Shown here piece after piece: positions 1 to 64,000 of a DNA stretch of 64,000 nt; the stretch's first letter is position 1, and every line of letters begins with the position of its first letter. This DNA is from an uncultured Sphingomonas sp. (lineage in GTDB: Bacteria; Pseudomonadota; Alphaproteobacteria; Sphingomonadales; Sphingomonadaceae), in assembly GCF_913774285.1 (NCBI RefSeq), contig NZ_CAJYHX010000019.1:124001-188000 (forward strand), written 5' to 3'. The notes under the pieces are model-generated. The model searched no databases. It was not told where the DNA came from and worked only from the letters and a program-made list of their open reading frames with translations. Made by a program: the position numbers and the translations under genes.

Positions 1-2
1 TC

Positions 3-77
3 GTCGACCAGCATATCGGCGACATCCGCGCCGAAGACGTGCCCAAGCTGCTCGCCGCGTTGGAGAAAGCGAAGTGA
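3..77 (+). CDS. C-terminal end of a thiol:disulfide interchange protein (DsbE/CcmG-like), truncated by window edge
   Basis: Open frame reads ...VDQHIGDIRAEDVPKLLAALEKAK* directly before and overlapping a ccmH-like gene; DsbE C-termini have this form. Confidence 0.55.
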   Translation, partial: VDQHIGDIRAEDVPKLLAALEKAK

Positions 78-481
78 AACGGGTGCTGCTGCCGGTGGCG
101 CTGATGGTCGCTGGCGCGGCGCACGCAGACTCGGCTCTGCCGGCCTCGCCGCTCGCCTATACCCAGCTTGCCGACCCCGAGCAGGAGGCCCAAGCCAAGG
201 CGCTGATGGAAACGCTGCGCTGCCTCGTCTGCCAAGGCCAGAGCATCGCCGACAGCGATGCCGACATGGCCGGCGAGATGCGTGCGCTCGTCCGCCAGCG
301 AATCGCCGCGGGCGAGCGGCCCTCGCAGGTCCGCAAATGGCTGATGGAGCGCTATGGCGACTATGTCACCTACGACCCGCCGCTCAGCTGGATCACCGCG
401 CCGCTGTGGATCGCGCCGCTGGTGCTGCTCGCGCTTGGGCTGCTGCTCGCACGGCGCCTGTTCAAGAGGAAGGCGACATGA
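74..481 (+). CDS. ccmH: Cytochrome c-type biogenesis protein CcmH/NrfF family
   Basis: Signal peptide, LRCLVCQGQSIADSDADMA (CxxC) and C-terminal TM helix. Confidence 0.9.
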   Translation: MKRVLLPVALMVAGAAHADSALPASPLAYTQLADPEQEAQAKALMETLRCLVCQGQSIADSDADMAGEMRALVRQRIAAGERPSQVRKWLMERYGDYVTYDPPLSWITAPLWIAPLVLLALGLLLARRLFKRKAT

Positions 482-1131
482 TGGGATGGCTGGTCTTTGG
501 CGGCTTCACCCTGCTTGCAATTGTGCTATTGCTATTCATTCGCTTTCCGTTGCGGTTCTGGACGGTGCCCGCAATGGCGGTGATGCTGGCGGGCGCCGGC
601 TATGCCTGGCAGGGGCAGCCCAGCCTTGCCGACCATCCGGTCGCGGGCGTCGCTGCCGTCCGCGCGCTCGACCCCGATCTGATCGCGGCGCGCGAGGGGC
701 TCTTCGGCCGGTTCAATTTCGATTACAGTTACTTCATGGCCGCTGATGCGATGACGCGGGCGGGCGCGCCGCAGCTCGCCGCGACGGTGATGCTGGGGGC
801 GGTGCGCAAGGCGCCGAACGATCTGGGGCTGTGGTCCGGGCTCGGCCTGGCCCTTTCCGAGCATGACGGCGACCAGCTTTCCCCGGCGGCGCGCTACGCG
901 TTCGACAAGGCCGAGACGCTTGCGCCGAACCACCCCGGTCCGCCCTTCTATCATGGCATCGCGCTAGCCCGGGCCGGTGATCTGGAGGCCGCCCGTCAGG
1001 CTTGGGGCAAGGCGCTCCGCCTCCTCCCGCCAACCGCAAGCTATCGCGACGACATGGTTGGCGTGATGCTGAAGCTCGACCCAGGTCTTGCGGCGGCAGC
1101 GCGATCCGCGAATTCGCAGCCCGCCCGCTAA
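478..1131 (+). CDS. TPR-containing c-type cytochrome biogenesis protein (CcmI/CycH-like)
   Basis: Start ATGATGGGATGG overlaps ccmH stop; N-terminal TM helices, TPR-like repeats, ccm operon context. Confidence 0.75.
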   Translation: MMGWLVFGGFTLLAIVLLLFIRFPLRFWTVPAMAVMLAGAGYAWQGQPSLADHPVAGVAAVRALDPDLIAAREGLFGRFNFDYSYFMAADAMTRAGAPQLAATVMLGAVRKAPNDLGLWSGLGLALSEHDGDQLSPAARYAFDKAETLAPNHPGPPFYHGIALARAGDLEAARQAWGKALRLLPPTASYRDDMVGVMLKLDPGLAAAARSANSQPAR

Positions 1132-1212
1132 TTAGTTGTTACCCCTCTATATTGGAACTGGCATCGCTCGTCGGCGGTGCTTCGAGTTCCAGCGGATACA
1201 GGGGTCCGACTA

Positions 1213-2679
1213 ATGTACATCCAGACCGGCAAGGCCGCCGACTTCATGCAAACCGGCCTAAACGACGCGGATCTTGCCGCATACGCACAGGCCGAAGACA
1301 TGCTGTGGGTCATGCTTGAGGACCTCCTCAAGCCGGATGACCGCCCGGAAATCTGGGCCGCCTTCCCGCAGTTTCTGTCAGCCCTGCCGATGTTCTCGCG
1401 CGTGGTCCGCAACAGCCATGCCAAGGCGGTCGGCGGCGGTGTGCAGCTCGACATACGCGTGTCGATTGCCTTGGAACTGCTGCTGGCGATGTGCGAAGCG
1501 CATGAAGGCCAGTTGGATATTGCGATCTCCCGCCTGACGCGCGTTGTGACACGGCAGAACAACTCGATTCTCGCGCAAGGCGCGCTGTTCCACGTCCATG
1601 GCATGGCCGACCCGCAAAACCCCAAATACAAGCTGGAAGGGCGCTTCTGCGCCAAGCCTTTCCTTGAGCTGCATGTGCTGGAACGCTCCACGCACCAATG
1701 CTGCGCCAGCTGGCTCGACAAGTCCGCTGGCGATCTGAACACCACCGATTGGGAGCAGGTCTGGAATTCGGAGTCGGCGCAGGCCGTCCGCGCCAGCATC
1801 CATGACGGTAGCTACCGGCACTGCAACAAGATGGCTTGCCCGGCGATCCAGTCCGGCAGCCTCCCGACCAAGGAGGCGGCGGTGGAGCACTGGCCGACGC
1901 TGGCCGGCCTGATTACGTCTCTGGAGACCGAGATGCCGGCCGGTCCCGAGGACGTGAACCTGGCCTATGACGCGACGTGCAACCTCTCCTGCCCGAGCTG
2001 CCGGACCCACAAGGTCGCCGCCGACGCGGCTACCCGCGAACGCTATTCGGAAATGCAGGAACGTGCGATCCTGCCGATGCTGCGCGAAGCGAAGTCGGTC
2101 TTCATCACCGGATCGGGCGATCCGTTCGCCAGCAAGAACTTCCGCCAGCTGATGGAGCGGTTGACCCCGGACGCCTATCCGGACCTGCGCTTCCGCATCA
2201 TGACCAACGCGATGCTGTTCACCCCGCGCGAATGGGAGAAATTCCCGGCGCTGCACGCCCGCGTTCAGTCGCTGCAGATCAGCATCGACGGCGCGTCCAA
2301 GCACACCCATGAGCTGCTTCGCCGCGGCGCGCGTTGGGAGGTGATGCAGGAAAATCTGCGCTTCGCCGCGGATCTGCTGGCGCAGGGGCAGGTCGAGGCG
2401 ATGTACCTCAGCTTCACCGTGCAGGTGGACAATTTCCACGAGATGGGGGCGGCGGTCGATCTCGCCGACCAGCTCGGCGTCACCGGGCTCTATTTCGGCA
2501 AGATGACCAACTGGGGCACCTTCTCGCCCGACGAATATGCACAGAAGGCGGTGTTCACCCCCACGCATCCGCAATATCGCGCGTTCCTCGCCGCGATGGC
2601 CGATCCGCGGCTGCGTTCGCCGCGCGTGATCCTCGGCAATCTGGTGGACTATCTGCCCGAGCACGCCCTCGCTGCCTGA
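1213..2679 (+). CDS. Radical SAM protein with N-terminal SPASM-like Cys-rich region
   Basis: [15 protein letters not shown] (CxxxCxxC); upstream [24 protein letters not shown]...[30 protein letters not shown] resembles SPASM. Confidence 0.85.
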
Positions 2680-2683
2680 GCGA

Positions 2684-2711
2684 TCCCGCCCGGGTATATG
2701 CCCGGGCGGGA
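2684..2711. terminator. Bidirectional terminator-like hairpin between convergent radical SAM gene and ald
   Basis: TCCCGCCCGGG-tatatg-CCCGGGCGGGA, perfect 11-bp stem. Confidence 0.75.
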
Positions 2712-2721
2712 CGGGGTGGGC

Positions 2722-3828
2722 TCAGCCTGCCCAGGCTTCGAACGGCAGGTCGAGCGCGTCGGCCACCGCCTGGTGGCGGATCTTGCCGCCCGAGACGTTC
2801 AGGCCGTTGGCAAGGTGGCGATCGGCCTTCATGGCGGCTTCCGCGCCCTGGTTGGCCAGCTTCAGCACGAAGGGCAGCGTCGCGTTGTTGAGCGCGAAGG
2901 CCGAGGTGCGGGCGACCGCGCCCGGCATGTTCGCCACGCAATAATGGATTACGCCGTCGATCTCGAACACCGGATCGTCGTGCGTGGTCGCGCGGCTGGT
3001 CTCGAAGCAGCCGCCCTGGTCGATCGCGATGTCAACCAGCACCGAGCCGCGCATCATCGTCTTGAGCATGTCGCGGGTGACGAGCTTGGGCGCCGCGGCA
3101 CCCGGCACCAGCACCGCGCCGATCACCACCTGCGAGGTGCGGACCGCCTCGGCGATCGCGGCCTTGCTGGCATAGGCGGTCTTGATCTGGCTGCCGAAAT
3201 GCATGTCGAGCTCGGCGAGGCGCTCGTTGTTGATGTCGTAGATTGTCACGTCCGCGCGCTGGCCGGTCGCCATCTGCGCGGCGTTGATGCCCGAGACGCC
3301 GCCGCCGAGGATCGCGACCTTGCACGGCGCCACGCCCGGCACGCCGCCGAGCAGCTCGCCGCGGCCGCCCTGTTCCTTCTCGAGATAGTGCGAGGCGACC
3401 TGGACCGACATGCGGCCGGCGACTTCGCTCATGGGCTTCAGCAGGGGGAGGGCACCCGAGTTGGAGGTCACCGTCTCATAGGCGATGCACGTCGCGCCGG
3501 ACTTGATCAGGCCCTCGGCCTGCGGCTTGTCGGCGGCGAGGTGGAGATAGGTGAACAGCAGGTGGCGCGGCTCGAGCAGCGCGATTTCCTGCGCCTGCGG
3601 CTCCTTCACCTTCACGATCATGTCGGACTGGGCGAACACGGTCTTGGCGTCGGGCGCGATCTGGGCGCCGACCGCGGTGTAGGCGGCATCGTCGAAGTCG
3701 ATGCCCATGCCGGCCTTGGTCTCGACCAGCACGCTGTGGCCGGCATGGACCAGCTCCGCCACCGAGGCGGGGGTCAGGCCGACGCGATATTCGTGATTCT
3801 TGATTTCCTTGGGAACGCCGATGCGCAT
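2722..3828 (-). CDS. ald: Alanine dehydrogenase
   Basis: [31 protein letters not shown]...; full-length, divergent Lrp-type regulator. Confidence 0.95.
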
Positions 3829-3961
3829 GGGAACTCTCCTAAGTTCTGGTGCGCGCTGTATACCGTGCGGCGTGGCCGCAAGTCCCTGCAAAACGCACGG
3901 GTATCAACCACGTTGAACGCATGGATATTGCGATTTTTCGGTTTCGACGCGTAATTCATGC

Positions 3962-4435
3962 GTGATGGATCGAATCGACACAGCAATTCTCAAGCTGCTG
4001 GCAGCGGATGCGCGCGCGCCGGTGAGCCAGGTGGCCGCCGCAGTGGGGCTGTCGCAATCGGCCTGCACGCGGCGCATCCAGGGGCTGGAGGCCGAGGGGC
4101 TGATTCGCGGCTATGGCGCGCGGCTTGGTCATCGCCGGCTCGGCTTTCGGGTGACGGCGCTTGTCGACATCACGCTCGGCACGCAGATCAAGGAAGACCT
4201 TGCCCAGTTCGAGCTGGCAGTCGGCCGAATCGACGGCGTGGTCGAATGCGCGCTGGTCTCCGGTAACCAGGACTATCGATTGAAGATACTGTGCCGCGAT
4301 CTCGACGATTACGAGCGGCTGCACCGCGAACATCTCGGCCGCTTACCCGGCGTGGTGACGATCAACAGCAGTTTCGTGCTGCGCGAGGTGCCGACGCGGG
4401 GCGAAGGGGACGCCTTGTTCGGGGCCGCGCGATGA
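3962..4435 (+). CDS. Lrp/AsnC family transcriptional regulator
   Basis: MDRIDTAILKLLAADARAPVSQVAAAVGLSQSACTRRIQGLEAEGLI HTH plus AsnC ligand-binding domain; divergent from ald. Confidence 0.92.
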   Translation: MMDRIDTAILKLLAADARAPVSQVAAAVGLSQSACTRRIQGLEAEGLIRGYGARLGHRRLGFRVTALVDITLGTQIKEDLAQFELAVGRIDGVVECALVSGNQDYRLKILCRDLDDYERLHREHLGRLPGVVTINSSFVLREVPTRGEGDALFGAAR

Positions 4436-4495
4436 CGATCTTGGGCCTCGTTGGAACGGGCGCGGCGCTGGTGCGTCTAGCGCCCCTGGACACGC

Positions 4496-6538
4496 TTGTT
4501 GATAGGGCATGTTGCACATGCTAACGGCCCGCATCCTGATGATGACGAGAACACAGGTCTCTATGGCCAGGTCGGTTCGCACCTCTCAGCGTCTGTCGCA
4601 CCGGTGAACACCGCCGCGACCGGAGACGCTGCCGCGCTCCTCCCCGATTCGGAACCGCATGGCGGGCATGGTCACCACGGCCAGGACCCGACGTGGAAGC
4701 TCGCCCTCGGTGCCATCGGCATCGTGTTCGGCGACATCGGTACCAGCCCGCTCTATGCGTTCCGCGAGACCTTCGCGAACGAGCATCACGAGCTGCCGCT
4801 CGATACCCCGCATGTGCTGGGCGCGATCAGCCTGATGTTCTGGTCGATGATGGTCGTGGTGACGCTGAAATACGTCACGATCATCATGCGGGCGGACAAC
4901 AAGGGCGAGGGCGGCAGCCTGGCGCTGCTCGCGCTGATCTCGGGCCGCGGCGGCCAGCGCCGCTGGACCCAGGGGATCGTGCTGCTCGGCGTGTTCGCCA
5001 CCGCGCTGTTCTATGGCGACTCGATGATCACCCCGGCGGTCTCGGTGCTGTCGGCGGTGGAGGGCCTTGCCGTCGCCGCGCCGGGCTTCCACCGGCTGGT
5101 GGTGCCGATCGCGGTTGTCATCCTCGTCATGCTGTTCTCGATCCAGCGGACCGGCACGGCGCGCGTCGGCGCCTTCTTCGGCCCGGTGATGATCTTCTAC
5201 TTCCTCGTCATCGCCACGCTGGGCGTGGTCAGCACGGTCCAGACCCCACATGTGCTGCAGGCGCTGTCGCCGCATCACGCGGTGCATTTCTTCATGCTCG
5301 ACCCGCTGCGTGCCTTCCTGGCGCTCGGCTCGGTGGTGCTGGCGGTGACCGGGGCTGAGGCGCTCTATGCCGATATGGGCCATTTCGGGCGCAACCCGAT
5401 CCGCATCTCGTGGTTGTGGTTCGTGCTGCCGGCGCTGATGATGAACTATATGGGGCAGGGCGCGCTGCTGATCCGCGACGCCGAGGCGCTGCGCAGCCCC
5501 TTCTACCTGCTCGCTCCCGAGGCGCTGCGGCTCCCGCTAGTGTTCGTCGCCACCGCGGCTGCGATCATCGCGTCGCAGGCGGTGATCTCGGGTGCTTTCT
5601 CGGTGACCCAGCAGGCGATCCAGCTCGGCTTCGTGCCGCGGCTGCGGATCGACCATACCAGCGCGGCGACCGCCGGGCAGATCTATATTCCGATCATCAA
5701 CTGGGCGCTGATGATCATGGTGATCCTGCTGGTGCTCAGCTTCCAGACTTCCTCGAACCTGACCGCGGCGTATGGCATCGCCGTTACCGGGGCGATGCTG
5801 ATCGACAATTGCCTGCTGGCGGTGGTGCTGTTCAACCTGTGGCACTGGAAGAAGCGCTACGCGATCCCGCTGCTGGCGATCTTCTTCGCGGTCGATCTCG
5901 CCTATTTCGCGGCCAACCTCACCAAGGTACCCGATGGCGGCTGGTTCCCGCTGATGGTGGGCTTCATCGTCTTCACGCTGCTGACCACCTGGGCCAAGGG
6001 GCGCAAGCTGATGATCGCCCGGCTGCGGGAAAGCGCGATGCCGATCCAGATCTTCATCGAGTCGGCCGCCAATGCCGCCACCCGCGTGCGCGGCACCGCG
6101 GTGTTCATGACCTCGACGCCGGACGGCGTGCCGCACGCGCTGCTCCACAACCTCAAGCACAACAAGGTGCTGCACGACCGGGTGATCCTGCTGACCGTCA
6201 AGATCAGCGACGTGCCCTATGTGCCGGAGGACAAGCGTCTGGTGGTGGAGGATCTCGGCAAGGGCTTCCACCGCATGATCCTCTATTATGGCTTCATGCA
6301 GGAGGCGGACGTGCCGGCGGCGCTCAAGTCGGTCGATGCCTGCGGTGCCGAGTTCAAGATGATGGAGACCAGCTTCTTCCTGGCGCGACAGACGCTGCTG
6401 CCCTCTTCGCGGCCGGGGATGATGATCTGGCGCGAGAAGCTGTTCGCCTGGATGCTGCGCAACGCCGAAAGCGCGATGGAGTTCTTCCGCCTGCCCACCA
6501 ACCGCGTGGTCGAGCTGGGCAGCCAGGTGGAGATTTGA
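4496..6538 (+). CDS. kup: KUP/HAK/KT family potassium transporter (true start may lie downstream)
   Basis: [27 protein letters not shown]... and multiple TM helices. Confidence 0.93.
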
Positions 6539-7047
6539 AGGGGGCACCCGCCCCGCTGATCGTGACGGCGCTGTTCGGCAGGCAGGACCAGGCCTGGTTC
6601 GATTCGCTGCGCCGCGCGCATTTCCCGCCCGAGCGGAACCAGCTCGACGCGCATCTCACGCTGTTCCACCATCTGCCGCCTTCGGTGGCCGAAGAGCTCA
6701 AGCATCGCCTTGCCCAAGAGACCCGCGGGGTGCGGGCACCGCGCGCCCGGGTGAGCGGGCTGATGTCGCTGGGGCAGGGCGTCGCCTATCGAATCGAGGC
6801 GCCCGAACTGGACACGATTCGGGGAGGGCTGCTGGAAGCCTTTGCCGGGATGCTCACGCCGCAGGATGCCGGCCGCTGGCGGCCGCACGTGACCGTGCAG
6901 AACAAGGTGCGACCGGTGTTGGCCAAGGCGCTGCTACGTGCGCTGGAGGCGGATTTCTCGCCCAAAACCGTGGAAATTTCGGGGCTTGCAAGTTGGTGGT
7001 ATCGCGGTGGCCCGTGGGAATTACATTCTCGTCACATGTTCGCTTGA
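6535..7047 (+). CDS. 2'-5' RNA ligase family protein (probable TTG start overlapping kup stop)
   Basis: HLTLFHHLP and HVTVQNKV: two HxTx-type motifs of the 2H phosphoesterase superfamily. Confidence 0.8.
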
Positions 7048-7088
7048 CGGATCGTTTCCACCGACATAGATGGCCGCTCTCGCTTCGG

Positions 7089-7165
7089 GGCGGAGTAGCT
7101 CAGTTGGTTAGAGCAGCGGAATCATAATCCGCGTGTCGGGGGTTCAAGTCCCTCCTCCGCTACCA
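7089..7165 (+). tRNA. tRNA-Met (CAT), probably elongator
   Basis: 77-nt cloverleaf GGCGGAG-TA-GCTC...GAGC...GCGGA-ATCATAA-TCCGC...GGGGGTTCAAGTCCC..CTCCGCTACCA; anticodon CAT. Confidence 0.92.
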
Positions 7166-7260
7166 TCCCCAAAAGCCTGAATTAGCTGATAATTGTTCCA
7201 GTAGAATGGGTCGGTTTGGGATACGCGACGGCGTCATTTGGCGTCGAACGAGCCAATCGC

Positions 7261-8511
7261 TCAGCCGATCAGCAACCGCGCGCCCAGCGCCGCGGCCAGC
7301 GCGGGGATCATCGTCACCGCGCCAACCTTCAGGAACCGCCAGAAGCCGACGTCCTCGCCCTCGCGTCGGATCGCCTGAAGCCACAGGATCGTCGCCAGGC
7401 TGCCGGTAATCGACAGGTTGGGACCGAGGTCCACGCCGATCAGCAAGGCATCGACGATCAGCCGCGGCGGGTGTGCCTGCGCGACGGCCTCGCTGGCGAC
7501 CAGGCCCGCGGGCAGGTTGTTCATCAGGTTCGAGGCGAAGGCGAGAGTGGTCCCCGCTGCCGCAGCGCCAGAGGCTGGGTTGCCGGAAGCCGCGCGCAGC
7601 GCTTGGGCGACGAGCGCGATCACGCCGGTACGGTCCAGCGCTTCCACCAGCACGAACAGGCCGGCGACCAGCGGCAACACGCTCCACGACACCCCGCGCG
7701 CCAAGGCAATCGGGGACCGCCGCGCCAGCCCGCAGACCAGCAGCGTCGTCGCGAGGCCGGCAAGGCAGGTCGGCAGGCCCAGCGGCTGGTCCAGCGCCGA
7801 CATGGCGAGCAGCAGCAGGGCCGTCGCTGCAATGCCCGCCAGCGCCGCCTTGCCGCCGGCGGATAATGGCGAGCGGGCTATCTCGGTGGCGCAGTCGCCG
7901 GCCAGCCGCGCACGCTCCGCCCAGCGCAGGGTGAGGAAGGTGACGCCGATGGCGGCGAGCGAGGGCAGGGCGAAGGAGCCGAACCATTGCCCCAGCGGGG
8001 GCATCGTGCCCCCGTACAGAACGAGATTGGCCGGGTTGGAGATCGGCAGCACGAAGCTTGCGGCGTTGGCGATCAGCGCGCAGGCGAACAGCATCGGCAG
8101 CGGATCGGCCTTGGCCTTGCGCGCGGCGGCATAGACGGCGGGCGTGAGCACCACCGCCGTGGCATCGTTCGAGAGGAAGGCGGTAGTGACGATGCCGGTC
8201 GCATAGACCAGCCCGAACAGGCGCAGGGTCGATCCGCGCGCCCGGGCGGCGGCTGTCGCGGCGACCCAGTCGAACAGCCCCTGCTCGCGCGCGGTCTCGC
8301 TCAGCAGCATCATCCCGATCAGGAACAGATAGACGTCCAGCCCCTTCGCCATCGCACCCAGCGCGGCACCAGGCGGCATCAGCCCGAGCAGCAGCAGCAG
8401 CGCCGCCCCGGCGACGGCCCAGATCGCCTCCGGCCAGCGGAACGGGCGCGCGATCACGCCGGCAGTGGCGGCCGCGCAGATACCCCAGGTGGCGATCGTC
8501 GCCGGGATCAT
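7261..8511 (-). CDS. ArsB/anion-permease family transporter
   Basis: Multi-TM protein with conserved FLSNDATAVVLTP and NLMNNLPAGL; start overlaps MFS stop. Confidence 0.8.
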   Translation of the reverse strand: MIPATIATWGICAAATAGVIARPFRWPEAIWAVAGAALLLLLGLMPPGAALGAMAKGLDVYLFLIGMMLLSETAREQGLFDWVAATAAARARGSTLRLFGLVYATGIVTTAFLSNDATAVVLTPAVYAAARKAKADPLPMLFACALIANAASFVLPISNPANLVLYGGTMPPLGQWFGSFALPSLAAIGVTFLTLRWAERARLAGDCATEIARSPLSAGGKAALAGIAATALLLLAMSALDQPLGLPTCLAGLATTLLVCGLARRSPIALARGVSWSVLPLVAGLFVLVEALDRTGVIALVAQALRAASGNPASGAAAAGTTLAFASNLMNNLPAGLVASEAVAQAHPPRLIVDALLIGVDLGPNLSITGSLATILWLQAIRREGEDVGFWRFLKVGAVTMIPALAAALGARLLIG

Positions 8512-9791
8512 CGGTCCTGTCGACGCCTGTCGCCGTCGCAGGCCGGGCGGAGGATCGCGGCGAACCCGATCCACAGCGCCAGGCTTGCCAGCGCGAAGCT
8601 ACCGAGGATGTAAAAGGCGGCGCGATAGCCGATCGCCTGGGCCAGCCAGCCGCCGATCGCCGGGCTCAGCGAGGCACCGATGCCCTGCACCGTCATCACC
8701 GCGCCCTGGCCTACATTCACCCGGCCGGTGCCGTCCAGCATGCAGGCGACCAGCCCCGGCACGGCGACGCTTTGCAGGCCCGCACCGATGCCGTCCAGCG
8801 CCTGGACGGGCCAGACTCCCCAATGCTCGATGAAGCTGCCTGCCAGCAGCCCGCGCAGCGGCAGCGACGCGAACGAGATCAACAGCACCAGCCAATAGCC
8901 CCGGCCCGCCGCCATCCGCATGGCGAGCAGCGAGGCGAGGATCATCACCGCCTGCGCCACGACCACGGTGGTAGCGGTGAACAGCGCCGCGTCGCCCTTG
9001 CCTGCGCTGACCACGGCGAGCCCGTAGAGCGGCAGCATCGCCCCGTTGCCGAGATGGAAGCAGGCGAGCGCGGCGGCTAGGATCAGGAGCGGCTTGGTCT
9101 GGAACAGAGCAGCGAAGCCCTCCGCCTGGCTCTCGTGCTGCTTGTCGTCGTCCCGCGCCTCGAGGCCGCGTGCGGCAGCATGGTCGATCGCGCGCTCCGG
9201 GATCATCAGCACGGACAGAATCGCGAGTACGCCGAACACCGCGGCGAGATAGAAGATCGCCGGCATGCCGAACTTCCAGCCGAGCCAGCCGGAAAGCCCT
9301 GCGCCGACCATGTTGCCGGCATGGTTCCACGCCTGGTTGCGGCCATTCTGCGCGTTGAAGCCTGCCTGCCGCACGACGCCCAGCGTCATGCCCGCCACTG
9401 CAGGGCCGATCGCCGCACCGGCGATGGCAGTGGCGACCTGGCTCACCGTTACCACCCAGCCGGCTTGCGAGAGCAGGATCAGGAACGAGGCGAGCACCGT
9501 GCAGATGCCGGTGACGATCACCACCAGCCGCTTCTTCTCGGTATGGTCGATAAAGGCGCCGGCCGGGACGGTCATCACCATGCCGGCGACTCCGCCCGCC
9601 GTCATCACCGAGCCGATCGGCCCGGCGGTCCACCCGCGCTGTTGCAGGAAGACGCCGAGGAACGGGCCGATTCCCGCCTGCATGTCCGCCATGAAGAAGT
9701 TGAGGGCCTGGAGCGCGCGCGTTGCACGCTTGCTGTCGCCGTCCCGCCGCGCGGTAGGGCCTGGTGCCGCTGCAGTCGCCATCCGCGCCAT
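8508..9791 (-). CDS. MFS transporter
   Basis: 12-TM pattern, full-length ORF, overlap with downstream ArsB-like gene. Confidence 0.85.
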   Translation of the reverse strand: MARMATAAAPGPTARRDGDSKRATRALQALNFFMADMQAGIGPFLGVFLQQRGWTAGPIGSVMTAGGVAGMVMTVPAGAFIDHTEKKRLVVIVTGICTVLASFLILLSQAGWVVTVSQVATAIAGAAIGPAVAGMTLGVVRQAGFNAQNGRNQAWNHAGNMVGAGLSGWLGWKFGMPAIFYLAAVFGVLAILSVLMIPERAIDHAAARGLEARDDDKQHESQAEGFAALFQTKPLLILAAALACFHLGNGAMLPLYGLAVVSAGKGDAALFTATTVVVAQAVMILASLLAMRMAAGRGYWLVLLISFASLPLRGLLAGSFIEHWGVWPVQALDGIGAGLQSVAVPGLVACMLDGTGRVNVGQGAVMTVQGIGASLSPAIGGWLAQAIGYRAAFYILGSFALASLALWIGFAAILRPACDGDRRRQDR

Positions 9792-9934
9792 CCTTCAAGA
9801 TCGTGCGGGAGTAACCGAGCAAACGTTTGAAATATCCCGGGCACGCATGATTTAGGTTAGGGGGCGCATGGACGGAGCGCCGGGCTGCGTACCTATGCGA
9901 ATTGGCAGGTCATGCTGTGCGGGAGAAAGGTGTG

Positions 9935-9956
9935 GGGACCGGCCGTAACCGGTCCC
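9935..9956 (-). terminator. Hairpin downstream of tRNA-Asn
   Basis: GGGACCGG-ccgtaa-CCGGTCCC, 8-bp stem. Confidence 0.6.
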
Positions 9957-9968
9957 GACAACAGCAGA

Positions 9969-10043
9969 TGGCTCCCCGAGTAGGATTCGAACCTACGACC
10001 ATTCGATTAACAGTCGAATGCTCTACCGCTGAGCTATCGGGGA
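9969..10043 (-). tRNA. tRNA-Asn (GTT)
   Basis: Reverse complement TCCCCGATAGCTCAGCGGTAGAGCATTCGACTGTTAATCGAATGGTCGTAGGTTCGAATCCTACTCGGGGAGCCA; anticodon GTT. Confidence 0.96.
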
Positions 10044-10127
10044 CCACTCTGGTCAACCCCTCGGCGGTGGGTCACCGCGTCGGGAGGCGCGCCTTTAGCA
10101 CCGGGTTTTCGGAACGCGCAAGGGGTT

Positions 10128-10904
10128 TTATGCAATAAATTGTTCCATCGTTATCCGGTCGTCCAATGCGTGCTCCGGATCGAACAGCAAGGTGAGGTCG
10201 CGCATGCGGTCGATCTCGACATGGACGCTGCAAACTTCCCGAATCTCGCGCTGATCGGCCACCGCGCTCACCGGGCGCTTGTCGGCCTCCAGCACGCGGA
10301 TATCGATGCGGGTCTTCTCGGGGAGGATCGCGCCGCGCCAGCGGCGGGGGCGGAACGGGCTGATCGGGGTGAGCGCCAGCAGCGCCGAGCCGAGCGGGAG
10401 AATCGGGCCTTGGGCCGAGAAATTGTACGCTGTCGAACCAGCGGGCGTGGCGACGAGGATGCCGTCGCACACCAGTTCGGGAATCACGATTCGGCCGTTG
10501 ATGGTGACTTCCAGCTTGGCGGTCTGGCGCGTCTCGCGGAGCAGCGAGGCCTCGTTGATCGCGGGGAGCACGCAGGTCTCGCCCTCCACCGTCGTCGCTG
10601 TCATCGCCAGCGGGGCGACGCGGAAGGGGCGCGCGCGCTCGAGCCGCTGGACGAGCCCATCGAGCCCCCAGTCGTTCATCAGGAAGCCGACCGTGCCGAG
10701 GTTCATCCCGAACACCGGCAGCAGTCGCCGCCGTTCCAGCATCGCGTGGAGCGTCTGGAGCATGAAGCCGTCGCCGCCGAGGGCTACGACTTCCTCGGCC
10801 TCTTCGATCGGCACCCAGTCATAGGCCTGGCGGAGCTCCTCCGCCGCGGTCCGGGCCGGGGCGGTGGGCGAGGCGAGCAATGCGCGCGGCTTCCCCACGC
10901 TCAT
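10128..10904 (-). CDS. nadK: NAD kinase
   Basis: EEVVALGGDGFMLQTLHAML and PAGSTAYNFSAQGPILPLGS; start overlaps moaA stop. Confidence 0.92.
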   Translation of the reverse strand: MSVGKPRALLASPTAPARTAAEELRQAYDWVPIEEAEEVVALGGDGFMLQTLHAMLERRRLLPVFGMNLGTVGFLMNDWGLDGLVQRLERARPFRVAPLAMTATTVEGETCVLPAINEASLLRETRQTAKLEVTINGRIVIPELVCDGILVATPAGSTAYNFSAQGPILPLGSALLALTPISPFRPRRWRGAILPEKTRIDIRVLEADKRPVSAVADQREIREVCSVHVEIDRMRDLTLLFDPEHALDDRITMEQFIA

Positions 10905-11917
10905 CCGCCGGTGACGCTCATGTGGCGCGAGACCGCCGGCGCGGCGCCCGCCTCGATGCGGAAATCATGCCGTTCGGGCTTGGCGGCGAGCGCGCGATCG
11001 ATCGCCGCGTCCACCGCGTCCAGCCCACCCGCGCGAATCGCTGCTTTCAGGTCCACCGAATCCTCATGCCCCAGGCACATGTGCAACCGTCCGTCGGTCG
11101 AAAGCCGAACGCGGTTGCAGCTTGCGCAGAAATTGTTGGTGAGCGGCGAGATCAGCCCCAGTCGGCTGTCCGTGCCCCCCACGCGCCAGTATCGCGCCGG
11201 GCCGCCGCTGTCGTACGAATCGGCGACGAGGTCGAACTGCCCCTTCAGCCGCGCCAGCACCTCGGGCAGCGGCAGGAAGCGATCGGCACGGTCCTCGTCG
11301 ATCACGCCCATCGGCATGGTCTCGATCAGGGACAGGTCCATGCCGTTTGCGGCCACCCAGGCGAGCATCGGCGCGATCTCGTCCTCGTTGAGGCCGCGCA
11401 GCGCGACCATGTTGATCTTCACCCGCAGCCCCGCGGCTTGCGCCGCGTCGATGCCGCCCAGCACCTGCGCCACGTCGCCGTGGCGCGTGATGTAGCGGAA
11501 GGTTTCGGGATCGCGGCTGTCCATGCTCACATTGATGCGGCGAACACCTGCGGCGGCGAGCTGGTCGGCATATTGCGCGAGCCGCGTCGCGTTGGTGGTG
11601 AGGGTGAGTTCCTTGAGCCCGTCCCCGATTCGGGCACCGAGCTGCTCGACCAGCGTCATCATGTTGCGGCGGACGAGCGGCTCGCCGCCGGTCAGCCGGA
11701 TCTTGGTGACGCCGCGATCGACAAAGCGGCCGGCGATCGCCGCCAGTTCCTCCAGGCTGAGCACCGCCTCGCGCGGCAGGAAGGTCATGTGCTCCGCCAT
11801 GCAGTAGCGGCAGCGCAGATCGCAGCGATCGGTGACGGAAATACGCAGATAGCGGATCGCGCGGTTATGGCGATCGACCAGCGTAGGCGGCGTCGCGAGG
11901 GCGGGGGCGCTGGCCAT
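10901..11917 (-). CDS. moaA: GTP 3',8-cyclase MoaA
   Basis: ISVTDRCDLRCRYCMAEHMTFLPR, TGGEPLVRR, C-terminal FCASCNRVRLSTDGRLHMCLG. Confidence 0.95.
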   Translation of the reverse strand: MASAPALATPPTLVDRHNRAIRYLRISVTDRCDLRCRYCMAEHMTFLPREAVLSLEELAAIAGRFVDRGVTKIRLTGGEPLVRRNMMTLVEQLGARIGDGLKELTLTTNATRLAQYADQLAAAGVRRINVSMDSRDPETFRYITRHGDVAQVLGGIDAAQAAGLRVKINMVALRGLNEDEIAPMLAWVAANGMDLSLIETMPMGVIDEDRADRFLPLPEVLARLKGQFDLVADSYDSGGPARYWRVGGTDSRLGLISPLTNNFCASCNRVRLSTDGRLHMCLGHEDSVDLKAAIRAGGLDAVDAAIDRALAAKPERHDFRIEAGAAPAVSRHMSVTGG

Positions 11918-11971
11918 AGTCGACGGAAGTAAGGCGTTGAACCGCGCCGTACAAGGCTTGGATGGCGGAGC

Positions 11972-13984
11972 GTGAAGCGAGCCGCTATCGAGGTCGGCAT
12001 GGAAGAAGGGTTCACGATCGTCCAGGGCACCGCGCCTGCCCCCGAGGTGCCGGTATTCGTACTCTCGTTCCGCCAGCGCGACGAAGTCGCCGCCGCCGCC
12101 GCGGGCGGGGGCTGGCGGGTGGTGGCGGCGCGGCGCAGCGAAGGGCTGGAGACTCGATTCCTGGCCAGCGGCGCTTCGGTTGCGGTGATCGATGCTCGAG
12201 GGGCAATGACCGAGGGGCTCGATGCGGCCCGGCTGCTCGGCCCGACGATCAAGGCCTATGGCGCGGCGCTGCTGATCCTCGTCTCGCAGAGCGATACGGT
12301 GCATATGGGGCGCTTCTACGACGCGGGCGCGACGCATTTCCTCGGCAGCCCGATGTCCTCCGCCGCGATCGCCCATGCGATCCGATTCGCCGAACGCTAT
12401 GTCGAGCGCCTGTCGGGCTGGGCGGGGCAGGGGACGAGCACGTCCAATCCGCTCGGCTGGCGATTCGACCCCACTTCGGGCTCGATCGAGCTGACGCCGG
12501 CGCTCGCACAGCTGCTCGATTTGCCAGAGGCGCCCGGGCCGCGCGCGCTGTTCGGGCGGCTGGCGCTTTCGGACCGCCGGCTCGCCTGGGCAGCGCTGCG
12601 ACGGCTGCGCGAAGCGGGATCGACGGCTTTTGCGCACGACCTGCCCGGGAAGGGCCGGGTGGTTCAGCATCTGCAATATGACGCCGAGACCGGCCAGATC
12701 GACGCGCTGGTCGAGCCGCTGGGGATGACCCCCGATGCCGGCGCGGCGGTGCGCGATGTGCTGACCGGCGCCCGCGATGCGCCGAGCGCGCGGCGGTGGA
12801 TCGATCGCGCGATGGAGAAGGGCGAGCGGATCGGCCTGGTGCTGGTGGGCCTCACCCGCTTCGACACGATCAACACCGCCTATGGCCGGCCCGCCGGCGA
12901 CGAGTTGCTGCGCAGCGTGTCGCGTCGCGTGGCGGAGGCGGCGCGCGAGACACTTGGCGCCGAGGTGGTCGTCGCGCGGATCGGCGGATCGGATTTCCTC
13001 GCTGCGGCGGTGGACCCGGGCACGCCCAAGCTGCGCGATGCAGCGCGCAAGATCGAGGAGGCTTTGGCCCGGCCCTTCGTCGCGGCGGGGGAGCTGGTCC
13101 ATCTCGGCGCCAAGGTGGTGCTGACCGAAAGCGTCGCCGGCGACGGCGCAGCGAGCCTGTTGCGACGCGCCAGCGAGACGCTGCTCGGCGAAGGCACGGC
13201 GCGGCCGGGCAGTGGCCCATCAATCGAGTCTCTGATCGGCGACCTGCGGCGCGGGATCGAGCGCGGGGAGATCGGCGTGCTGTTCCAGCCGCAGGTCGCG
13301 GTCGCCACCGGGCAGATCATCGGCGTGGAGGCGCTCGCACGCTGGCAGCATCCCCAGCATGGCGAGATCGGCGCCGAGCCGCTGTTCGCCGCCGCCGATC
13401 GCGCCGGGTTGTGCGGCGTGCTCAGCGAGCATGTCCAGCGCCGGGCGCTGACCATCGCCGCGCACTGGCCGCGTTCGCTGAGCAGCCTGCGGCTGTCGAT
13501 CAACGTCACCGCCGGTGATGTCGGGCGACCGGGGTTCGGCGAGAGCCTGTTGCGCTGGGTAGACGCCACCGGCTTCCCCCGGCAGCGGCTGACGCTGGAG
13601 ATCACCGAGAGCGGCATCATGGCGGACCTGAGCGAGGCGGCGGCGCTGCTCTCCGGGCTGCGCACGGCGGGATGCCGGGTGGCGATCGACGATTTCGGCA
13701 CGGGCTATTCGAGCCTCGCCTATCTCAAGGCGCTGCCGCTCGACTATCTCAAGATCGACAAGAAGCTGTCCAACGAGATCACCGGATCGCCACGCGACCG
13801 GATCGTGGTACGCGGCGTGATCGATATGGCGCGCTCACTCGGGCTCGCGGTGGTGGCCGAGGGCGTGGAGACCGAGGCGGCGCTGGACCTGCTCGCCAAG
13901 GAAGGCTGCCAGTATTTCCAGGGCTTTCTGTGCTCACCGCCGATCGACGTGCCGGCGCTCGCCGCGCTCGTGCGCGACTGGTGA
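11972..13984 (+). CDS. EAL domain protein with degenerate GGDEF domain and N-terminal receiver-like region
   Basis: ARIGGSDF in place of GGDEF; EAL motifs GVEALARWQHP, EITESGI, IDDFGTGYSSLAYLKALPLDYLKIDK, VVAEGVET intact. Confidence 0.9.
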   Translation: MKRAAIEVGMEEGFTIVQGTAPAPEVPVFVLSFRQRDEVAAAAAGGGWRVVAARRSEGLETRFLASGASVAVIDARGAMTEGLDAARLLGPTIKAYGAALLILVSQSDTVHMGRFYDAGATHFLGSPMSSAAIAHAIRFAERYVERLSGWAGQGTSTSNPLGWRFDPTSGSIELTPALAQLLDLPEAPGPRALFGRLALSDRRLAWAALRRLREAGSTAFAHDLPGKGRVVQHLQYDAETGQIDALVEPLGMTPDAGAAVRDVLTGARDAPSARRWIDRAMEKGERIGLVLVGLTRFDTINTAYGRPAGDELLRSVSRRVAEAARETLGAEVVVARIGGSDFLAAAVDPGTPKLRDAARKIEEALARPFVAAGELVHLGAKVVLTESVAGDGAASLLRRASETLLGEGTARPGSGPSIESLIGDLRRGIERGEIGVLFQPQVAVATGQIIGVEALARWQHPQHGEIGAEPLFAAADRAGLCGVLSEHVQRRALTIAAHWPRSLSSLRLSINVTAGDVGRPGFGESLLRWVDATGFPRQRLTLEITESGIMADLSEAAALLSGLRTAGCRVAIDDFGTGYSSLAYLKALPLDYLKIDKKLSNEITGSPRDRIVVRGVIDMARSLGLAVVAEGVETEAALDLLAKEGCQYFQGFLCSPPIDVPALAALVRDW

Positions 13985-13999
13985 GCGCCGGCGGGGGCG

Positions 14000-15547
14000 T
14001 CAGAGATCGGGGCGGGTGAGGGCTGGCACGGCCGCGGCGGGCAGTGGACGATAGCCGCCGAAGCGCGATCCGGCCTTTTCGGTACGAAACTGGGAGGCGA
14101 GGTTGGCGAGATCGCTGACCTCATTGGCGAGGTTCTGCGCGGCTGCCGAGGTCTGCTCGACCATCGCCGCGTTCTGCTGGGTCGCGCGATCCATGGCGCC
14201 GACGGCGTTGGAAATCTCGCTGATCGCAGTCGACTGGGCGCCGTTGTCGGCGGCCATGCTGCCGAGCAGGTCGTGCACCTGGCCGACATCGCCCGAGATG
14301 TTGGCAAGCGCGCCGTCCACCTTCTGCACCGCATCCACTGCGGTGACGATTTCGGCCTGGGTCATGGTGAGCTGTTCGCGGGCGCGTCCGGCTTCTTCCT
14401 CGGCGCGCATCGCGAGTGCGGAGACGAGATCGGCGACAACCGCGAAGCCGCGGCCCGCTTCGCCCGCCCGGCCCGCCTCGACGGCGGCGTTCATCGCGAG
14501 CACGCGCGTCTGGAAGGCGATCTTGTCGAGGCCCTCGATGACGCTGTCGGTGCCCTTGGCGGCCTCCGACACGCGACCCATTGCCTGCGAGGCTTCGTCG
14601 GCAATCGAACGGCCCTGTCCCACCGTGGTGAGCGCCTGGTCAGCGCGCGCGACCGTGTGGCGCGCGGCCTCGGCGGTCGAGCGGAAGCGCGCATCCATCT
14701 GCGAGACGGCGGCAGTCGTTTCCTCCAGGCTAGCAGCATTGCCCTGGGTGCGGCGCGAGAGGTCCTCGGCCGCCTGCGAAATCTCATTGATGCCCGAACG
14801 GATCCGCATCGTGCCGTCGCTGACCGAGGCGATCATCTCGCGGATGCGATCGAGCGTCTTGTTGTAGCTCCTCTCGAGCGCGGCGAAGCTCGACGGCAGG
14901 CCGCTCAGCTCGTTGGTCAGGTCGCCTTCCGCCAGCGCCGTCAGCGCGTTCTCGAAGGCAGTGACGGCGGCTTCGCGCTCGGCCTGGGCCTCCTCGAAAT
15001 AGATCGACAGCGACACTTCCATGTCGAGCAGCGCGGCCTTCACCAGCGCGATCGTCGCCTTCTGGCTGCTGGGGCCGCGGAACAGGCGGAGCAGGCGCTT
15101 GAAAGGGTTGTTCAGCCGGTGGACGCCGGCGATCAGATGCTCCAGCACGATCGCATAGCTGCCGACATACCAGCGCGGCTCCAGCCCGATATGGGCATGG
15201 GTTGCGCCGATCCGGCGGGCACTGGCGTGATAGTCCTGGTTGAACTCCCCTGCGGCGATGCGCGCCCAATGCTTCTGCTGCGCAGCCTTGGCGCGGCCCA
15301 TATGTGCCTGGTCGCGGAAGAAGCGCGACGTCTCTGGCGTGGCGGAGGCGCGTGCATAAAAGCGATCGAGTGCATCGCCCAGCGTCGCCTCGACCCAGGG
15401 CTGGGTGGCGCGCAGCGTGGTGCGCTGGGCCTCGTCCAACTCCATGAAGGTGAGCCGCGACTTCATCTGCTCGGGCACGAGGTGCATCCTTTTGCTGTAT
15501 TGCCAATGCGGCTGCCGGTCTTGCGGCAAGCCAATCTTAAGCATCAT
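14000..15547 (-). CDS. Globin-coupled sensor methyl-accepting chemotaxis protein (soluble, HemAT-like)
   Basis: RRIGATHAHIGLEPRWYVGSYAIVLEHL (protoglobin F-helix His) plus IAFQTRVLAMNAAVEAGRAGEAGRGFAVVAD signalling tip; no TM helix. Confidence 0.9.
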   Translation of the reverse strand: MMLKIGLPQDRQPHWQYSKRMHLVPEQMKSRLTFMELDEAQRTTLRATQPWVEATLGDALDRFYARASATPETSRFFRDQAHMGRAKAAQQKHWARIAAGEFNQDYHASARRIGATHAHIGLEPRWYVGSYAIVLEHLIAGVHRLNNPFKRLLRLFRGPSSQKATIALVKAALLDMEVSLSIYFEEAQAEREAAVTAFENALTALAEGDLTNELSGLPSSFAALERSYNKTLDRIREMIASVSDGTMRIRSGINEISQAAEDLSRRTQGNAASLEETTAAVSQMDARFRSTAEAARHTVARADQALTTVGQGRSIADEASQAMGRVSEAAKGTDSVIEGLDKIAFQTRVLAMNAAVEAGRAGEAGRGFAVVADLVSALAMRAEEEAGRAREQLTMTQAEIVTAVDAVQKVDGALANISGDVGQVHDLLGSMAADNGAQSTAISEISNAVGAMDRATQQNAAMVEQTSAAAQNLANEVSDLANLASQFRTEKAGSRFGGYRPLPAAAVPALTRPDL

Positions 15548-15738
15548 AGTATGTCCCTAGGGACAGGTGGTGCGGCTAAGTAAAATACCGGTGCGGATCG
15601 GCTAACTGGCGCGTGCCCGGAGAAGCGAACACGGTGCACCGGCGAGGTCAATATGGTATCGATTGCAATGCGCGCGCACTTCGGGTGCGCTGCTGCAGGA
15701 TTATCTGAAGATGTTTCACGGCAGAAAAGGGACGTGCG

Positions 15739-16143
15739 GTGCTGCTGGCATTTCTACTGATTGGTGCAGATGCGGGATCGGCCGCAATCGATTCTGCGAT
15801 GGCGCGAAGCATTGCCGGCTGGAACGCTGGCGATATTGATCGTTTCCTGCAGATCTATTCGGACGGCCCCGATACCAGTTTCGTCGCCGGCGAGGGGCTG
15901 GTACGCGGCAAGGCGGCGATGAAGGTCCGCTACCAGACCAGGTACGACTTTGCTGATCCGGCCAAGCGCGGTACGCTGACGATCGAGCGGCTCGACTATC
16001 GGCCGCTGGGGCGTGACTATGCGCTGTACATCGGCCGTTACACGCTACGCTATCCGGACGGGCACACTGCCTCCGGCCCCACCAGCGTCGTGCTGCATCA
16101 CGAAGCCGGCGGGTGGAAGATCGTCGCGGATCACAGCAGCTGA
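15739..16143 (+). CDS. SnoaL-like / NTF2-fold protein
   Basis: MARSIAGWNAGDIDRFLQIYSDGPDTSFVAGEGLVRGKAAM... GWKIVADHSS. Confidence 0.75.
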   Translation: MLLAFLLIGADAGSAAIDSAMARSIAGWNAGDIDRFLQIYSDGPDTSFVAGEGLVRGKAAMKVRYQTRYDFADPAKRGTLTIERLDYRPLGRDYALYIGRYTLRYPDGHTASGPTSVVLHHEAGGWKIVADHSS

Positions 16144-16149
16144 GCCGGC

Positions 16150-19100
16150 TCAGCCCGCGGCGCGTGCGAGCCCGCGCGAGAGCTGGAGCGCGCCGTGCAG
16201 CCGCGCCGACGGGTTCGCCCAGGCGCGGTTGATGACGAGCTTCATGTCCGGCCGCAGTCGCGCCGTCTCGCCCAGCTTCTCGACATAGGCGATCAGCGCG
16301 GCGGGGTTGGGGAAGCGGTCGTTGTGGAACGACACCAGCGCGCCCTTCGGCCCCAGGTCCAGCTTGGCGATACACGCCTTCTTGGCGTTGAGCTTGGTCT
16401 CGATGAGGCGCAGCAGATTGTCGGTCGCCTCGGGCAGCTTGCCGAAGCGATCGATCAGCTCGGCGGCGAAGCTCTCGATGCCGTCGGTATCCTCCACCTC
16501 GTTGAGTCGGCGGTAGAGGCCCATGCGCAGGTCGAGATCGGGGACATAGTCCTCGGGGATCATGATCGGCGCATCCACGGTGATCTGCGGCGACAGGTCC
16601 TTGGGCCGGCTGTCGTCGCGCAGGCCGCCGGCCTTGGCGTCCATGATCGCCTCTTCCAGCATCGACTGGTAGAGTTCGTAGCCGACTTCCTTGATGTGGC
16701 CCGACTGCTCGTCGCCGAGCAGGTTGCCCGCGCCGCGAATGTCGAGATCGTGGCTCGCGAGCTGGAAGCCCGCGCCCAGGCTCTCCAGATCGGACAGCAC
16801 CTTGAGCCGCTTTTCCGCCGTCTCGGTCATCTGCCGCTGGGGCGGGGTGGTCATATAGGCATAGGCGCGGGTCTTGGCCCGGCCGACGCGGCCGCGCAGC
16901 TGGTAGAGCTGGGCGAGACCGAACTTGTCGGCGCGGTTGATGATCAGCGTGTTGGCGCTCGGGATGTCCAGCCCGCTTTCGACGATGGTGGTCGAAACCA
17001 GCACCTCGAACTTCTTGTCATAGAAGGCGGAGATCCGCTCCTCCACTTCCGTAGGGGACATCTGGCCGTGCGCGACGACATAGCGCACCTCGGGCACCTC
17101 GTTGCGGAGGAATTCCTCGATCTCGGGCAGGTCGGCGATGCGCGGGGTGACGAAATAGCTCTGCCCGCCGCGATAATGTTCGCGGAGCAAGGCCTCGCGC
17201 AGCACCACGGGGTCCCAGGGCATGACATAGGTACGAACCGCGAGGCGATCGACCGGCGGGGTCTGGATCACCGAGAGCTCGCGCAGTCCGCTCATTGCCA
17301 TCTGCAGCGTGCGCGGGATCGGCGTGGCGGTGAGGGTGAGGACATGGACGTCGGTCTTGAGCGCCTTGAGCCGCTCCTTGTGGGTGACGCCGAAGCGCTG
17401 CTCCTCGTCGACGATGACGAGGCCGAGCCGCTTGAACTCGATATTCTTCGCCAGCACGGCATGGGTGCCGACGACGATGTCGATCGTGCCCGCGGCGAGC
17501 CCGTCCTTCACCTTCTTGGTCTCGCCGGCGGTGACGAGGCGCGAAAGGCGGCCGATCTCCAGCGGGAATCCTTCGAAGCGCGTCTTGAAGTTGTTGTAAT
17601 GCTGGCGGGCAAGCAGGGTGGTGGGGCATACCACCGCCACCTGCATGCCGGCCATCGCCGCGACAAAGGCGGCGCGCAGCGCGACCTCGGTCTTGCCGAA
17701 GCCGACATCGCCGACGACGAGCCGGTCCATCGGCCGCCCGGCGGCAAGGTCGCCGAGCACGTCGCCGATCGCGCGGTCCTGGTCGTCGGTTTCCTCGAAC
17801 GGGAAGCGATCGACGAAGGCCGGATAGCCGCCATGGTCGGGCTCGGCGATCTCGGCGCCGCGGGTGGCGCGCAGGGCCGCGGTGGCGATCAGCTCGCCCG
17901 CGATTTCGCGGATCCGCTCCTTCATCCGCGCCTTGCGGCGCTGCCAGGCCTCGCCGCCCAGCCGGTCCAGCGTCGCACCTTCCTCGCCCGAGCCGTAGCG
18001 GCTCAGCACTTCGAGATTTTCGACCGGCACGTACAGCTTGTCGCCACCGGCATATTCGAGCGCGACGCAGTCGTGCGGCGCCTTCTGCACCGGGATCTGG
18101 GTCAGCCCCTCGTAGCGGCCGATGCCGTGGTCCAAGTGGACGACGAGGTCGCCGGGCGAGAGCGTCGCCAGTTCCTGGAGGAAGGCGTCGGTATTCTTGC
18201 GGCGCTTGGCACGGCGGACGAGCCGGTCGCCGAGCATGTCCTGCTCGGTGAGCACCGCCACGTCGGGCGTGGTGAAGCCATGGTCGAGCGGCAGCACCAG
18301 CAGCGCGACCTGCAGCCCGCTGCCGTTCGGGTTGGCGACGCCGAGCGCGGGCTGCCAGCCATCGACTGGCACCGCACCGGCGAGGCCGTGATCTTCGAGC
18401 AGCCCCTTCAGCCGCTCGCGCGCGCCGATCGAATAGCTGGCGAGCACCGGCTTCTTGCCTTGCGCCCGCACCGCCTTGAGGTGCGCGACCACCGCTTCGT
18501 AGACGTTGCTGCCGGCGGCGCGCTCCGGCGCGAAGTCGCGCGGGCCGTCGACGCCGAACTCGACCACGCGCTCGGATTCGGGCTCATGGAACGGTGTCAC
18601 CTGGTGCATCGGGTGCGCATCGACCTGCGCCTGCCATTCCTTGGCGAGCAGATACAGGTCGCCGGCCTTGAGCGGACGATAGCTGCCCGGATCGGCCGAC
18701 TGCGCCTTGATGCGATTTTCCTGATAGTCCTTGATCGCCTCGAAGCGCTGCTCGGCGGCGGCGGGTGCGCCGCTGTCGCGGACGATCACGGCGTGATCGG
18801 GCAGATGGTCGAACAGCGTCTCCAGCCGCTCCTCGAACAGCGGCAGCCAATGTTCCATACCGGCGAGGCGGCGGCCCTCGCTGATCGCCTGGTAGAGCGG
18901 ATCGCCGGTCGCGGTGGCGCCGAAGCGGTCGCGATAGCCGCTGCGGAAACGCTTGATGCTCTCCTCGTCGAGCAGCGCCTCGCTGGCGGGGAGCAGGGTG
19001 AAGCCGTCGACGCGGCCGGTGGTGCGCTGGTCCTGCGGATCGAAGGTGCGGACGCTCTCGATCTCGTCGCCGAAGAAGTCGAGCCGCAGCGCCTGCTCGG

Positions 19101-19623
19101 CGCCGCTGGGGAACAGATCGACCAGGCCGCCGCGCACGGCAAACTCGCCATGATCGTTGACCGTTTCGACGCGGACATAGCCGTTCGCCTGGAGCAGCGA
19201 CGCCAGCTTGTCGAGCCCGATGCGCTCGCCGGGAGCGAGTCGCGCGACCAGCTGGCGGATGCGGAACGGGGTGAGCGTGCGCTGGGTGGCGGCGTTGACG
19301 GTGGTGACGAGGAGGCGCGGGGCCTCGCTCTTGCCCTGGAGTGCGTGGAGCGTCGCCAGCCGCTCGGCCATCACCCGCAGCGTCGGGCTGGCGCGGTCAT
19401 AGGGGAGGCAGTCCCATGCGGGGTAGGTGAGGACCTCCAGCTCGGGCGCGAAGAAGGTCGCGGTGCTCGCCACCGCGCGCATGCCCGCCTCGTCGGCGGC
19501 GACGAACACCGCCATCCGGCTGGCGCGCGCGACATCGGCCAGCATCCAGGGCAGGAAGCCGCTCGGCACGCCGGCGAGCGTCAGCGGGTGCTTGGCGGAA
19601 AGGATCGTCTTCAGGTCGGGCAT
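16150..19623 (-). CDS. mfd: Transcription-repair coupling factor
   Basis: 1157 aa; LVVGDVGFGKTEVALRAAFVAAM, DEEQRFGVTHKERLK, TATPIPRTLQMAMSGLRELSVI, RGRVGRAKTRAYAYM. Confidence 0.97.
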   Translation of the reverse strand: MPDLKTILSAKHPLTLAGVPSGFLPWMLADVARASRMAVFVAADEAGMRAVASTATFFAPELEVLTYPAWDCLPYDRASPTLRVMAERLATLHALQGKSEAPRLLVTTVNAATQRTLTPFRIRQLVARLAPGERIGLDKLASLLQANGYVRVETVNDHGEFAVRGGLVDLFPSGAEQALRLDFFGDEIESVRTFDPQDQRTTGRVDGFTLLPASEALLDEESIKRFRSGYRDRFGATATGDPLYQAISEGRRLAGMEHWLPLFEERLETLFDHLPDHAVIVRDSGAPAAAEQRFEAIKDYQENRIKAQSADPGSYRPLKAGDLYLLAKEWQAQVDAHPMHQVTPFHEPESERVVEFGVDGPRDFAPERAAGSNVYEAVVAHLKAVRAQGKKPVLASYSIGARERLKGLLEDHGLAGAVPVDGWQPALGVANPNGSGLQVALLVLPLDHGFTTPDVAVLTEQDMLGDRLVRRAKRRKNTDAFLQELATLSPGDLVVHLDHGIGRYEGLTQIPVQKAPHDCVALEYAGGDKLYVPVENLEVLSRYGSGEEGATLDRLGGEAWQRRKARMKERIREIAGELIATAALRATRGAEIAEPDHGGYPAFVDRFPFEETDDQDRAIGDVLGDLAAGRPMDRLVVGDVGFGKTEVALRAAFVAAMAGMQVAVVCPTTLLARQHYNNFKTRFEGFPLEIGRLSRLVTAGETKKVKDGLAAGTIDIVVGTHAVLAKNIEFKRLGLVIVDEEQRFGVTHKERLKALKTDVHVLTLTATPIPRTLQMAMSGLRELSVIQTPPVDRLAVRTYVMPWDPVVLREALLREHYRGGQSYFVTPRIADLPEIEEFLRNEVPEVRYVVAHGQMSPTEVEERISAFYDKKFEVLVSTTIVESGLDIPSANTLIINRADKFGLAQLYQLRGRVGRAKTRAYAYMTTPPQRQMTETAEKRLKVLSDLESLGAGFQLASHDLDIRGAGNLLGDEQSGHIKEVGYELYQSMLEEAIMDAKAGGLRDDSRPKDLSPQITVDAPIMIPEDYVPDLDLRMGLYRRLNEVEDTDGIESFAAELIDRFGKLPEATDNLLRLIETKLNAKKACIAKLDLGPKGALVSFHNDRFPNPAALIAYVEKLGETARLRPDMKLVINRAWANPSARLHGALQLSRGLARAAG

Positions 19624-19652
19624 GGGGTCTCGCGTCGATGAGCGGTGCGGCC

Positions 19653-19778
19653 ACCCTGACCCTCCCCACCGCCTCCGGCGGCGGGTCCCCTCCCTCTTCT
19701 AAAGGGAGAGGGCGCTAAAATCCCTCTCCCTTTGGGAGAGGGAGGGAGGCGCGAAGCGCCGGAAGGGTGAGGGGGAAC
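19653..19778. repeat. Intergenic palindromic repeat element
   Basis: Purine/pyrimidine-rich inverted arms: CCCTCCCTCTTCTAAAGGGAGAGGG..CCCTCTCCCTTTGGGAGAGGGAGGGAGGCGCGAAGCGCC..GGTGAGGG. Confidence 0.7.
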
Positions 19779-19791
19779 CGTCAGGTCAATT

Positions 19792-20058
19792 TTACTCGGA
19801 AATAGGCACGTAGTTCAGGGTCTTGAGCGCATCGAGAATCGTCCCCCGGTAGCGCTCCGGCGCGGTGTCGGTTCCCATCGCCCAGGCCATGATGTCGACG
19901 TCCTGCTCTTCGAGCAGCGTCTCGAACAGCGTGATTTCCTCGTCGGACCAGCGTTCGCCATGCTGGTCGAAGAAGCCGCCGATCAGCAGGTCGGCTTCCT
20001 TGGTGCCGCGGTGCCAGCTGCGGAAGCGGAGGCGCTTGAGGCGGGTTTCTCGATCCAT
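19792..20058 (-). CDS. sdhE: FAD assembly factor SdhE
   Basis: RLKRLRFRSWHRGTKEADLLIGGFFDQHGERWSDEEITLFETLLEEQDVDIMAW (RGTKE / RGxxE motif). Confidence 0.92.
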   Translation of the reverse strand: MDRETRLKRLRFRSWHRGTKEADLLIGGFFDQHGERWSDEEITLFETLLEEQDVDIMAWAMGTDTAPERYRGTILDALKTLNYVPISE

Positions 20059-20249
20059 GGCGGGCTTTCCCAACGGCAGGTGGACGGCTGCACGCCAGGG
20101 CGCGGCCGACACGGGGTTGATCACGAGCCCGGCAGATAGGGATGAAGCTGCCGAAAGGCCAGCGTGGTCTTCCGGGTATAGACGTGGAAGGCTTGTTAAC
20201 CGACGCAGGTTAGGATCGGCGTCTCTTTGGGGTAAAAGGCTAGGGTACG

Positions 20250-20492
20250 ATGAGCGACACTTTGACCAACAAGCTGCGCTTCGTGATGCTGAAGTCGATC
20301 AATGGCGAGCCGATGCTCGTCAACATCGCGGCAGTGCGCACGGTCAGCACGATCAACATGGCCGGTGAGGATGTCGGCGTGATTTCTTTCGGCAAGGATC
20401 ACGAAGTCGTGATCGGCTCGTCGGTGCCGGAAGTCGTGCAGGCGATCGAAGCCGCGCTCGCCAGCCACAGCCCGATTTTCCTGAACGCCTGA
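20250..20492 (+). CDS. Conserved small hypothetical protein
   Basis: 80 aa complete ORF isolated in its own intergenic space. Confidence 0.7.
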   Translation: MSDTLTNKLRFVMLKSINGEPMLVNIAAVRTVSTINMAGEDVGVISFGKDHEVVIGSSVPEVVQAIEAALASHSPIFLNA

Positions 20493-20563
20493 ACTCCGGC
20501 AAGGGCGCTGCCGCCGGTGCAGCGCCATTTGTCAGCCGCCCCGCCGCACGATAGGGCGGGGCG

Positions 20564-22627
20564 ATGCGTCCCGAGCTTCTCAACCCGCTGTTTGCCGAAG
20601 TCACTGCGCTGAAGGGCATTGGCCCGGCGCTGGCGAAGCCGATGGAGAAGCTGGGGCTGGCGCGGGTGGTGGACGTCGCCTTCCACCTGCCGACCGGATT
20701 CGTCGATCGAATCCCGCGCGACGAACTCGACATGGCCGATTCGGGCAAGGTGATCGCGATCACGCTGACGCCCGTGCAGTATCGCTTCGGCGGCGGACCG
20801 CGCTCGCCGGCGCGGGTGCAGGCGGTCGACGCCAAGGGCAACCACGTCTCTCTCGTCTATTTCGGCGGCAGCTCGGGCTGGGCCAGGAAGCTGCTGCCGC
20901 TGAACGAACCGCGCTGGGTTTCCGGCAAGCTCGAACATTATGGGCAGGACCTGCAGATGGTCCATCCGGACCATGTCCTGCCGCTCGACCAGGTGGAGAG
21001 CGTCGGCGGGCGCGAGGCGATCTATCCGTGTTCCGAAGGGATCACCTCGAAGCGGATCGCCGCGCTCGCCGCGCAGGCGATCGAGCGGGCGCCCGAGCTC
21101 CCCGAATGGATCGAGCCGAGCCTCAAGGCGCAGAAGGGCTGGCCCTACTGGCGTGAGGCGATCGCGCGCATCCATGCCGATCCCGCCGACGCCAAGGCGC
21201 GCGAGCGACTCGCCTATGACGAGGTGTTCGCCAACCAGCTGGCATTGCTGCTGGTCCGCGGCGAGGCGCGGGCGAAGCGCGGGCGTCCGCTCGCCGGCGA
21301 CGGGCGGCTGCGCGACAAGCTGAAGCTGCCCTATGCGCCCACCGGCGCGCAGAGCCGCACGATCGCGGAGATCGAGGGCGACATGGCGCAGTCCCAGCCG
21401 ATGCTGCGAATGCTGCAAGGCGATGTCGGCTCCGGCAAGACGCTGGTCGCGACGATGGCGCTGCTGATCGCGGCGGAAGCCGGCGCGCAGGGCGCGCTGC
21501 TGGCGCCGACCGAGATCCTCGCCCGCCAGCATTACGAGACGCTCAGCCGCACGCTGACGCCGCTCGGCGTCAACGTCGCCATCCTCACCGGCCGCGACAA
21601 GGGCAAGGCGCGCGAAGCGACGCTGATGGGACTGGCTTCGGGCGAGATCGACATCCTGATCGGCACGCACGCCATCTTCCAGGAGGGGGTGAGCTATCGC
21701 GACCTCGGGCTGGTGGTGGTCGACGAGCAGCACCGCTTCGGTGTTGCCCAGCGGATGATGTTGCAGGCGAAGGCGGAGCGCCCGCCGCACCTGCTGGTGA
21801 TGACCGCCACGCCGATCCCGCGCACGCTGACGCTCGCCCAATATGGCGAGATGGATGTCAGCCGGCTCGACGAGATGCCGCCGGGCCGCCAGCCGATCGA
21901 GACCAGCGTGATCTCCGAGGAGCGGCTCGGTGAAGTCGTCGGCGGTCTTGGGCGGCATCTGGCAAATGGCGGGCAGGCTTATTGGGTGTGCCCGCTGGTC
22001 GAGGAGAGCGAGAAGAGCGACCTCGCCGCCGCCGAGGCGCGCGCGGCCGAGCTGCAGGCGCATTTCGGCGACAAGGTCGGGTTGATCCATGGCCGGATGA
22101 AGGGGCCGGAGAAGGACGCGGTGATGGCGCGCTTCTCGGCGGGCGAGCTCGGCGTGCTGGTTGCGACGACGGTGATCGAGGTCGGCGTCGACGTGCCCAA
22201 TGCGACGCTGATCGTGATCGAGCATGCCGATCGCTTCGGCCTGGCCCAGCTCCACCAGTTGCGCGGCCGGGTCGGGCGGGGCGGGGGGCGTTCGGTCTGC
22301 GTTCTCCTGCGCGGCAACCATCTGAGCGAGACCGCGCGGGCGCGACTGGCGCTGATGCGCGAAAGCAACGACGGCTTCCGCATCGCCGAGGAGGATCTGC
22401 GGCTGCGCGGCGCCGGCGAGCTGCTGGGCACACGCCAGTCGGGCGATATGCAGTTCCGCCTGGCCGAGCCGGACATGCTCGGCGCGTTGCTGCCAGCGGC
22501 CAATGGCGATGCGCGGCTGCTGGTTGATCGCGACGGCGGGCTAAAGGGCGAGCGGGGGCAGGCGGCGCGGGTGGCGCTCTACCTTTTCGAACGCGATGCA
22601 GCCGTCGGGCTGCTCCGCGCGGGCTGA
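20564..22627 (+). CDS. recG: ATP-dependent DNA helicase RecG
   Basis: LQGDVGSGKTLVATMALL, VVDEQHRFGVAQR, TATPIPRTLTLAQYGEMDVS, QLRGRVGRGGG. Confidence 0.96.
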   Translation: MRPELLNPLFAEVTALKGIGPALAKPMEKLGLARVVDVAFHLPTGFVDRIPRDELDMADSGKVIAITLTPVQYRFGGGPRSPARVQAVDAKGNHVSLVYFGGSSGWARKLLPLNEPRWVSGKLEHYGQDLQMVHPDHVLPLDQVESVGGREAIYPCSEGITSKRIAALAAQAIERAPELPEWIEPSLKAQKGWPYWREAIARIHADPADAKARERLAYDEVFANQLALLLVRGEARAKRGRPLAGDGRLRDKLKLPYAPTGAQSRTIAEIEGDMAQSQPMLRMLQGDVGSGKTLVATMALLIAAEAGAQGALLAPTEILARQHYETLSRTLTPLGVNVAILTGRDKGKAREATLMGLASGEIDILIGTHAIFQEGVSYRDLGLVVVDEQHRFGVAQRMMLQAKAERPPHLLVMTATPIPRTLTLAQYGEMDVSRLDEMPPGRQPIETSVISEERLGEVVGGLGRHLANGGQAYWVCPLVEESEKSDLAAAEARAAELQAHFGDKVGLIHGRMKGPEKDAVMARFSAGELGVLVATTVIEVGVDVPNATLIVIEHADRFGLAQLHQLRGRVGRGGGRSVCVLLRGNHLSETARARLALMRESNDGFRIAEEDLRLRGAGELLGTRQSGDMQFRLAEPDMLGALLPAANGDARLLVDRDGGLKGERGQAARVALYLFERDAAVGLLRAG

Positions 22628-22948
22628 TCAGCGGGCGCGCATCGCGGTGACGACCGGCACATAGTCGGCGTCCGCGATCGGCTGGATAAATTGGCAGCCG
22701 ACCCGGCCGCCCAATGCCCAGCGCACTTCCGCGCCGGTTTCGCCAAGGATCGGCAGCTGGATGCGGAGCAGGTCGCCGGCCTCGAACGGCGCTTCACAGC
22801 GCGCCATCAGCCCTTGCGGCGAGACGTTGACCACCAGGAAGGCGATAGCGCGCGCGTCGGGCCCCACCGCACGGGTGCGGTGCTCGACTTCGTCGCGATG
22901 CACCAGACGATCGTCGGCGCTCGCCAGCTTGGCACTCGTTACACTCAC
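22628..22948 (-). CDS. PilZ domain-containing protein
   Basis: DEVEHRTRAVGPDARAIAFLVVNVSPQGLMARCEAPFEAGDLLRIQLP. Confidence 0.75.
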   Translation of the reverse strand: MSVTSAKLASADDRLVHRDEVEHRTRAVGPDARAIAFLVVNVSPQGLMARCEAPFEAGDLLRIQLPILGETGAEVRWALGGRVGCQFIQPIADADYVPVVTAMRAR

Positions 22949-23073
22949 ACGCCCCTCTCCACACAGGAGGACCGTGGGAACGGTAACCTGGATCAGTGAA
23001 CAGGTGCCGAATGAGGCTGGTTAACTGCGTCGATGCCAGAGTGAGGGGAGCATCGTGCCGCGTGCACCTGCCC

Positions 23074-23176
23074 CGTCATCCCGGCGGAAGCTGGGATCCA
23101 TTGGGGCTCCGTCGAACCTCCTGCTGATATCGAAAGGCGAATGGATCCCGGCTTTCGCCGGGATGACCCATGGGGA
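23074..23176. repeat. Intergenic inverted repeat element
   Basis: GTCATCCCGGCGGAAGCTGGGATCCATT ... AATGGATCCCGGCTTTCGCCGGGATGACC, long imperfect inverted arms. Confidence 0.8.
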
Positions 23177-23204
23177 AAGGCGAAGCCGCTTGCCTGCTTC
23201 CGGG

Positions 23205-24434
23205 TTAGGCCTGCGGCGTCAGCAGCCCATGATGCTTCTTGCCGGCCGAGAGGCGGACCTCGCCCGCGACGGCGATCGTCGCCGCTTCGTCCTCGATCTT
23301 CTCGCCCTCAACGCGGGCGCCGCCGCCCTTGATCAGCCGCCGCGCCTCGCCCTTGGAGGCGCAGAAGCCCAGGCCGACCAGCGCATCGACGACGCTGATG
23401 CTGCCGCCGCTCACTGCCAGGGTTGGCAGCGCGCCGCCCGCAGCGCCTTCCTCGAAGGTCCTGCGCGCGGTTTCGGCGGCTTCCTCGGCAGCGGCGCGGC
23501 CGCGGCACATGGCTGTCGCTTCGTTGGCGAGGATCTTCTTCGCCTCGTTGATCTCGGCGCCTTCCAGCGCTTCGAGCCGGGCGATCTCGTCGAGCGGCAG
23601 GTCGGTGAACAGCCGCAGGAAGCGGCCGACGTCGCGATCGTCGGTGTTCCGCCAGAACTGCCAATAGTCGTAATGCGGCAGCTGGTCGGGGTTGAGCCAC
23701 ACCGCGCCGGACATGGTCTTGCCCATCTTGCCGCCGTCCGCGGTGGTGATCAGCGGAGTGGTGACGCCGTACACCTCGGTGCCGTCGACGCGGCGCGACA
23801 GCTCGATACCGTTGACGATGTTCCCCCACTGGTCCGATCCGCCCATCTGCAGGCGGCAGCCCGCGCGGCGCGACAGCTCCAGGAAGTCATAGCCCTGGAG
23901 GATCATGTAGTTGAACTCGAGGAAGCTCAGCGACTGCTCGCGGTCGAGCCGCAGCTTGACCGAATCGAAGCTCAGCATCCGGTTGATCGAGAAGTGCCGG
24001 CCGATGTCGCGCAGGAACGGGATATATTCGAGCTTGTCGAGCCAGTCGGCATTGTCGACCATCACCGCGTCGGTGGGCCCGTCGCCGAAGGTCAGGAAAT
24101 TCTCGAACACCGTCTTGATCGAGGCAATGTTGCTGCTGATCGTGTCGAGCGTCAGCATCTTGCGGGCTTCGTCCTTGAAGCTCGGATCGCCGATCTTGCC
24201 GGTGCCGCCGCCCATCAGCACGATCGGCTTGTGGCCCGCCTGCTGGAGGCGGCGGAGCAGCATGATCTGCACCAGGCTGCCGACATGGAGCGACGGCGCG
24301 GTGGGATCGAAGCCGATATAGCCGGGTACGATCTGCTTGGCGGCGAGCGCGTCGAGGCCCGCGGCGTCGGTCACCTGGTGGATGTACCCGCGCGAGGCGA
24401 GCAGGCGGAGCAGATCGGAGCTGTATTCGGTCAT
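23205..24434 (-). CDS. tyrS: Tyrosine--tRNA ligase
   Basis: [52 protein letters not shown]-terminal S4 domain. Confidence 0.96.
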
Positions 24435-24535
24435 GATGGCTGGGCGCATAGCCAAAGCCGGCGCCCGCGTCATCCCCGTGCGCTGTCCCGCTTCCGTGCT
24501 GACGAAGCGCGGCGATCCGCGCTACAGGGCTTGGC

Positions 24536-25060
24536 ATGAAGCTCTCCCTCCAGCCGCACCCGGCAAACCCGCCGCGTGGCGTCACCGGCGTCACCTGCAC
24601 CGTCGTGCGCGAAGCGGCGACGCTGCATCTTGTCTATGCGATCACGGGTGATCCCGATGCCGTGCGGCTTCCCCCCGCTACGCTCCCCGCGCGCACCGAC
24701 GGGCTGTGGCAGACGACCTGCCTGGAGCTGTTCGTGGCGGAAGCAGGCACCGCCTATCGCGAATTCAACTTCGCGCCGTCGGGGCAGTGGGCGGCCTATG
24801 GCTTCACCGGCCGGCGCGAGGGCATGGCGCCGCTGACGATGGGCACGCCGCCTGCGATCGGCATCACGATGGAGGCGGAGGCGATCCTCGTCGCGGTCGA
24901 CCTCGCCGAAATCGGCGCAGACACGCTGCGCCTTGGCATCACCGTAGTAATCGAGGAGGCGGACGGTACCAAGTCCTATTGGGCGCTGCGCCATGGCGGC
25001 GATGCGCCGGATTTCCACGATCCCGATTGCTTTGTCGCCCAACTGCCGCCAGCAGACTGA
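24536..25060 (+). CDS. DOMON-like domain-containing protein
   Basis: GLWQTTCLELFVAEAGTAYREFNFAPSGQWAAYGFTGRREGM. Confidence 0.75.
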   Translation: MKLSLQPHPANPPRGVTGVTCTVVREAATLHLVYAITGDPDAVRLPPATLPARTDGLWQTTCLELFVAEAGTAYREFNFAPSGQWAAYGFTGRREGMAPLTMGTPPAIGITMEAEAILVAVDLAEIGADTLRLGITVVIEEADGTKSYWALRHGGDAPDFHDPDCFVAQLPPAD

Positions 25061-25061
25061 C

Positions 25062-26258
25062 ATGCTCTTCGGAATCGATCGCCTCCTCGCCGAACCTGAT
25101 CTTCGCGCGACCCTGCAGGGCAAGCGCGTGGCGCTGCTCGCCCACCCTGCCTCGGTCACCGCGGACCTGACTCACAGCCTCGACGCGCTGGTGGCGGCGG
25201 CCGTGAACATCTCGGCGGTGTTCGGCCCCCAGCACGGCGTGCGCGGCGACCTGCAGGATAACATGATGGAGTCGCCGGACTTCACCGATCCGCGCTATGG
25301 TGTGCCGGTGTTCAGCCTCTACGGCGAGGTGCGTCGGCCTACCGACGCGTCGATGGATACGTTCGACGTGATGCTGGTCGACCTCCAGGATGTCGGCTGC
25401 CGCATCTATACCTTCGTGACGACGCTGCTCTACGTGCTGGAAGCCGCGGCCAAGCACGGCAAGGCGGTGTGGGTGCTCGATCGCCCCAATCCTGCCGGCC
25501 GCCCGGTCGAGGGGCTGACGCTGCTGCCGGGCTGGGAAAGCTTCGTCGGTGCCGGGCCGATGCCGATGCGGCACGGCATGACGCTGGGCGAGCTCGGCCA
25601 CTGGTTCATCGCGCACTATCGCCTCGACGTGGACTATCGCGTGGTCGCCATGCAAGGCTGGAAGCCCGAGGAAGCGCCGGGTTTCGGTTGGCCGGCCGCA
25701 CGTCCGTGGATCAACCCCAGCCCCAATGCCGCCAACGTCAACATGGCGCGCGCCTATGCCGGGACGGTGACGCTGGAGGGCACGACGCTCTCCGAGGGGC
25801 GCGGCACCACCCGCCCGCTGGAGCTGTTCGGCGCGCCCGATATCGATGCGCGGGCGGTGATCGCCGAGATGCAGCGACTCGCGCCGGACTGGCTTGCCGG
25901 CTGCACGCTGCGCGACATGTGGTTCCAGCCGACCTTCCACAAGCATGTCGGCCAGCTCTGCGCGGGCGTGTTCGTCCACGCCGAGGGGCCGGACTATGAC
26001 CACCAGGCCTTCCGCCCCTGGCGGGTCCAGGCGCTGGCGTTCAAGGCGATCCGTGCGCTGTACCCCGACTATGATCTCTGGCGCGATTTCCCGTACGAAT
26101 ATGTGTTCGACAAGCTCGCGATCGACGTGATCAACGGCGGCCCGGGCCTTCGGGAATGGGTCGACGATCCCGCCGCCACTCCGCACGATCTCGATGCGCT
26201 GACCCAGCCGGACGAAGCGGCCTGGATCGCGGCACGCCAGCCGCATCTGCTCTACTGA
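25062..26258 (+). CDS. DUF1343 family / exo-beta-N-acetylmuramidase NamZ-like
   Basis: FGIDRLLAE..GKRVALLAHPASVTADLTHSLDAL..FGPQHGVRGDLQDNM. Confidence 0.85.
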   Translation: MLFGIDRLLAEPDLRATLQGKRVALLAHPASVTADLTHSLDALVAAAVNISAVFGPQHGVRGDLQDNMMESPDFTDPRYGVPVFSLYGEVRRPTDASMDTFDVMLVDLQDVGCRIYTFVTTLLYVLEAAAKHGKAVWVLDRPNPAGRPVEGLTLLPGWESFVGAGPMPMRHGMTLGELGHWFIAHYRLDVDYRVVAMQGWKPEEAPGFGWPAARPWINPSPNAANVNMARAYAGTVTLEGTTLSEGRGTTRPLELFGAPDIDARAVIAEMQRLAPDWLAGCTLRDMWFQPTFHKHVGQLCAGVFVHAEGPDYDHQAFRPWRVQALAFKAIRALYPDYDLWRDFPYEYVFDKLAIDVINGGPGLREWVDDPAATPHDLDALTQPDEAAWIAARQPHLLY

Positions 26259-27463
26259 TGGAGGGCGAGATGGTGGCACCCGAACGCGCGCTCTGCGGCC
26301 TGATCTTCGCGGTGGAAGAGGCGCAGGACCGTCCAGGCACGCTGGTCGCCAGCCTGCCGTTCGGCGGCATGACGCTGCTCGAATATCAGATCCGCCTGCT
26401 CGCCGGCATCGGTGCGGAGCAGGTGCTGGTCGCGGTGGGCAAGGTCACTCCGCAGTTTCTCGGCGCGATCGAGCGCGCAGGGCGCGGGCGTCTCAAGGTC
26501 GACATCGTCCGTTCGGCGGAAGAAGCGGCGGACAAGGTGCTGCGCGACGCCGATGTGCTGGTGCTGGCCGACGGGCTCGTCACCATCGATCCGGTGATGG
26601 AGCGGATGGCGGCCGAGCCGCACGCCGCGCTGCTGGTGACCGACGACTCCGAATCGCCCGCCGCGATCGAGCGGCTCGACATGCGACATTGCTGGGCCGG
26701 CATCGCGCGGATCGAGACGCGGCATCTCGCCCATATCGCCGCGATGCCCGAGGATTATGACTTCCAGTCCGCGCTGCTGCGCGTCGCTGCGCAATCGGGC
26801 GCGCTGCAGGTGCCGCTGGCACCGGGCTGGGCGCGTGCCGGCCATGCGGTGGAGCGGAGCGGCGAGGGTCTGGCCGCGCGCAACGACGCGGTGCTGGTGG
26901 CGCTGAGCGACCGCCGCACGCTCTGGGCCGATCGATGGGTATTCAGCCGCGCGGCGCGGCTCGTGCTGCCGCAGATGATGGCGCGCAACATCCCCGACTG
27001 GGCGCCGCTGGCGCTTGGCGGGGTGGTGTCAGTCGCCGCCTTGCTCACCGTACTGGCCGGCTGGGAGGGGATTGGCGCACTGGTCGCGCTGCTAGCGACG
27101 CTGGCCTTTGCTACCGCCGCTTCGCACGCGGCGCTGCGTGGGGAGGAGCCGCGCGCACGCCAGATCGAGGTCGCGATCCTGGGGCTGTTCGTGCTGCTGC
27201 TGGCGGCGGGCGGCTGGCGCGAGTTCCGCGCGATCGGCAACGCGACGCCGCTGCTGCTCGCGGCGGGCGGCGTCGGGCTGCAGTTGCTTGCCGAACGCGT
27301 GCCGGTGCCGCGCCGGCGCTGGTGGGCGAATGCGGCGGCGCAGATGCTCGTGTTCACGCCCTTTGCGCTGGTCGGCCACGCGACGCTGGGGCTGGCGGCG
27401 GTGACGGTCTATGCCTTCGCGACGCTGACCGGGGCGATCGAAAGCCTGCGCGGCAAGTCTTAG
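26258..27463 (+). CDS. NTP-transferase-like N-terminus fused to membrane domain, hypothetical
   Basis: ORF with alpha/beta N-terminus (LPFGGMTLLEYQIRLLAGIGAEQVLVAVG..ADVLVLADGLV) and several C-terminal TM helices; start overlaps namZ stop. Confidence 0.7.
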   Translation: MEGEMVAPERALCGLIFAVEEAQDRPGTLVASLPFGGMTLLEYQIRLLAGIGAEQVLVAVGKVTPQFLGAIERAGRGRLKVDIVRSAEEAADKVLRDADVLVLADGLVTIDPVMERMAAEPHAALLVTDDSESPAAIERLDMRHCWAGIARIETRHLAHIAAMPEDYDFQSALLRVAAQSGALQVPLAPGWARAGHAVERSGEGLAARNDAVLVALSDRRTLWADRWVFSRAARLVLPQMMARNIPDWAPLALGGVVSVAALLTVLAGWEGIGALVALLATLAFATAASHAALRGEEPRARQIEVAILGLFVLLLAAGGWREFRAIGNATPLLLAAGGVGLQLLAERVPVPRRRWWANAAAQMLVFTPFALVGHATLGLAAVTVYAFATLTGAIESLRGKS

Positions 27464-27474
27464 CCTCCGATTAA
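27460..27474 (+). promoter_or_regulatory. Near-consensus CtrA box
   Basis: TTAG-cctccga-TTAA, one mismatch to TTAA-N7-TTAA, 25 bp upstream of DUF2336 start. Confidence 0.35.
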
Positions 27475-27499
27475 GCTAGCTGCGCTATGTACCTGATAC

Positions 27500-28564
27500 A
27501 TGGCGCAGGGCGCTCCCGAACCGCGTGGTGGCCAGGCCATCGACGCCCAGGATCTGCTGGCGCGCGCCGCAGCAGCGGAGTCGCGCGAACGTGCGCTGGG
27601 CGCGGCGACCGCGCGCGAGCTGGCGATTCCCGAAAGTCTGCGGCTCGACGAGCGGACCCGCGCGGCGATGCTGATCGCGATCGAACAGATCGTCGGCGCG
27701 ATCGAGGAGAGCCTGCGCCGCGCCGTGGTGCCGGAGGGCTTTCCCGGTATCGGCCCAACCCTGCCGCTGCTCCACGCAGCCGGGCTGGCGGCGGATCCGG
27801 CGCTGGTCCACGAACTCCTTGCCCGGATTCGGCTCGAACAGCTGGCGGCGGGCATGCCCCATCGCGCGGCGGCGCATCCGGCACGCCCCAGCCTGCTCAA
27901 TCGTCTGGCCGAACATCCCGCCCCCGAATTGGCGGATGCTGCCCGGGCATTGCTGCTCGCCGAGAGCCGCGCGCGGAGTCCTGAAGCGGGACGCTGGCGG
28001 CTGCCGTTAACCTTGCACCACCGGCTGCTTTGGTGGGTTGCATCGGCCATGCGCGAGCAAGCGGGAACCCTGGCCGGCGTGGCATTAGACGAGGTGCTCT
28101 GCGCCGCCGTCGCAGCCGATTATGCGCTCGCCGAGCGTTGCGCCGAGCATCAGGTGGAGGCGGTAGCGCTGCGCCTTGCCGCCGCGATCGCGCCCGAGCC
28201 GCGCGAATGCGCCAGGGTGCTGCTGGAAGCGCTGCGCGACCGGCATGTGCCGCTGTTCCTCGCGCTGCTGGCGCATGCGGCGGATGTTCCGGTGGTCGAT
28301 GCCCGCACGCTGCTGCTCGATCCCGGTGCCGAGCGGCTGTTGCTGGTGCTGCACGCGCTCGACCTGCCGCGCGAGGCGATTGCCGAACTCTGCGTCCTGC
28401 TCAGCGATGCCGATCCGCGGCGGGACCTCGCCGCACTGGTGGACAGGATCGAGCTGCTCGCGGGGCTCGACATTGCCAAGGCGCGCGACCACCTCGCCGA
28501 AGTGCGGTTGCCGGCCGAGTATCGCGAGGCCCGTGCCGCCCTGCGCGGGATATGCGCGCGGTGA
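27500..28564 (+). CDS. DUF2336 domain-containing protein
   Basis: Full-length alpha-helical repeat-rich ORF with DUF2336-like segments (VLLEALRDRHVPLFLALLAHAADVPVVDARTLLLD). Confidence 0.75.
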   Translation: MAQGAPEPRGGQAIDAQDLLARAAAAESRERALGAATARELAIPESLRLDERTRAAMLIAIEQIVGAIEESLRRAVVPEGFPGIGPTLPLLHAAGLAADPALVHELLARIRLEQLAAGMPHRAAAHPARPSLLNRLAEHPAPELADAARALLLAESRARSPEAGRWRLPLTLHHRLLWWVASAMREQAGTLAGVALDEVLCAAVAADYALAERCAEHQVEAVALRLAAAIAPEPRECARVLLEALRDRHVPLFLALLAHAADVPVVDARTLLLDPGAERLLLVLHALDLPREAIAELCVLLSDADPRRDLAALVDRIELLAGLDIAKARDHLAEVRLPAEYREARAALRGICAR

Positions 28565-29985
28565 TCGCGATCCCGTCGCTCGATCCCGTAGTGCCGCTGG
28601 CAGTGGCGCGACTGGATGCCGGCGGGCGGCTGATCGACGCCGAGCCCCGGCTGCGCGCGCTCAATGACCGCGCCGGCGGGGGGATCGGGGAGCCGCTTGC
28701 GCTGCCGGGCGTCGCCGCGATCGCACAGCTAGCCCATCGGCTGGGCATCGCCATTTCCCGCAGCGTTGTCGCAGCCGATGGCGAGGAGGAGCTGGATCTG
28801 TGGGTGCGGGCCGGACCGGATCGCGGCGGCGTGCGACTGGAGGTCAGCGGCTGGCGGTCGCGTCCGGCCTGGCGCCCTGCCGGTGATCCCGCGCGCGACG
28901 GCGACTTCCTCCGCGCCGCCGGCGACTGGCTGTGGGAAACCGATGGGGCGCTTAGGCTGACCTTCCTTTCGCCCGAGGCTGGACAGCGCCACGGCTTCGA
29001 CATCCGCGAGATGCTCGGCCAGCCGCTGACGCGGCTGTTCGCGCTGGCGCAAGACGATGCCGGGCAGTTGCCGATCCTTTCGGCGGTGTCCGCGCAGGCG
29101 CGGTTCGACGGGCAGCGTGCCGAGGTTCGCGGGACGGGACGAATGGTGCGGCTCGCCGCGATTCCCCGGCATGATCCGCTGGGCCGTTTCGCCGGGTTCA
29201 TCGGCGCCGCGCGGGTGCTGGACGGCGACGACGCCAACGCCCCGCGGCCAGCGCCGCCGATCGCCGGAAGCGGCTTCCCGCGCGCCTTCGGCAAGCGCCT
29301 GGAGCGGGCGTTGCAGGGGCCGCTCGCGCGGATCATCGCCAATGCCGACGCGATCGGCGCGCAGGTCGACGGGCCCATCCGCGGCGATTATGCCGGCTAT
29401 GCGGGGGATATCGCCAGCGCCGGGCGGCACCTGCTCGCGCTCGTCGAGGATCTCGTCGATCTACAGGCGATCGAGCGCGAGGACTTCGCGACGATGCGGT
29501 CGACGATCGACCTGGCCGATGTAGCGCGGCGCGCGGCAGGGTTGCTGGCGGTGCGGGCCGGCGAGGCGGGGGTCCGCATCGATCGCCCCGGACCCGAAGC
29601 CGTGCTGCGCGTCCGCGGCGAGTTCCGGCGAGCGCTGCAGGTGCTGGTCAATCTGATCGGTAATGCGGTGCGCTATAGCCCGCGCGGTGCGGCGGTTTGG
29701 ATCCGGCTGGAAAGCGAGGGCGGCATGGGCTGCGTGATTGTCGCCGATCAGGGCAAGGGAATCGCGCTTGGCGACCAGGCCCGCATCTTCGAGAAGTTCG
29801 CCCGCGTCGACCCGGCCGAGCCTGGCGGCAGCGGGCTGGGGCTTTACATCGCGCGGCGGCTTGCACGTGCCATGGGCGGGGATCTGATCGTCGACAGCGC
29901 GCCGGGCATGGGCGCGCGTTTCGTGCTGATGCTGCCGTTGGTCGACGATCCGGAGCGCCCGCCTCCTCCTGCGGGCGCTCCATAG
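28552..29985 (+). CDS. PAS domain sensor histidine-kinase-like protein lacking H-box His
   Basis: N box NLIGNAVRYSPRG, G boxes DQGKGIAL and GGSGLGLYIARRLARAMGG; H-box region RLERALQGPLARIIANAD without His. Confidence 0.85.
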   Translation: MRAVIAIPSLDPVVPLAVARLDAGGRLIDAEPRLRALNDRAGGGIGEPLALPGVAAIAQLAHRLGIAISRSVVAADGEEELDLWVRAGPDRGGVRLEVSGWRSRPAWRPAGDPARDGDFLRAAGDWLWETDGALRLTFLSPEAGQRHGFDIREMLGQPLTRLFALAQDDAGQLPILSAVSAQARFDGQRAEVRGTGRMVRLAAIPRHDPLGRFAGFIGAARVLDGDDANAPRPAPPIAGSGFPRAFGKRLERALQGPLARIIANADAIGAQVDGPIRGDYAGYAGDIASAGRHLLALVEDLVDLQAIEREDFATMRSTIDLADVARRAAGLLAVRAGEAGVRIDRPGPEAVLRVRGEFRRALQVLVNLIGNAVRYSPRGAAVWIRLESEGGMGCVIVADQGKGIALGDQARIFEKFARVDPAEPGGSGLGLYIARRLARAMGGDLIVDSAPGMGARFVLMLPLVDDPERPPPPAGAP

Positions 29986-29989
29986 GCCG

Positions 29990-30280
29990 TCAGCGGCGAC
30001 GGCAGACTTCGATGCGGCGGCCGTGGCGCCACTCGTCCCAGCAGACGGTGCGGCTGCGATAGCCGTAGCCGGCACGGTGCCAACCCGGGCCGCGATCCCA
30101 GCCATAATGACGGCCACGATCCCAGCCGCGATGCCGCTCCCAGCGGTCATGGCGGTCGTGCCGATCCCAGCGGCGCTCGTGATGGTCGCGATAGCGCCAA
30201 TCCTGCGCCTGGGCGGCGGTGGCGCCGACCAAGCCGGTGGCGACGAAGCCGGCGGCGGCGATCCATTGAACCAGTTTCAT
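29990..30280 (-). CDS. Small secreted Arg/His/Trp/Asp-rich protein
   Basis: Signal peptide MKLVQWIAAAGFVATGLVGATAAQAQ then RWDRHDRHDRWERHRGWDRGRHYGWDRGPGW repeats. Confidence 0.75.
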   Translation of the reverse strand: MKLVQWIAAAGFVATGLVGATAAQAQDWRYRDHHERRWDRHDRHDRWERHRGWDRGRHYGWDRGPGWHRAGYGYRSRTVCWDEWRHGRRIEVCRRR

Positions 30281-30690
30281 CGGTGGGTCCTTTCTCGTGT
30301 CGATGACGAAGGACTAAGCGAGTCGAGGAATCCGCAGCCTGAACCGGTTCGTAGGCAAGGGTTCATCTTCGTCTCATGCTGCTGCGCTGCGGCAGATCGG
30401 CAACAGCGCCATCGCTTTACGAATTGCAGTACTGCCCAGTACGATTTTAGCTTGACGTTACGGCGAACAGGCGTAGATGGAGGCGTATACCGAAACGACC
30501 CGCGCGCAATCGACAGCGTGGGTTCAGGGAGCCGGGATATACCGGTAGTTCTCGCGGCGGAACGATGGGGGAACCCTCGGCAGTTCCGGCGCGGGGTTAG
30601 GTGGAACATATTTTCGCGGAACGGCCGGCGATGCCTCTTTGGCGTCGCGACGGGGAGGCCTGCGTCCGCCGCGTATAGGGAGTGCAGGCG

Positions 30691-31065
30691 ATGGCGTATC
30701 TCGATCTTACCGGCTTCGACCGTCAGCCTGTCACGGCGCAGGCACCTGCCGCGCTGACGCAGCTCGAATGGCAGGTGGTCGCCATCGCGCAGCGTGATCG
30801 GCTCTCCTCGCTCGAAGCGCCGAGCCGCTGGGCCCGCTTCCTGTCAATTTTCTTCGGTGGCGATCGCGCGAGCCCCCGCCTCGCGGACTCGAAGCTGGAG
30901 GCGCTGCGCCGCATCGCCGTGCTCGCCTGGCACAAGGGCTATGCGCTGCCGAAGCAGGAAATCGCCGCCTTCCACGCCTCGGGCTATTCGCTCGAACATC
31001 TCGAGCTGCTGCTCGCTCGGGTGAGCCAGGGCCGCTCGGCGCTCAACGAGGGGCGCGCCCGCTAA
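30691..31065 (+). CDS. Hypothetical protein
   Basis: MAYLDLTGFDRQPVTAQAPAALTQLEWQVVAIAQ...; complete ORF with SD-like AGGGAG-like upstream sequence. Confidence 0.65.
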   Translation: MAYLDLTGFDRQPVTAQAPAALTQLEWQVVAIAQRDRLSSLEAPSRWARFLSIFFGGDRASPRLADSKLEALRRIAVLAWHKGYALPKQEIAAFHASGYSLEHLELLLARVSQGRSALNEGRAR

Positions 31066-31090
31066 CCGCGGACGCGCCTTCTTCCCCCGC

Positions 31091-31414
31091 TTACTGCTTC
31101 TTTTCCTGGTTCTCGCTGTCGGCGTTCCGGTCGATGCGCGACGTCATGCCGGTGGCGGCAGCGTCCGATTCGGTCTGTTCGCGGTCACTGAACGGCGCCG
31201 GCTTCTCCGTCGGCGTCGCCTCGGGGACGGGCGCGGCGTTGACCGGCTCGGCGGCGGCGGGCTCCTGCGTGGAGACGTTCACGTCGGCCGGGGTCTCCGG
31301 CACGGTGATCTCGGTGACATTGGCGTCGGGCGCGCTCGGGGCCTCATCCTTGCTCCCGCAGGCAGCGAGGGTGAGGCCGGCGCCGGCCAGGATCGCGAAA
31401 GTGCGCAGCTTCAT
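31091..31414 (-). CDS. Putative lipoprotein
   Basis: MKLRTFAILAGAGLTLAACGSKDEA lipobox LAAC followed by Pro/Glu/Thr-rich tail. Confidence 0.7.
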   Translation of the reverse strand: MKLRTFAILAGAGLTLAACGSKDEAPSAPDANVTEITVPETPADVNVSTQEPAAAEPVNAAPVPEATPTEKPAPFSDREQTESDAAATGMTSRIDRNADSENQEKKQ

Positions 31415-31437
31415 CAGGGTTTCCTTGGCGTTCGGGT

Positions 31438-33138
31438 TCAGGAGGCGGTGGCGACGCTGACCGCCGCGCGCGCTTCGATCTTCTCGGCGAGCAGCTTGTC
31501 CCAGTTATAGGGATCGTCGCGGAAGTTCATCGTGCCGTCGCCGCTCGCAAACGCGGTCCAGTAGAGCAGATAGACGGCGACCTGGTCGGCATCGGCAAGC
31601 CGGACGCGCACCGTCTTGGTGCCTTCCAGCTGGGCGGCGATCGCATCGGGCTGCCAGTTCGGATCGTTCTTGAGCAGCAGCTCGGCAAGCGGGCCCGGCT
31701 TTTCCAGACGGACGCAGCCATGGCTGTCGAGCCGGCTATAGCTGTTGAAGCCCGACTGGACCGGCGTGTCGTGCAGATACACGGCATAGGGATTGTCGAA
31801 GTCGAACTTGTAGCGGCCGAGCGCGCTCTTCGGGCCCGATTCCTGCTGCAGGCGACGATCCGGGCCGGTGCCGATCACGCGGTAGCCATGCGCCTTCAGA
31901 TAAGCCTCGCCCTTGGGCCACAGCTCCTTCGCCGCGATGCCGCTCGGCACGTTCCACGGCGGATTGAGCACGATCGAGTGGATGCGCGACTGGAGCATCG
32001 GCGTCTCATTGCCCGGACGGCCGGTGACCGCCTTCATCGAGGCGATCGGGCTGTCGCCCTCGAACACCGTCATCACCGCAGCCGCGATGTTTACCTGGAT
32101 GCGCTTGGCGGGCAGCGTTTGCGGCAGCCAGCGCCAGCGCTCCATGTTCGCCATGATCTGGCGGACGCGCGCCTCCACCGGCACGTTGAGCGCCGCGAGG
32201 GTGCCGGTGGAGACCACGCCGGTCGGGCGCAGGCCGTAGCGGCGCTGGGCGCGGAGCACGGCCTCCTGCAGGTCCTGGTCGAACACGTCGCCGCTGGTCG
32301 AGACCTGCTTGTCCTCCACCGCGAGCCGCTTGCGCAGCGCCTTCACGCGTGCGCCGCTGGCGCCCTTGGCGAGATCGGGCCCCGGCGCGAGCTTGGGCCA
32401 GCCGCCCGAGGTAAGGATCGCGCGATAGGCGACCAGGCCCTTCTCCAGCCCGTCATAGCCAGCATAGGGCGGTGGCAGCGAGCGGATCCAGGCGGCGAGG
32501 CGATCGCGCTTCACCGCATCGGCAAAGCCGGGGGCGGGATCGAACGGGGCGGGGCGCAGGCCCCAGTCGTTGATGAAGTCGCTCGAATCGAGGCGGCCGG
32601 AATGGACGGCGCGGGCATAGTCGAGCGCGGCACGGGCCATGCCGTCGCTGTCATTGGGGAGGGTGACCGTGCTGGTCATGCGGCGCAGGCCCTGCGACAG
32701 GCCGGCATCGGTGAGCAGCTGGCGGAGTTCCGCAATCTGCTTGGTGCTCAGCGTCGGCAGCGGGGTGGCCGCGACCAGCGGCGCGGGGGCGAGCGGGGTG
32801 GGCTGCACCTGGGGCGGCGCGAGCGTCGGGCGGGGCGCCTGCACTGCCGGGGTCTGCGCCTGGGGTGCGCGCTGCGCGGGAGTCGCCGTCGGCCGCGGCG
32901 TCTGCGTGCGGGCCGGTGCCTGGGTCTGCACCTGGCTCACCGGCGTCGGCGTCGGCTGGGCGGCCGGAGTCGGGCTCGGCTTGGGCTTCGGAATCAGCCG
33001 GAACTGGGCCATGGCAGGAGAGGCGATCGCGCTTGCCAGCGCCAGTACGGCTATCCCCTTCGTCAGCACCAACTTCGTTCCCACCGGCTTCTTCACTTCG
33101 TCCACGCGCAATACTCCACTCGCCGCGTCGTTGATCAA
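31438..33138 (-). CDS. L,D-transpeptidase (YcbB-like) with peptidoglycan-binding domain (start uncertain)
   Basis: SRLDSHGCVRLEKP catalytic motif; QRRYGLRPTGVVSTGTLAALNVP PG-binding motif; Pro/Thr-rich linker. Confidence 0.92.
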   Translation of the reverse strand: MINDAASGVLRVDEVKKPVGTKLVLTKGIAVLALASAIASPAMAQFRLIPKPKPSPTPAAQPTPTPVSQVQTQAPARTQTPRPTATPAQRAPQAQTPAVQAPRPTLAPPQVQPTPLAPAPLVAATPLPTLSTKQIAELRQLLTDAGLSQGLRRMTSTVTLPNDSDGMARAALDYARAVHSGRLDSSDFINDWGLRPAPFDPAPGFADAVKRDRLAAWIRSLPPPYAGYDGLEKGLVAYRAILTSGGWPKLAPGPDLAKGASGARVKALRKRLAVEDKQVSTSGDVFDQDLQEAVLRAQRRYGLRPTGVVSTGTLAALNVPVEARVRQIMANMERWRWLPQTLPAKRIQVNIAAAVMTVFEGDSPIASMKAVTGRPGNETPMLQSRIHSIVLNPPWNVPSGIAAKELWPKGEAYLKAHGYRVIGTGPDRRLQQESGPKSALGRYKFDFDNPYAVYLHDTPVQSGFNSYSRLDSHGCVRLEKPGPLAELLLKNDPNWQPDAIAAQLEGTKTVRVRLADADQVAVYLLYWTAFASGDGTMNFRDDPYNWDKLLAEKIEARAAVSVATAS

Positions 33139-33209
33139 CGCATCGGCCTATAGGCGATGCCCGCACGAACATGCGAGAAGGAAAACCCATCCCCCGCTCA
33201 GCTTGACTT

Positions 33210-34598
33210 TTGCCAACGTTGTCGGGAAGCGTCGCGCCCGACACGCCACCAGGGCAGGAGAGGGATCGCTTGGCCACCGCACGTTCGACGCACACCACGC
33301 TGGCATTCGCCGCGGTAACAACGCTGTTCTTCGCCTGGGGGTTCATCACCTCGCTGGTCGACCCGCTCGTCGCGGCGGTGAAGGGCATCTTCACGCTCAC
33401 CAATCTGCAGGCGCAGGCAAGCGCGTTTGCGTTCTTCTTCGCCTATTTCGTGGTGTCGCTGCCGGCCGCCGCGCTGGTCTCGCGCCTCAAGGCGGTGCCG
33501 TCGATCCTGCTGGCGCTGTGCACCATGGCGGTCGCCTGCCTGATCATGCTGACCGCGGCCAACCTCGCCAACTACTGGCTGGTGCTGCTCGGCCTGTTCG
33601 TGCTGGCGAGCGGCATCACGGTGCTCCAGGTCGCCGCGAACCCGCTGGCGGCGGCGCTCGGCGATCCGCAGCGCAGCCATTTCCGGCTGGTGCTGAGCCA
33701 GACCTTCAACTCCTTCGGCACCTTCCTCGGCCCGCTGCTCGGCGCGCACCTGTTCCTCAAGGGCGTCGAGGTGAAGTCGGGCGCGGTCGTCGATCCGGCG
33801 GTCCGCGCCGAGGCGCTGGCGGGCATCGACACCGCCTATCTGTGGATCTGCGGGCTGATCCTCGCGCTCGCGGTGTTCTTCTTCCTCAGCCGCCGCGTCG
33901 TCAGCGATGCCGCGCCTGCGGACAAGGGTACCTCGGGCCTTTTCGACGCCTTCGCGTCGCGCTGGGCGCTGTTCGGCGCGCTGGGCATCTTCCTCTATGT
34001 CGGCGCCGAAGTGTCGATCGGCACCCAGATGGCGCTGTTCCTCAACGACAACAGCATTTGGGGCCAGTCCGACGCGCCGTTCGGGGTGCCGATCCTCGGC
34101 ACGCTGATGGGCAGCGACGGCGTCCACGGCGTGTCGCTCCAGGAAGCCGGCAAGGCCGTCGCCTTCTATTGGGGCGGGGCGATGGTCGGCCGTGCGCTCG
34201 GCTCGCTGCTGCTCACCCGCGTCCGCGCCGACAAGCTGCTCGCGCTGTTCACCGTGATCGCGGCGGCGATGTGCCTCTATGTCGTCACGGTCGGCGGCGT
34301 CACCGCGGGCTTCGTCGCGCTGTCGATCGGCCTGTTCAACTCGATCATGTTCCCGGTGATCTTCACCCTGACCCTGGAACGGTCGGGCGCCAGCGAGGAG
34401 GCGACCTCGGGCCTGCTGTGCACCGCGATCGTCGGCGGCGCGCTGCTGCCGCTGCTGGTCGGCAAGGTAGCGGACCTGCACGGCTATGCCTTCGCGCTGA
34501 TCGTGCCGGCGCTCTGCTACGTGGTGCTGTGCGGCTTCGCGATCGCCGCGGGCCGCGCCAAGCCGGTGCGCGCCGGCGGGGGCGCTTCGCTGCACTGA
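33210..34598 (+). CDS. Sugar MFS transporter (FucP-like)
   Basis: LFFAWGFITSLVDPLVAAVKGIFTLTNLQAQASAFAFFFAYFVVSLPAA...ITVLQVAANPLAAALG. Confidence 0.88.
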   Translation: MPTLSGSVAPDTPPGQERDRLATARSTHTTLAFAAVTTLFFAWGFITSLVDPLVAAVKGIFTLTNLQAQASAFAFFFAYFVVSLPAAALVSRLKAVPSILLALCTMAVACLIMLTAANLANYWLVLLGLFVLASGITVLQVAANPLAAALGDPQRSHFRLVLSQTFNSFGTFLGPLLGAHLFLKGVEVKSGAVVDPAVRAEALAGIDTAYLWICGLILALAVFFFLSRRVVSDAAPADKGTSGLFDAFASRWALFGALGIFLYVGAEVSIGTQMALFLNDNSIWGQSDAPFGVPILGTLMGSDGVHGVSLQEAGKAVAFYWGGAMVGRALGSLLLTRVRADKLLALFTVIAAAMCLYVVTVGGVTAGFVALSIGLFNSIMFPVIFTLTLERSGASEEATSGLLCTAIVGGALLPLLVGKVADLHGYAFALIVPALCYVVLCGFAIAAGRAKPVRAGGGASLH

Positions 34599-34658
34599 TC
34601 TGCAAGGGCCGGGTGAGGGTTTGACGCTCCCGCAGCGTTGCGCCACGCTCGGCCCCCA

Positions 34659-35410
<752 letters not shown>

Positions 35411-35414
<4 letters not shown>

Positions 35415-37363
35415 AGCAGCTGCTCGGCACGGCGGCGCTGCTGATCGCGGCTCCGGCCGCCGGGCAGACGCTGGAGCTGGTCTCCCCCGACGGCGCCAAC
35501 CGCGTGGTGGTGGCGCTCGATCGGCAGGGCGTGCCCAACTACACGGTGCAGCGAAAGGGCGAGCTGATCCTCGCGCCCGCGCCGATCGCGCTCGACCTCG
35601 ATCGCGACATGCTCGGCTGGGGCATGGCCGTCACCGGCAGCGAGACGAGCAGCGCCGACACGCGCTACAGGATCGTGCTCGGCAAGGCGGCCGAGGGGCG
35701 CGACCACTATAACCAGCGCATCATCCACCTGCAGGAGCGCGGCGGCGCCAAAAGGCGGATGGACATCATCCTGCGCGCCTATGACGACGGCATCGCCTTC
35801 CGCATGCTGGTGCCGGTACAGCCGGCGACCGCCGCGGCACTGGTGCGCTACGAGCGCACCGGCTTCTATTTCCCGCAGCCCTGGAAATGCTGGGGGTTCA
35901 ATGTCGGCCGTTTCGGATCGAGCCATGAAGGCGAGTTCGATCCCGTCGACACGACGCGGCTGCGCGACCACAATCTCTTCGACGTGCCCTTCGCCTGCGA
36001 GACGGGGAAGAGCGCCTTCGCCATCGCCGAGGCCGACCTGATCGACTTCGCCGCGATGTACCTCACCGGGCGCGGTGATGGCGGACCTGGGCTGCAGGTG
36101 AAGCTGTCGCCCTCGCTCGACGATCCGCGCATCGCGGTGCACACCCGCATCGGCAGCCCGATCGTCACGCCGTGGCGGGTGGTGATGCTCGCCGACCGGC
36201 TCGGCACGCTGCAGGAATCGACGCTGCTCACCAGCCTTTCCAGCCCGAGCCGGATCGAGGACACCAGCTGGATCCAGGCGGGGCTGACCAGCTGGGACTG
36301 GTGGAGCGGGCCCTCGATCGCCAGGCTCCCCGGCCAGCGCACCACGACGGCGGTGGCCAAGGCGTTCATCGACTTCGCCGCAGCCAATGGCATGCCCTAC
36401 ACGATGATCGACGAGGGCTGGTATGCCGGCGCGGGCGGCGGCGGGGTGCGGCGGCCCGGCGTCGACGTCACCAAATGGGCCGATGCGATTAATCTCCAGG
36501 AGGTCGCCGACTATGCCCGGTCCAAGAAGGTGCGGCTGTGGCTCTGGGCGCACTGGCAGGCCCTCGACGAGCAGATGGAGGATGCGCTCGCGCTCTACGA
36601 GAAGCTGGGCGTCGCCGGCATCAAGATCGACTTCATGGAACGTGACGACCAGTGGATGGTCAACTGGTACCAGAAGCTGCTGGGCGCGGCCGCGCGGCAC
36701 CACCTGATGGTCGACCTGCACGGTGCCTTCGCGCCGCGCGGTCTCACCCGTACCTGGCCCAATTTCGTCACCCAGGAAGGCGTGATGGGCGCCGAGTACA
36801 ACAAGTGGAGCACGCGGGCGACCGCGGGCAACGACGTGATGCTCGCCTATACCCGCGGGCTGCTCGGGCCGATGGACTACACCCCCGGCGGCTTCCGCAA
36901 CGTGACGCCGGCCGATTTCCGGATGCGCGGCGACCTGCCGATGGTGCAGTCGACGCGGGCGCACGGACTGGCGATGTATGTCGTCTATCTCTCGCCGCTG
37001 CAGGCGGTGGCCGACAGCCCGGACACCTATGTGGCGAGCCCCGCGGGCTTCGACTTCATCCGGCAGGTGCCGACCAGCTGGGACGAAACGCGCTTCCTCG
37101 CCGGAGAGACGGGCGCGTACATCGTGCTCGCTCGCCGCAAGGGGAAGACCTGGTATCTCGGTGCGATGAACGACGAGAAGGCGCGGACGATCTCCGTGCC
37201 GCTCGATTTCCTCGGGGAACACGGCGCCGAGGCGCGCATCTGGAGCGACGGAGCGGCGCCCGACGCGGTGCAGGTGGAGACGAGGCGCGTGTCGCGCGAC
37301 GCGCCGCTCTCGCTCAACCTGGCGGCGACGGGCGGCGCAGTGGCGGTGCTTCAGGAGCGCTGA
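35411..37363 (+). CDS. Glycoside hydrolase family 97 protein (GTG start)
   Basis: GIKIDFMERDDQWMVNWYQKLLGAAARHHLMVDLHGAFAPRGLTRTWPNFVTQEGVMGAEYNKW. Confidence 0.92.
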
Positions 37364-37522
37364 TTCGGCAGTAGCTGCCCAGATTCTGCCGCATTTCGTC
37401 GCCGCATTTCCACCGCTCACCTGCCGCTAACGGAAAGTTCACCCAGCGTTCATGGCCCGATGGGTCTTTTCGGTCGCATGATTGTTGCAATGCAGCGCCC
37501 GGAAACCCCGAAGGGGAACGAC

Positions 37523-39376
37523 ATGCCGTTTCTGAAGAGCCCGGCTCGGTTCCTGCTCCACTATGTCACGCGACGGCCGCTGGCCTTCGCGCTGCTCGCG
37601 CTGCTCGTGGTGGGCGGCGCTTCCAGCGCGGTGGGCGTGCAGTACGCGATGAAGCTGCTGATCGATTCGATGACGGTCGCGGCGCCCTCGCACACCGCCG
37701 TGTACTTCGCGCTCGCCGCATTTGTCGGCCTCGTGGCGCTCGAGAACGGACTGGTCCGCGGCGCGGCGATGTTGTTGTGCAACATCACCGTGGCGAGCGG
37801 CGTCCGCATACGGCTCGACATGTTCCACTATCTGACCGGCCATCATATCGGCTTCTTTCAGAACCAGCGCGGCGGCTCGCTGGGCCACCGCGTCGGCGCG
37901 CTGACCGGCTCGTTCCAGGCGCTCACCCACCGCATCCTGATGGAGATCACGCCCCCGCTGATCGCGTTCGGCGGTGCGCTGCTGATCTTCCTCGCGATCG
38001 ACTGGCGCATGGCGGTGGCGATCACCGGCATCTTCGTTGCGGCAAGCACCGGCCTGGTCTTCCTCGGCATGCGCGGCGACAAATACCACAAGGCCTTTGC
38101 CCGCGCCGCCAGCGAGAGCGGCGGCGAGCTGGTCGACCTGGTCGGCAACATCGCCGCGATCAAGTCGTTCGGCGCCCGCCGCCGCGAGTCCGAGCGGCTC
38201 GCCGGCTTCTTCCAGACTGAGGCGGCGGCGCAGAAGCGCGGCTGGATGTTCGTCGAGCGGATCCGCGTCCTCCACGACGTGGCGCTGGTCATCTTGGTCG
38301 GCGGCGCGCTGGTCTGGGCGGTCGAGCGCTGGATCGCGGGCGGCATCACCGCGGGCGACGTCGTCGTCGTCAGCGCGATGACCTTCCGCATGCTCAACGG
38401 CTCGCGCGATCTCGCTATGGCGCTGATCGATACGAGCCAGCAGTTCAGCTATCTGCGCGAGACGCTGGAGATCGTCGGCGCCCCCCATGCGCTGGAAGAC
38501 GCGCCGGACGCGGTGCCGCTGCAGGCGACCGCGGGCGAAGTGCGGATCGAGGGCCTCACCTTCGGCCATCATCCCGGCCGCCCGGTGCTGCACGACCTGT
38601 CGCTGGAGGTCGCCCCCGGCCAGAAGATCGGCATCGTCGGCCCCTCGGGCGCCGGCAAGTCGACGATCCTCCAGCTCGTCCAGCGCCTGCACGACCCGCA
38701 AGCGGGACGCGTGCTGATCGACGGCCAGCCGATCGACCGGGTGACGCAGGACAGCCTGCACCAGGCCGTCGCCGTGGTGCCGCAGGAAGTGCTGCTGTTC
38801 CACCGCTCGATCCTCGAGAACATCCGCTTCGCGCGTCCCGACGCCACCGATGCCGAGGTGCGCGCCGCGGCCGAGGCGGCGCACTGCGCGGGCTTCATCG
38901 CACTGCTGCCCAAGGGCTATGACACGATCGTCGGCGAGCGCGGCACCAACCTGTCCGGCGGCCAGCGCCAGCGCATCGGCATCGCGCGCGCGTTCCTGAG
39001 CAAGGCGCCGATCGTGCTGCTCGACGAGGCGACCTCGGCGCTGGACACCGGCTCGGAAATCGAGGTGCAGCAGGCGCTCGACGCGCTGATGGCGCACCGC
39101 ACGGTGTTGGCGGTGGCGCATCGCCTGTCCACCGTGGTCGGCTTCGACCGGGTCATCGTGGTCGAGCATGGCCGGATCGTCGAGGACGGCGCGCCGCTGT
39201 CGCTGCTCCGCGCCGGCGGTGCGTTCCAGCGGCTCTGGGCGCTGCAGGCCGAGGGGCTAGACGCCCCGGTCGAGCGCCGCGAATTCCCGCGCTTCGTGGC
39301 CGGCACCGCGCGGCGGATGTTCGGGCTTGCGCCCCGCCCGCCGCTGCGGCTGGTCGAGCGGCAGGCGGCCGGATGA
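37523..39376 (+). CDS. ABC transporter, fused permease/ATPase (MsbA-like)
   Basis: Walker A GPSGAGKST, signature LSGGQRQRIGIARAFL, Walker B IVLLDEATSALD. Confidence 0.92.
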   Translation: MPFLKSPARFLLHYVTRRPLAFALLALLVVGGASSAVGVQYAMKLLIDSMTVAAPSHTAVYFALAAFVGLVALENGLVRGAAMLLCNITVASGVRIRLDMFHYLTGHHIGFFQNQRGGSLGHRVGALTGSFQALTHRILMEITPPLIAFGGALLIFLAIDWRMAVAITGIFVAASTGLVFLGMRGDKYHKAFARAASESGGELVDLVGNIAAIKSFGARRRESERLAGFFQTEAAAQKRGWMFVERIRVLHDVALVILVGGALVWAVERWIAGGITAGDVVVVSAMTFRMLNGSRDLAMALIDTSQQFSYLRETLEIVGAPHALEDAPDAVPLQATAGEVRIEGLTFGHHPGRPVLHDLSLEVAPGQKIGIVGPSGAGKSTILQLVQRLHDPQAGRVLIDGQPIDRVTQDSLHQAVAVVPQEVLLFHRSILENIRFARPDATDAEVRAAAEAAHCAGFIALLPKGYDTIVGERGTNLSGGQRQRIGIARAFLSKAPIVLLDEATSALDTGSEIEVQQALDALMAHRTVLAVAHRLSTVVGFDRVIVVEHGRIVEDGAPLSLLRAGGAFQRLWALQAEGLDAPVERREFPRFVAGTARRMFGLAPRPPLRLVERQAAG

Positions 39377-39494
39377 TCGTCGGCGGTTGCAAATATGGTA
39401 CGTTGCATAACTGTTATTGACTGAAACAATCTGTCATGCGACCTTCGCCTGGCATCGGGACGTGTAACGATCTCGAGCCAGGGGAGAGGTACGC

Positions 39495-41891
39495 ATGGCA
39501 GGTTTTTCGACGCGCACCCGCGTGCGCATCACGTGCGGCTTGGCGGCGCTGGCCGCCGGCGGGGTTGGCATGGCGCCCACCGCCCGGGCACAGACCGAAC
39601 AGCCCGAGGCTACCACCAGCGATGCGGTGACGCAGGAGATCGTCGTCACCGCGCGCCGCCGCGCCGAGAGCCTGCAGGACACGCCCGTCGCGATCACCGC
39701 GCTCAGCGCCGAGACGCTCGCCGCCCGCCAGATCCAGCAGACCCAGGATCTCGAGCGCGTTACCCCCAGCCTCCAGTTCAAGCCGGCCGGGCAGCTTTCG
39801 GGCAACAGCGCCTCGGCGGTGGTGTTCATCCGCGGCGTCGGCCAGGTCGACCCGACCGCGGCGGTGGATCCGGGTGTCGGCATCTATCTCGACGAGGTCT
39901 ATCTCGGCCGCGCGGTGGGCGGCGCGATCGACTTCGGCGACATCGACGGGGTGGAGGTTCTGCGCGGGCCGCAGGGCACGCTGTTCGGCCGCAACACGAT
40001 CGGCGGCGCGATCCTGGTCCGCACCAAGCAGCCCGAACTGGGCGTATGGGGCGGCCGCGCCCGCGTCCGGGTCGGCGAGTACAACCTGCGCGAAGGCTTC
40101 GCCGCGCTCAACATCCCGCTGGCCAGCACGCTCGCCGCGCGGGTTTCCGGCGGCTACCGCAAGCGCGATGGCTATGTGATCCGAGCGGTCGACGGGCTCG
40201 ATCTCGGCAACGAGGACGGCTATTCGTTCAACGGCGCGCTCAAGTGGCAGCCCTCGTCCGATTTCGACCTCTACCTGCGCGGCGACTATTCGAAGCGCGA
40301 CGAGCATGGTGCGCCGTTCGTCTTCGCCGGGATCAACGAGCAGGCGCCGGTGGCGGCGATCGCCAGCGTAGGGGCAGGGTGCCCGGGGGCGACGATCCCC
40401 TTCGCGCCGCTCACCGCCGGCGACCCGCGCTTCGGGGCGCCCAACGTGCCGATGGTCGCCGATCCGCGCTGCGCCAACGACCTCCAGGCCAAGGGCCCGT
40501 TCGTCAACGGCGGCACCGCGCCAGTGCTGAGCAATTCGGAGGTCTGGGGCTTCGGCGCCACCGCCAATATCCGGCTGTCGCACGTCGCGGCGGTGAAGCT
40601 GATCTCGGCCTATCGCAACACCAGCTCGCGCGGCATCCGCGACGGTGACAATACGCCGCTGACGCTGATCACCACCGATGTCGGGGCGGAGTCGGGCCAG
40701 TTCAGCCAGGAGATCCAGCTCCAGCTCGACTGGGGCAAGGTGAGCGCGATCCTCGGCGGCTATTATTTCAACGAAGTCACCGACGAGCGGGCGACGGTGT
40801 TCCTCGCCTATCCGCCGTCACCGCCGGTGATCCGTTCGATCCTGGCGGGCGGGCCGGGCTCGCGCGATCTCCAGGTTTCGCGGCTCAAGACAGACTCGCT
40901 GGCAGGCTTTGGCGAGGTCAGCGTCAAGCCGGCGGAGGGCCTCGAGCTCACCGGCGGCCTGCGCTACACCACCGATCGCAAGACCTTCCTCGGCACGGTG
41001 TTCAACCTGTTCCCCTCGAGCCAGCCCGATCCCGATCCGCTGCCGACGCTGGCGATCCCGCAGGGCGGGCCGCTGTTTCTCTACCACCGGCCCTTCGCCA
41101 AGTCCTTCTCGGCGCTCACCGGCTCGGCCAGCGTGCAATATCGCTGGAGCAACGCGATCAGCACCTATGCCTCCTATGCCCGCAGTTTCAAATCGGGCGG
41201 GTTCAACAGCCGCTACAATGCGGCGCCAGCGGGCAATGTGCCGGTGCCGTTCGACGAGGAGGACGTCACCAGCTACGAGATCGGCATCAAGACGAATATC
41301 GGTCGGCTGCGCTTCAACCTCGCGGCGTTCCAGGCCGATTACGACAATATCCAGCTGATCTTCCGACAGGGCGTGGTGCCGCTGCTGTTCAACGCCGGCA
41401 AGGCGCGGATCCGCGGTGTCGAGGCTGAGGCCAACCTGCGCACCGCCTTCGGGCTCAGCATCGACGGCGGGGTCAGCGTGCTCGACGACAAGATCCGCAG
41501 CATCACGCCCGTACCGGGCGCGACCGCGACGGTGACGCCCAATGACGACCTGCCGCTGACCCCGTCGCTCCAGGCCAATCTCGCGCTCGGCTATGACATC
41601 GCGCTGGGCAACGGCATGACTCTCACCCCGCGGGTCGATGGCAGCTATACCTCCAAGATCACCTTCATTACCGGCAGCATCCCGCTGATCGAGGAGAACG
41701 GCTATTTCGTCGGCAACGGATCGGTGACGCTCAAGTTCAACGATCGCTATGAGGTGAGCGCCGGAGTCAACAACATCCTCGACTCGCGCTATCTCATCCA
41801 GGGCAACGCCTCGCTTGCCACGCTCGGCTATGCCGAGCGCATGTATGCCCGCCCGCGCAACTGGTATCTGCAGCTCTCGGGTCGCTTCTGA
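39495..41891 (+). CDS. TonB-dependent receptor
   Basis: QEIVVTARRRAESLQDTPVAITALSAETL plug, VEVLRGPQGTLFGRNTIGGAILV, C-terminal NWYLQLSGRF. Confidence 0.94.
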   Translation: MAGFSTRTRVRITCGLAALAAGGVGMAPTARAQTEQPEATTSDAVTQEIVVTARRRAESLQDTPVAITALSAETLAARQIQQTQDLERVTPSLQFKPAGQLSGNSASAVVFIRGVGQVDPTAAVDPGVGIYLDEVYLGRAVGGAIDFGDIDGVEVLRGPQGTLFGRNTIGGAILVRTKQPELGVWGGRARVRVGEYNLREGFAALNIPLASTLAARVSGGYRKRDGYVIRAVDGLDLGNEDGYSFNGALKWQPSSDFDLYLRGDYSKRDEHGAPFVFAGINEQAPVAAIASVGAGCPGATIPFAPLTAGDPRFGAPNVPMVADPRCANDLQAKGPFVNGGTAPVLSNSEVWGFGATANIRLSHVAAVKLISAYRNTSSRGIRDGDNTPLTLITTDVGAESGQFSQEIQLQLDWGKVSAILGGYYFNEVTDERATVFLAYPPSPPVIRSILAGGPGSRDLQVSRLKTDSLAGFGEVSVKPAEGLELTGGLRYTTDRKTFLGTVFNLFPSSQPDPDPLPTLAIPQGGPLFLYHRPFAKSFSALTGSASVQYRWSNAISTYASYARSFKSGGFNSRYNAAPAGNVPVPFDEEDVTSYEIGIKTNIGRLRFNLAAFQADYDNIQLIFRQGVVPLLFNAGKARIRGVEAEANLRTAFGLSIDGGVSVLDDKIRSITPVPGATATVTPNDDLPLTPSLQANLALGYDIALGNGMTLTPRVDGSYTSKITFITGSIPLIEENGYFVGNGSVTLKFNDRYEVSAGVNNILDSRYLIQGNASLATLGYAERMYARPRNWYLQLSGRF

Positions 41892-41896
41892 GAGCC

Positions 41897-41922
41897 GGCC
41901 GGCGCGCTTCGGTGCGCCGGCC
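41897..41922. terminator. Bidirectional terminator-like hairpin
   Basis: GGCCGGCGCGC-TTCG-GTGCGCCGGCC, 11-bp stem with cTTCGg loop between convergent genes. Confidence 0.75.
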
Positions 41923-41930
41923 ACCCTGCC

Positions 41931-42434
41931 TCAAGCCTCGCCATTCTCATCGGTTTCGCCCGCCGGGCTGCGCCGCTCGATCCGGCCGAGCAGGTCGAGC
42001 AGCAGCGCGCGCTCGGCGCCGCTCAGATCGGCCAGCATCCGGTTCTCATGCACCTCGATGCGCGCCACTGCGTCCGCCAGTGCCGCGATGCCGGCCTTGG
42101 TCACGGTGAGCGAGAAAGCGCGGCGATCGTTCACGTCCACCACGCGATCGATCAGCCCCTTTTCGACGAGGTCGTTGATCAGCGCGACCATGTTGGCGCG
42201 CTTGATGCCCAGCATGCGGCCGGCCGCGCCCTGGTTGATCCCGGGGTTGGCCTGCACGATGGCGAGAACCGCCAGCGGCACCTGGCGAAGCCCGGTGCCC
42301 TCCATCGCTGCGGTGAAATCGGCGGAGAAGGCGCTCAGCGCCCGCCGTAAATGATAGCCCACCAACGGCGCCAGCGCGCCCAGCATTTCCCCTGACATGG
42401 CAAGGGGAAAGCCATGTTTCCCGGGCGGCGTCAA
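41931..42434 (-). CDS. MarR family transcriptional regulator (start may be ~42398)
   Basis: NPGINQGAAGRMLGIKRANMVALINDLVEKGLIDRVVDVNDRRAFSLTVT winged HTH. Confidence 0.88.
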   Translation of the reverse strand: MTPPGKHGFPLAMSGEMLGALAPLVGYHLRRALSAFSADFTAAMEGTGLRQVPLAVLAIVQANPGINQGAAGRMLGIKRANMVALINDLVEKGLIDRVVDVNDRRAFSLTVTKAGIAALADAVARIEVHENRMLADLSGAERALLLDLLGRIERRSPAGETDENGEA

Positions 42435-42477
42435 TCGGCGCGGATCAAAGCCTTCGCAGGAAAGTGCAGGACCAAAG

Positions 42478-42514
42478 AAAAACGGCGCGCCGCGGGGTGC
42501 GGAACGCCGTTTTC
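42478..42514 (-). terminator. Rho-independent terminator of gltA
   Basis: On minus strand AAAACGGCG..CGCCGTTTTT hairpin followed by T tract. Confidence 0.75.
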
Positions 42515-42551
42515 TTCAAGCCATGTCCGGGGCGAACCCCGGGGCGCACGC

Positions 42552-43835
42552 TCAGCGCTGGCTGACGGGCACGTAGTCGCGCTGCGTCGGGCCGGTGTAG
42601 AGCTGGCGCGGACGGCCGATCTTCTGCTCGGGATCCGAGATCATCTCGTTCCACTGCGCTACCCAGCCGACGGTGCGGGCGAGGGCGAACAGTGCGGTGA
42701 ACATCGTCGTCGGGAAGCCGATCGCCGACAGGATCACGCCCGAATAGAAGTCGACGTTCGGGAACAGCTTCTTCTCGACGAAGTAATCGTCCTTGAGCGC
42801 CATTTCCTCGAGCTGCAGCGCGACTTCGAACACCGGATCGGTGACGTTGAGCGCGGCGAACACTTCGCGCACGGTCTTCTGCATGACCGTAGCGCGCGGA
42901 TCGTAGTTCTTGTACACGCGGTGGCCGAAGCCCATCAGGCGGAACGGATCGTTCTTGTCCTTCGCGCGGGCGATGAATTCGGGGATGCGCTCCGGACGGC
43001 CGATCTCGTGCAGCATGTTGAGCGCGGCTTCGTTCGCGCCGCCATGCGCCGGGCCCCAGAGGCAGGCGATGCCGGCCGCGATGCAGGCGAACGGGTTGGC
43101 GCCCGACGAACCAGCGAGGCGCACGGTCGAGGTCGAGGCGTTCTGCTCGTGATCGGCGTGGAGGATGAAGATGCGGTCCAGCGCCTTCTCCACCACCGGG
43201 TTCACTTCATATTCCTCGGCCGGCACGCCGAAGGTCATGCGCAGGAAGTTGCCGGTATAGCTCAGGTCGTTCTTCGGGTAGAGGAACGGCTGGCCGACGC
43301 TGTACTTGTATGCCATCGCCGCGATCGTCGGCATCTTGGCGATCAGGCGGTGCGACGCGATCATGCGCTGCTGCGGATCGGTGATGTCGGTCGAGTCGTG
43401 GTAGAAGGCCGAAAGCGCGCCGACCACGCCGCACATCACCGCCATCGGGTGCGCGTCGCGACGGAAGCCGCGGTAGAAGGTCGCCAGCTGCTCGTGCAGC
43501 ATGGTGTGACGGGTGATCGTGCTCTCGAACTTGGTCAGCTCGTCCTGCGTCGGCAGCTCGCCGTTGAGCAGCAGGTACGAAACTTCCATGAAGCTCGACT
43601 GCTCGGCCAGCTGGCCGATCGGGTAGCCGCGGTGAAGCAGCACGCCCTGGTCGCCGTCGATGAAGGTCAGGCCCGACTCGCAGCTCGCGGTCGAGGTGAA
43701 ACCAGGATCGTAGGTGAAGGCGCCGGTCTGCGCATAGAGCTTGCGGATATCGACGACGTCCGGGCCGGTGCTGCCCTTGAGGACGGGATATTCGACGTCT
43801 TTCCCCGCAACGTGCAGTTTGGCGGTATCGCTCAT
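42552..43835 (-). CDS. gltA: Citrate synthase
   Basis: [66 protein letters not shown]. Confidence 0.97.
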
Positions 43836-43862
43836 GTAGTCGTCCTTTCCTTCGACCCGTTT

Positions 43863-44163
43863 TCAGGCGGGTGTACGCATCTGATCTGCGAAGCGGGGGA
43901 GGGTCTCCTCGGTTCCCGGCATCGCCTGGGGGCCGAAGATAGCCGGAGAAGTTCGGCGGCCGGTTAACGCCGCACGCAGCGGCTGCGCCATGTCGCCGAG
44001 CTCCAAGCCCGTTTCGTCCGCGACGGTGCGTACCGCCGCTTCGAGCGCCTCCGTATCCCACGTTACCAATCCGTCAAGCGCGGTCTGCAACCGAGGGGAG
44101 CGGGGGCGCGGCTCGCCCTCTAGCAGAGCGCTTGCCGCTTCGTCCAATGTACGTGGGCGCATG
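43863..44163 (-). pseudogene. Truncated remnant of glutamyl-tRNA synthetase C-terminal domain
   Basis: RPRTLDEAASALL..DTEALEAAVRTVADETGLELGDMAQPLRAALTGRRTSPAIFG resembles GltX anticodon-binding domain; no catalytic domain upstream. Confidence 0.65.
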
Positions 44164-44454
44164 CGAAAAAGAAGCGCTTCGGGCCTGCCGCGACCGCAGA
44201 AAAACCGGAGGCCAAGCGCGTTCGTCCGTATGCTGCGCTGCAAATCATCCGCGCCGAGTCGACGTTGAGCGCGGCGAGCAATGCGGTCCCCGTCGCCATG
44301 CCATCCCCCCACATCCTTGATACTAGCAAGGAAGCCGGAATGGTTCTTCGCGTTCCCGACTTTGTGCCGGTTCGGTGTGCTCTGCCGCGGTACTGGGTCA
44401 GTGATCGGTTCTGGGTCAGCAAGCGTTGCTTTCTTCTGTTGCGCCCGCGCCCGC

Positions 44455-46653
44455 ATGATCGCAGTCTTTCGCGCCATGGCCCGTCCCGCCGCTGCGGCCC
44501 CGTTCCTGGGGCTTCCAAGCCTTCACATGGGGGGCTGGTTGCGATTCCCCAAGGGACCTCCCGGCATCTGGGGGATGGTAGAACGCTGGCTGGAGGCCGA
44601 GCGCGGGCAGTTGCCCCTCTGGGTGCCGATCGCCTTTGGCGGCGGGATCGCTGGCTGGTTTCTGCTGTCCGGGCCGCAGCAATGGATTGGCTTCGTCGTC
44701 GCGGCGCTGGGTGCGGCCGGGGTCGGCGCCGTGCTTCCCGGGCGGAGCGGACGGGCGCTGCTGGTGGGCGGGCTGCTGGTTGCCGCCGGCTGCGGGGCGA
44801 TCTGGTGGCGCGCGGCGCATCTCGCCGCGCCGGTGCTGGCACGGCCGCAGGTGGCGCGCTTTGATGCCGCGGTGCTGCGTATCGAGTCGCGCCCGGCACG
44901 CGGCCTGGTGCGGCTGGTTCTCGCGCCGGTGCGCCGCGCCGATCTGCCGCCGCGGCTTCGGGTGAATGTCGACGCCGCGGCGGTGCCCGCAGGGCTAGCG
45001 GCGGGCGCACTGGTGGCGTTGCGGGCGCGGCTCGTCCCGCCACCCGGGCCATCGGTGCCCGGCGCCTATGATTTCCGGCGGGTCGCCTGGTTCGACGGGA
45101 TCGGCGCCACCGGCAAGGCGCTCGACCGGGTGACGCTGCTCCGCGCGCCGCCGCGCCGCGGGCAGGACCTGCGCGCGGCCCTCTCCGCCCATATCGAGTC
45201 GCGCCTGCCGGGTAGTGCCGGCGGCATCGCCAGCGCGCTGGCCACGGGCGACGAGGGCGCGATTTCCGAGGACGACAGCGAAGCCATGCGGCGCGCGGGG
45301 CTCGCTCACCTCCTCTCGGTAAGCGGCCTCCACGTTACCGCCGTCACCGGCGCGGCGATGCTGGTGGTCCTGCGGCTGCTGGCGCTGAGCCCGTGGCTGG
45401 CGCTGCGGGTGCGGTTGCCGCTGGTCGCGGCGGGGGCAGGGGCCCTCGCCGCGATCGGCTATACCTGGCTCACCGGCGGGCAGGTGCCGACGATCCGCTC
45501 CTGCGTCGCCGCGTTGCTGGTGCTGGTCGCGCTGAGCCTGGGGCGCGAAGCGCTGACGCTGCGGCTGGTGGCGGCGGGCGCGATGGTGGTGCTCCTCCTG
45601 TGGCCGGAGTCGATCGCTGGCCCCAGCTTCCAGCTGAGCTTCACCGCGGTCGCCGCGATCGTAGCGCTGCACGAGAGCCCGCATATGCGCCGCTGGTTCG
45701 AGGCGCGCGAAGAGGGGCTTGCCCGGCGCGTCGCGCGGGGGGCGGGATCGCTGCTGCTCACCGGCTTGGTGGTCGAGCTGGCGCTGATGCCGATCGGACT
45801 GTTCCATTTCCACAAGGGCGGGCTCTATGGCGCGATGGCGAACATTGTCGCGATCCCGCTCACGACTTTTATCGTGATGCCGCTGGAGGCACTGGCGCTG
45901 GTTGGAGACGTGGTCGGGGTTGGGGCGCCCTTTTGGTGGCTCACCGGCAAGGCGATGGCGCTGCTGCTGTGGATCGCGCACAGCGTGGCGAGCGCGCCCG
46001 GATCGGTCGCCGTGCTGCCGGTGGTGCCGGCGGCGGCCTTCGCCTTGATGGTGCTCGGCGGGTTGTGGCTCGGCCTGTGGCGGACGCGCGTGCGTATCGC
46101 TGGACTGGCGCCGCTGCTTGTAGGGGCTTCCTGGTCGCTGGCGACACCCGGCCCGGACCTGCTGGTTACCGGGGACGGGCGGCATGTCGCGCTGCGCATG
46201 GACGACGGTAGCCTGGCGCTGCTCCGCGACCGCGCTGGCGACTTCACCCGCCAGGTGCTGGGCGAGAATGGCGGGGTCGAGGCCGATGCGCTGGCGGCGC
46301 TCGCCGAACGCCCCGATGCGCGGTGCAGCCGCGACCTGTGCGTGACCGAGGTGGTACAGGGCGGCCGGCGCTGGCGCGTGGCGGCCACCCGCAGCGTCTA
46401 TCCGGTAGCGTGGCGCGAACTCGTCGCGACCTGCGCATCGAGCGACATCGTCGTCAGCGAGCGGCGGTTGCCGCGCGCCTGCCATCCCCGCTGGCTGCGG
46501 CTCGATCGGCGGGCGCTCGACAGCACCGGCGGGGTTGCGGTCACATTCGCGAGCGGCACGGTTCGCACCGTTCACACGGGCGCGCTCCAGCCATGGCTTG
46601 ACCCACCCACCGTCCAGCCCCCATTCAGCGCGGCGAAGGGAAATCGACAATGA
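44455..46653 (+). CDS. comEC: ComEC/Rec2 family competence protein (start uncertain)
   Basis: LAHLLSVSGLHVTAVTGAAML, multi-TM, ComEC-type N-terminal domain. Confidence 0.9.
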   Translation: MIAVFRAMARPAAAAPFLGLPSLHMGGWLRFPKGPPGIWGMVERWLEAERGQLPLWVPIAFGGGIAGWFLLSGPQQWIGFVVAALGAAGVGAVLPGRSGRALLVGGLLVAAGCGAIWWRAAHLAAPVLARPQVARFDAAVLRIESRPARGLVRLVLAPVRRADLPPRLRVNVDAAAVPAGLAAGALVALRARLVPPPGPSVPGAYDFRRVAWFDGIGATGKALDRVTLLRAPPRRGQDLRAALSAHIESRLPGSAGGIASALATGDEGAISEDDSEAMRRAGLAHLLSVSGLHVTAVTGAAMLVVLRLLALSPWLALRVRLPLVAAGAGALAAIGYTWLTGGQVPTIRSCVAALLVLVALSLGREALTLRLVAAGAMVVLLLWPESIAGPSFQLSFTAVAAIVALHESPHMRRWFEAREEGLARRVARGAGSLLLTGLVVELALMPIGLFHFHKGGLYGAMANIVAIPLTTFIVMPLEALALVGDVVGVGAPFWWLTGKAMALLLWIAHSVASAPGSVAVLPVVPAAAFALMVLGGLWLGLWRTRVRIAGLAPLLVGASWSLATPGPDLLVTGDGRHVALRMDDGSLALLRDRAGDFTRQVLGENGGVEADALAALAERPDARCSRDLCVTEVVQGGRRWRVAATRSVYPVAWRELVATCASSDIVVSERRLPRACHPRWLRLDRRALDSTGGVAVTFASGTVRTVHTGALQPWLDPPTVQPPFSAAKGNRQ

Positions 46654-47510
46654 TCCGGATTCTGCTTGCCGTCTCGGCACTTGGCCTTTCGTCCCCGGCG
46701 CTGGCACAGGGCACCGACTGGGCCAAGACCCGCGCCGAGTGGAACCAGCCCATGGCGCCGTTCCGGATCCTCGGGAACGTCCACTATGTCGGCACGGCAG
46801 GGATCTCCGCCTATCTGATTACCAGCCCGCAGGGGCACATCCTGATCGACGGCGGCATGCCCGAAAGCGCACCGCTGATCGCCGCGAACATCGAAAAGCT
46901 GGGCTTCAAGCTCACCGACGTGAAGATCCTGCTGATCAACCACGCGCATTGGGATCACGAGGGCGGATTGGCCGAGCTCAAGCGGCGCACCGGCGCGCGA
47001 CTGCTGGCGAGCGCGGCCGACACGCCGGCGCTGGAGGCCGGCAAATCCGACTATCGCCCGGACATCGGCATCGCGGCGCCGCCGGTGAAGGTCGACGGTC
47101 AGCTGAAGGACGGCGAGGAGATCCGGCTGGGCACCAACACGCTGGTCGCGCATCTGACGCCGGGGCACACCAAGGGCTGCACCAGCTTCACCATGCAGGT
47201 GCCCTCGGGCGGGGACAGCCTGACGGTGCTGTTCGCCTGCAGCCTCAGCGTCGCCGATCAGCCGCTGACGCCGGGCCATGGCTATGACGCCGCACCCGCC
47301 GACTTCCGCGCCACCTTTGCCAAGCTGCGCGCGACCCAGGCGGACGTGTTCCTCAGCTTCCACGCCGAGCAGTTCGACCTGGCCGCCAAGCGCGCCAAGC
47401 AGGTGGCGGGCGATGCCGAGGCGTTCGTCGATCCGGGGGAATTGGCGCGTCGGTTGGACGCAGCGCAGAAGGCGTTCGAGGCTGCGGCAAAGGCCGGGGG
47501 GGCGAACTAG
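46650..47510 (+). CDS. Subclass B3 metallo-beta-lactamase
   Basis: Signal peptide; INHAHWDHEGG (HxHxDH), TPGHTKGCTSF, FLSFHAEQFD; start overlaps comEC stop. Confidence 0.85.
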   Translation: MIRILLAVSALGLSSPALAQGTDWAKTRAEWNQPMAPFRILGNVHYVGTAGISAYLITSPQGHILIDGGMPESAPLIAANIEKLGFKLTDVKILLINHAHWDHEGGLAELKRRTGARLLASAADTPALEAGKSDYRPDIGIAAPPVKVDGQLKDGEEIRLGTNTLVAHLTPGHTKGCTSFTMQVPSGGDSLTVLFACSLSVADQPLTPGHGYDAAPADFRATFAKLRATQADVFLSFHAEQFDLAAKRAKQVAGDAEAFVDPGELARRLDAAQKAFEAAAKAGGAN

Positions 47511-48120
47511 GGCGTCGACGTCTGTGCCGGTTGCCATCATCGGGATGCGGTGCGGCGGCCCAGCGATCTGGTCGGCAGGGCGCTTGTCCGCAGGGGCTGC
47601 GCGGACACTCGCGCACCGGCAAGGCGGTGGCGGGGCGCTCAGGCCGTACCACGCAGGAGGTGTCGTCCGGCACGCGGCGACCATAGCCGCGTGGGACGTC
47701 GCGCTGCTTGTCGAGCAGCAGTAGCACGATCGCGCGCCATTCGATCCGGCGCGATCATGGCCGCTCCTGCCGAAGCGGTGTCGAGTCTGGCCGAACTAGG
47801 GATAGGCTTGTGTTCGCCTGCATCCTCGGTCGCTTGCTGCAAATCGACAACGCTCTTCTGCCCGACCGGCAAGGGTGGTTGTCGGATGCGCGCGTGCCCT
47901 CAGCGCCCCGATCGAATCCCTCAGGCGCAGGTCAGGCGGTTATGGCAGGATGGGGCGAGGCCGAGGGTATATGCGCAGGCGGCCCCGGTCCCACCCGTTG
48001 ACAACGCTACCACGCGAACCGGCAAAGAACGCCGCATTGTCACGCGCTCGCCCGTCGACGGCGCTGCCCCTCTTGCGAGGGCATGGGAACCCAGCCGCGC
48101 ACCCTCTCTGCCTGCACGAT

Positions 48121-49089
48121 CTAGGGCGCCTGCCTGGAAACTTGCGCCTGCTCCTCGGACTTCGCCTTGACGATGCTCCGCGTGATCCGACCTTGCGTGA
48201 TGCCCGCGAATTCCGTGTCGCGCTGGGCATAGAGGCCCCGCAGATAGCCGCGGTCGAAGGCCGTCATTTCCACCGGTGCGGGACCGGAACCTGCATCGAA
48301 CAGCGAGAGAATGGTTTCGGGGCTGCCCGCGCGCGGTGGGTGCACCCCACCGAGCGCCCGCATCGCGACATAATCGCCAATCTGGCTGGGCGCCTTGCCG
48401 ACGACGGCAGCGCGCTCGATCAACACGATGGCGGCTAGCGTGTCGCGGCGGATGGAAGGCGCGATTCGCGTTGCGATCGGGATCCTCAAAATCCCGTCGG
48501 GACCGATGGGTTGCCCGTCCGCGCCGCGAACCTCGCTGTTGCTCCATGCTCGCACCGGTCCCGGTTCGCGCACGATCTCCCGGATTTCGCTGGGCGAGCG
48601 ATCCCCGAAGACCCACCATTTGCGCCGGACCAACGCGGCGACCTGGTCGCCAACGCCGTCGACGAACAGCACATACACGTTTGGCGTGCAGCGATCACCG
48701 GCGAGCTTCAGCCCGGCCAGTTCGGCGTCCAGTGCCAGCCGATAGCCGATATGCTCTAGCGTTCGCCGGGGAAGCCCGGCGGTTCCGAAGCAGACGGAGA
48801 CGTTGAAGCGCGGCAGCGGCCCATCCGACACATAGGGGGTGATCGCGCGGGACAGCGACTTGATCGCTTCCTTGGGCGGAAGCGGCCGTCCGGTAACGAT
48901 GATCGGGTCCGCGGAGGGTCCCGCGGCGTGCGTGACGACGGCGCCCGATGCGGGAGCGCTCTGCGGTGCGGTGGGCGCCTGTTGTACGGTAGCAGTCCGT
49001 TCAGCAGGAGAACGCTGCTGTGCGGCGGCTGTACCGCAGGCCAACAGGTCCACCGCCACCGCGATCATCGCCCAACGAACCGAATCCAT
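48121..49089 (-). CDS. Secreted hypothetical protein
   Basis: Signal peptide MDSVRWAMIAVAVDLLACGTAAAQQ; long coherent ORF (with IIVTGRPLPPKEAIKSLSRAITPYV). Confidence 0.7.
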   Translation of the reverse strand: MDSVRWAMIAVAVDLLACGTAAAQQRSPAERTATVQQAPTAPQSAPASGAVVTHAAGPSADPIIVTGRPLPPKEAIKSLSRAITPYVSDGPLPRFNVSVCFGTAGLPRRTLEHIGYRLALDAELAGLKLAGDRCTPNVYVLFVDGVGDQVAALVRRKWWVFGDRSPSEIREIVREPGPVRAWSNSEVRGADGQPIGPDGILRIPIATRIAPSIRRDTLAAIVLIERAAVVGKAPSQIGDYVAMRALGGVHPPRAGSPETILSLFDAGSGPAPVEMTAFDRGYLRGLYAQRDTEFAGITQGRITRSIVKAKSEEQAQVSRQAP

Positions 49090-49249
49090 CGCGCCGCCCT
49101 CCAGCAATTTCGCCCGAAGACATGCCACAATTTGCGGCGGCTATGAACAAGATTGCATTGGCACCAAGATACGTGCAGGCTTCAGCCAAGATTAGAAACG
49201 GCAGGGCGGGCCGCTGATGCGATCTCCGCCCCTAGACGCACACCGGAGA

Positions 49250-49927
49250 TCAGTAGCGCCGAAGCAGTCCCGCCAATCGCCCCTGTACGCGCACCTGATC
49301 CGGGCGGTAGCGTTGCGGTGTATAATCACGGTTCGCCGGATCGAGCCGGACCATTGCGCCTTCCTTGCGGAAATACTTCAGCGTCGCCTCGGCATCGTCG
49401 ATCAGCGCGACGACGATCTCGCCGTCCCGCGCGGTCTCGGTGCGGCGGATCAGCGCATAGTCGCCGTCTAGGATGCCCGCCTCGACCATCGAGTCACCCG
49501 CCACTTCGAGCGCATAATGTTCTCCAGCGCCGAGCAACGCGGCGGGGACCGGGAGCATGGTCGAGCCTTCGAGCGCCTCGATCGGCGTACCCGCGGCGAT
49601 GCGGCCGTGCAGCGGGATCTCCACCACGTCGTTGGCCGGGGTGGGGAGCGCGGCCGGGGCGGCGGTGGTGCTCGCCGACTTGGGCGCCTTGGCCGCCGGC
49701 TTGCGCTCGCCGCGTTCGGGCATGCGCAGCACCTCCAGCGCGCGGGCGCGGTTGGGCAGGCGGCGGATGAACTCGCGTTCCTCCAGCGCGCTGATCAGGC
49801 GGTGCACGCCCGACTTCGACTTGAGATCAAGCGCCTCCTTCATTTCCTCGAACGAGGGCGATACGCCCGTCTCGGCAAGACGGTCGGAAATGAAGCAGAT
49901 CAGCTCGTGCTGCTTGCGCGTGAGCAT
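49250..49927 (-). CDS. lexA: LexA repressor
   Basis: [67 protein letters not shown]. Confidence 0.96.
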
Positions 49928-49945
49928 CCAATCCTCCGGGGTCCA

Positions 49946-49960
49946 GAACAGACTGGGAAC
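49946..49960 (-). promoter_or_regulatory. Alphaproteobacterial SOS box upstream of lexA
   Basis: GTTC-CCAGTCT-GTTC on minus strand, 19 bp upstream of lexA start. Confidence 0.85.
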
Positions 49961-49985
49961 GTTTATGCAATGTTCCGAGGCGCTG

Positions 49986-51167
49986 TCAAGCGATGTCGAG
50001 GATTTCCACCGAGTCGGAGCTATTTGCGGCTGGCGCATGGGGCGGACGCACGATCAGGCAGGTGCTGCGGGCGAGCGTGCGGAGCATCGAGCTGTCCTGG
50101 ATTGCCGAGGCATGGACGCGCCCGTCGATCAGTGCGGCGCGCAGGTAATCGGTGCGCGGACCATTGGCCGGGAGCGGCTCGCCGAGGATCGCGGTGCGCC
50201 CCTGCGGGAACGGATCGGCGGCGCCGGAACGGTGCGCGATCAAGGGCTTGGCGAAGAGCAGCGCGGTGACGAACACCGATACCGGATTGCCCGGCAGGCC
50301 CAGTACGACCATGTCGCCGCGCTTGCCGGCCATCATCGGCTTGCCCGGGCGGAGCGCGATCCGCCAGAAGTCGATGGTCGCGCCGGCGGCTTCCAGTGCG
50401 GGCCGGACCAGGTCGTGATCGCCCACCGAGGCACCGCCGCTCGTGATCAGCAGGTCGGCCTCGACGGTGGCGAAGGCGTGGGTGAGGGCGCCCAGATCGT
50501 CGGGCAGGATGCCGAGATCGACGATCTCGACCGGCAGATCGGCGAGCTGCGCGGCGAGCATGGTGCGGTTCGATTCGGGCAGCTGGGCGGGCCCCACAGG
50601 CGCGCCCGGTGCGACCAGCTCGTCGCCGGTTGCGGCGATCGCGACGCGGACCTTGCGCCGGACGGGCAGGGTGGCATGGCCGCCGATCGCCGCCAGCGCG
50701 ATCCGGGCGGGGGTGAGCCGCTCGCCCGCCGCTATCAGCGCGTCGCCCTGCGCGAAGTCGAGCCCGCGGCGGCGGGTGTTGCGACCCAGATAGGGCGGGC
50801 CCTCGCCATCTAGGCGCAACTGCTCGCCGTCGCGCGCTGCCTCTTCCTGGACGAGCACCGTGTCCGCGCCCGCGGGCATCGGCGCGCCGGTGAAGATCCG
50901 CACCGCTTCTCCCGGCGCGACCGTGCCTGCGAAGCCCGAGCCCGCCGCACTCTCGCCGATCACGGCCCAAGGTCCGGGCAGGTCGGCGAAGCGGATCGCA
51001 TAGCCGTCCATCGCCGAGAGGTCGGTCTCGGGCTGGGTGCGGCGCGCGATCACCGGCTCGGCGGCCCAGCGGCCGACGGCGTCCGCCAAGGGGACCGTCT
51101 CGAGGGGCGTGGGGCCGGCAAGAGCGAGCAGCCGCGCTTGGGCCTCGGCAATGGGAAGAAGTGCCAT
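49986..51167 (-). CDS. moeA: Molybdopterin molybdotransferase MoeA
   Basis: [60 protein letters not shown]. Confidence 0.95.
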
Positions 51168-51208
51168 CTCGTCCGATTGAGCGCGGCGGCGCGGCGATGC
51201 AAGCGGCT

Positions 51209-52180
51209 TCAGCCGGTGCGGCGGCTCGCGGTGAGCAGGCGCAGGTCGCTGTCGCGCAGCGGCATGCGGAATTCGGCGAGCGTCCGGCCGTGCCGCGCCC
51301 GCAGCACCCGTGCCGGACCGCCGCCGATCTCCGGGAGCGCCACCCATAATGCCGCCCCCGGCGCAAAGGCCTGGCGCGCCTCGAACTCGACCTGCTGAGC
51401 GGTGAGCGCATGGATCCGGCAGTTCCACCAGCCCACGCCCTCCCGCACCCGGCCGGGAAGGTCGAGCCGGAGCGCCAGCTTGTCCTGCAGCAGCCCGTCT
51501 GCATCGCTCCCGCCGGCCTGGGGGGCGGGGGCCTGCTGGATGCCGCGCAGCCAGGGGAACAAAGTCTGCCAGCCCAGCTCCTCGGCGAAGAAGATGCCGG
51601 CGGTCTCGCCCGCGATCCAGCGCACCGTGCCTTCCAGCGGACGCAGTCCGTCGAACGTCAGCTGCACCGCCTCGTCGACGGCGAGCCCGCGCGCCTCGAC
51701 GCCGACGCCGCCTTGCGAGATGTCGCGGGTGCGGAGCTGCTCGACGTCGCCGCCGCGATGCACGCCGACGGTGTGGCGCAGCTCGATGCGCGGCAGGCGG
51801 CGGCGCTCGGCGGTGGCGCGGGCGAGGTTGCGCGCGACCATCCCCAGCACGTCCACCGGCGCGTCGAAGGCGAGTCCCGCCTCGTTGCCGTCGGACCAGA
51901 GCGTGCGGCCGATCAGCGGCTCGGCAGACCCGAGGTGCAGCCGGATCGGCATCGCCTCGGCCAGCGCGCGCTCGACGCGCAGACGGGCGCCGGCGCGGCC
52001 GATCCAGTGGATGCCGCAGTCGAGCAGTTCGCCATCCCAGGCGAGTTGGCCTGCATCGAGCCCGTCCGCCGCCGCGGCGCTGGGCGCGCGCGGTGCAGGC
52101 AGGTCGTGCGTCAGGCTGAAGATCGTCGCGGACGTTCGCCCCGAATCCATGCTGTCGTTCCGTCCCAAGGAGGACAGCAT
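51209..52180 (-). CDS. PilZ domain-containing protein
   Basis: RRRLPRIELRHTVGVHRGGDVEQLRTRDISQGGVGVEARGLAVDEAVQLTFDGL. Confidence 0.75.
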   Translation of the reverse strand: MLSSLGRNDSMDSGRTSATIFSLTHDLPAPRAPSAAAADGLDAGQLAWDGELLDCGIHWIGRAGARLRVERALAEAMPIRLHLGSAEPLIGRTLWSDGNEAGLAFDAPVDVLGMVARNLARATAERRRLPRIELRHTVGVHRGGDVEQLRTRDISQGGVGVEARGLAVDEAVQLTFDGLRPLEGTVRWIAGETAGIFFAEELGWQTLFPWLRGIQQAPAPQAGGSDADGLLQDKLALRLDLPGRVREGVGWWNCRIHALTAQQVEFEARQAFAPGAALWVALPEIGGGPARVLRARHGRTLAEFRMPLRDSDLRLLTASRRTG

Positions 52181-52241
52181 GCAGGCCGGGCACTGAAACC
52201 GCGGTTAAGCGGCAGGGTTGCGAAAAGCCTAACGCCGGGCG

Positions 52242-53657
52242 TCAGGCGTCGCGCAGCCCCACGCCCATCGCGGCGCGCGCCTGCTCGGATTCCGAGGAGA
52301 CTACCGGATAGGCGCAATAGTCCGCCGCATAATAGGCGCTGGGCCGGTGGTTGCCCGACCAGCCGACGCCGCCGAACGGGGCCGCCGAGGAGGCGCCGTT
52401 GGTCGGCTTGTTCCAGTTGACGATGCCGGCGCGGATGTTGGCCCAGAACTGGTCGTAGAGCCGCGGATCCTGGCTCACCAGGCTGGCGGATAGGCCGTAG
52501 CGGGTATCGTTGGCCTCGGCGATCGCGTCCTCGAAGCTCGTCTTGCGGAACACCTGGAGGATCGGGCCGAACAGCTCGACATCCACCTTTTCGCGCGCCT
52601 CGGTCATGTCGACCACGCCGGGGGTGAGGAAGGGGCGGTTCTCGATCAGCCGCTCCATGTGGCGCAGCGGACGGCCGCCCATGGTGGAGAGCGTGAGAAA
52701 GCTCTCGGTCAGCATGTCGGCGGTGTTGTTGTCGATTACGGGGCCCATGAAGGGCTGGGGATCGGCATGCGGTTCGCCGATGATCAGCCGGCCGATCAGC
52801 TTGTTGAGCTCGGCCATCAGCGGCTCGAACAATTTCTCGTCGACGATCAGCCGGCGCGCGGCGGTGCAGCGCTGGCCGGCGGTGGTGAAGGCGGACTGCA
52901 CCACCAGCACCGCGGCCGAATAGAGGTCCGGCGTATTCCACACGAGGATCGGGTTGTTGCCGCCCATCTCCAGCGCGAGGATCTTTTCGGGCCGCGCCGC
53001 GAACTGGCGGTTGAGCGCGATGCCGGTGTTGGCCGAGCCGGTGAAGAGGAGCCCGTCGATATCCGGGTGACTGGCCAGCGCCTTGCCCTGGTCGGGCCCG
53101 CCGATCAGCAGGCGGATACAGCCTTCGGGAATACCGGCGGCGTGGAAGCACTCGACGAGGAAGGCGCCGCTGGCGGGCGTCTTTTCCGATGGCTTGAACA
53201 CCACCGCGTTGCCGGCGAGCAGCGCGGGGACGATATGGCCGTTGGGCAGATGCGCCGGAAAGTTATAGGGGCCCAGCACCGCGAGCACGCCATGCGGCTT
53301 GTGGCGTAGCGCCAGCCGCGTGTTCATCGGCGCTTCGATCCGGCGCTGGCCGGTCCGCTCCGAATAGCTGGTGACCGAGATGTCGACCTTGGCGATCACC
53401 GTCTCGACCTCGGTGCGCGCTTCCCACAGCGGCTTGCCGGCCTCGCGGGCGAGCAGATCGGTAAAGGCATCGGCACGCTGCCGCACGACATTGGCGAAGC
53501 GGCGCAGCGCCTCGATCCGCACGGCGAGCGGGCGCGCCGCCCAGGCGGCCCAGCTGGCGCGGGCGATGGCAACTTCGGTGTCCGCATCCCCGATCGGGTG
53601 GCGCCATAGCACGGCGCCGGTTGCGGGTTCGGTCGAAAGGAGTTCCTGGTCCGGCAT
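52242..53657 (-). CDS. astD: Succinylglutamate-semialdehyde dehydrogenase
   Basis: GPYNFPAHLPNGHIVPALLAGNAVVFKPSEKTP, LEMGGNNPILV, FTTAGQRCTAARRLIV. Confidence 0.88.
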   Translation of the reverse strand: MPDQELLSTEPATGAVLWRHPIGDADTEVAIARASWAAWAARPLAVRIEALRRFANVVRQRADAFTDLLAREAGKPLWEARTEVETVIAKVDISVTSYSERTGQRRIEAPMNTRLALRHKPHGVLAVLGPYNFPAHLPNGHIVPALLAGNAVVFKPSEKTPASGAFLVECFHAAGIPEGCIRLLIGGPDQGKALASHPDIDGLLFTGSANTGIALNRQFAARPEKILALEMGGNNPILVWNTPDLYSAAVLVVQSAFTTAGQRCTAARRLIVDEKLFEPLMAELNKLIGRLIIGEPHADPQPFMGPVIDNNTADMLTESFLTLSTMGGRPLRHMERLIENRPFLTPGVVDMTEAREKVDVELFGPILQVFRKTSFEDAIAEANDTRYGLSASLVSQDPRLYDQFWANIRAGIVNWNKPTNGASSAAPFGGVGWSGNHRPSAYYAADYCAYPVVSSESEQARAAMGVGLRDA

Positions 53658-53718
53658 GGGCCTTCTGGTTTTCTGGTTCGTTGCCCCTGTTACGATCGCT
53701 TTGCCCGATTTCGCGGCG

Positions 53719-55068
53719 CTAGGCCAGAGCCTCGCCCATCACCCGGATCGCCGCCACCTTGGCGGTGAGCGGCGCCCAGTCGTCGCGCTCGGCAATGGCG
53801 GACCAGAGCGATTCGACCTCGTCGATCAGCATCGAACAGGGCTCCCCGCGCCAATAGGCGTGGTCGCGGGGTTTGCGCGGACGATAGTCGGCGAGGCGGC
53901 TGCGGACCTCGGCGAACTCGGCACCATAGCTTTCGGGCAGGGCGCCGCCGAACGCGTCGAAATAGAAACGGTGGAGCAGCGTGCCGGTCTGGTTGAGCGC
54001 CACTTCCACGGCTTCGGTAAGCGCGCGGTCGTTGGCCTCGTCGCGCGGCTGGACGCCGAGGCGCCAGAGCACGGCCTTCGCCTCCTCGCGGTGATAGGCG
54101 GGGGCGAAGCCCTCCAGCGCGGCGATCAGCGGCGCTTCCTCGGCGATCAGGCGCAGCGAGATGGCGAGCTGCATCACGTCCCAATAGATCGCCTCGGGCT
54201 GGCGCCCGAAGGCATAGAGGCCGTTCTGATCGAAATAGGCCGCGGTGAAGTTCGCCGCCCAGCTGGGGGCGAAGCGCCAGGGGCCATAGTCGAAGCTCTC
54301 GCCGGTGACGTTGATATTGTCGCTGTTGAGCACGCCGTGGACGAAGCCCGCGGCCATGAACTGGCCGCCCATCCGCGCGGTGCGGGCGACGACATGGGCG
54401 AGCAGGCGCTGCGGCGCGTCCGGCCCGTCTTCCTCGCCGAAATAATGGCGCAGCACATAGGCGGTGAGCTTCCGCAGACCTTCCACGTCTTGGAAATAGG
54501 CGAGGCGCTGGAACACGCCGATGCGGATATGGCCGTGGTTGAGCCGCACCAGCACCGCGGAGCGGGTGGGGGAGGGCTCGTCGCCGCGATGGAGCGATTC
54601 GCCGGTCTCGACCAGCGAGAAGGTGCGGCTGGTTTCGACGCCCAGCGCCTCCAGCATCTCGGTTGCGAGGATCTCGCGAACCCCGCCCTTCAGCGTCAAC
54701 CGGCCGTCGCCGAAGCGGCTGTAGGGCGTCTGGCCCGATCCCTTGGTGCCCAGGTCCATCAGTCGGCCGGCCTGGTCGGTCATCTGCGCGAACAGGAATC
54801 CGCGGCCGTCGCCGATCTCGGGATTGTACACGCGGAACTGGTGGCCGTGATAGCGCAGCGCCAGCGGCCGGGCCAGGCTGCCCTTCAGCGGCTCGAACCG
54901 GGCGAAATGGGCGAGCCATTCGGCATCGCTCAGCCCCTCCAGCCCGACGGTCGCGGCGGCGCGGTCGTTGCGGAAGCGGAGGATCGTCTGGGGGAAGCGC
55001 GCGGGCGCCACCGGATCGTAGAAGCCATCCCCGAGTTCGAGGATCGCCTGTTGCGGAGCGAAGGCCAT
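53719..55068 (-). CDS. selO: Protein adenylyltransferase SelO / YdiU family
   Basis: YHGHQFRVYNPEIGDGRGFLFAQ, DLGTKGSGQTPYSRFGDGRLTLKGGVREIL, HGVLNSDNINVTGESFDYGPW. Confidence 0.93.
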   Translation of the reverse strand: MAFAPQQAILELGDGFYDPVAPARFPQTILRFRNDRAAATVGLEGLSDAEWLAHFARFEPLKGSLARPLALRYHGHQFRVYNPEIGDGRGFLFAQMTDQAGRLMDLGTKGSGQTPYSRFGDGRLTLKGGVREILATEMLEALGVETSRTFSLVETGESLHRGDEPSPTRSAVLVRLNHGHIRIGVFQRLAYFQDVEGLRKLTAYVLRHYFGEEDGPDAPQRLLAHVVARTARMGGQFMAAGFVHGVLNSDNINVTGESFDYGPWRFAPSWAANFTAAYFDQNGLYAFGRQPEAIYWDVMQLAISLRLIAEEAPLIAALEGFAPAYHREEAKAVLWRLGVQPRDEANDRALTEAVEVALNQTGTLLHRFYFDAFGGALPESYGAEFAEVRSRLADYRPRKPRDHAYWRGEPCSMLIDEVESLWSAIAERDDWAPLTAKVAAIRVMGEALA

Positions 55069-55086
55069 GCGGCGATATGGGGCGCG

Positions 55087-55956
55087 ATGGATGCTCGGCG
55101 CAACTACTCCGATGGCGTTTGGTGGTCGAAAGACGGCCTGCGCTTGCATTATCGCGACTATCCGGGCCGCGCCGACCGCCCGCCGCTGCTCTGCTTCCCG
55201 GGCCTCACCCGCAACGCGCGCGACTTCGCCGATCTGGCGACACGCTTCTCGGGCGAGTGGCGGGTGCTCTGCGTCGAATTCCGCGGCCGGGGCGAGAGCG
55301 CCTATGCCAAGGATCCGATGAGCTATGTGCCGCTCGTCTATCTCCAGGATGTCGAGGCGCTGCTCGCCGAGCTGAAGATCGAGAAGTTCGTCGCGGTAGG
55401 CACCTCGCTCGGCGGTATCGTGACGATGCTGCTCGCGGCGACCGACGGCGGCAAGCTGGCCGGCGCCGTGCTCAACGACGTGGGGCCGGAGCTGAACCCG
55501 GCGGGTCTGGCGCGGATCCGCACCTATGTCGGCAAGCAGGTCTGGTACCCGACCTGGATGCACGCGGCGCGCGGCGTCGCCGAAGCGAATGCAGATGTGT
55601 ACCCGGACTACCGGATCGAGGACTGGCTGGCGATGGCCAAGCGGCTCCACCGGGTGAACAGCCAGGGCCGCATCGTGCTCGACTACGACATGAAGATCGC
55701 CGAGCCGTTCCGCGTGCCGGGCAACGAGGCCGGGCCGGACATGTGGCCAACGATCGACGCGCTGGCCGGCCGCCCGCTGCTGGTGGTGCGCGGCGAACGC
55801 TCGGACATCCTGCGCGCCGAGACGGCCGAGAAGATGGTCGCGCGGGTACCCGGTGCCGAGCTGGTGACGGTGCCGCGGGTGGGCCACGCGCCGACCCTTG
55901 ACGAGCCGGAAGCCGTGGCGGGGATCGAGCGGCTGCTGGCGAAGGTCGCGGGCTGA
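55087..55956 (+). CDS. Alpha/beta hydrolase
   Basis: LLCFPGLTRNARDFADLA, VAVGTSLGGIVTMLLA nucleophile elbow, GHAPTLDEPEAV. Confidence 0.9.
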   Translation: MDARRNYSDGVWWSKDGLRLHYRDYPGRADRPPLLCFPGLTRNARDFADLATRFSGEWRVLCVEFRGRGESAYAKDPMSYVPLVYLQDVEALLAELKIEKFVAVGTSLGGIVTMLLAATDGGKLAGAVLNDVGPELNPAGLARIRTYVGKQVWYPTWMHAARGVAEANADVYPDYRIEDWLAMAKRLHRVNSQGRIVLDYDMKIAEPFRVPGNEAGPDMWPTIDALAGRPLLVVRGERSDILRAETAEKMVARVPGAELVTVPRVGHAPTLDEPEAVAGIERLLAKVAG

Positions 55957-55997
55957 GGCTGCGCCGATAGCGCGGCTTTCGGGAAAGCGCTGAACCG

Positions 55998-56025
55998 GCG
56001 GGGAAGCGGCAATGCGCCTCCCCGC
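55998..56025. terminator. Hairpin between convergent genes
   Basis: GCGGGGA-aGCGgcaatgCGCc-TCCCCGC. Confidence 0.6.
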
Positions 56026-56035
56026 TACGTGCTCC

Positions 56036-58762
56036 TCAGAACCGCGTGCGCAGCGTCAGGCCATAGGTGCGCGGCTCTGCCAGGAACGAGCCGAACATCG
56101 CATTGCCCACCGCGAAACTCGGCGCGCCGAACGCCTGGACCTGCGAGCGGCTGCCGGCGCCCTGGAAGGGCAGGTTGAATGCGACCTGCTGGTAGTTGGT
56201 GTCGAGCAGGTTCTGCGCCCAAAGCTCCACCGCCCATTTCTCGTCGGGTCCGCGCAGGCCGATGCGCGCGTTCATCGTGACGAAGCCGTCCTGCAGCTTT
56301 TCAACGAACAGGTCCGAGCCGGTGTTGTAGTCGCTGGTCATGCGGCCATCGACATAGAACAGCGCGGTCATGCCGTTGCTGCCGATCGGCGGGGTCCAGG
56401 TCACTGCGCTGGTCACCGTGTTGCGGGGCGCGTTGGACATCTGGCTGCCGGGGAGCAGGAACAGCGCCGAGTTCAGCGGCTCGCCGGCCTTGGAGCCGAC
56501 CAGGTCGCGCTGGTATTTGGCGTCGGCCAGCGTGTAGCCGAGATTCACCGTGAAGTTGGAGGTCGGGTAGAAGCCGAGCTCCAGTTCCACGCCCTGCGTC
56601 ACCACGCCCTTGCCGACGCTGCCGGTGCAGGCCCCCGTCGCCGAGCTGTTGTCGCGATCGGCGCCGTTGAGCGCGGTGCTGCAGCCGCCGATATTCTGGA
56701 CGATGTAGCTGGTGCCGTTGAAGGTGTTGAGCTGGAAGTTGGTGAACTCCGAGCGGTACAGCGCCATGTTCGCGGTGATGTGGCGCGCGCTGTACTTGGC
56801 GCCGATCTCGAAGGCGTTCACCGTCTCCGGATCGAAGCGCAGGTTGGTCACCGAAGACGGGCGCGGGGTGGCGAACACCGTCGTTGACAGGTCCGAGCGA
56901 TCGAGATTGTAGCCGCCCGCCTTGTAGCCCCGCGCATAGGAGGCATAGAAGAGCGTGCTCTCCGCCGGCTTCCACGAGAGCACCGCGGTGCCGGTCAGCT
57001 GGCCTTCCTTGAACTTGTCCGCAAAGGGCACCCCGGTCAGCGCCGAGGTGGAATTGCCGGTGCAGGTCAGCGTGACGATGCCGCCGGCAAGCGACTGCAG
57101 CGTCGCGTTGGTGCTGGCGAGCAACGGCGCCATCGCCGCCTGCTGCGAGGGGCAGACGGTGTTGTTGTTGTTGAACGACGCCTGCAGCGACTTGCTTTCG
57201 TGCGTGTAGCGCGCGCCGAGGGTGAAGCTGAGCGTCTTGGTCAGCTTGTAGATATTGTGGGTGAAGAAGGCCCAGTTCTCGCTGGTCTGGTCGTACAGGT
57301 CCAGCGTCGAGCCGAGATCGTTGAGCGTGCTCAGCCGATCGATGCCACCGATGACTTGCGGGCCGACCGCGGGCGTGAGCACGGCACGGCCCGCGGCGCT
57401 CAGGCAGCCGGGCCGCTTTGGATCGCGCAGCGCTGCCGCCGGGTTGATCGTCGCCACCATCCGGCAGGCGGCGAAGGCGCCGTACTGGGTGCCGAAGCGG
57501 AGATTGTCCGCCACGCGCAGCTTCTCGTGCGCATAATAACCGCCGACCAGCCAGTCGAGCTTGTCGCCCAGGATCGTGCCCGAGAAGCGGCTCTCATGGC
57601 TGAAGGTGTGGAACTGGCGATAGGCGTTGCCGTCGTTCGGGCGGTAGGCGATGTCGACATTGCCGTAATCGATGTCGCCAGCGCCCGCAGACTTGTACTC
57701 ACGATAGGCGGTGAGCGAGGTCAGCTGCGTCGACCCGAGATTCCAGCGGACGCGCGCGGAGAGGCCGTAATCGGTGGTGAGGTTGGCATAGGCGCGACCG
57801 GACGTGAGCGCGATCTGGCGGTTATAGGGGGTGCCTTCGCTCGGCAGCACGCCGCCCAGGCTGCGCAGGATCGCGGTGATGCGGTTGCCGGCGGGGTTGA
57901 TCGCGAAATCGCCGGGCACGCCGGGGGTGGGGTCCAGCTTCTCGCGCGTGTCCATATAGACGGCGCCGCAGCATTTCTCGTTGCGATGGGTGTAGTCGGC
58001 GATCAGGCGAATGCCGAGATCGGGGTTTACGGTGAAGAGCAGCTGGCCGCGCACGAAATAGCGGTTGCGGTCATTATAGTCGGTATTGTTGACGACGTCG
58101 TGGAGATAGCCGTCGCGCTTCGAATAGACCCCGTCGAGGCGGAAGGCGACCAGGTCCTTCACCACCGGGCCGGTCAGCGCGCCCGACAGGCGGACGGCAT
58201 TGAAATTGCCATAGGTCGCCTCGGCGAAGCCGCCGAAGCGGAATTCGGGAACCTTGGTGTAGATACTGATCGCGCCTGCCGAGGAATTGCGGCCGGACAG
58301 CGTGCCCTGCGGCCCGCGCAGCACCTCGATCCGCTCGATCTCGCCCATGTCGTTGAGGCCCGAGCCGGTGCGGCTGCGGTAGATGCCGTCGATGAACACC
58401 GCGACCGAGCTTTCGAGGCCGGGGTTGTCGCCTACCGTGCCGATACCGCGCACACGCGCCGCGGCATTGGCTTCGGAGCCGGTGGAGGAAACGAGCAGAG
58501 AGGGGGCGATCTGCGTCATCTGGCGAATGTCGGTCGCGCCCGAATTCTGCAGCGCCGCCTGGCCGAAGGCGGACACCGCGATCGGCACGTTGGACAGCCG
58601 CTCCGAACGACGGGTGGCGGTGACCACGATATCCGCCGAATTGGGCGAGTCGTTTTCGGCTGCGGGAGGGGTGTTGGCGGCGGATCCGCGCAGATCCTGC
58701 GCCGCCGCGGGTGCCGCTAGGGCAACAATGCCCGCGGACAGCAACAATGCCCATTTCGACAT
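56036..58762 (-). CDS. TonB-dependent receptor
   Basis: SADIVVTATRRSERLSNVPIAVSAFGQAALQNSGATDIRQ, IEVLRGPQGTLSGRNSSAGAISIYTK, C-terminal YGLTLRTRF. Confidence 0.94.
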   Translation of the reverse strand: MSKWALLLSAGIVALAAPAAAQDLRGSAANTPPAAENDSPNSADIVVTATRRSERLSNVPIAVSAFGQAALQNSGATDIRQMTQIAPSLLVSSTGSEANAAARVRGIGTVGDNPGLESSVAVFIDGIYRSRTGSGLNDMGEIERIEVLRGPQGTLSGRNSSAGAISIYTKVPEFRFGGFAEATYGNFNAVRLSGALTGPVVKDLVAFRLDGVYSKRDGYLHDVVNNTDYNDRNRYFVRGQLLFTVNPDLGIRLIADYTHRNEKCCGAVYMDTREKLDPTPGVPGDFAINPAGNRITAILRSLGGVLPSEGTPYNRQIALTSGRAYANLTTDYGLSARVRWNLGSTQLTSLTAYREYKSAGAGDIDYGNVDIAYRPNDGNAYRQFHTFSHESRFSGTILGDKLDWLVGGYYAHEKLRVADNLRFGTQYGAFAACRMVATINPAAALRDPKRPGCLSAAGRAVLTPAVGPQVIGGIDRLSTLNDLGSTLDLYDQTSENWAFFTHNIYKLTKTLSFTLGARYTHESKSLQASFNNNNTVCPSQQAAMAPLLASTNATLQSLAGGIVTLTCTGNSTSALTGVPFADKFKEGQLTGTAVLSWKPAESTLFYASYARGYKAGGYNLDRSDLSTTVFATPRPSSVTNLRFDPETVNAFEIGAKYSARHITANMALYRSEFTNFQLNTFNGTSYIVQNIGGCSTALNGADRDNSSATGACTGSVGKGVVTQGVELELGFYPTSNFTVNLGYTLADAKYQRDLVGSKAGEPLNSALFLLPGSQMSNAPRNTVTSAVTWTPPIGSNGMTALFYVDGRMTSDYNTGSDLFVEKLQDGFVTMNARIGLRGPDEKWAVELWAQNLLDTNYQQVAFNLPFQGAGSRSQVQAFGAPSFAVGNAMFGSFLAEPRTYGLTLRTRF

Positions 58763-58898
58763 ATCGGCTCCTCTCTTTCCCAAGCTTTTGCTTTGGTTTG
58801 ACTGCCTGGTTTGCCGAAAGAGCCATAAATTTCAGTGAACGTCGCCTCGGGGTTTTGACGGGGATGATTTTCCTTCTGAGGACATGCCTTGGCACGGC

Positions 58899-60014
58899 TC
58901 AGGAGGAGCGGTGGGTCTCCAGCGCTTCACTGGCCTTGAGGGCGAACAGCGCCGTCACCGCGCTGCTGCCGTGATCGACCAGGACCGGCAGGCCTGTGGC
59001 CGTGCGGGCGAAGCGCAGCAGCGGCCGAGCCTGCCATCCCTCGGCGCCGGGCATGAGCACGGCGCGCGCTTCGCCTGCCAAGGCGCGGGGAAGTTCGGTT
59101 CGCGTCGCCCGCAGCGCCAGGACGGCCAGCGCCGTGGCAAGCGGGTCGGCGCCGTCCATTCCCCAGCCCAGGCCGGGGTGACGGCTTGCGTGGAGGAAGC
59201 GGGCGCCACATGCCACGGCGGGGTGGTTGGGCATCACGGCGCCCAGCAGGCGCAAGGCCAGCCAGGTACCGTGATAGGGATCAATCCCTGCCGCCGATGC
59301 CCAACTGCCGTCCGCCTGCTGGCGATCCGCCACCCAGCGGGCGCCCGCGACGATCATCCCGAGGAACCGCCGCGCGTCCCACCGGGCGAGCGCATAGACG
59401 AGGCTGGCGACGGTCTCCACCGCATCCGGCGCTGCGTTGTTCGGCAATACCCAGGTGGGAAGCACCCCATCGGCCTCGGCATAGGCGAGCAACACGGCAA
59501 GCGGCGGCGCGCAGTGGGTGGCGATCAGATCGCGCCTGCTCAGCCGCGCGAACAGCAGCAGGATCTGCGCGAGTTCGCCTACCTCGCCGGTGATGTCATG
59601 GTAGCGGTCGGTCTCGCCGCGCTGGGCAGGATCGGCTGCCCGGCGATGGCGTAGGATCTGCCGCACCGTCGCTACAATCGCCGGATGCCGCGCATCGATA
59701 TCGGCGTCGAGCAGCGCATCCGCGATCAGGATCTGCACGAACAGGTCGAGGGTGCGGACGGCGTCCAGGCTGGGGGCCTGTACGTCGCCTCCCCGGCCAG
59801 GGAAGGGCGTCGCGGCGCCGTCGGCACCGACCCTCCCCAGCATGGCCACCGCGCGTGCGACGATCGCCGCGTGCGAGGCTGCCGACTCTGCGGGTACCGG
59901 CGCATCGGGCGGGCAGGGGCGCTGCAGCTGGCGCTTCGGCTGCGCGACGATTGGCGGCTCGGGCGCTGCGCCCGGAGCGACATGTTCCAAGGCGTCGTGT
60001 CCGAATGTCGGCAT
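58899..60014 (-). CDS. Prenyltransferase/squalene-oxidase-repeat (alpha/alpha toroid) protein
   Basis: ARWVADRQQADGSWASAAGIDPYHGTWLALRLLGA (QW-type motif) and GLGWGMDGADPLATALAVLAL. Confidence 0.7.
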   Translation of the reverse strand: MPTFGHDALEHVAPGAAPEPPIVAQPKRQLQRPCPPDAPVPAESAASHAAIVARAVAMLGRVGADGAATPFPGRGGDVQAPSLDAVRTLDLFVQILIADALLDADIDARHPAIVATVRQILRHRRAADPAQRGETDRYHDITGEVGELAQILLLFARLSRRDLIATHCAPPLAVLLAYAEADGVLPTWVLPNNAAPDAVETVASLVYALARWDARRFLGMIVAGARWVADRQQADGSWASAAGIDPYHGTWLALRLLGAVMPNHPAVACGARFLHASRHPGLGWGMDGADPLATALAVLALRATRTELPRALAGEARAVLMPGAEGWQARPLLRFARTATGLPVLVDHGSSAVTALFALKASEALETHRSS

Positions 60015-60313
60015 GTCCACCCACCCCTGACCAGAATGTCTCCGGCGCGTCGCACGCTTGATACGCACGCCAGCAGAAAACATCGGCCGACGGTGGTAGC
60101 GCGGAGGGTTCGCGTTTCCGCTATGTTCACCTTAATCGACCAATGGCAGCGGTTGCGAAAGGGGAAGCTGGTCCGGAACGGAGTGGTAGCGCCAGCCTGC
60201 TTGGCGGTCGCGATGGCGCGGCTCGCGTGCCCCGTGATCAGCCGGGGGATGTGCTTCCCCCCCGAGGCCCTGATGATATGCAGGTGCAGCGCGGCGCTGC
60301 AGCCGGGCGGATC

Positions 60314-60343
60314 GGGAAGGTCCGTTGCGGAGCAGACCTTCCC
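60314..60343 (-). terminator. Terminator-like hairpin downstream of the Gfo/Idh/MocA operon
   Basis: GGGAAGGTC-cgttgcggagca-GACCTTCCC, 9-bp stem. Confidence 0.55.
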
Positions 60344-60362
60344 CGAGCGCAGCGGTGGTGGT

Positions 60363-61544
60363 TCAGCCGCCCTGGACCGGCGGCCGCTGCCCGCCCGCCA
60401 GCGTCCGCGCCTTGTCCTGCGCGGTCAGCACCAGCTCGGCGGCGAGCAGTGCCTGGGCCTGGTTCTGCGCGACCTCGGTGCGCTGGACCACGTCGGTGAC
60501 GAATTGCGGGCCGAAGGGCAGCGGCACGGTGCTGCAATCGATGTAGCGCGTGCCCTTGGCGTCGGCGAGGAACAGGTGGTTGCCCCCCGGCCGCCCGTGG
60601 ATGTCGACGTACTTGCGCAGCTCGATATAGCCCTCGGTGCCGAGGATGAATACGCGGCCGTCACCCCAGGTCGGCAGCCCGTCCGGCGTGTACCAGTCGA
60701 CGCGGACATAGCCGGTGCCGCCATTGCCGGTCAGCATCATGTCGCCGAAATCCTGGAACTTGGGGTGGTTCGGCGTGGCGAAATTGCCGACCTGCGAGGC
60801 TACCACCTGCGCTTCGGTGGAGCCGGTGTAGAAGACGAACTGGTCCGCCTGGTGGCTGCCGATATCGGTGAGGATGCCGCCATAATTGGCGACGTCCCAG
60901 AACCAATCGGGCCGGCTCGGCGCGCTCACCCGGTGCGGGGCGATGTTGATGGTCTGCACCACGCGGCCGATCGCGCCGGCATGGACCAGCTCGCCCGCCT
61001 TCACCGCGGCGCGCACCTCGAGCCGTTCCGAATACATGATCGCGAACTTTCGCTTCGTCTCGGCGATGGTGCGGCGCACCTCGGCGAGCTGGGCGAGGCT
61101 GGTGATGCCCGGCTTGTCCGACAGGAAATCCTTGCCCGCGCGCATCACCCGGACGCCGAGCGGCGCACGCAGATTGGGGATCGAGGCGCTCGCGACCACC
61201 TGCACGCTCTTGTCGTCGAGGATCTCGGCTTCGCTGCGCGCCACCTTCACATCGCCATAGCGGGCGCGGAAGGGGATCAGCTGCTTGGGGTCGCCCGCAT
61301 GCACCGCCACCAGCGTGCCGCCGCCGCGGATCAGCGCGTCGGTCATCGCATAGATGTGCGAATGGTCGAGCCCGATCACGGCGAAGCGGATGCGGTCCTT
61401 GGCGCTCGGGTCCGGCCCGGTCGGCGCGGCATTGGCGGAGACGCCGTTGCCCTGCGCGGTCGATTGGGCGCGGGCGGTGCCGGCGAGCCCGGCGCCGATA
61501 AGCCCGGCGCTGGCGAGGAGCAGGCGGCGATCGATCATGTCCAT
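60363..61544 (-). CDS. Gfo/Idh/MocA family oxidoreductase with Tat-like signal
   Basis: MDMIDRRLLLASAGLIGAGLAGTARAQ; FAVIGLDHSHIY; SDKPGITSLAQLAEV; GILTDIGSHQADQ. Confidence 0.9.
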   Translation of the reverse strand: MDMIDRRLLLASAGLIGAGLAGTARAQSTAQGNGVSANAAPTGPDPSAKDRIRFAVIGLDHSHIYAMTDALIRGGGTLVAVHAGDPKQLIPFRARYGDVKVARSEAEILDDKSVQVVASASIPNLRAPLGVRVMRAGKDFLSDKPGITSLAQLAEVRRTIAETKRKFAIMYSERLEVRAAVKAGELVHAGAIGRVVQTINIAPHRVSAPSRPDWFWDVANYGGILTDIGSHQADQFVFYTGSTEAQVVASQVGNFATPNHPKFQDFGDMMLTGNGGTGYVRVDWYTPDGLPTWGDGRVFILGTEGYIELRKYVDIHGRPGGNHLFLADAKGTRYIDCSTVPLPFGPQFVTDVVQRTEVAQNQAQALLAAELVLTAQDKARTLAGGQRPPVQGG

Positions 61545-61567
61545 GATGCTATCCCTTTGGGAGAAGG

Positions 61568-62830
61568 TCAGAAGGTGACGAGGTCGGTCGGCCAGGCGAG
61601 CGCCTTGCCCTGATCGATCGCCTGCTCGCCGAGCAGCGAGGCGACGCTGGCATGATAAGCCTGGGCGAGCAGCCCCGGCACTTCCTTGCCGCTGCGCACC
61701 GCTTCGCCGAAGCCCTCGAACTGGAGCATCGTCTCGTCATATTCGCCCCAGCCGAGCGAATCGCCGGGGGTGGTCACCGGGAGTTCGGGGAACCAGGTGG
61801 CGCCGCCGATCGGCACGGTGTTCTTGCGGCCGGCCTGCACGTCCGCGCGCATGCGGGCGAGGGCGGGCACCGCGCCGGGCTGGACTTCCTGGTAGATCCG
61901 GCCCAGCTCGGGTTCGATCGTGCCCTTGCTGCCCTGAATCTGCTCCTCGCAGCCATAGCGGGCATTGTTGAGCATCGAGGTGTAGATCACCTTTCGCCCA
62001 TCCGAATAATCGTAGATCAGCGCGACCTGGTCGTAGACGTCGCGGCCGTCCTTCCAGAAGCAGATGCTGCCCGATCCCATCACGCGCGTGGGCAGGCCGC
62101 CCATGAACCAGTTGGCGACCTGGAGCTGGTGCGTCGCCAGCTCGGTCATCAGCCCGGCCGAGCGATCGCGATAGAGCCGCCAGTTGATCTCGCGCTCGGT
62201 GCCGCCGGGCGGGATCTGGCGGCGCCAGCTGCGATTGCGGTGCCAGCTGGCGCGGATCTGGGTGATCGGGCCGATCTCGCCCGCCTGCGCGCGCTTGAGC
62301 GCATTCAGATAGGTCGGGTTGAACAGCCGCTGATGGCCGATCTGGAGGATCTTGCCGCGCTGGCGGGCGCGCGTGACCATCGCGCTGCAATCGGCGATCG
62401 TCCGCGCCATCGCCTTTTCGCAGAACACCGGATAGCCCGCGTCGAGCGCATCGATGGTGTGGCGGGCATGGAGATCGAGCGGGGTGGCGATCACCACCGC
62501 GTCGATCTGCCGGGCCTCCAGCATCTTGCGGTGATCGGTGAAGATCGGGGTGTTGGCGGGCACATAGGCCCGCGCCTTGGCCATGTGCGGCTCGAAATTG
62601 TCGCACAGCGCGGCGACGGTGCAGTTGCGCGTCTTGTTGAGGTTCTGGATCAGCGTGCGGCCGCGATCGCCGGTGCCGATCACGCCGATGCGGACGCGCG
62701 GGCCCTTGGCGATGTCCTCGGCGGCGCGGGCGGCCCAGGGGGCGGCGGCGCTCATTCCCACGCCGGCGGAGGCGAGCAGCACCCGGTCGAGAAAGGTGCG
62801 GCGGGATAGCGCGAAATCGTCGTCGGTCAT
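61568..62830 (-). CDS. Gfo/Idh/MocA family oxidoreductase with Tat signal
   Basis: SRRTFLDRVLLASAGVGMSAAAPWAARA; VRIGVIGTGDRGRTLIQNLN; CEKAMARTIADC; MTELATHQLQVANWF. Confidence 0.92.
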   Translation of the reverse strand: MTDDDFALSRRTFLDRVLLASAGVGMSAAAPWAARAAEDIAKGPRVRIGVIGTGDRGRTLIQNLNKTRNCTVAALCDNFEPHMAKARAYVPANTPIFTDHRKMLEARQIDAVVIATPLDLHARHTIDALDAGYPVFCEKAMARTIADCSAMVTRARQRGKILQIGHQRLFNPTYLNALKRAQAGEIGPITQIRASWHRNRSWRRQIPPGGTEREINWRLYRDRSAGLMTELATHQLQVANWFMGGLPTRVMGSGSICFWKDGRDVYDQVALIYDYSDGRKVIYTSMLNNARYGCEEQIQGSKGTIEPELGRIYQEVQPGAVPALARMRADVQAGRKNTVPIGGATWFPELPVTTPGDSLGWGEYDETMLQFEGFGEAVRSGKEVPGLLAQAYHASVASLLGEQAIDQGKALAWPTDLVTF

Positions 62831-63660
62831 GCGGTAGGTTCCAGTGCTCGCTCGGCGCCGACGGGCGCGGCATGGGGAAAGATGAAGCGGTGTTCGGGAG
62901 CCGCCGCGCGCAGTCGGTCGCGGGCGACGGGGTCGGCGACGAGCAGCGCGGTGCTCAGCGCCTCGGCCTCGGCACCGGTCGCGGCGGCCGCGACGGCGGT
63001 GGCGGGGGTGGTGACGATCGCGCCGTCGGTCGGGCGGATCATCGCGGCGCGGCCCGGCTTGGCGGCGCCGGTGCCGATGGTGGACGAGATCGACAGCGAT
63101 GCGTCCTGCAGCTCCAGTTCGACCAGCCAGGCCCCCTCGTCCTCGGGGTGCGGCACGGCGAGCGGCCAGCCGCCGCCGAGCGGGTGTTGGCCGAGCACCG
63201 CGATCGAGCTTTCGCCGGCGGAGAGCAGGGCGGAGGTCACGCCCATCGCCCGAAGCGCGGTGACGGCGTGGTCGAGCGCATGGCCCTTGCCGAAGCCACC
63301 GAAGTCGAAGGTCAGCGGGCGATCGGTTGAAACCTGGCGGCTGGCGGGATCGATCGTGAGCGAGGACCAGCTACCGAGGCTGGGGTCGAACAGCCCGCCG
63401 GTCTCGCGCCAAAGCGCATCTACCTGCAGCAGTGCGCCGAACAGCAGTCGGTCCTCCACCACCGCACTTCCGCCGCGAGAGAGCGCGTCGTTGAGCGCGG
63501 TGGCAGGCGAGGGGCGGTGGATCGTCAGCGCGTCCTCCACCGAGAGAATCGCCGCCTTGGCGGCGGCGAGCGCGGCGGGGTCGTCGCAGCCGAACAGGTG
63601 CAGCTCGACCCGCGTGCCCATGGCGGCGAACCGCGCCACGCTCGCCTCCATGTCGGTCAT
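62827..63660 (-). CDS. FAD:protein FMN transferase (ApbE family), no obvious signal peptide
   Basis: RFAAMGTRVELHLFG; GLFDPSLGSWSSL; LTFDFGGFGKGHALDHAV; AEALSTALLV. Confidence 0.88.
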   Translation of the reverse strand: MTDMEASVARFAAMGTRVELHLFGCDDPAALAAAKAAILSVEDALTIHRPSPATALNDALSRGGSAVVEDRLLFGALLQVDALWRETGGLFDPSLGSWSSLTIDPASRQVSTDRPLTFDFGGFGKGHALDHAVTALRAMGVTSALLSAGESSIAVLGQHPLGGGWPLAVPHPEDEGAWLVELELQDASLSISSTIGTGAAKPGRAAMIRPTDGAIVTTPATAVAAAATGAEAEALSTALLVADPVARDRLRAAAPEHRFIFPHAAPVGAERALEPTA

Positions 63661-63661
63661 A

Positions 63662-64000
63662 TCAGCCGCGCACTTCCCAGCCGGGCTCGTAATCGACCGC
63701 CCAGAGCTTCCGCGCCGCAGCTTCCTTGGGCTTGCCGGTGGCGGGATCGACGGTGATCGCGCCGCCGGTGTGATAGGCCATGTTGCCGAGGTGGCAGAGC
63801 GTCGTGCTGATATGCCCCTCCTGGATCGGCGAGTGCAGCGCCGTCTCGGTGCCGCGGACCACGCCGAGGAAGTTGGCGGCGTGGTAGACGTCGAGCGCGC
63901 CTTCGCCGACGGTGCCGGTCGTTTCCGATTCCGCCGGTGCCTTCACTTCGCGGATCCGCTTGCCGGCAAGGTCGTACAGCTCGAAGCCGTTGCGATCGAC
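63662..64000 (-). CDS. Gfo/Idh/MocA-type oxidoreductase C-terminal part, truncated by window edge
   Basis: VDRNGFELYDLAGKRIREVKAPAES...DVYHAANFLGVVRGTETALHSPIQEGHISTTLCHLGNMAYHTGGAITVDPATGKP. Confidence 0.75.
   Translation of the reverse strand, partial: VDRNGFELYDLAGKRIREVKAPAESETTGTVGEGALDVYHAANFLGVVRGTETALHSPIQEGHISTTLCHLGNMAYHTGGAITVDPATGKPKEAAARKLWAVDYEPGWEVRG

Follow-up and report, generated by a model that had tools for sequence, protein, structure and literature searches.

Fold-back leaders that silence read-through RNA are already known as a form of gene control, phage T4 being the best-studied case. Such leaders have been described for the T4 late genes e, soc, and 49, for I-TevI and segB, and for mobE of Aeh1 (PMC3014915, PMC2988022). 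In the case of T4 e, soc, and I-TevI, the ribosome-binding site (RBS) is hidden in long RNAs, and transcription from a promoter within the 5′ strand produces a short RNA that can be translated; the gene's own -10-type box, TATAAATA, is situated in the DNA of that strand, which the short transcripts lack (PMC3014915, PMC2988022). A literature search for chromosomal analogues of such a fold-back insulator returned nothing usable. A fold-back of the IS10/IS50 type inhibits translation of transposase from read-through RNA. Here we describe the leader of a radical SAM gene in a 64,000-nucleotide stretch of DNA from an uncultured Sphingomonas sp., hereafter the window (genome G000).

The nearest named relatives at the locus are Sphingomonas trueperi DSM 7225 (G350) and Sphingomonas sp. 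S2M10 (G269). The gene order is ccmH, a ccmI-like TPR gene, an 81-nt leader, the radical SAM gene, and a convergent ald gene, and the features are collected in Table 1. The ccmI-like gene has orthologs in 291 of the 295 genomes of the genus and gave no Pfam match; its provisional name rests on its place after ccmH and a weak TPR-type similarity. The radical SAM protein P0001 belongs to PF04055, with 44.4 bits against a gathering cut-off of 29.5 and a CxxxCxxC cluster motif that reads CNLSCPSC. Its cysteine-rich N terminus resembles that of N-terminal twitch radical SAM proteins, and the corresponding family NF033640 is its best NCBIfam match, but the score of 89.4 bits is far under the family cut-off of 170 and places P0001 outside that family. 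ATG 1213 is the favored start because the in-frame alternative, GTG 1177, does not stay in frame in G269 and G231, whose orthologs lack one base just 5′ of the ATG. The inverted repeat downstream of the gene is perfect in the window (CCCGCCCGGG-TATATG-CCCGGGCGGG), and G327 and G023 have GC-rich repeats akin to it at the corresponding position. It is possibly a bidirectional terminator, which the terminator scan misses because it has no T-run.

Table 1. Coordinates of the leader features and flanking genes in the window.
Feature	Coordinates	Strand	Remarks
ccmH	74-481		Pfam PF03918, E 2e-38
ccmI/cycH-like TPR gene	481-1131	+	Last upstream gene for cytochrome c maturation; putative source of read-through RNA
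Whole fold-back hairpin in read-through RNA	1131-1214	+	RNAfold; z -6.15
Hairpin helices	1131-1138/1207-1214, 1141-1146/1200-1205, 1148-1150/1196-1198, 1152-1159/1185-1192, 1160-1168/1173-1181		
Conserved -10-like element, TCTATATT	1146-1153	+	Hexamer TATATT 1148-1153; inside the hairpin 5′ arm
Predicted transcription start	1160	+	From the -10 position with a 6-nt discriminator; uncertain by about 2 nt
Inner stem-loop, GGCAUCGC...GCGGUGC	1160-1181	+	Best-conserved helix; mostly retained in long and short transcripts
Putative Shine-Dalgarno sequence, AGGGG	1200-1204	+	8 nt from ATG 1213; blocked in read-through RNA
Radical SAM protein P0001, 488 aa	1213-2679	+	Pfam PF04055, E 2.6e-11
GC-rich inverted repeat, CCCGCCCGGGTATATGCCCGGGCGGG	2686-2711	.	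Read from sequence; lies where the radical SAM and ald genes converge

The hairpin is real. The 87-nt leader (1129-1215) has a minimum free energy of -41.2 kcal/mol in RNAfold compared with -22.3 ± 3.1 kcal/mol for its dinucleotide shuffles, none of which (0 of 500) is as low. The leader has a GC content of 52% compared with 68% for the window; 64 GC-matched 87-nt stretches from the window were all less stable, and the proportion that is as stable rises to 11% when all 87-nt stretches are counted regardless of GC. The hairpin begins at the ccmI stop codon and fills the interval to ATG 1213. The original prediction had described three complementary segments nesting into a single stem with a 6-nt loop. 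All three pairs are present and nested as described in the RNAfold structure of 1100-1230, but the stem is longer than was proposed, with an additional outermost helix of AUUAGUUG and CGACUAAU that extends into the start codon, and the loop of the minimum-free-energy fold has 4 nt (1169-1172). No U-run follows the stem, where the sequence is GUCCGACUAAUG, and the terminator scan was negative for an intrinsic terminator. Rfam searches at gathering and relaxed thresholds gave chance matches only and no described riboswitch or thermometer family, and a search of the window genome for further copies of the leader found none, leaving a single copy.

The AGGGG element is, as had been proposed, the only Shine-Dalgarno (SD)-like stretch before ATG 1213, and it is buried in the hairpin. 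Opening it costs 12.0 kcal/mol with the upstream strand and 2.5 kcal/mol without it, as in an RNA starting near 1160; when the upstream part is shuffled the cost is 2.9 ± 1.2 kcal/mol, with none of 200 shuffles reaching 12. As computed, RNA initiated upstream thus carries its SD and/or start codon within a stable helix, as in the T4 type of leader, and truncation removes the block, with the low opening cost of the short RNA leaving the SD exposed. When the whole initiation region is scored instead of the 5-nt SD the contrast is smaller (11.9 versus 6.9) and the block less exceptional, with 8 of 100 shuffles as strong as the window. For G269 the opening cost is 6.5 versus 2.1 kcal/mol without the upstream strand, and 8 of 200 shuffles are as blocking; for G231 the values are 2.5 and 2.2 kcal/mol, showing no effect of the upstream strand. 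The longest run kept in all five aligned leaders, GCGGATACAGGG, holds AGGGG and ends in the SD. Two distant paralogs (G192 and G324, loci L074 and L077) are preceded by a CTCC-TAAAATGG...CCATTTTCGGAG-type hairpin whose 5′ arm contains a -10-like box and, beside it, a CTCC that pairs with the SD CGGAG. This layout (CTCC-TAAAAT...CGGAG) is that of the window in a different sequence, and the SD block is matched by 4 of 200 and 6 of 200 shuffles, respectively.

The DNA of the 5′ strand contains a conserved, well placed -10-like box; across the three nearest intact leaders (window, G269, and G231) no invariant runs are longer than TCTATATT and GCGGATACAGGG. A YC-TATAAT-like box, to which TCTATATT corresponds, is found 30–66 nt 5′ of the start codon in most homologs of the genus (33–85% protein identity), with the exception of G273a, where the spacing is 146 nt. 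The box reads CCTATAAT in G273a, G315, G285, G304, G271, G220, G062, and G170, TCTATAAT in G318 and G462, and TCTACAAT, CCTAAAAT, or similar in other homologs. The box was not found upstream of G352 and G273b; in other genera of the family, it was likewise missing ahead of most homologs, G462 being the exception. Of 35 upstream regions, 9 contain the exact sequence CTATAAT, compared with an expectation of 0.16 based on the remaining sequence of these loci, and some of the nine are close relatives of one another. The -10-like boxes were chosen by their likeness to TATAAT, and their conservation is therefore partly built in. At seven loci (G273a, G315, G278, G284, G285, G304, and G170) the long ORF on the upstream side runs in the opposite direction, and the box is thus located where the gene's own promoter must be. 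The hexamer TATATT is identical in the intact genes of the window, G269, and G231, and reads TCTATT, TGTATT, and GATATT in the decayed copies of G350, G327, and G023, with A-11 or T-12 changed in all three; the leaders of G350 and G327 differ from that of the window at only 8 and 11 of 88 columns, respectively. The change to the box in all three decayed copies is suggestive but no proof.

No -35 hexamer at a spacing of 16–18 nt is present in the window, where a consensus scan finds no sigma-70 promoter, and no TTG was seen at the right spacing in the homologs either, which suggests that an activator or another sigma factor is involved. The RpoH and ECF promoter types were considered for the YC-TATAAT box and set aside, with no matching -35 found. 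In Zymomonas mobilis, a member of the same order, -10 elements are of the form TANNNN and the commonest discriminator is 6 nt (PMC7566282), and this length together with the -10 position gives the predicted start near 1160. The original prediction had named a transcription start inside the hairpin as one of the results that would refute it. Such a start is now predicted from the conserved box in the 5′ arm, and the reading accordingly shifts from a sensor to a block acting on read-through transcripts only. Five paralogs (G011, G258, G192, G324, and G023p; loci L005, L073, L074, L077, and L008) have CCCGGCAA-N-TTGCC-like inverted repeats or half sites ∼40–70 nt before the -10-like box, which could be an activator site.

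Among the closest relatives at the ccmI loci of the genus, the gene is intact and preceded by the leader in the window, G269, G231, and G306. It is decayed with a still recognizable leader in G350, where the copy has an in-frame stop and a large deletion, and in G327 and G023, where fragments are all that is left. Neither the gene nor the leader hairpin is present in G002, G342, G054, and G215, in which ald follows within about 10 nt of ccmI; since these gene-less relatives have no hairpin, it accompanies the radical SAM gene rather than terminating ccm transcription. The decayed copies (L016/L022, L023, and L025) share one position between ccmI and ald. In the ccmHI tree the intact, decayed, and empty loci are intermingled, which suggests repeated loss of the radical SAM gene. 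A mobile or viral origin was considered and rejected, as viral contigs and phages contained no relatives and six plasmids only distant ones.

The fold itself is shared to a graded extent. The hairpin z-scores are -6.2 in the window, -3.5 in G350, -3.6 in G327, -2.9 in G269, -2.1 in G231, -0.7 in the decayed G023, and -0.6 in G306, which has no excess folding. In an alignment of six sequences 78% of cells pair, compared with 27–44% when the partner is slid, and five pairs have changed on both sides versus a shuffled mean of 2.4, mostly through G231. By helix, 90.7% of cells are paired in the inner, 79% in the middle, and 71% in the outer helix of the six relatives, and one pair of the inner helix has changed on both sides. 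The arms in G231 pair in another register (GTATCCG/CGGATAC) and do not clearly block the SD. The leaders of distant homologs are short and differ in sequence, and the conservation and covariation across distant homologs expected of a known riboswitch or thermometer were not found. Comparative support is moderate for the inner and middle helices; the outer helix, which blocks the RBS, is supported in close relatives only. The proposal of a strong leader hairpin that hides the putative RBS of the gene is supported, and the hairpin travels with the gene in relatives. A few compensatory changes are found in the inner helices, with the outer helix clear in close relatives only. The suggestion of a riboswitch, thermometer, or protein-bound leader is not supported, with no Rfam match and a structure that is not conserved in more distant orthologs.

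We consider it somewhat probable that the hairpin is a fold-back insulator that acts on read-through RNA alone, in the manner of T4 e, soc, and I-TevI, and several other explanations were weighed. An intercistronic hairpin on a common ccm-radical SAM mRNA, with no internal promoter, would lower translation of the last gene and set a fixed difference in expression, which ribosomes completing ccmI might relieve. The same-strand position of the radical SAM gene 81 nt after ccmI, the contact of the ccmI stop codon with the hairpin, and the strong SD block fit this arrangement, but the -10-like box persists at homologs whose upstream genes are divergent, and its retention or loss follows the integrity of the gene, making this an improbable account. 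Complementarity that is largely a by-product of a conserved promoter and RBS in a GC-rich genome, without a selected RNA function, we regard as comparably improbable. The decay of the pairing with distance (weak in G231 and absent in G306), the 11% of 87-nt stretches of the window that are as stable, and the identity of the best-conserved blocks, which are the -10-like box and the RBS block, would all be accommodated. Against it stand the stability of a leader with 52% GC, far above that of GC-matched or shuffled sequence, the significant folding excess in five relatives, and the compensated pairs in G231.

The strong RBS-sequestering fold and the occasional compensatory change in the middle and inner helices would fit a leader responding to a ligand or protein (riboswitch, thermometer, or protein-bound element). 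The absence of an Rfam match even at the relaxed threshold, the lack of conserved loop or bulge sequence outside the stems, and the restriction of the structure to close relatives, with its loss by G306, leave this very unlikely. Still slightly less credible is a 3′ end element of the ccm transcript, either a terminator or an RNase barrier, which would account for the position directly after the ccmI stop codon but is at odds with the missing U-run, the negative terminator scan, and the absence of such a hairpin after ccmI in relatives without the radical SAM gene.

In the fold-back insulator model, polymerase reading through from the ccm genes would make an RNA carrying the 5′ arm (1131-1159), which would pair with the SD and start-codon region and prevent translation of radical SAM protein from that RNA. 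The gene's own promoter, with its -10 box within the same arm, would start transcription near 1160 and give a transcript that keeps the small inner stem-loop and exposes the SD. As this transcript would lack the blocking strand, translation would follow the gene's own promoter and ignore neighboring transcription. Three steps of the model are inferred: promoter activity of the box, the occurrence of read-through, and selection for the block. A wider and rather doubtful extension would make promoter and insulator a portable cassette of the radical SAM family, in which a pyrimidine-rich sequence by the -10 box would complement the gene's own SD and silence read-through wherever the gene lands. 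The layout in G192 and G324 would then reflect independent or long-kept selection in cellular genes.

If the insulator model is correct, a phage-type device against neighboring transcription works on an ordinary bacterial chromosome, the gene so insulated is that of an orphan enzyme that is frequently lost, and its expression from ccm read-through is unwanted. The conserved promoter box would then provide a handle on the regulator and thus on the condition in which the radical SAM enzyme is needed. Like the IS10/IS50 fold-back, the window hairpin would insulate a gene from transcription entering from outside, but there is no mobile element or transposase at this locus, and the leader is present in one copy in the genome. 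The T4 systems concern phage genes with mapped starts whose timing is controlled by a phage sigma factor, whereas the window has a chromosomal gene with a predicted start. As in the T4 fold-back leaders, the hairpin of the window is predicted to hide the RBS in upstream-initiated RNA; the -10-like box in its 5′ strand is a candidate counterpart of the T4 box.
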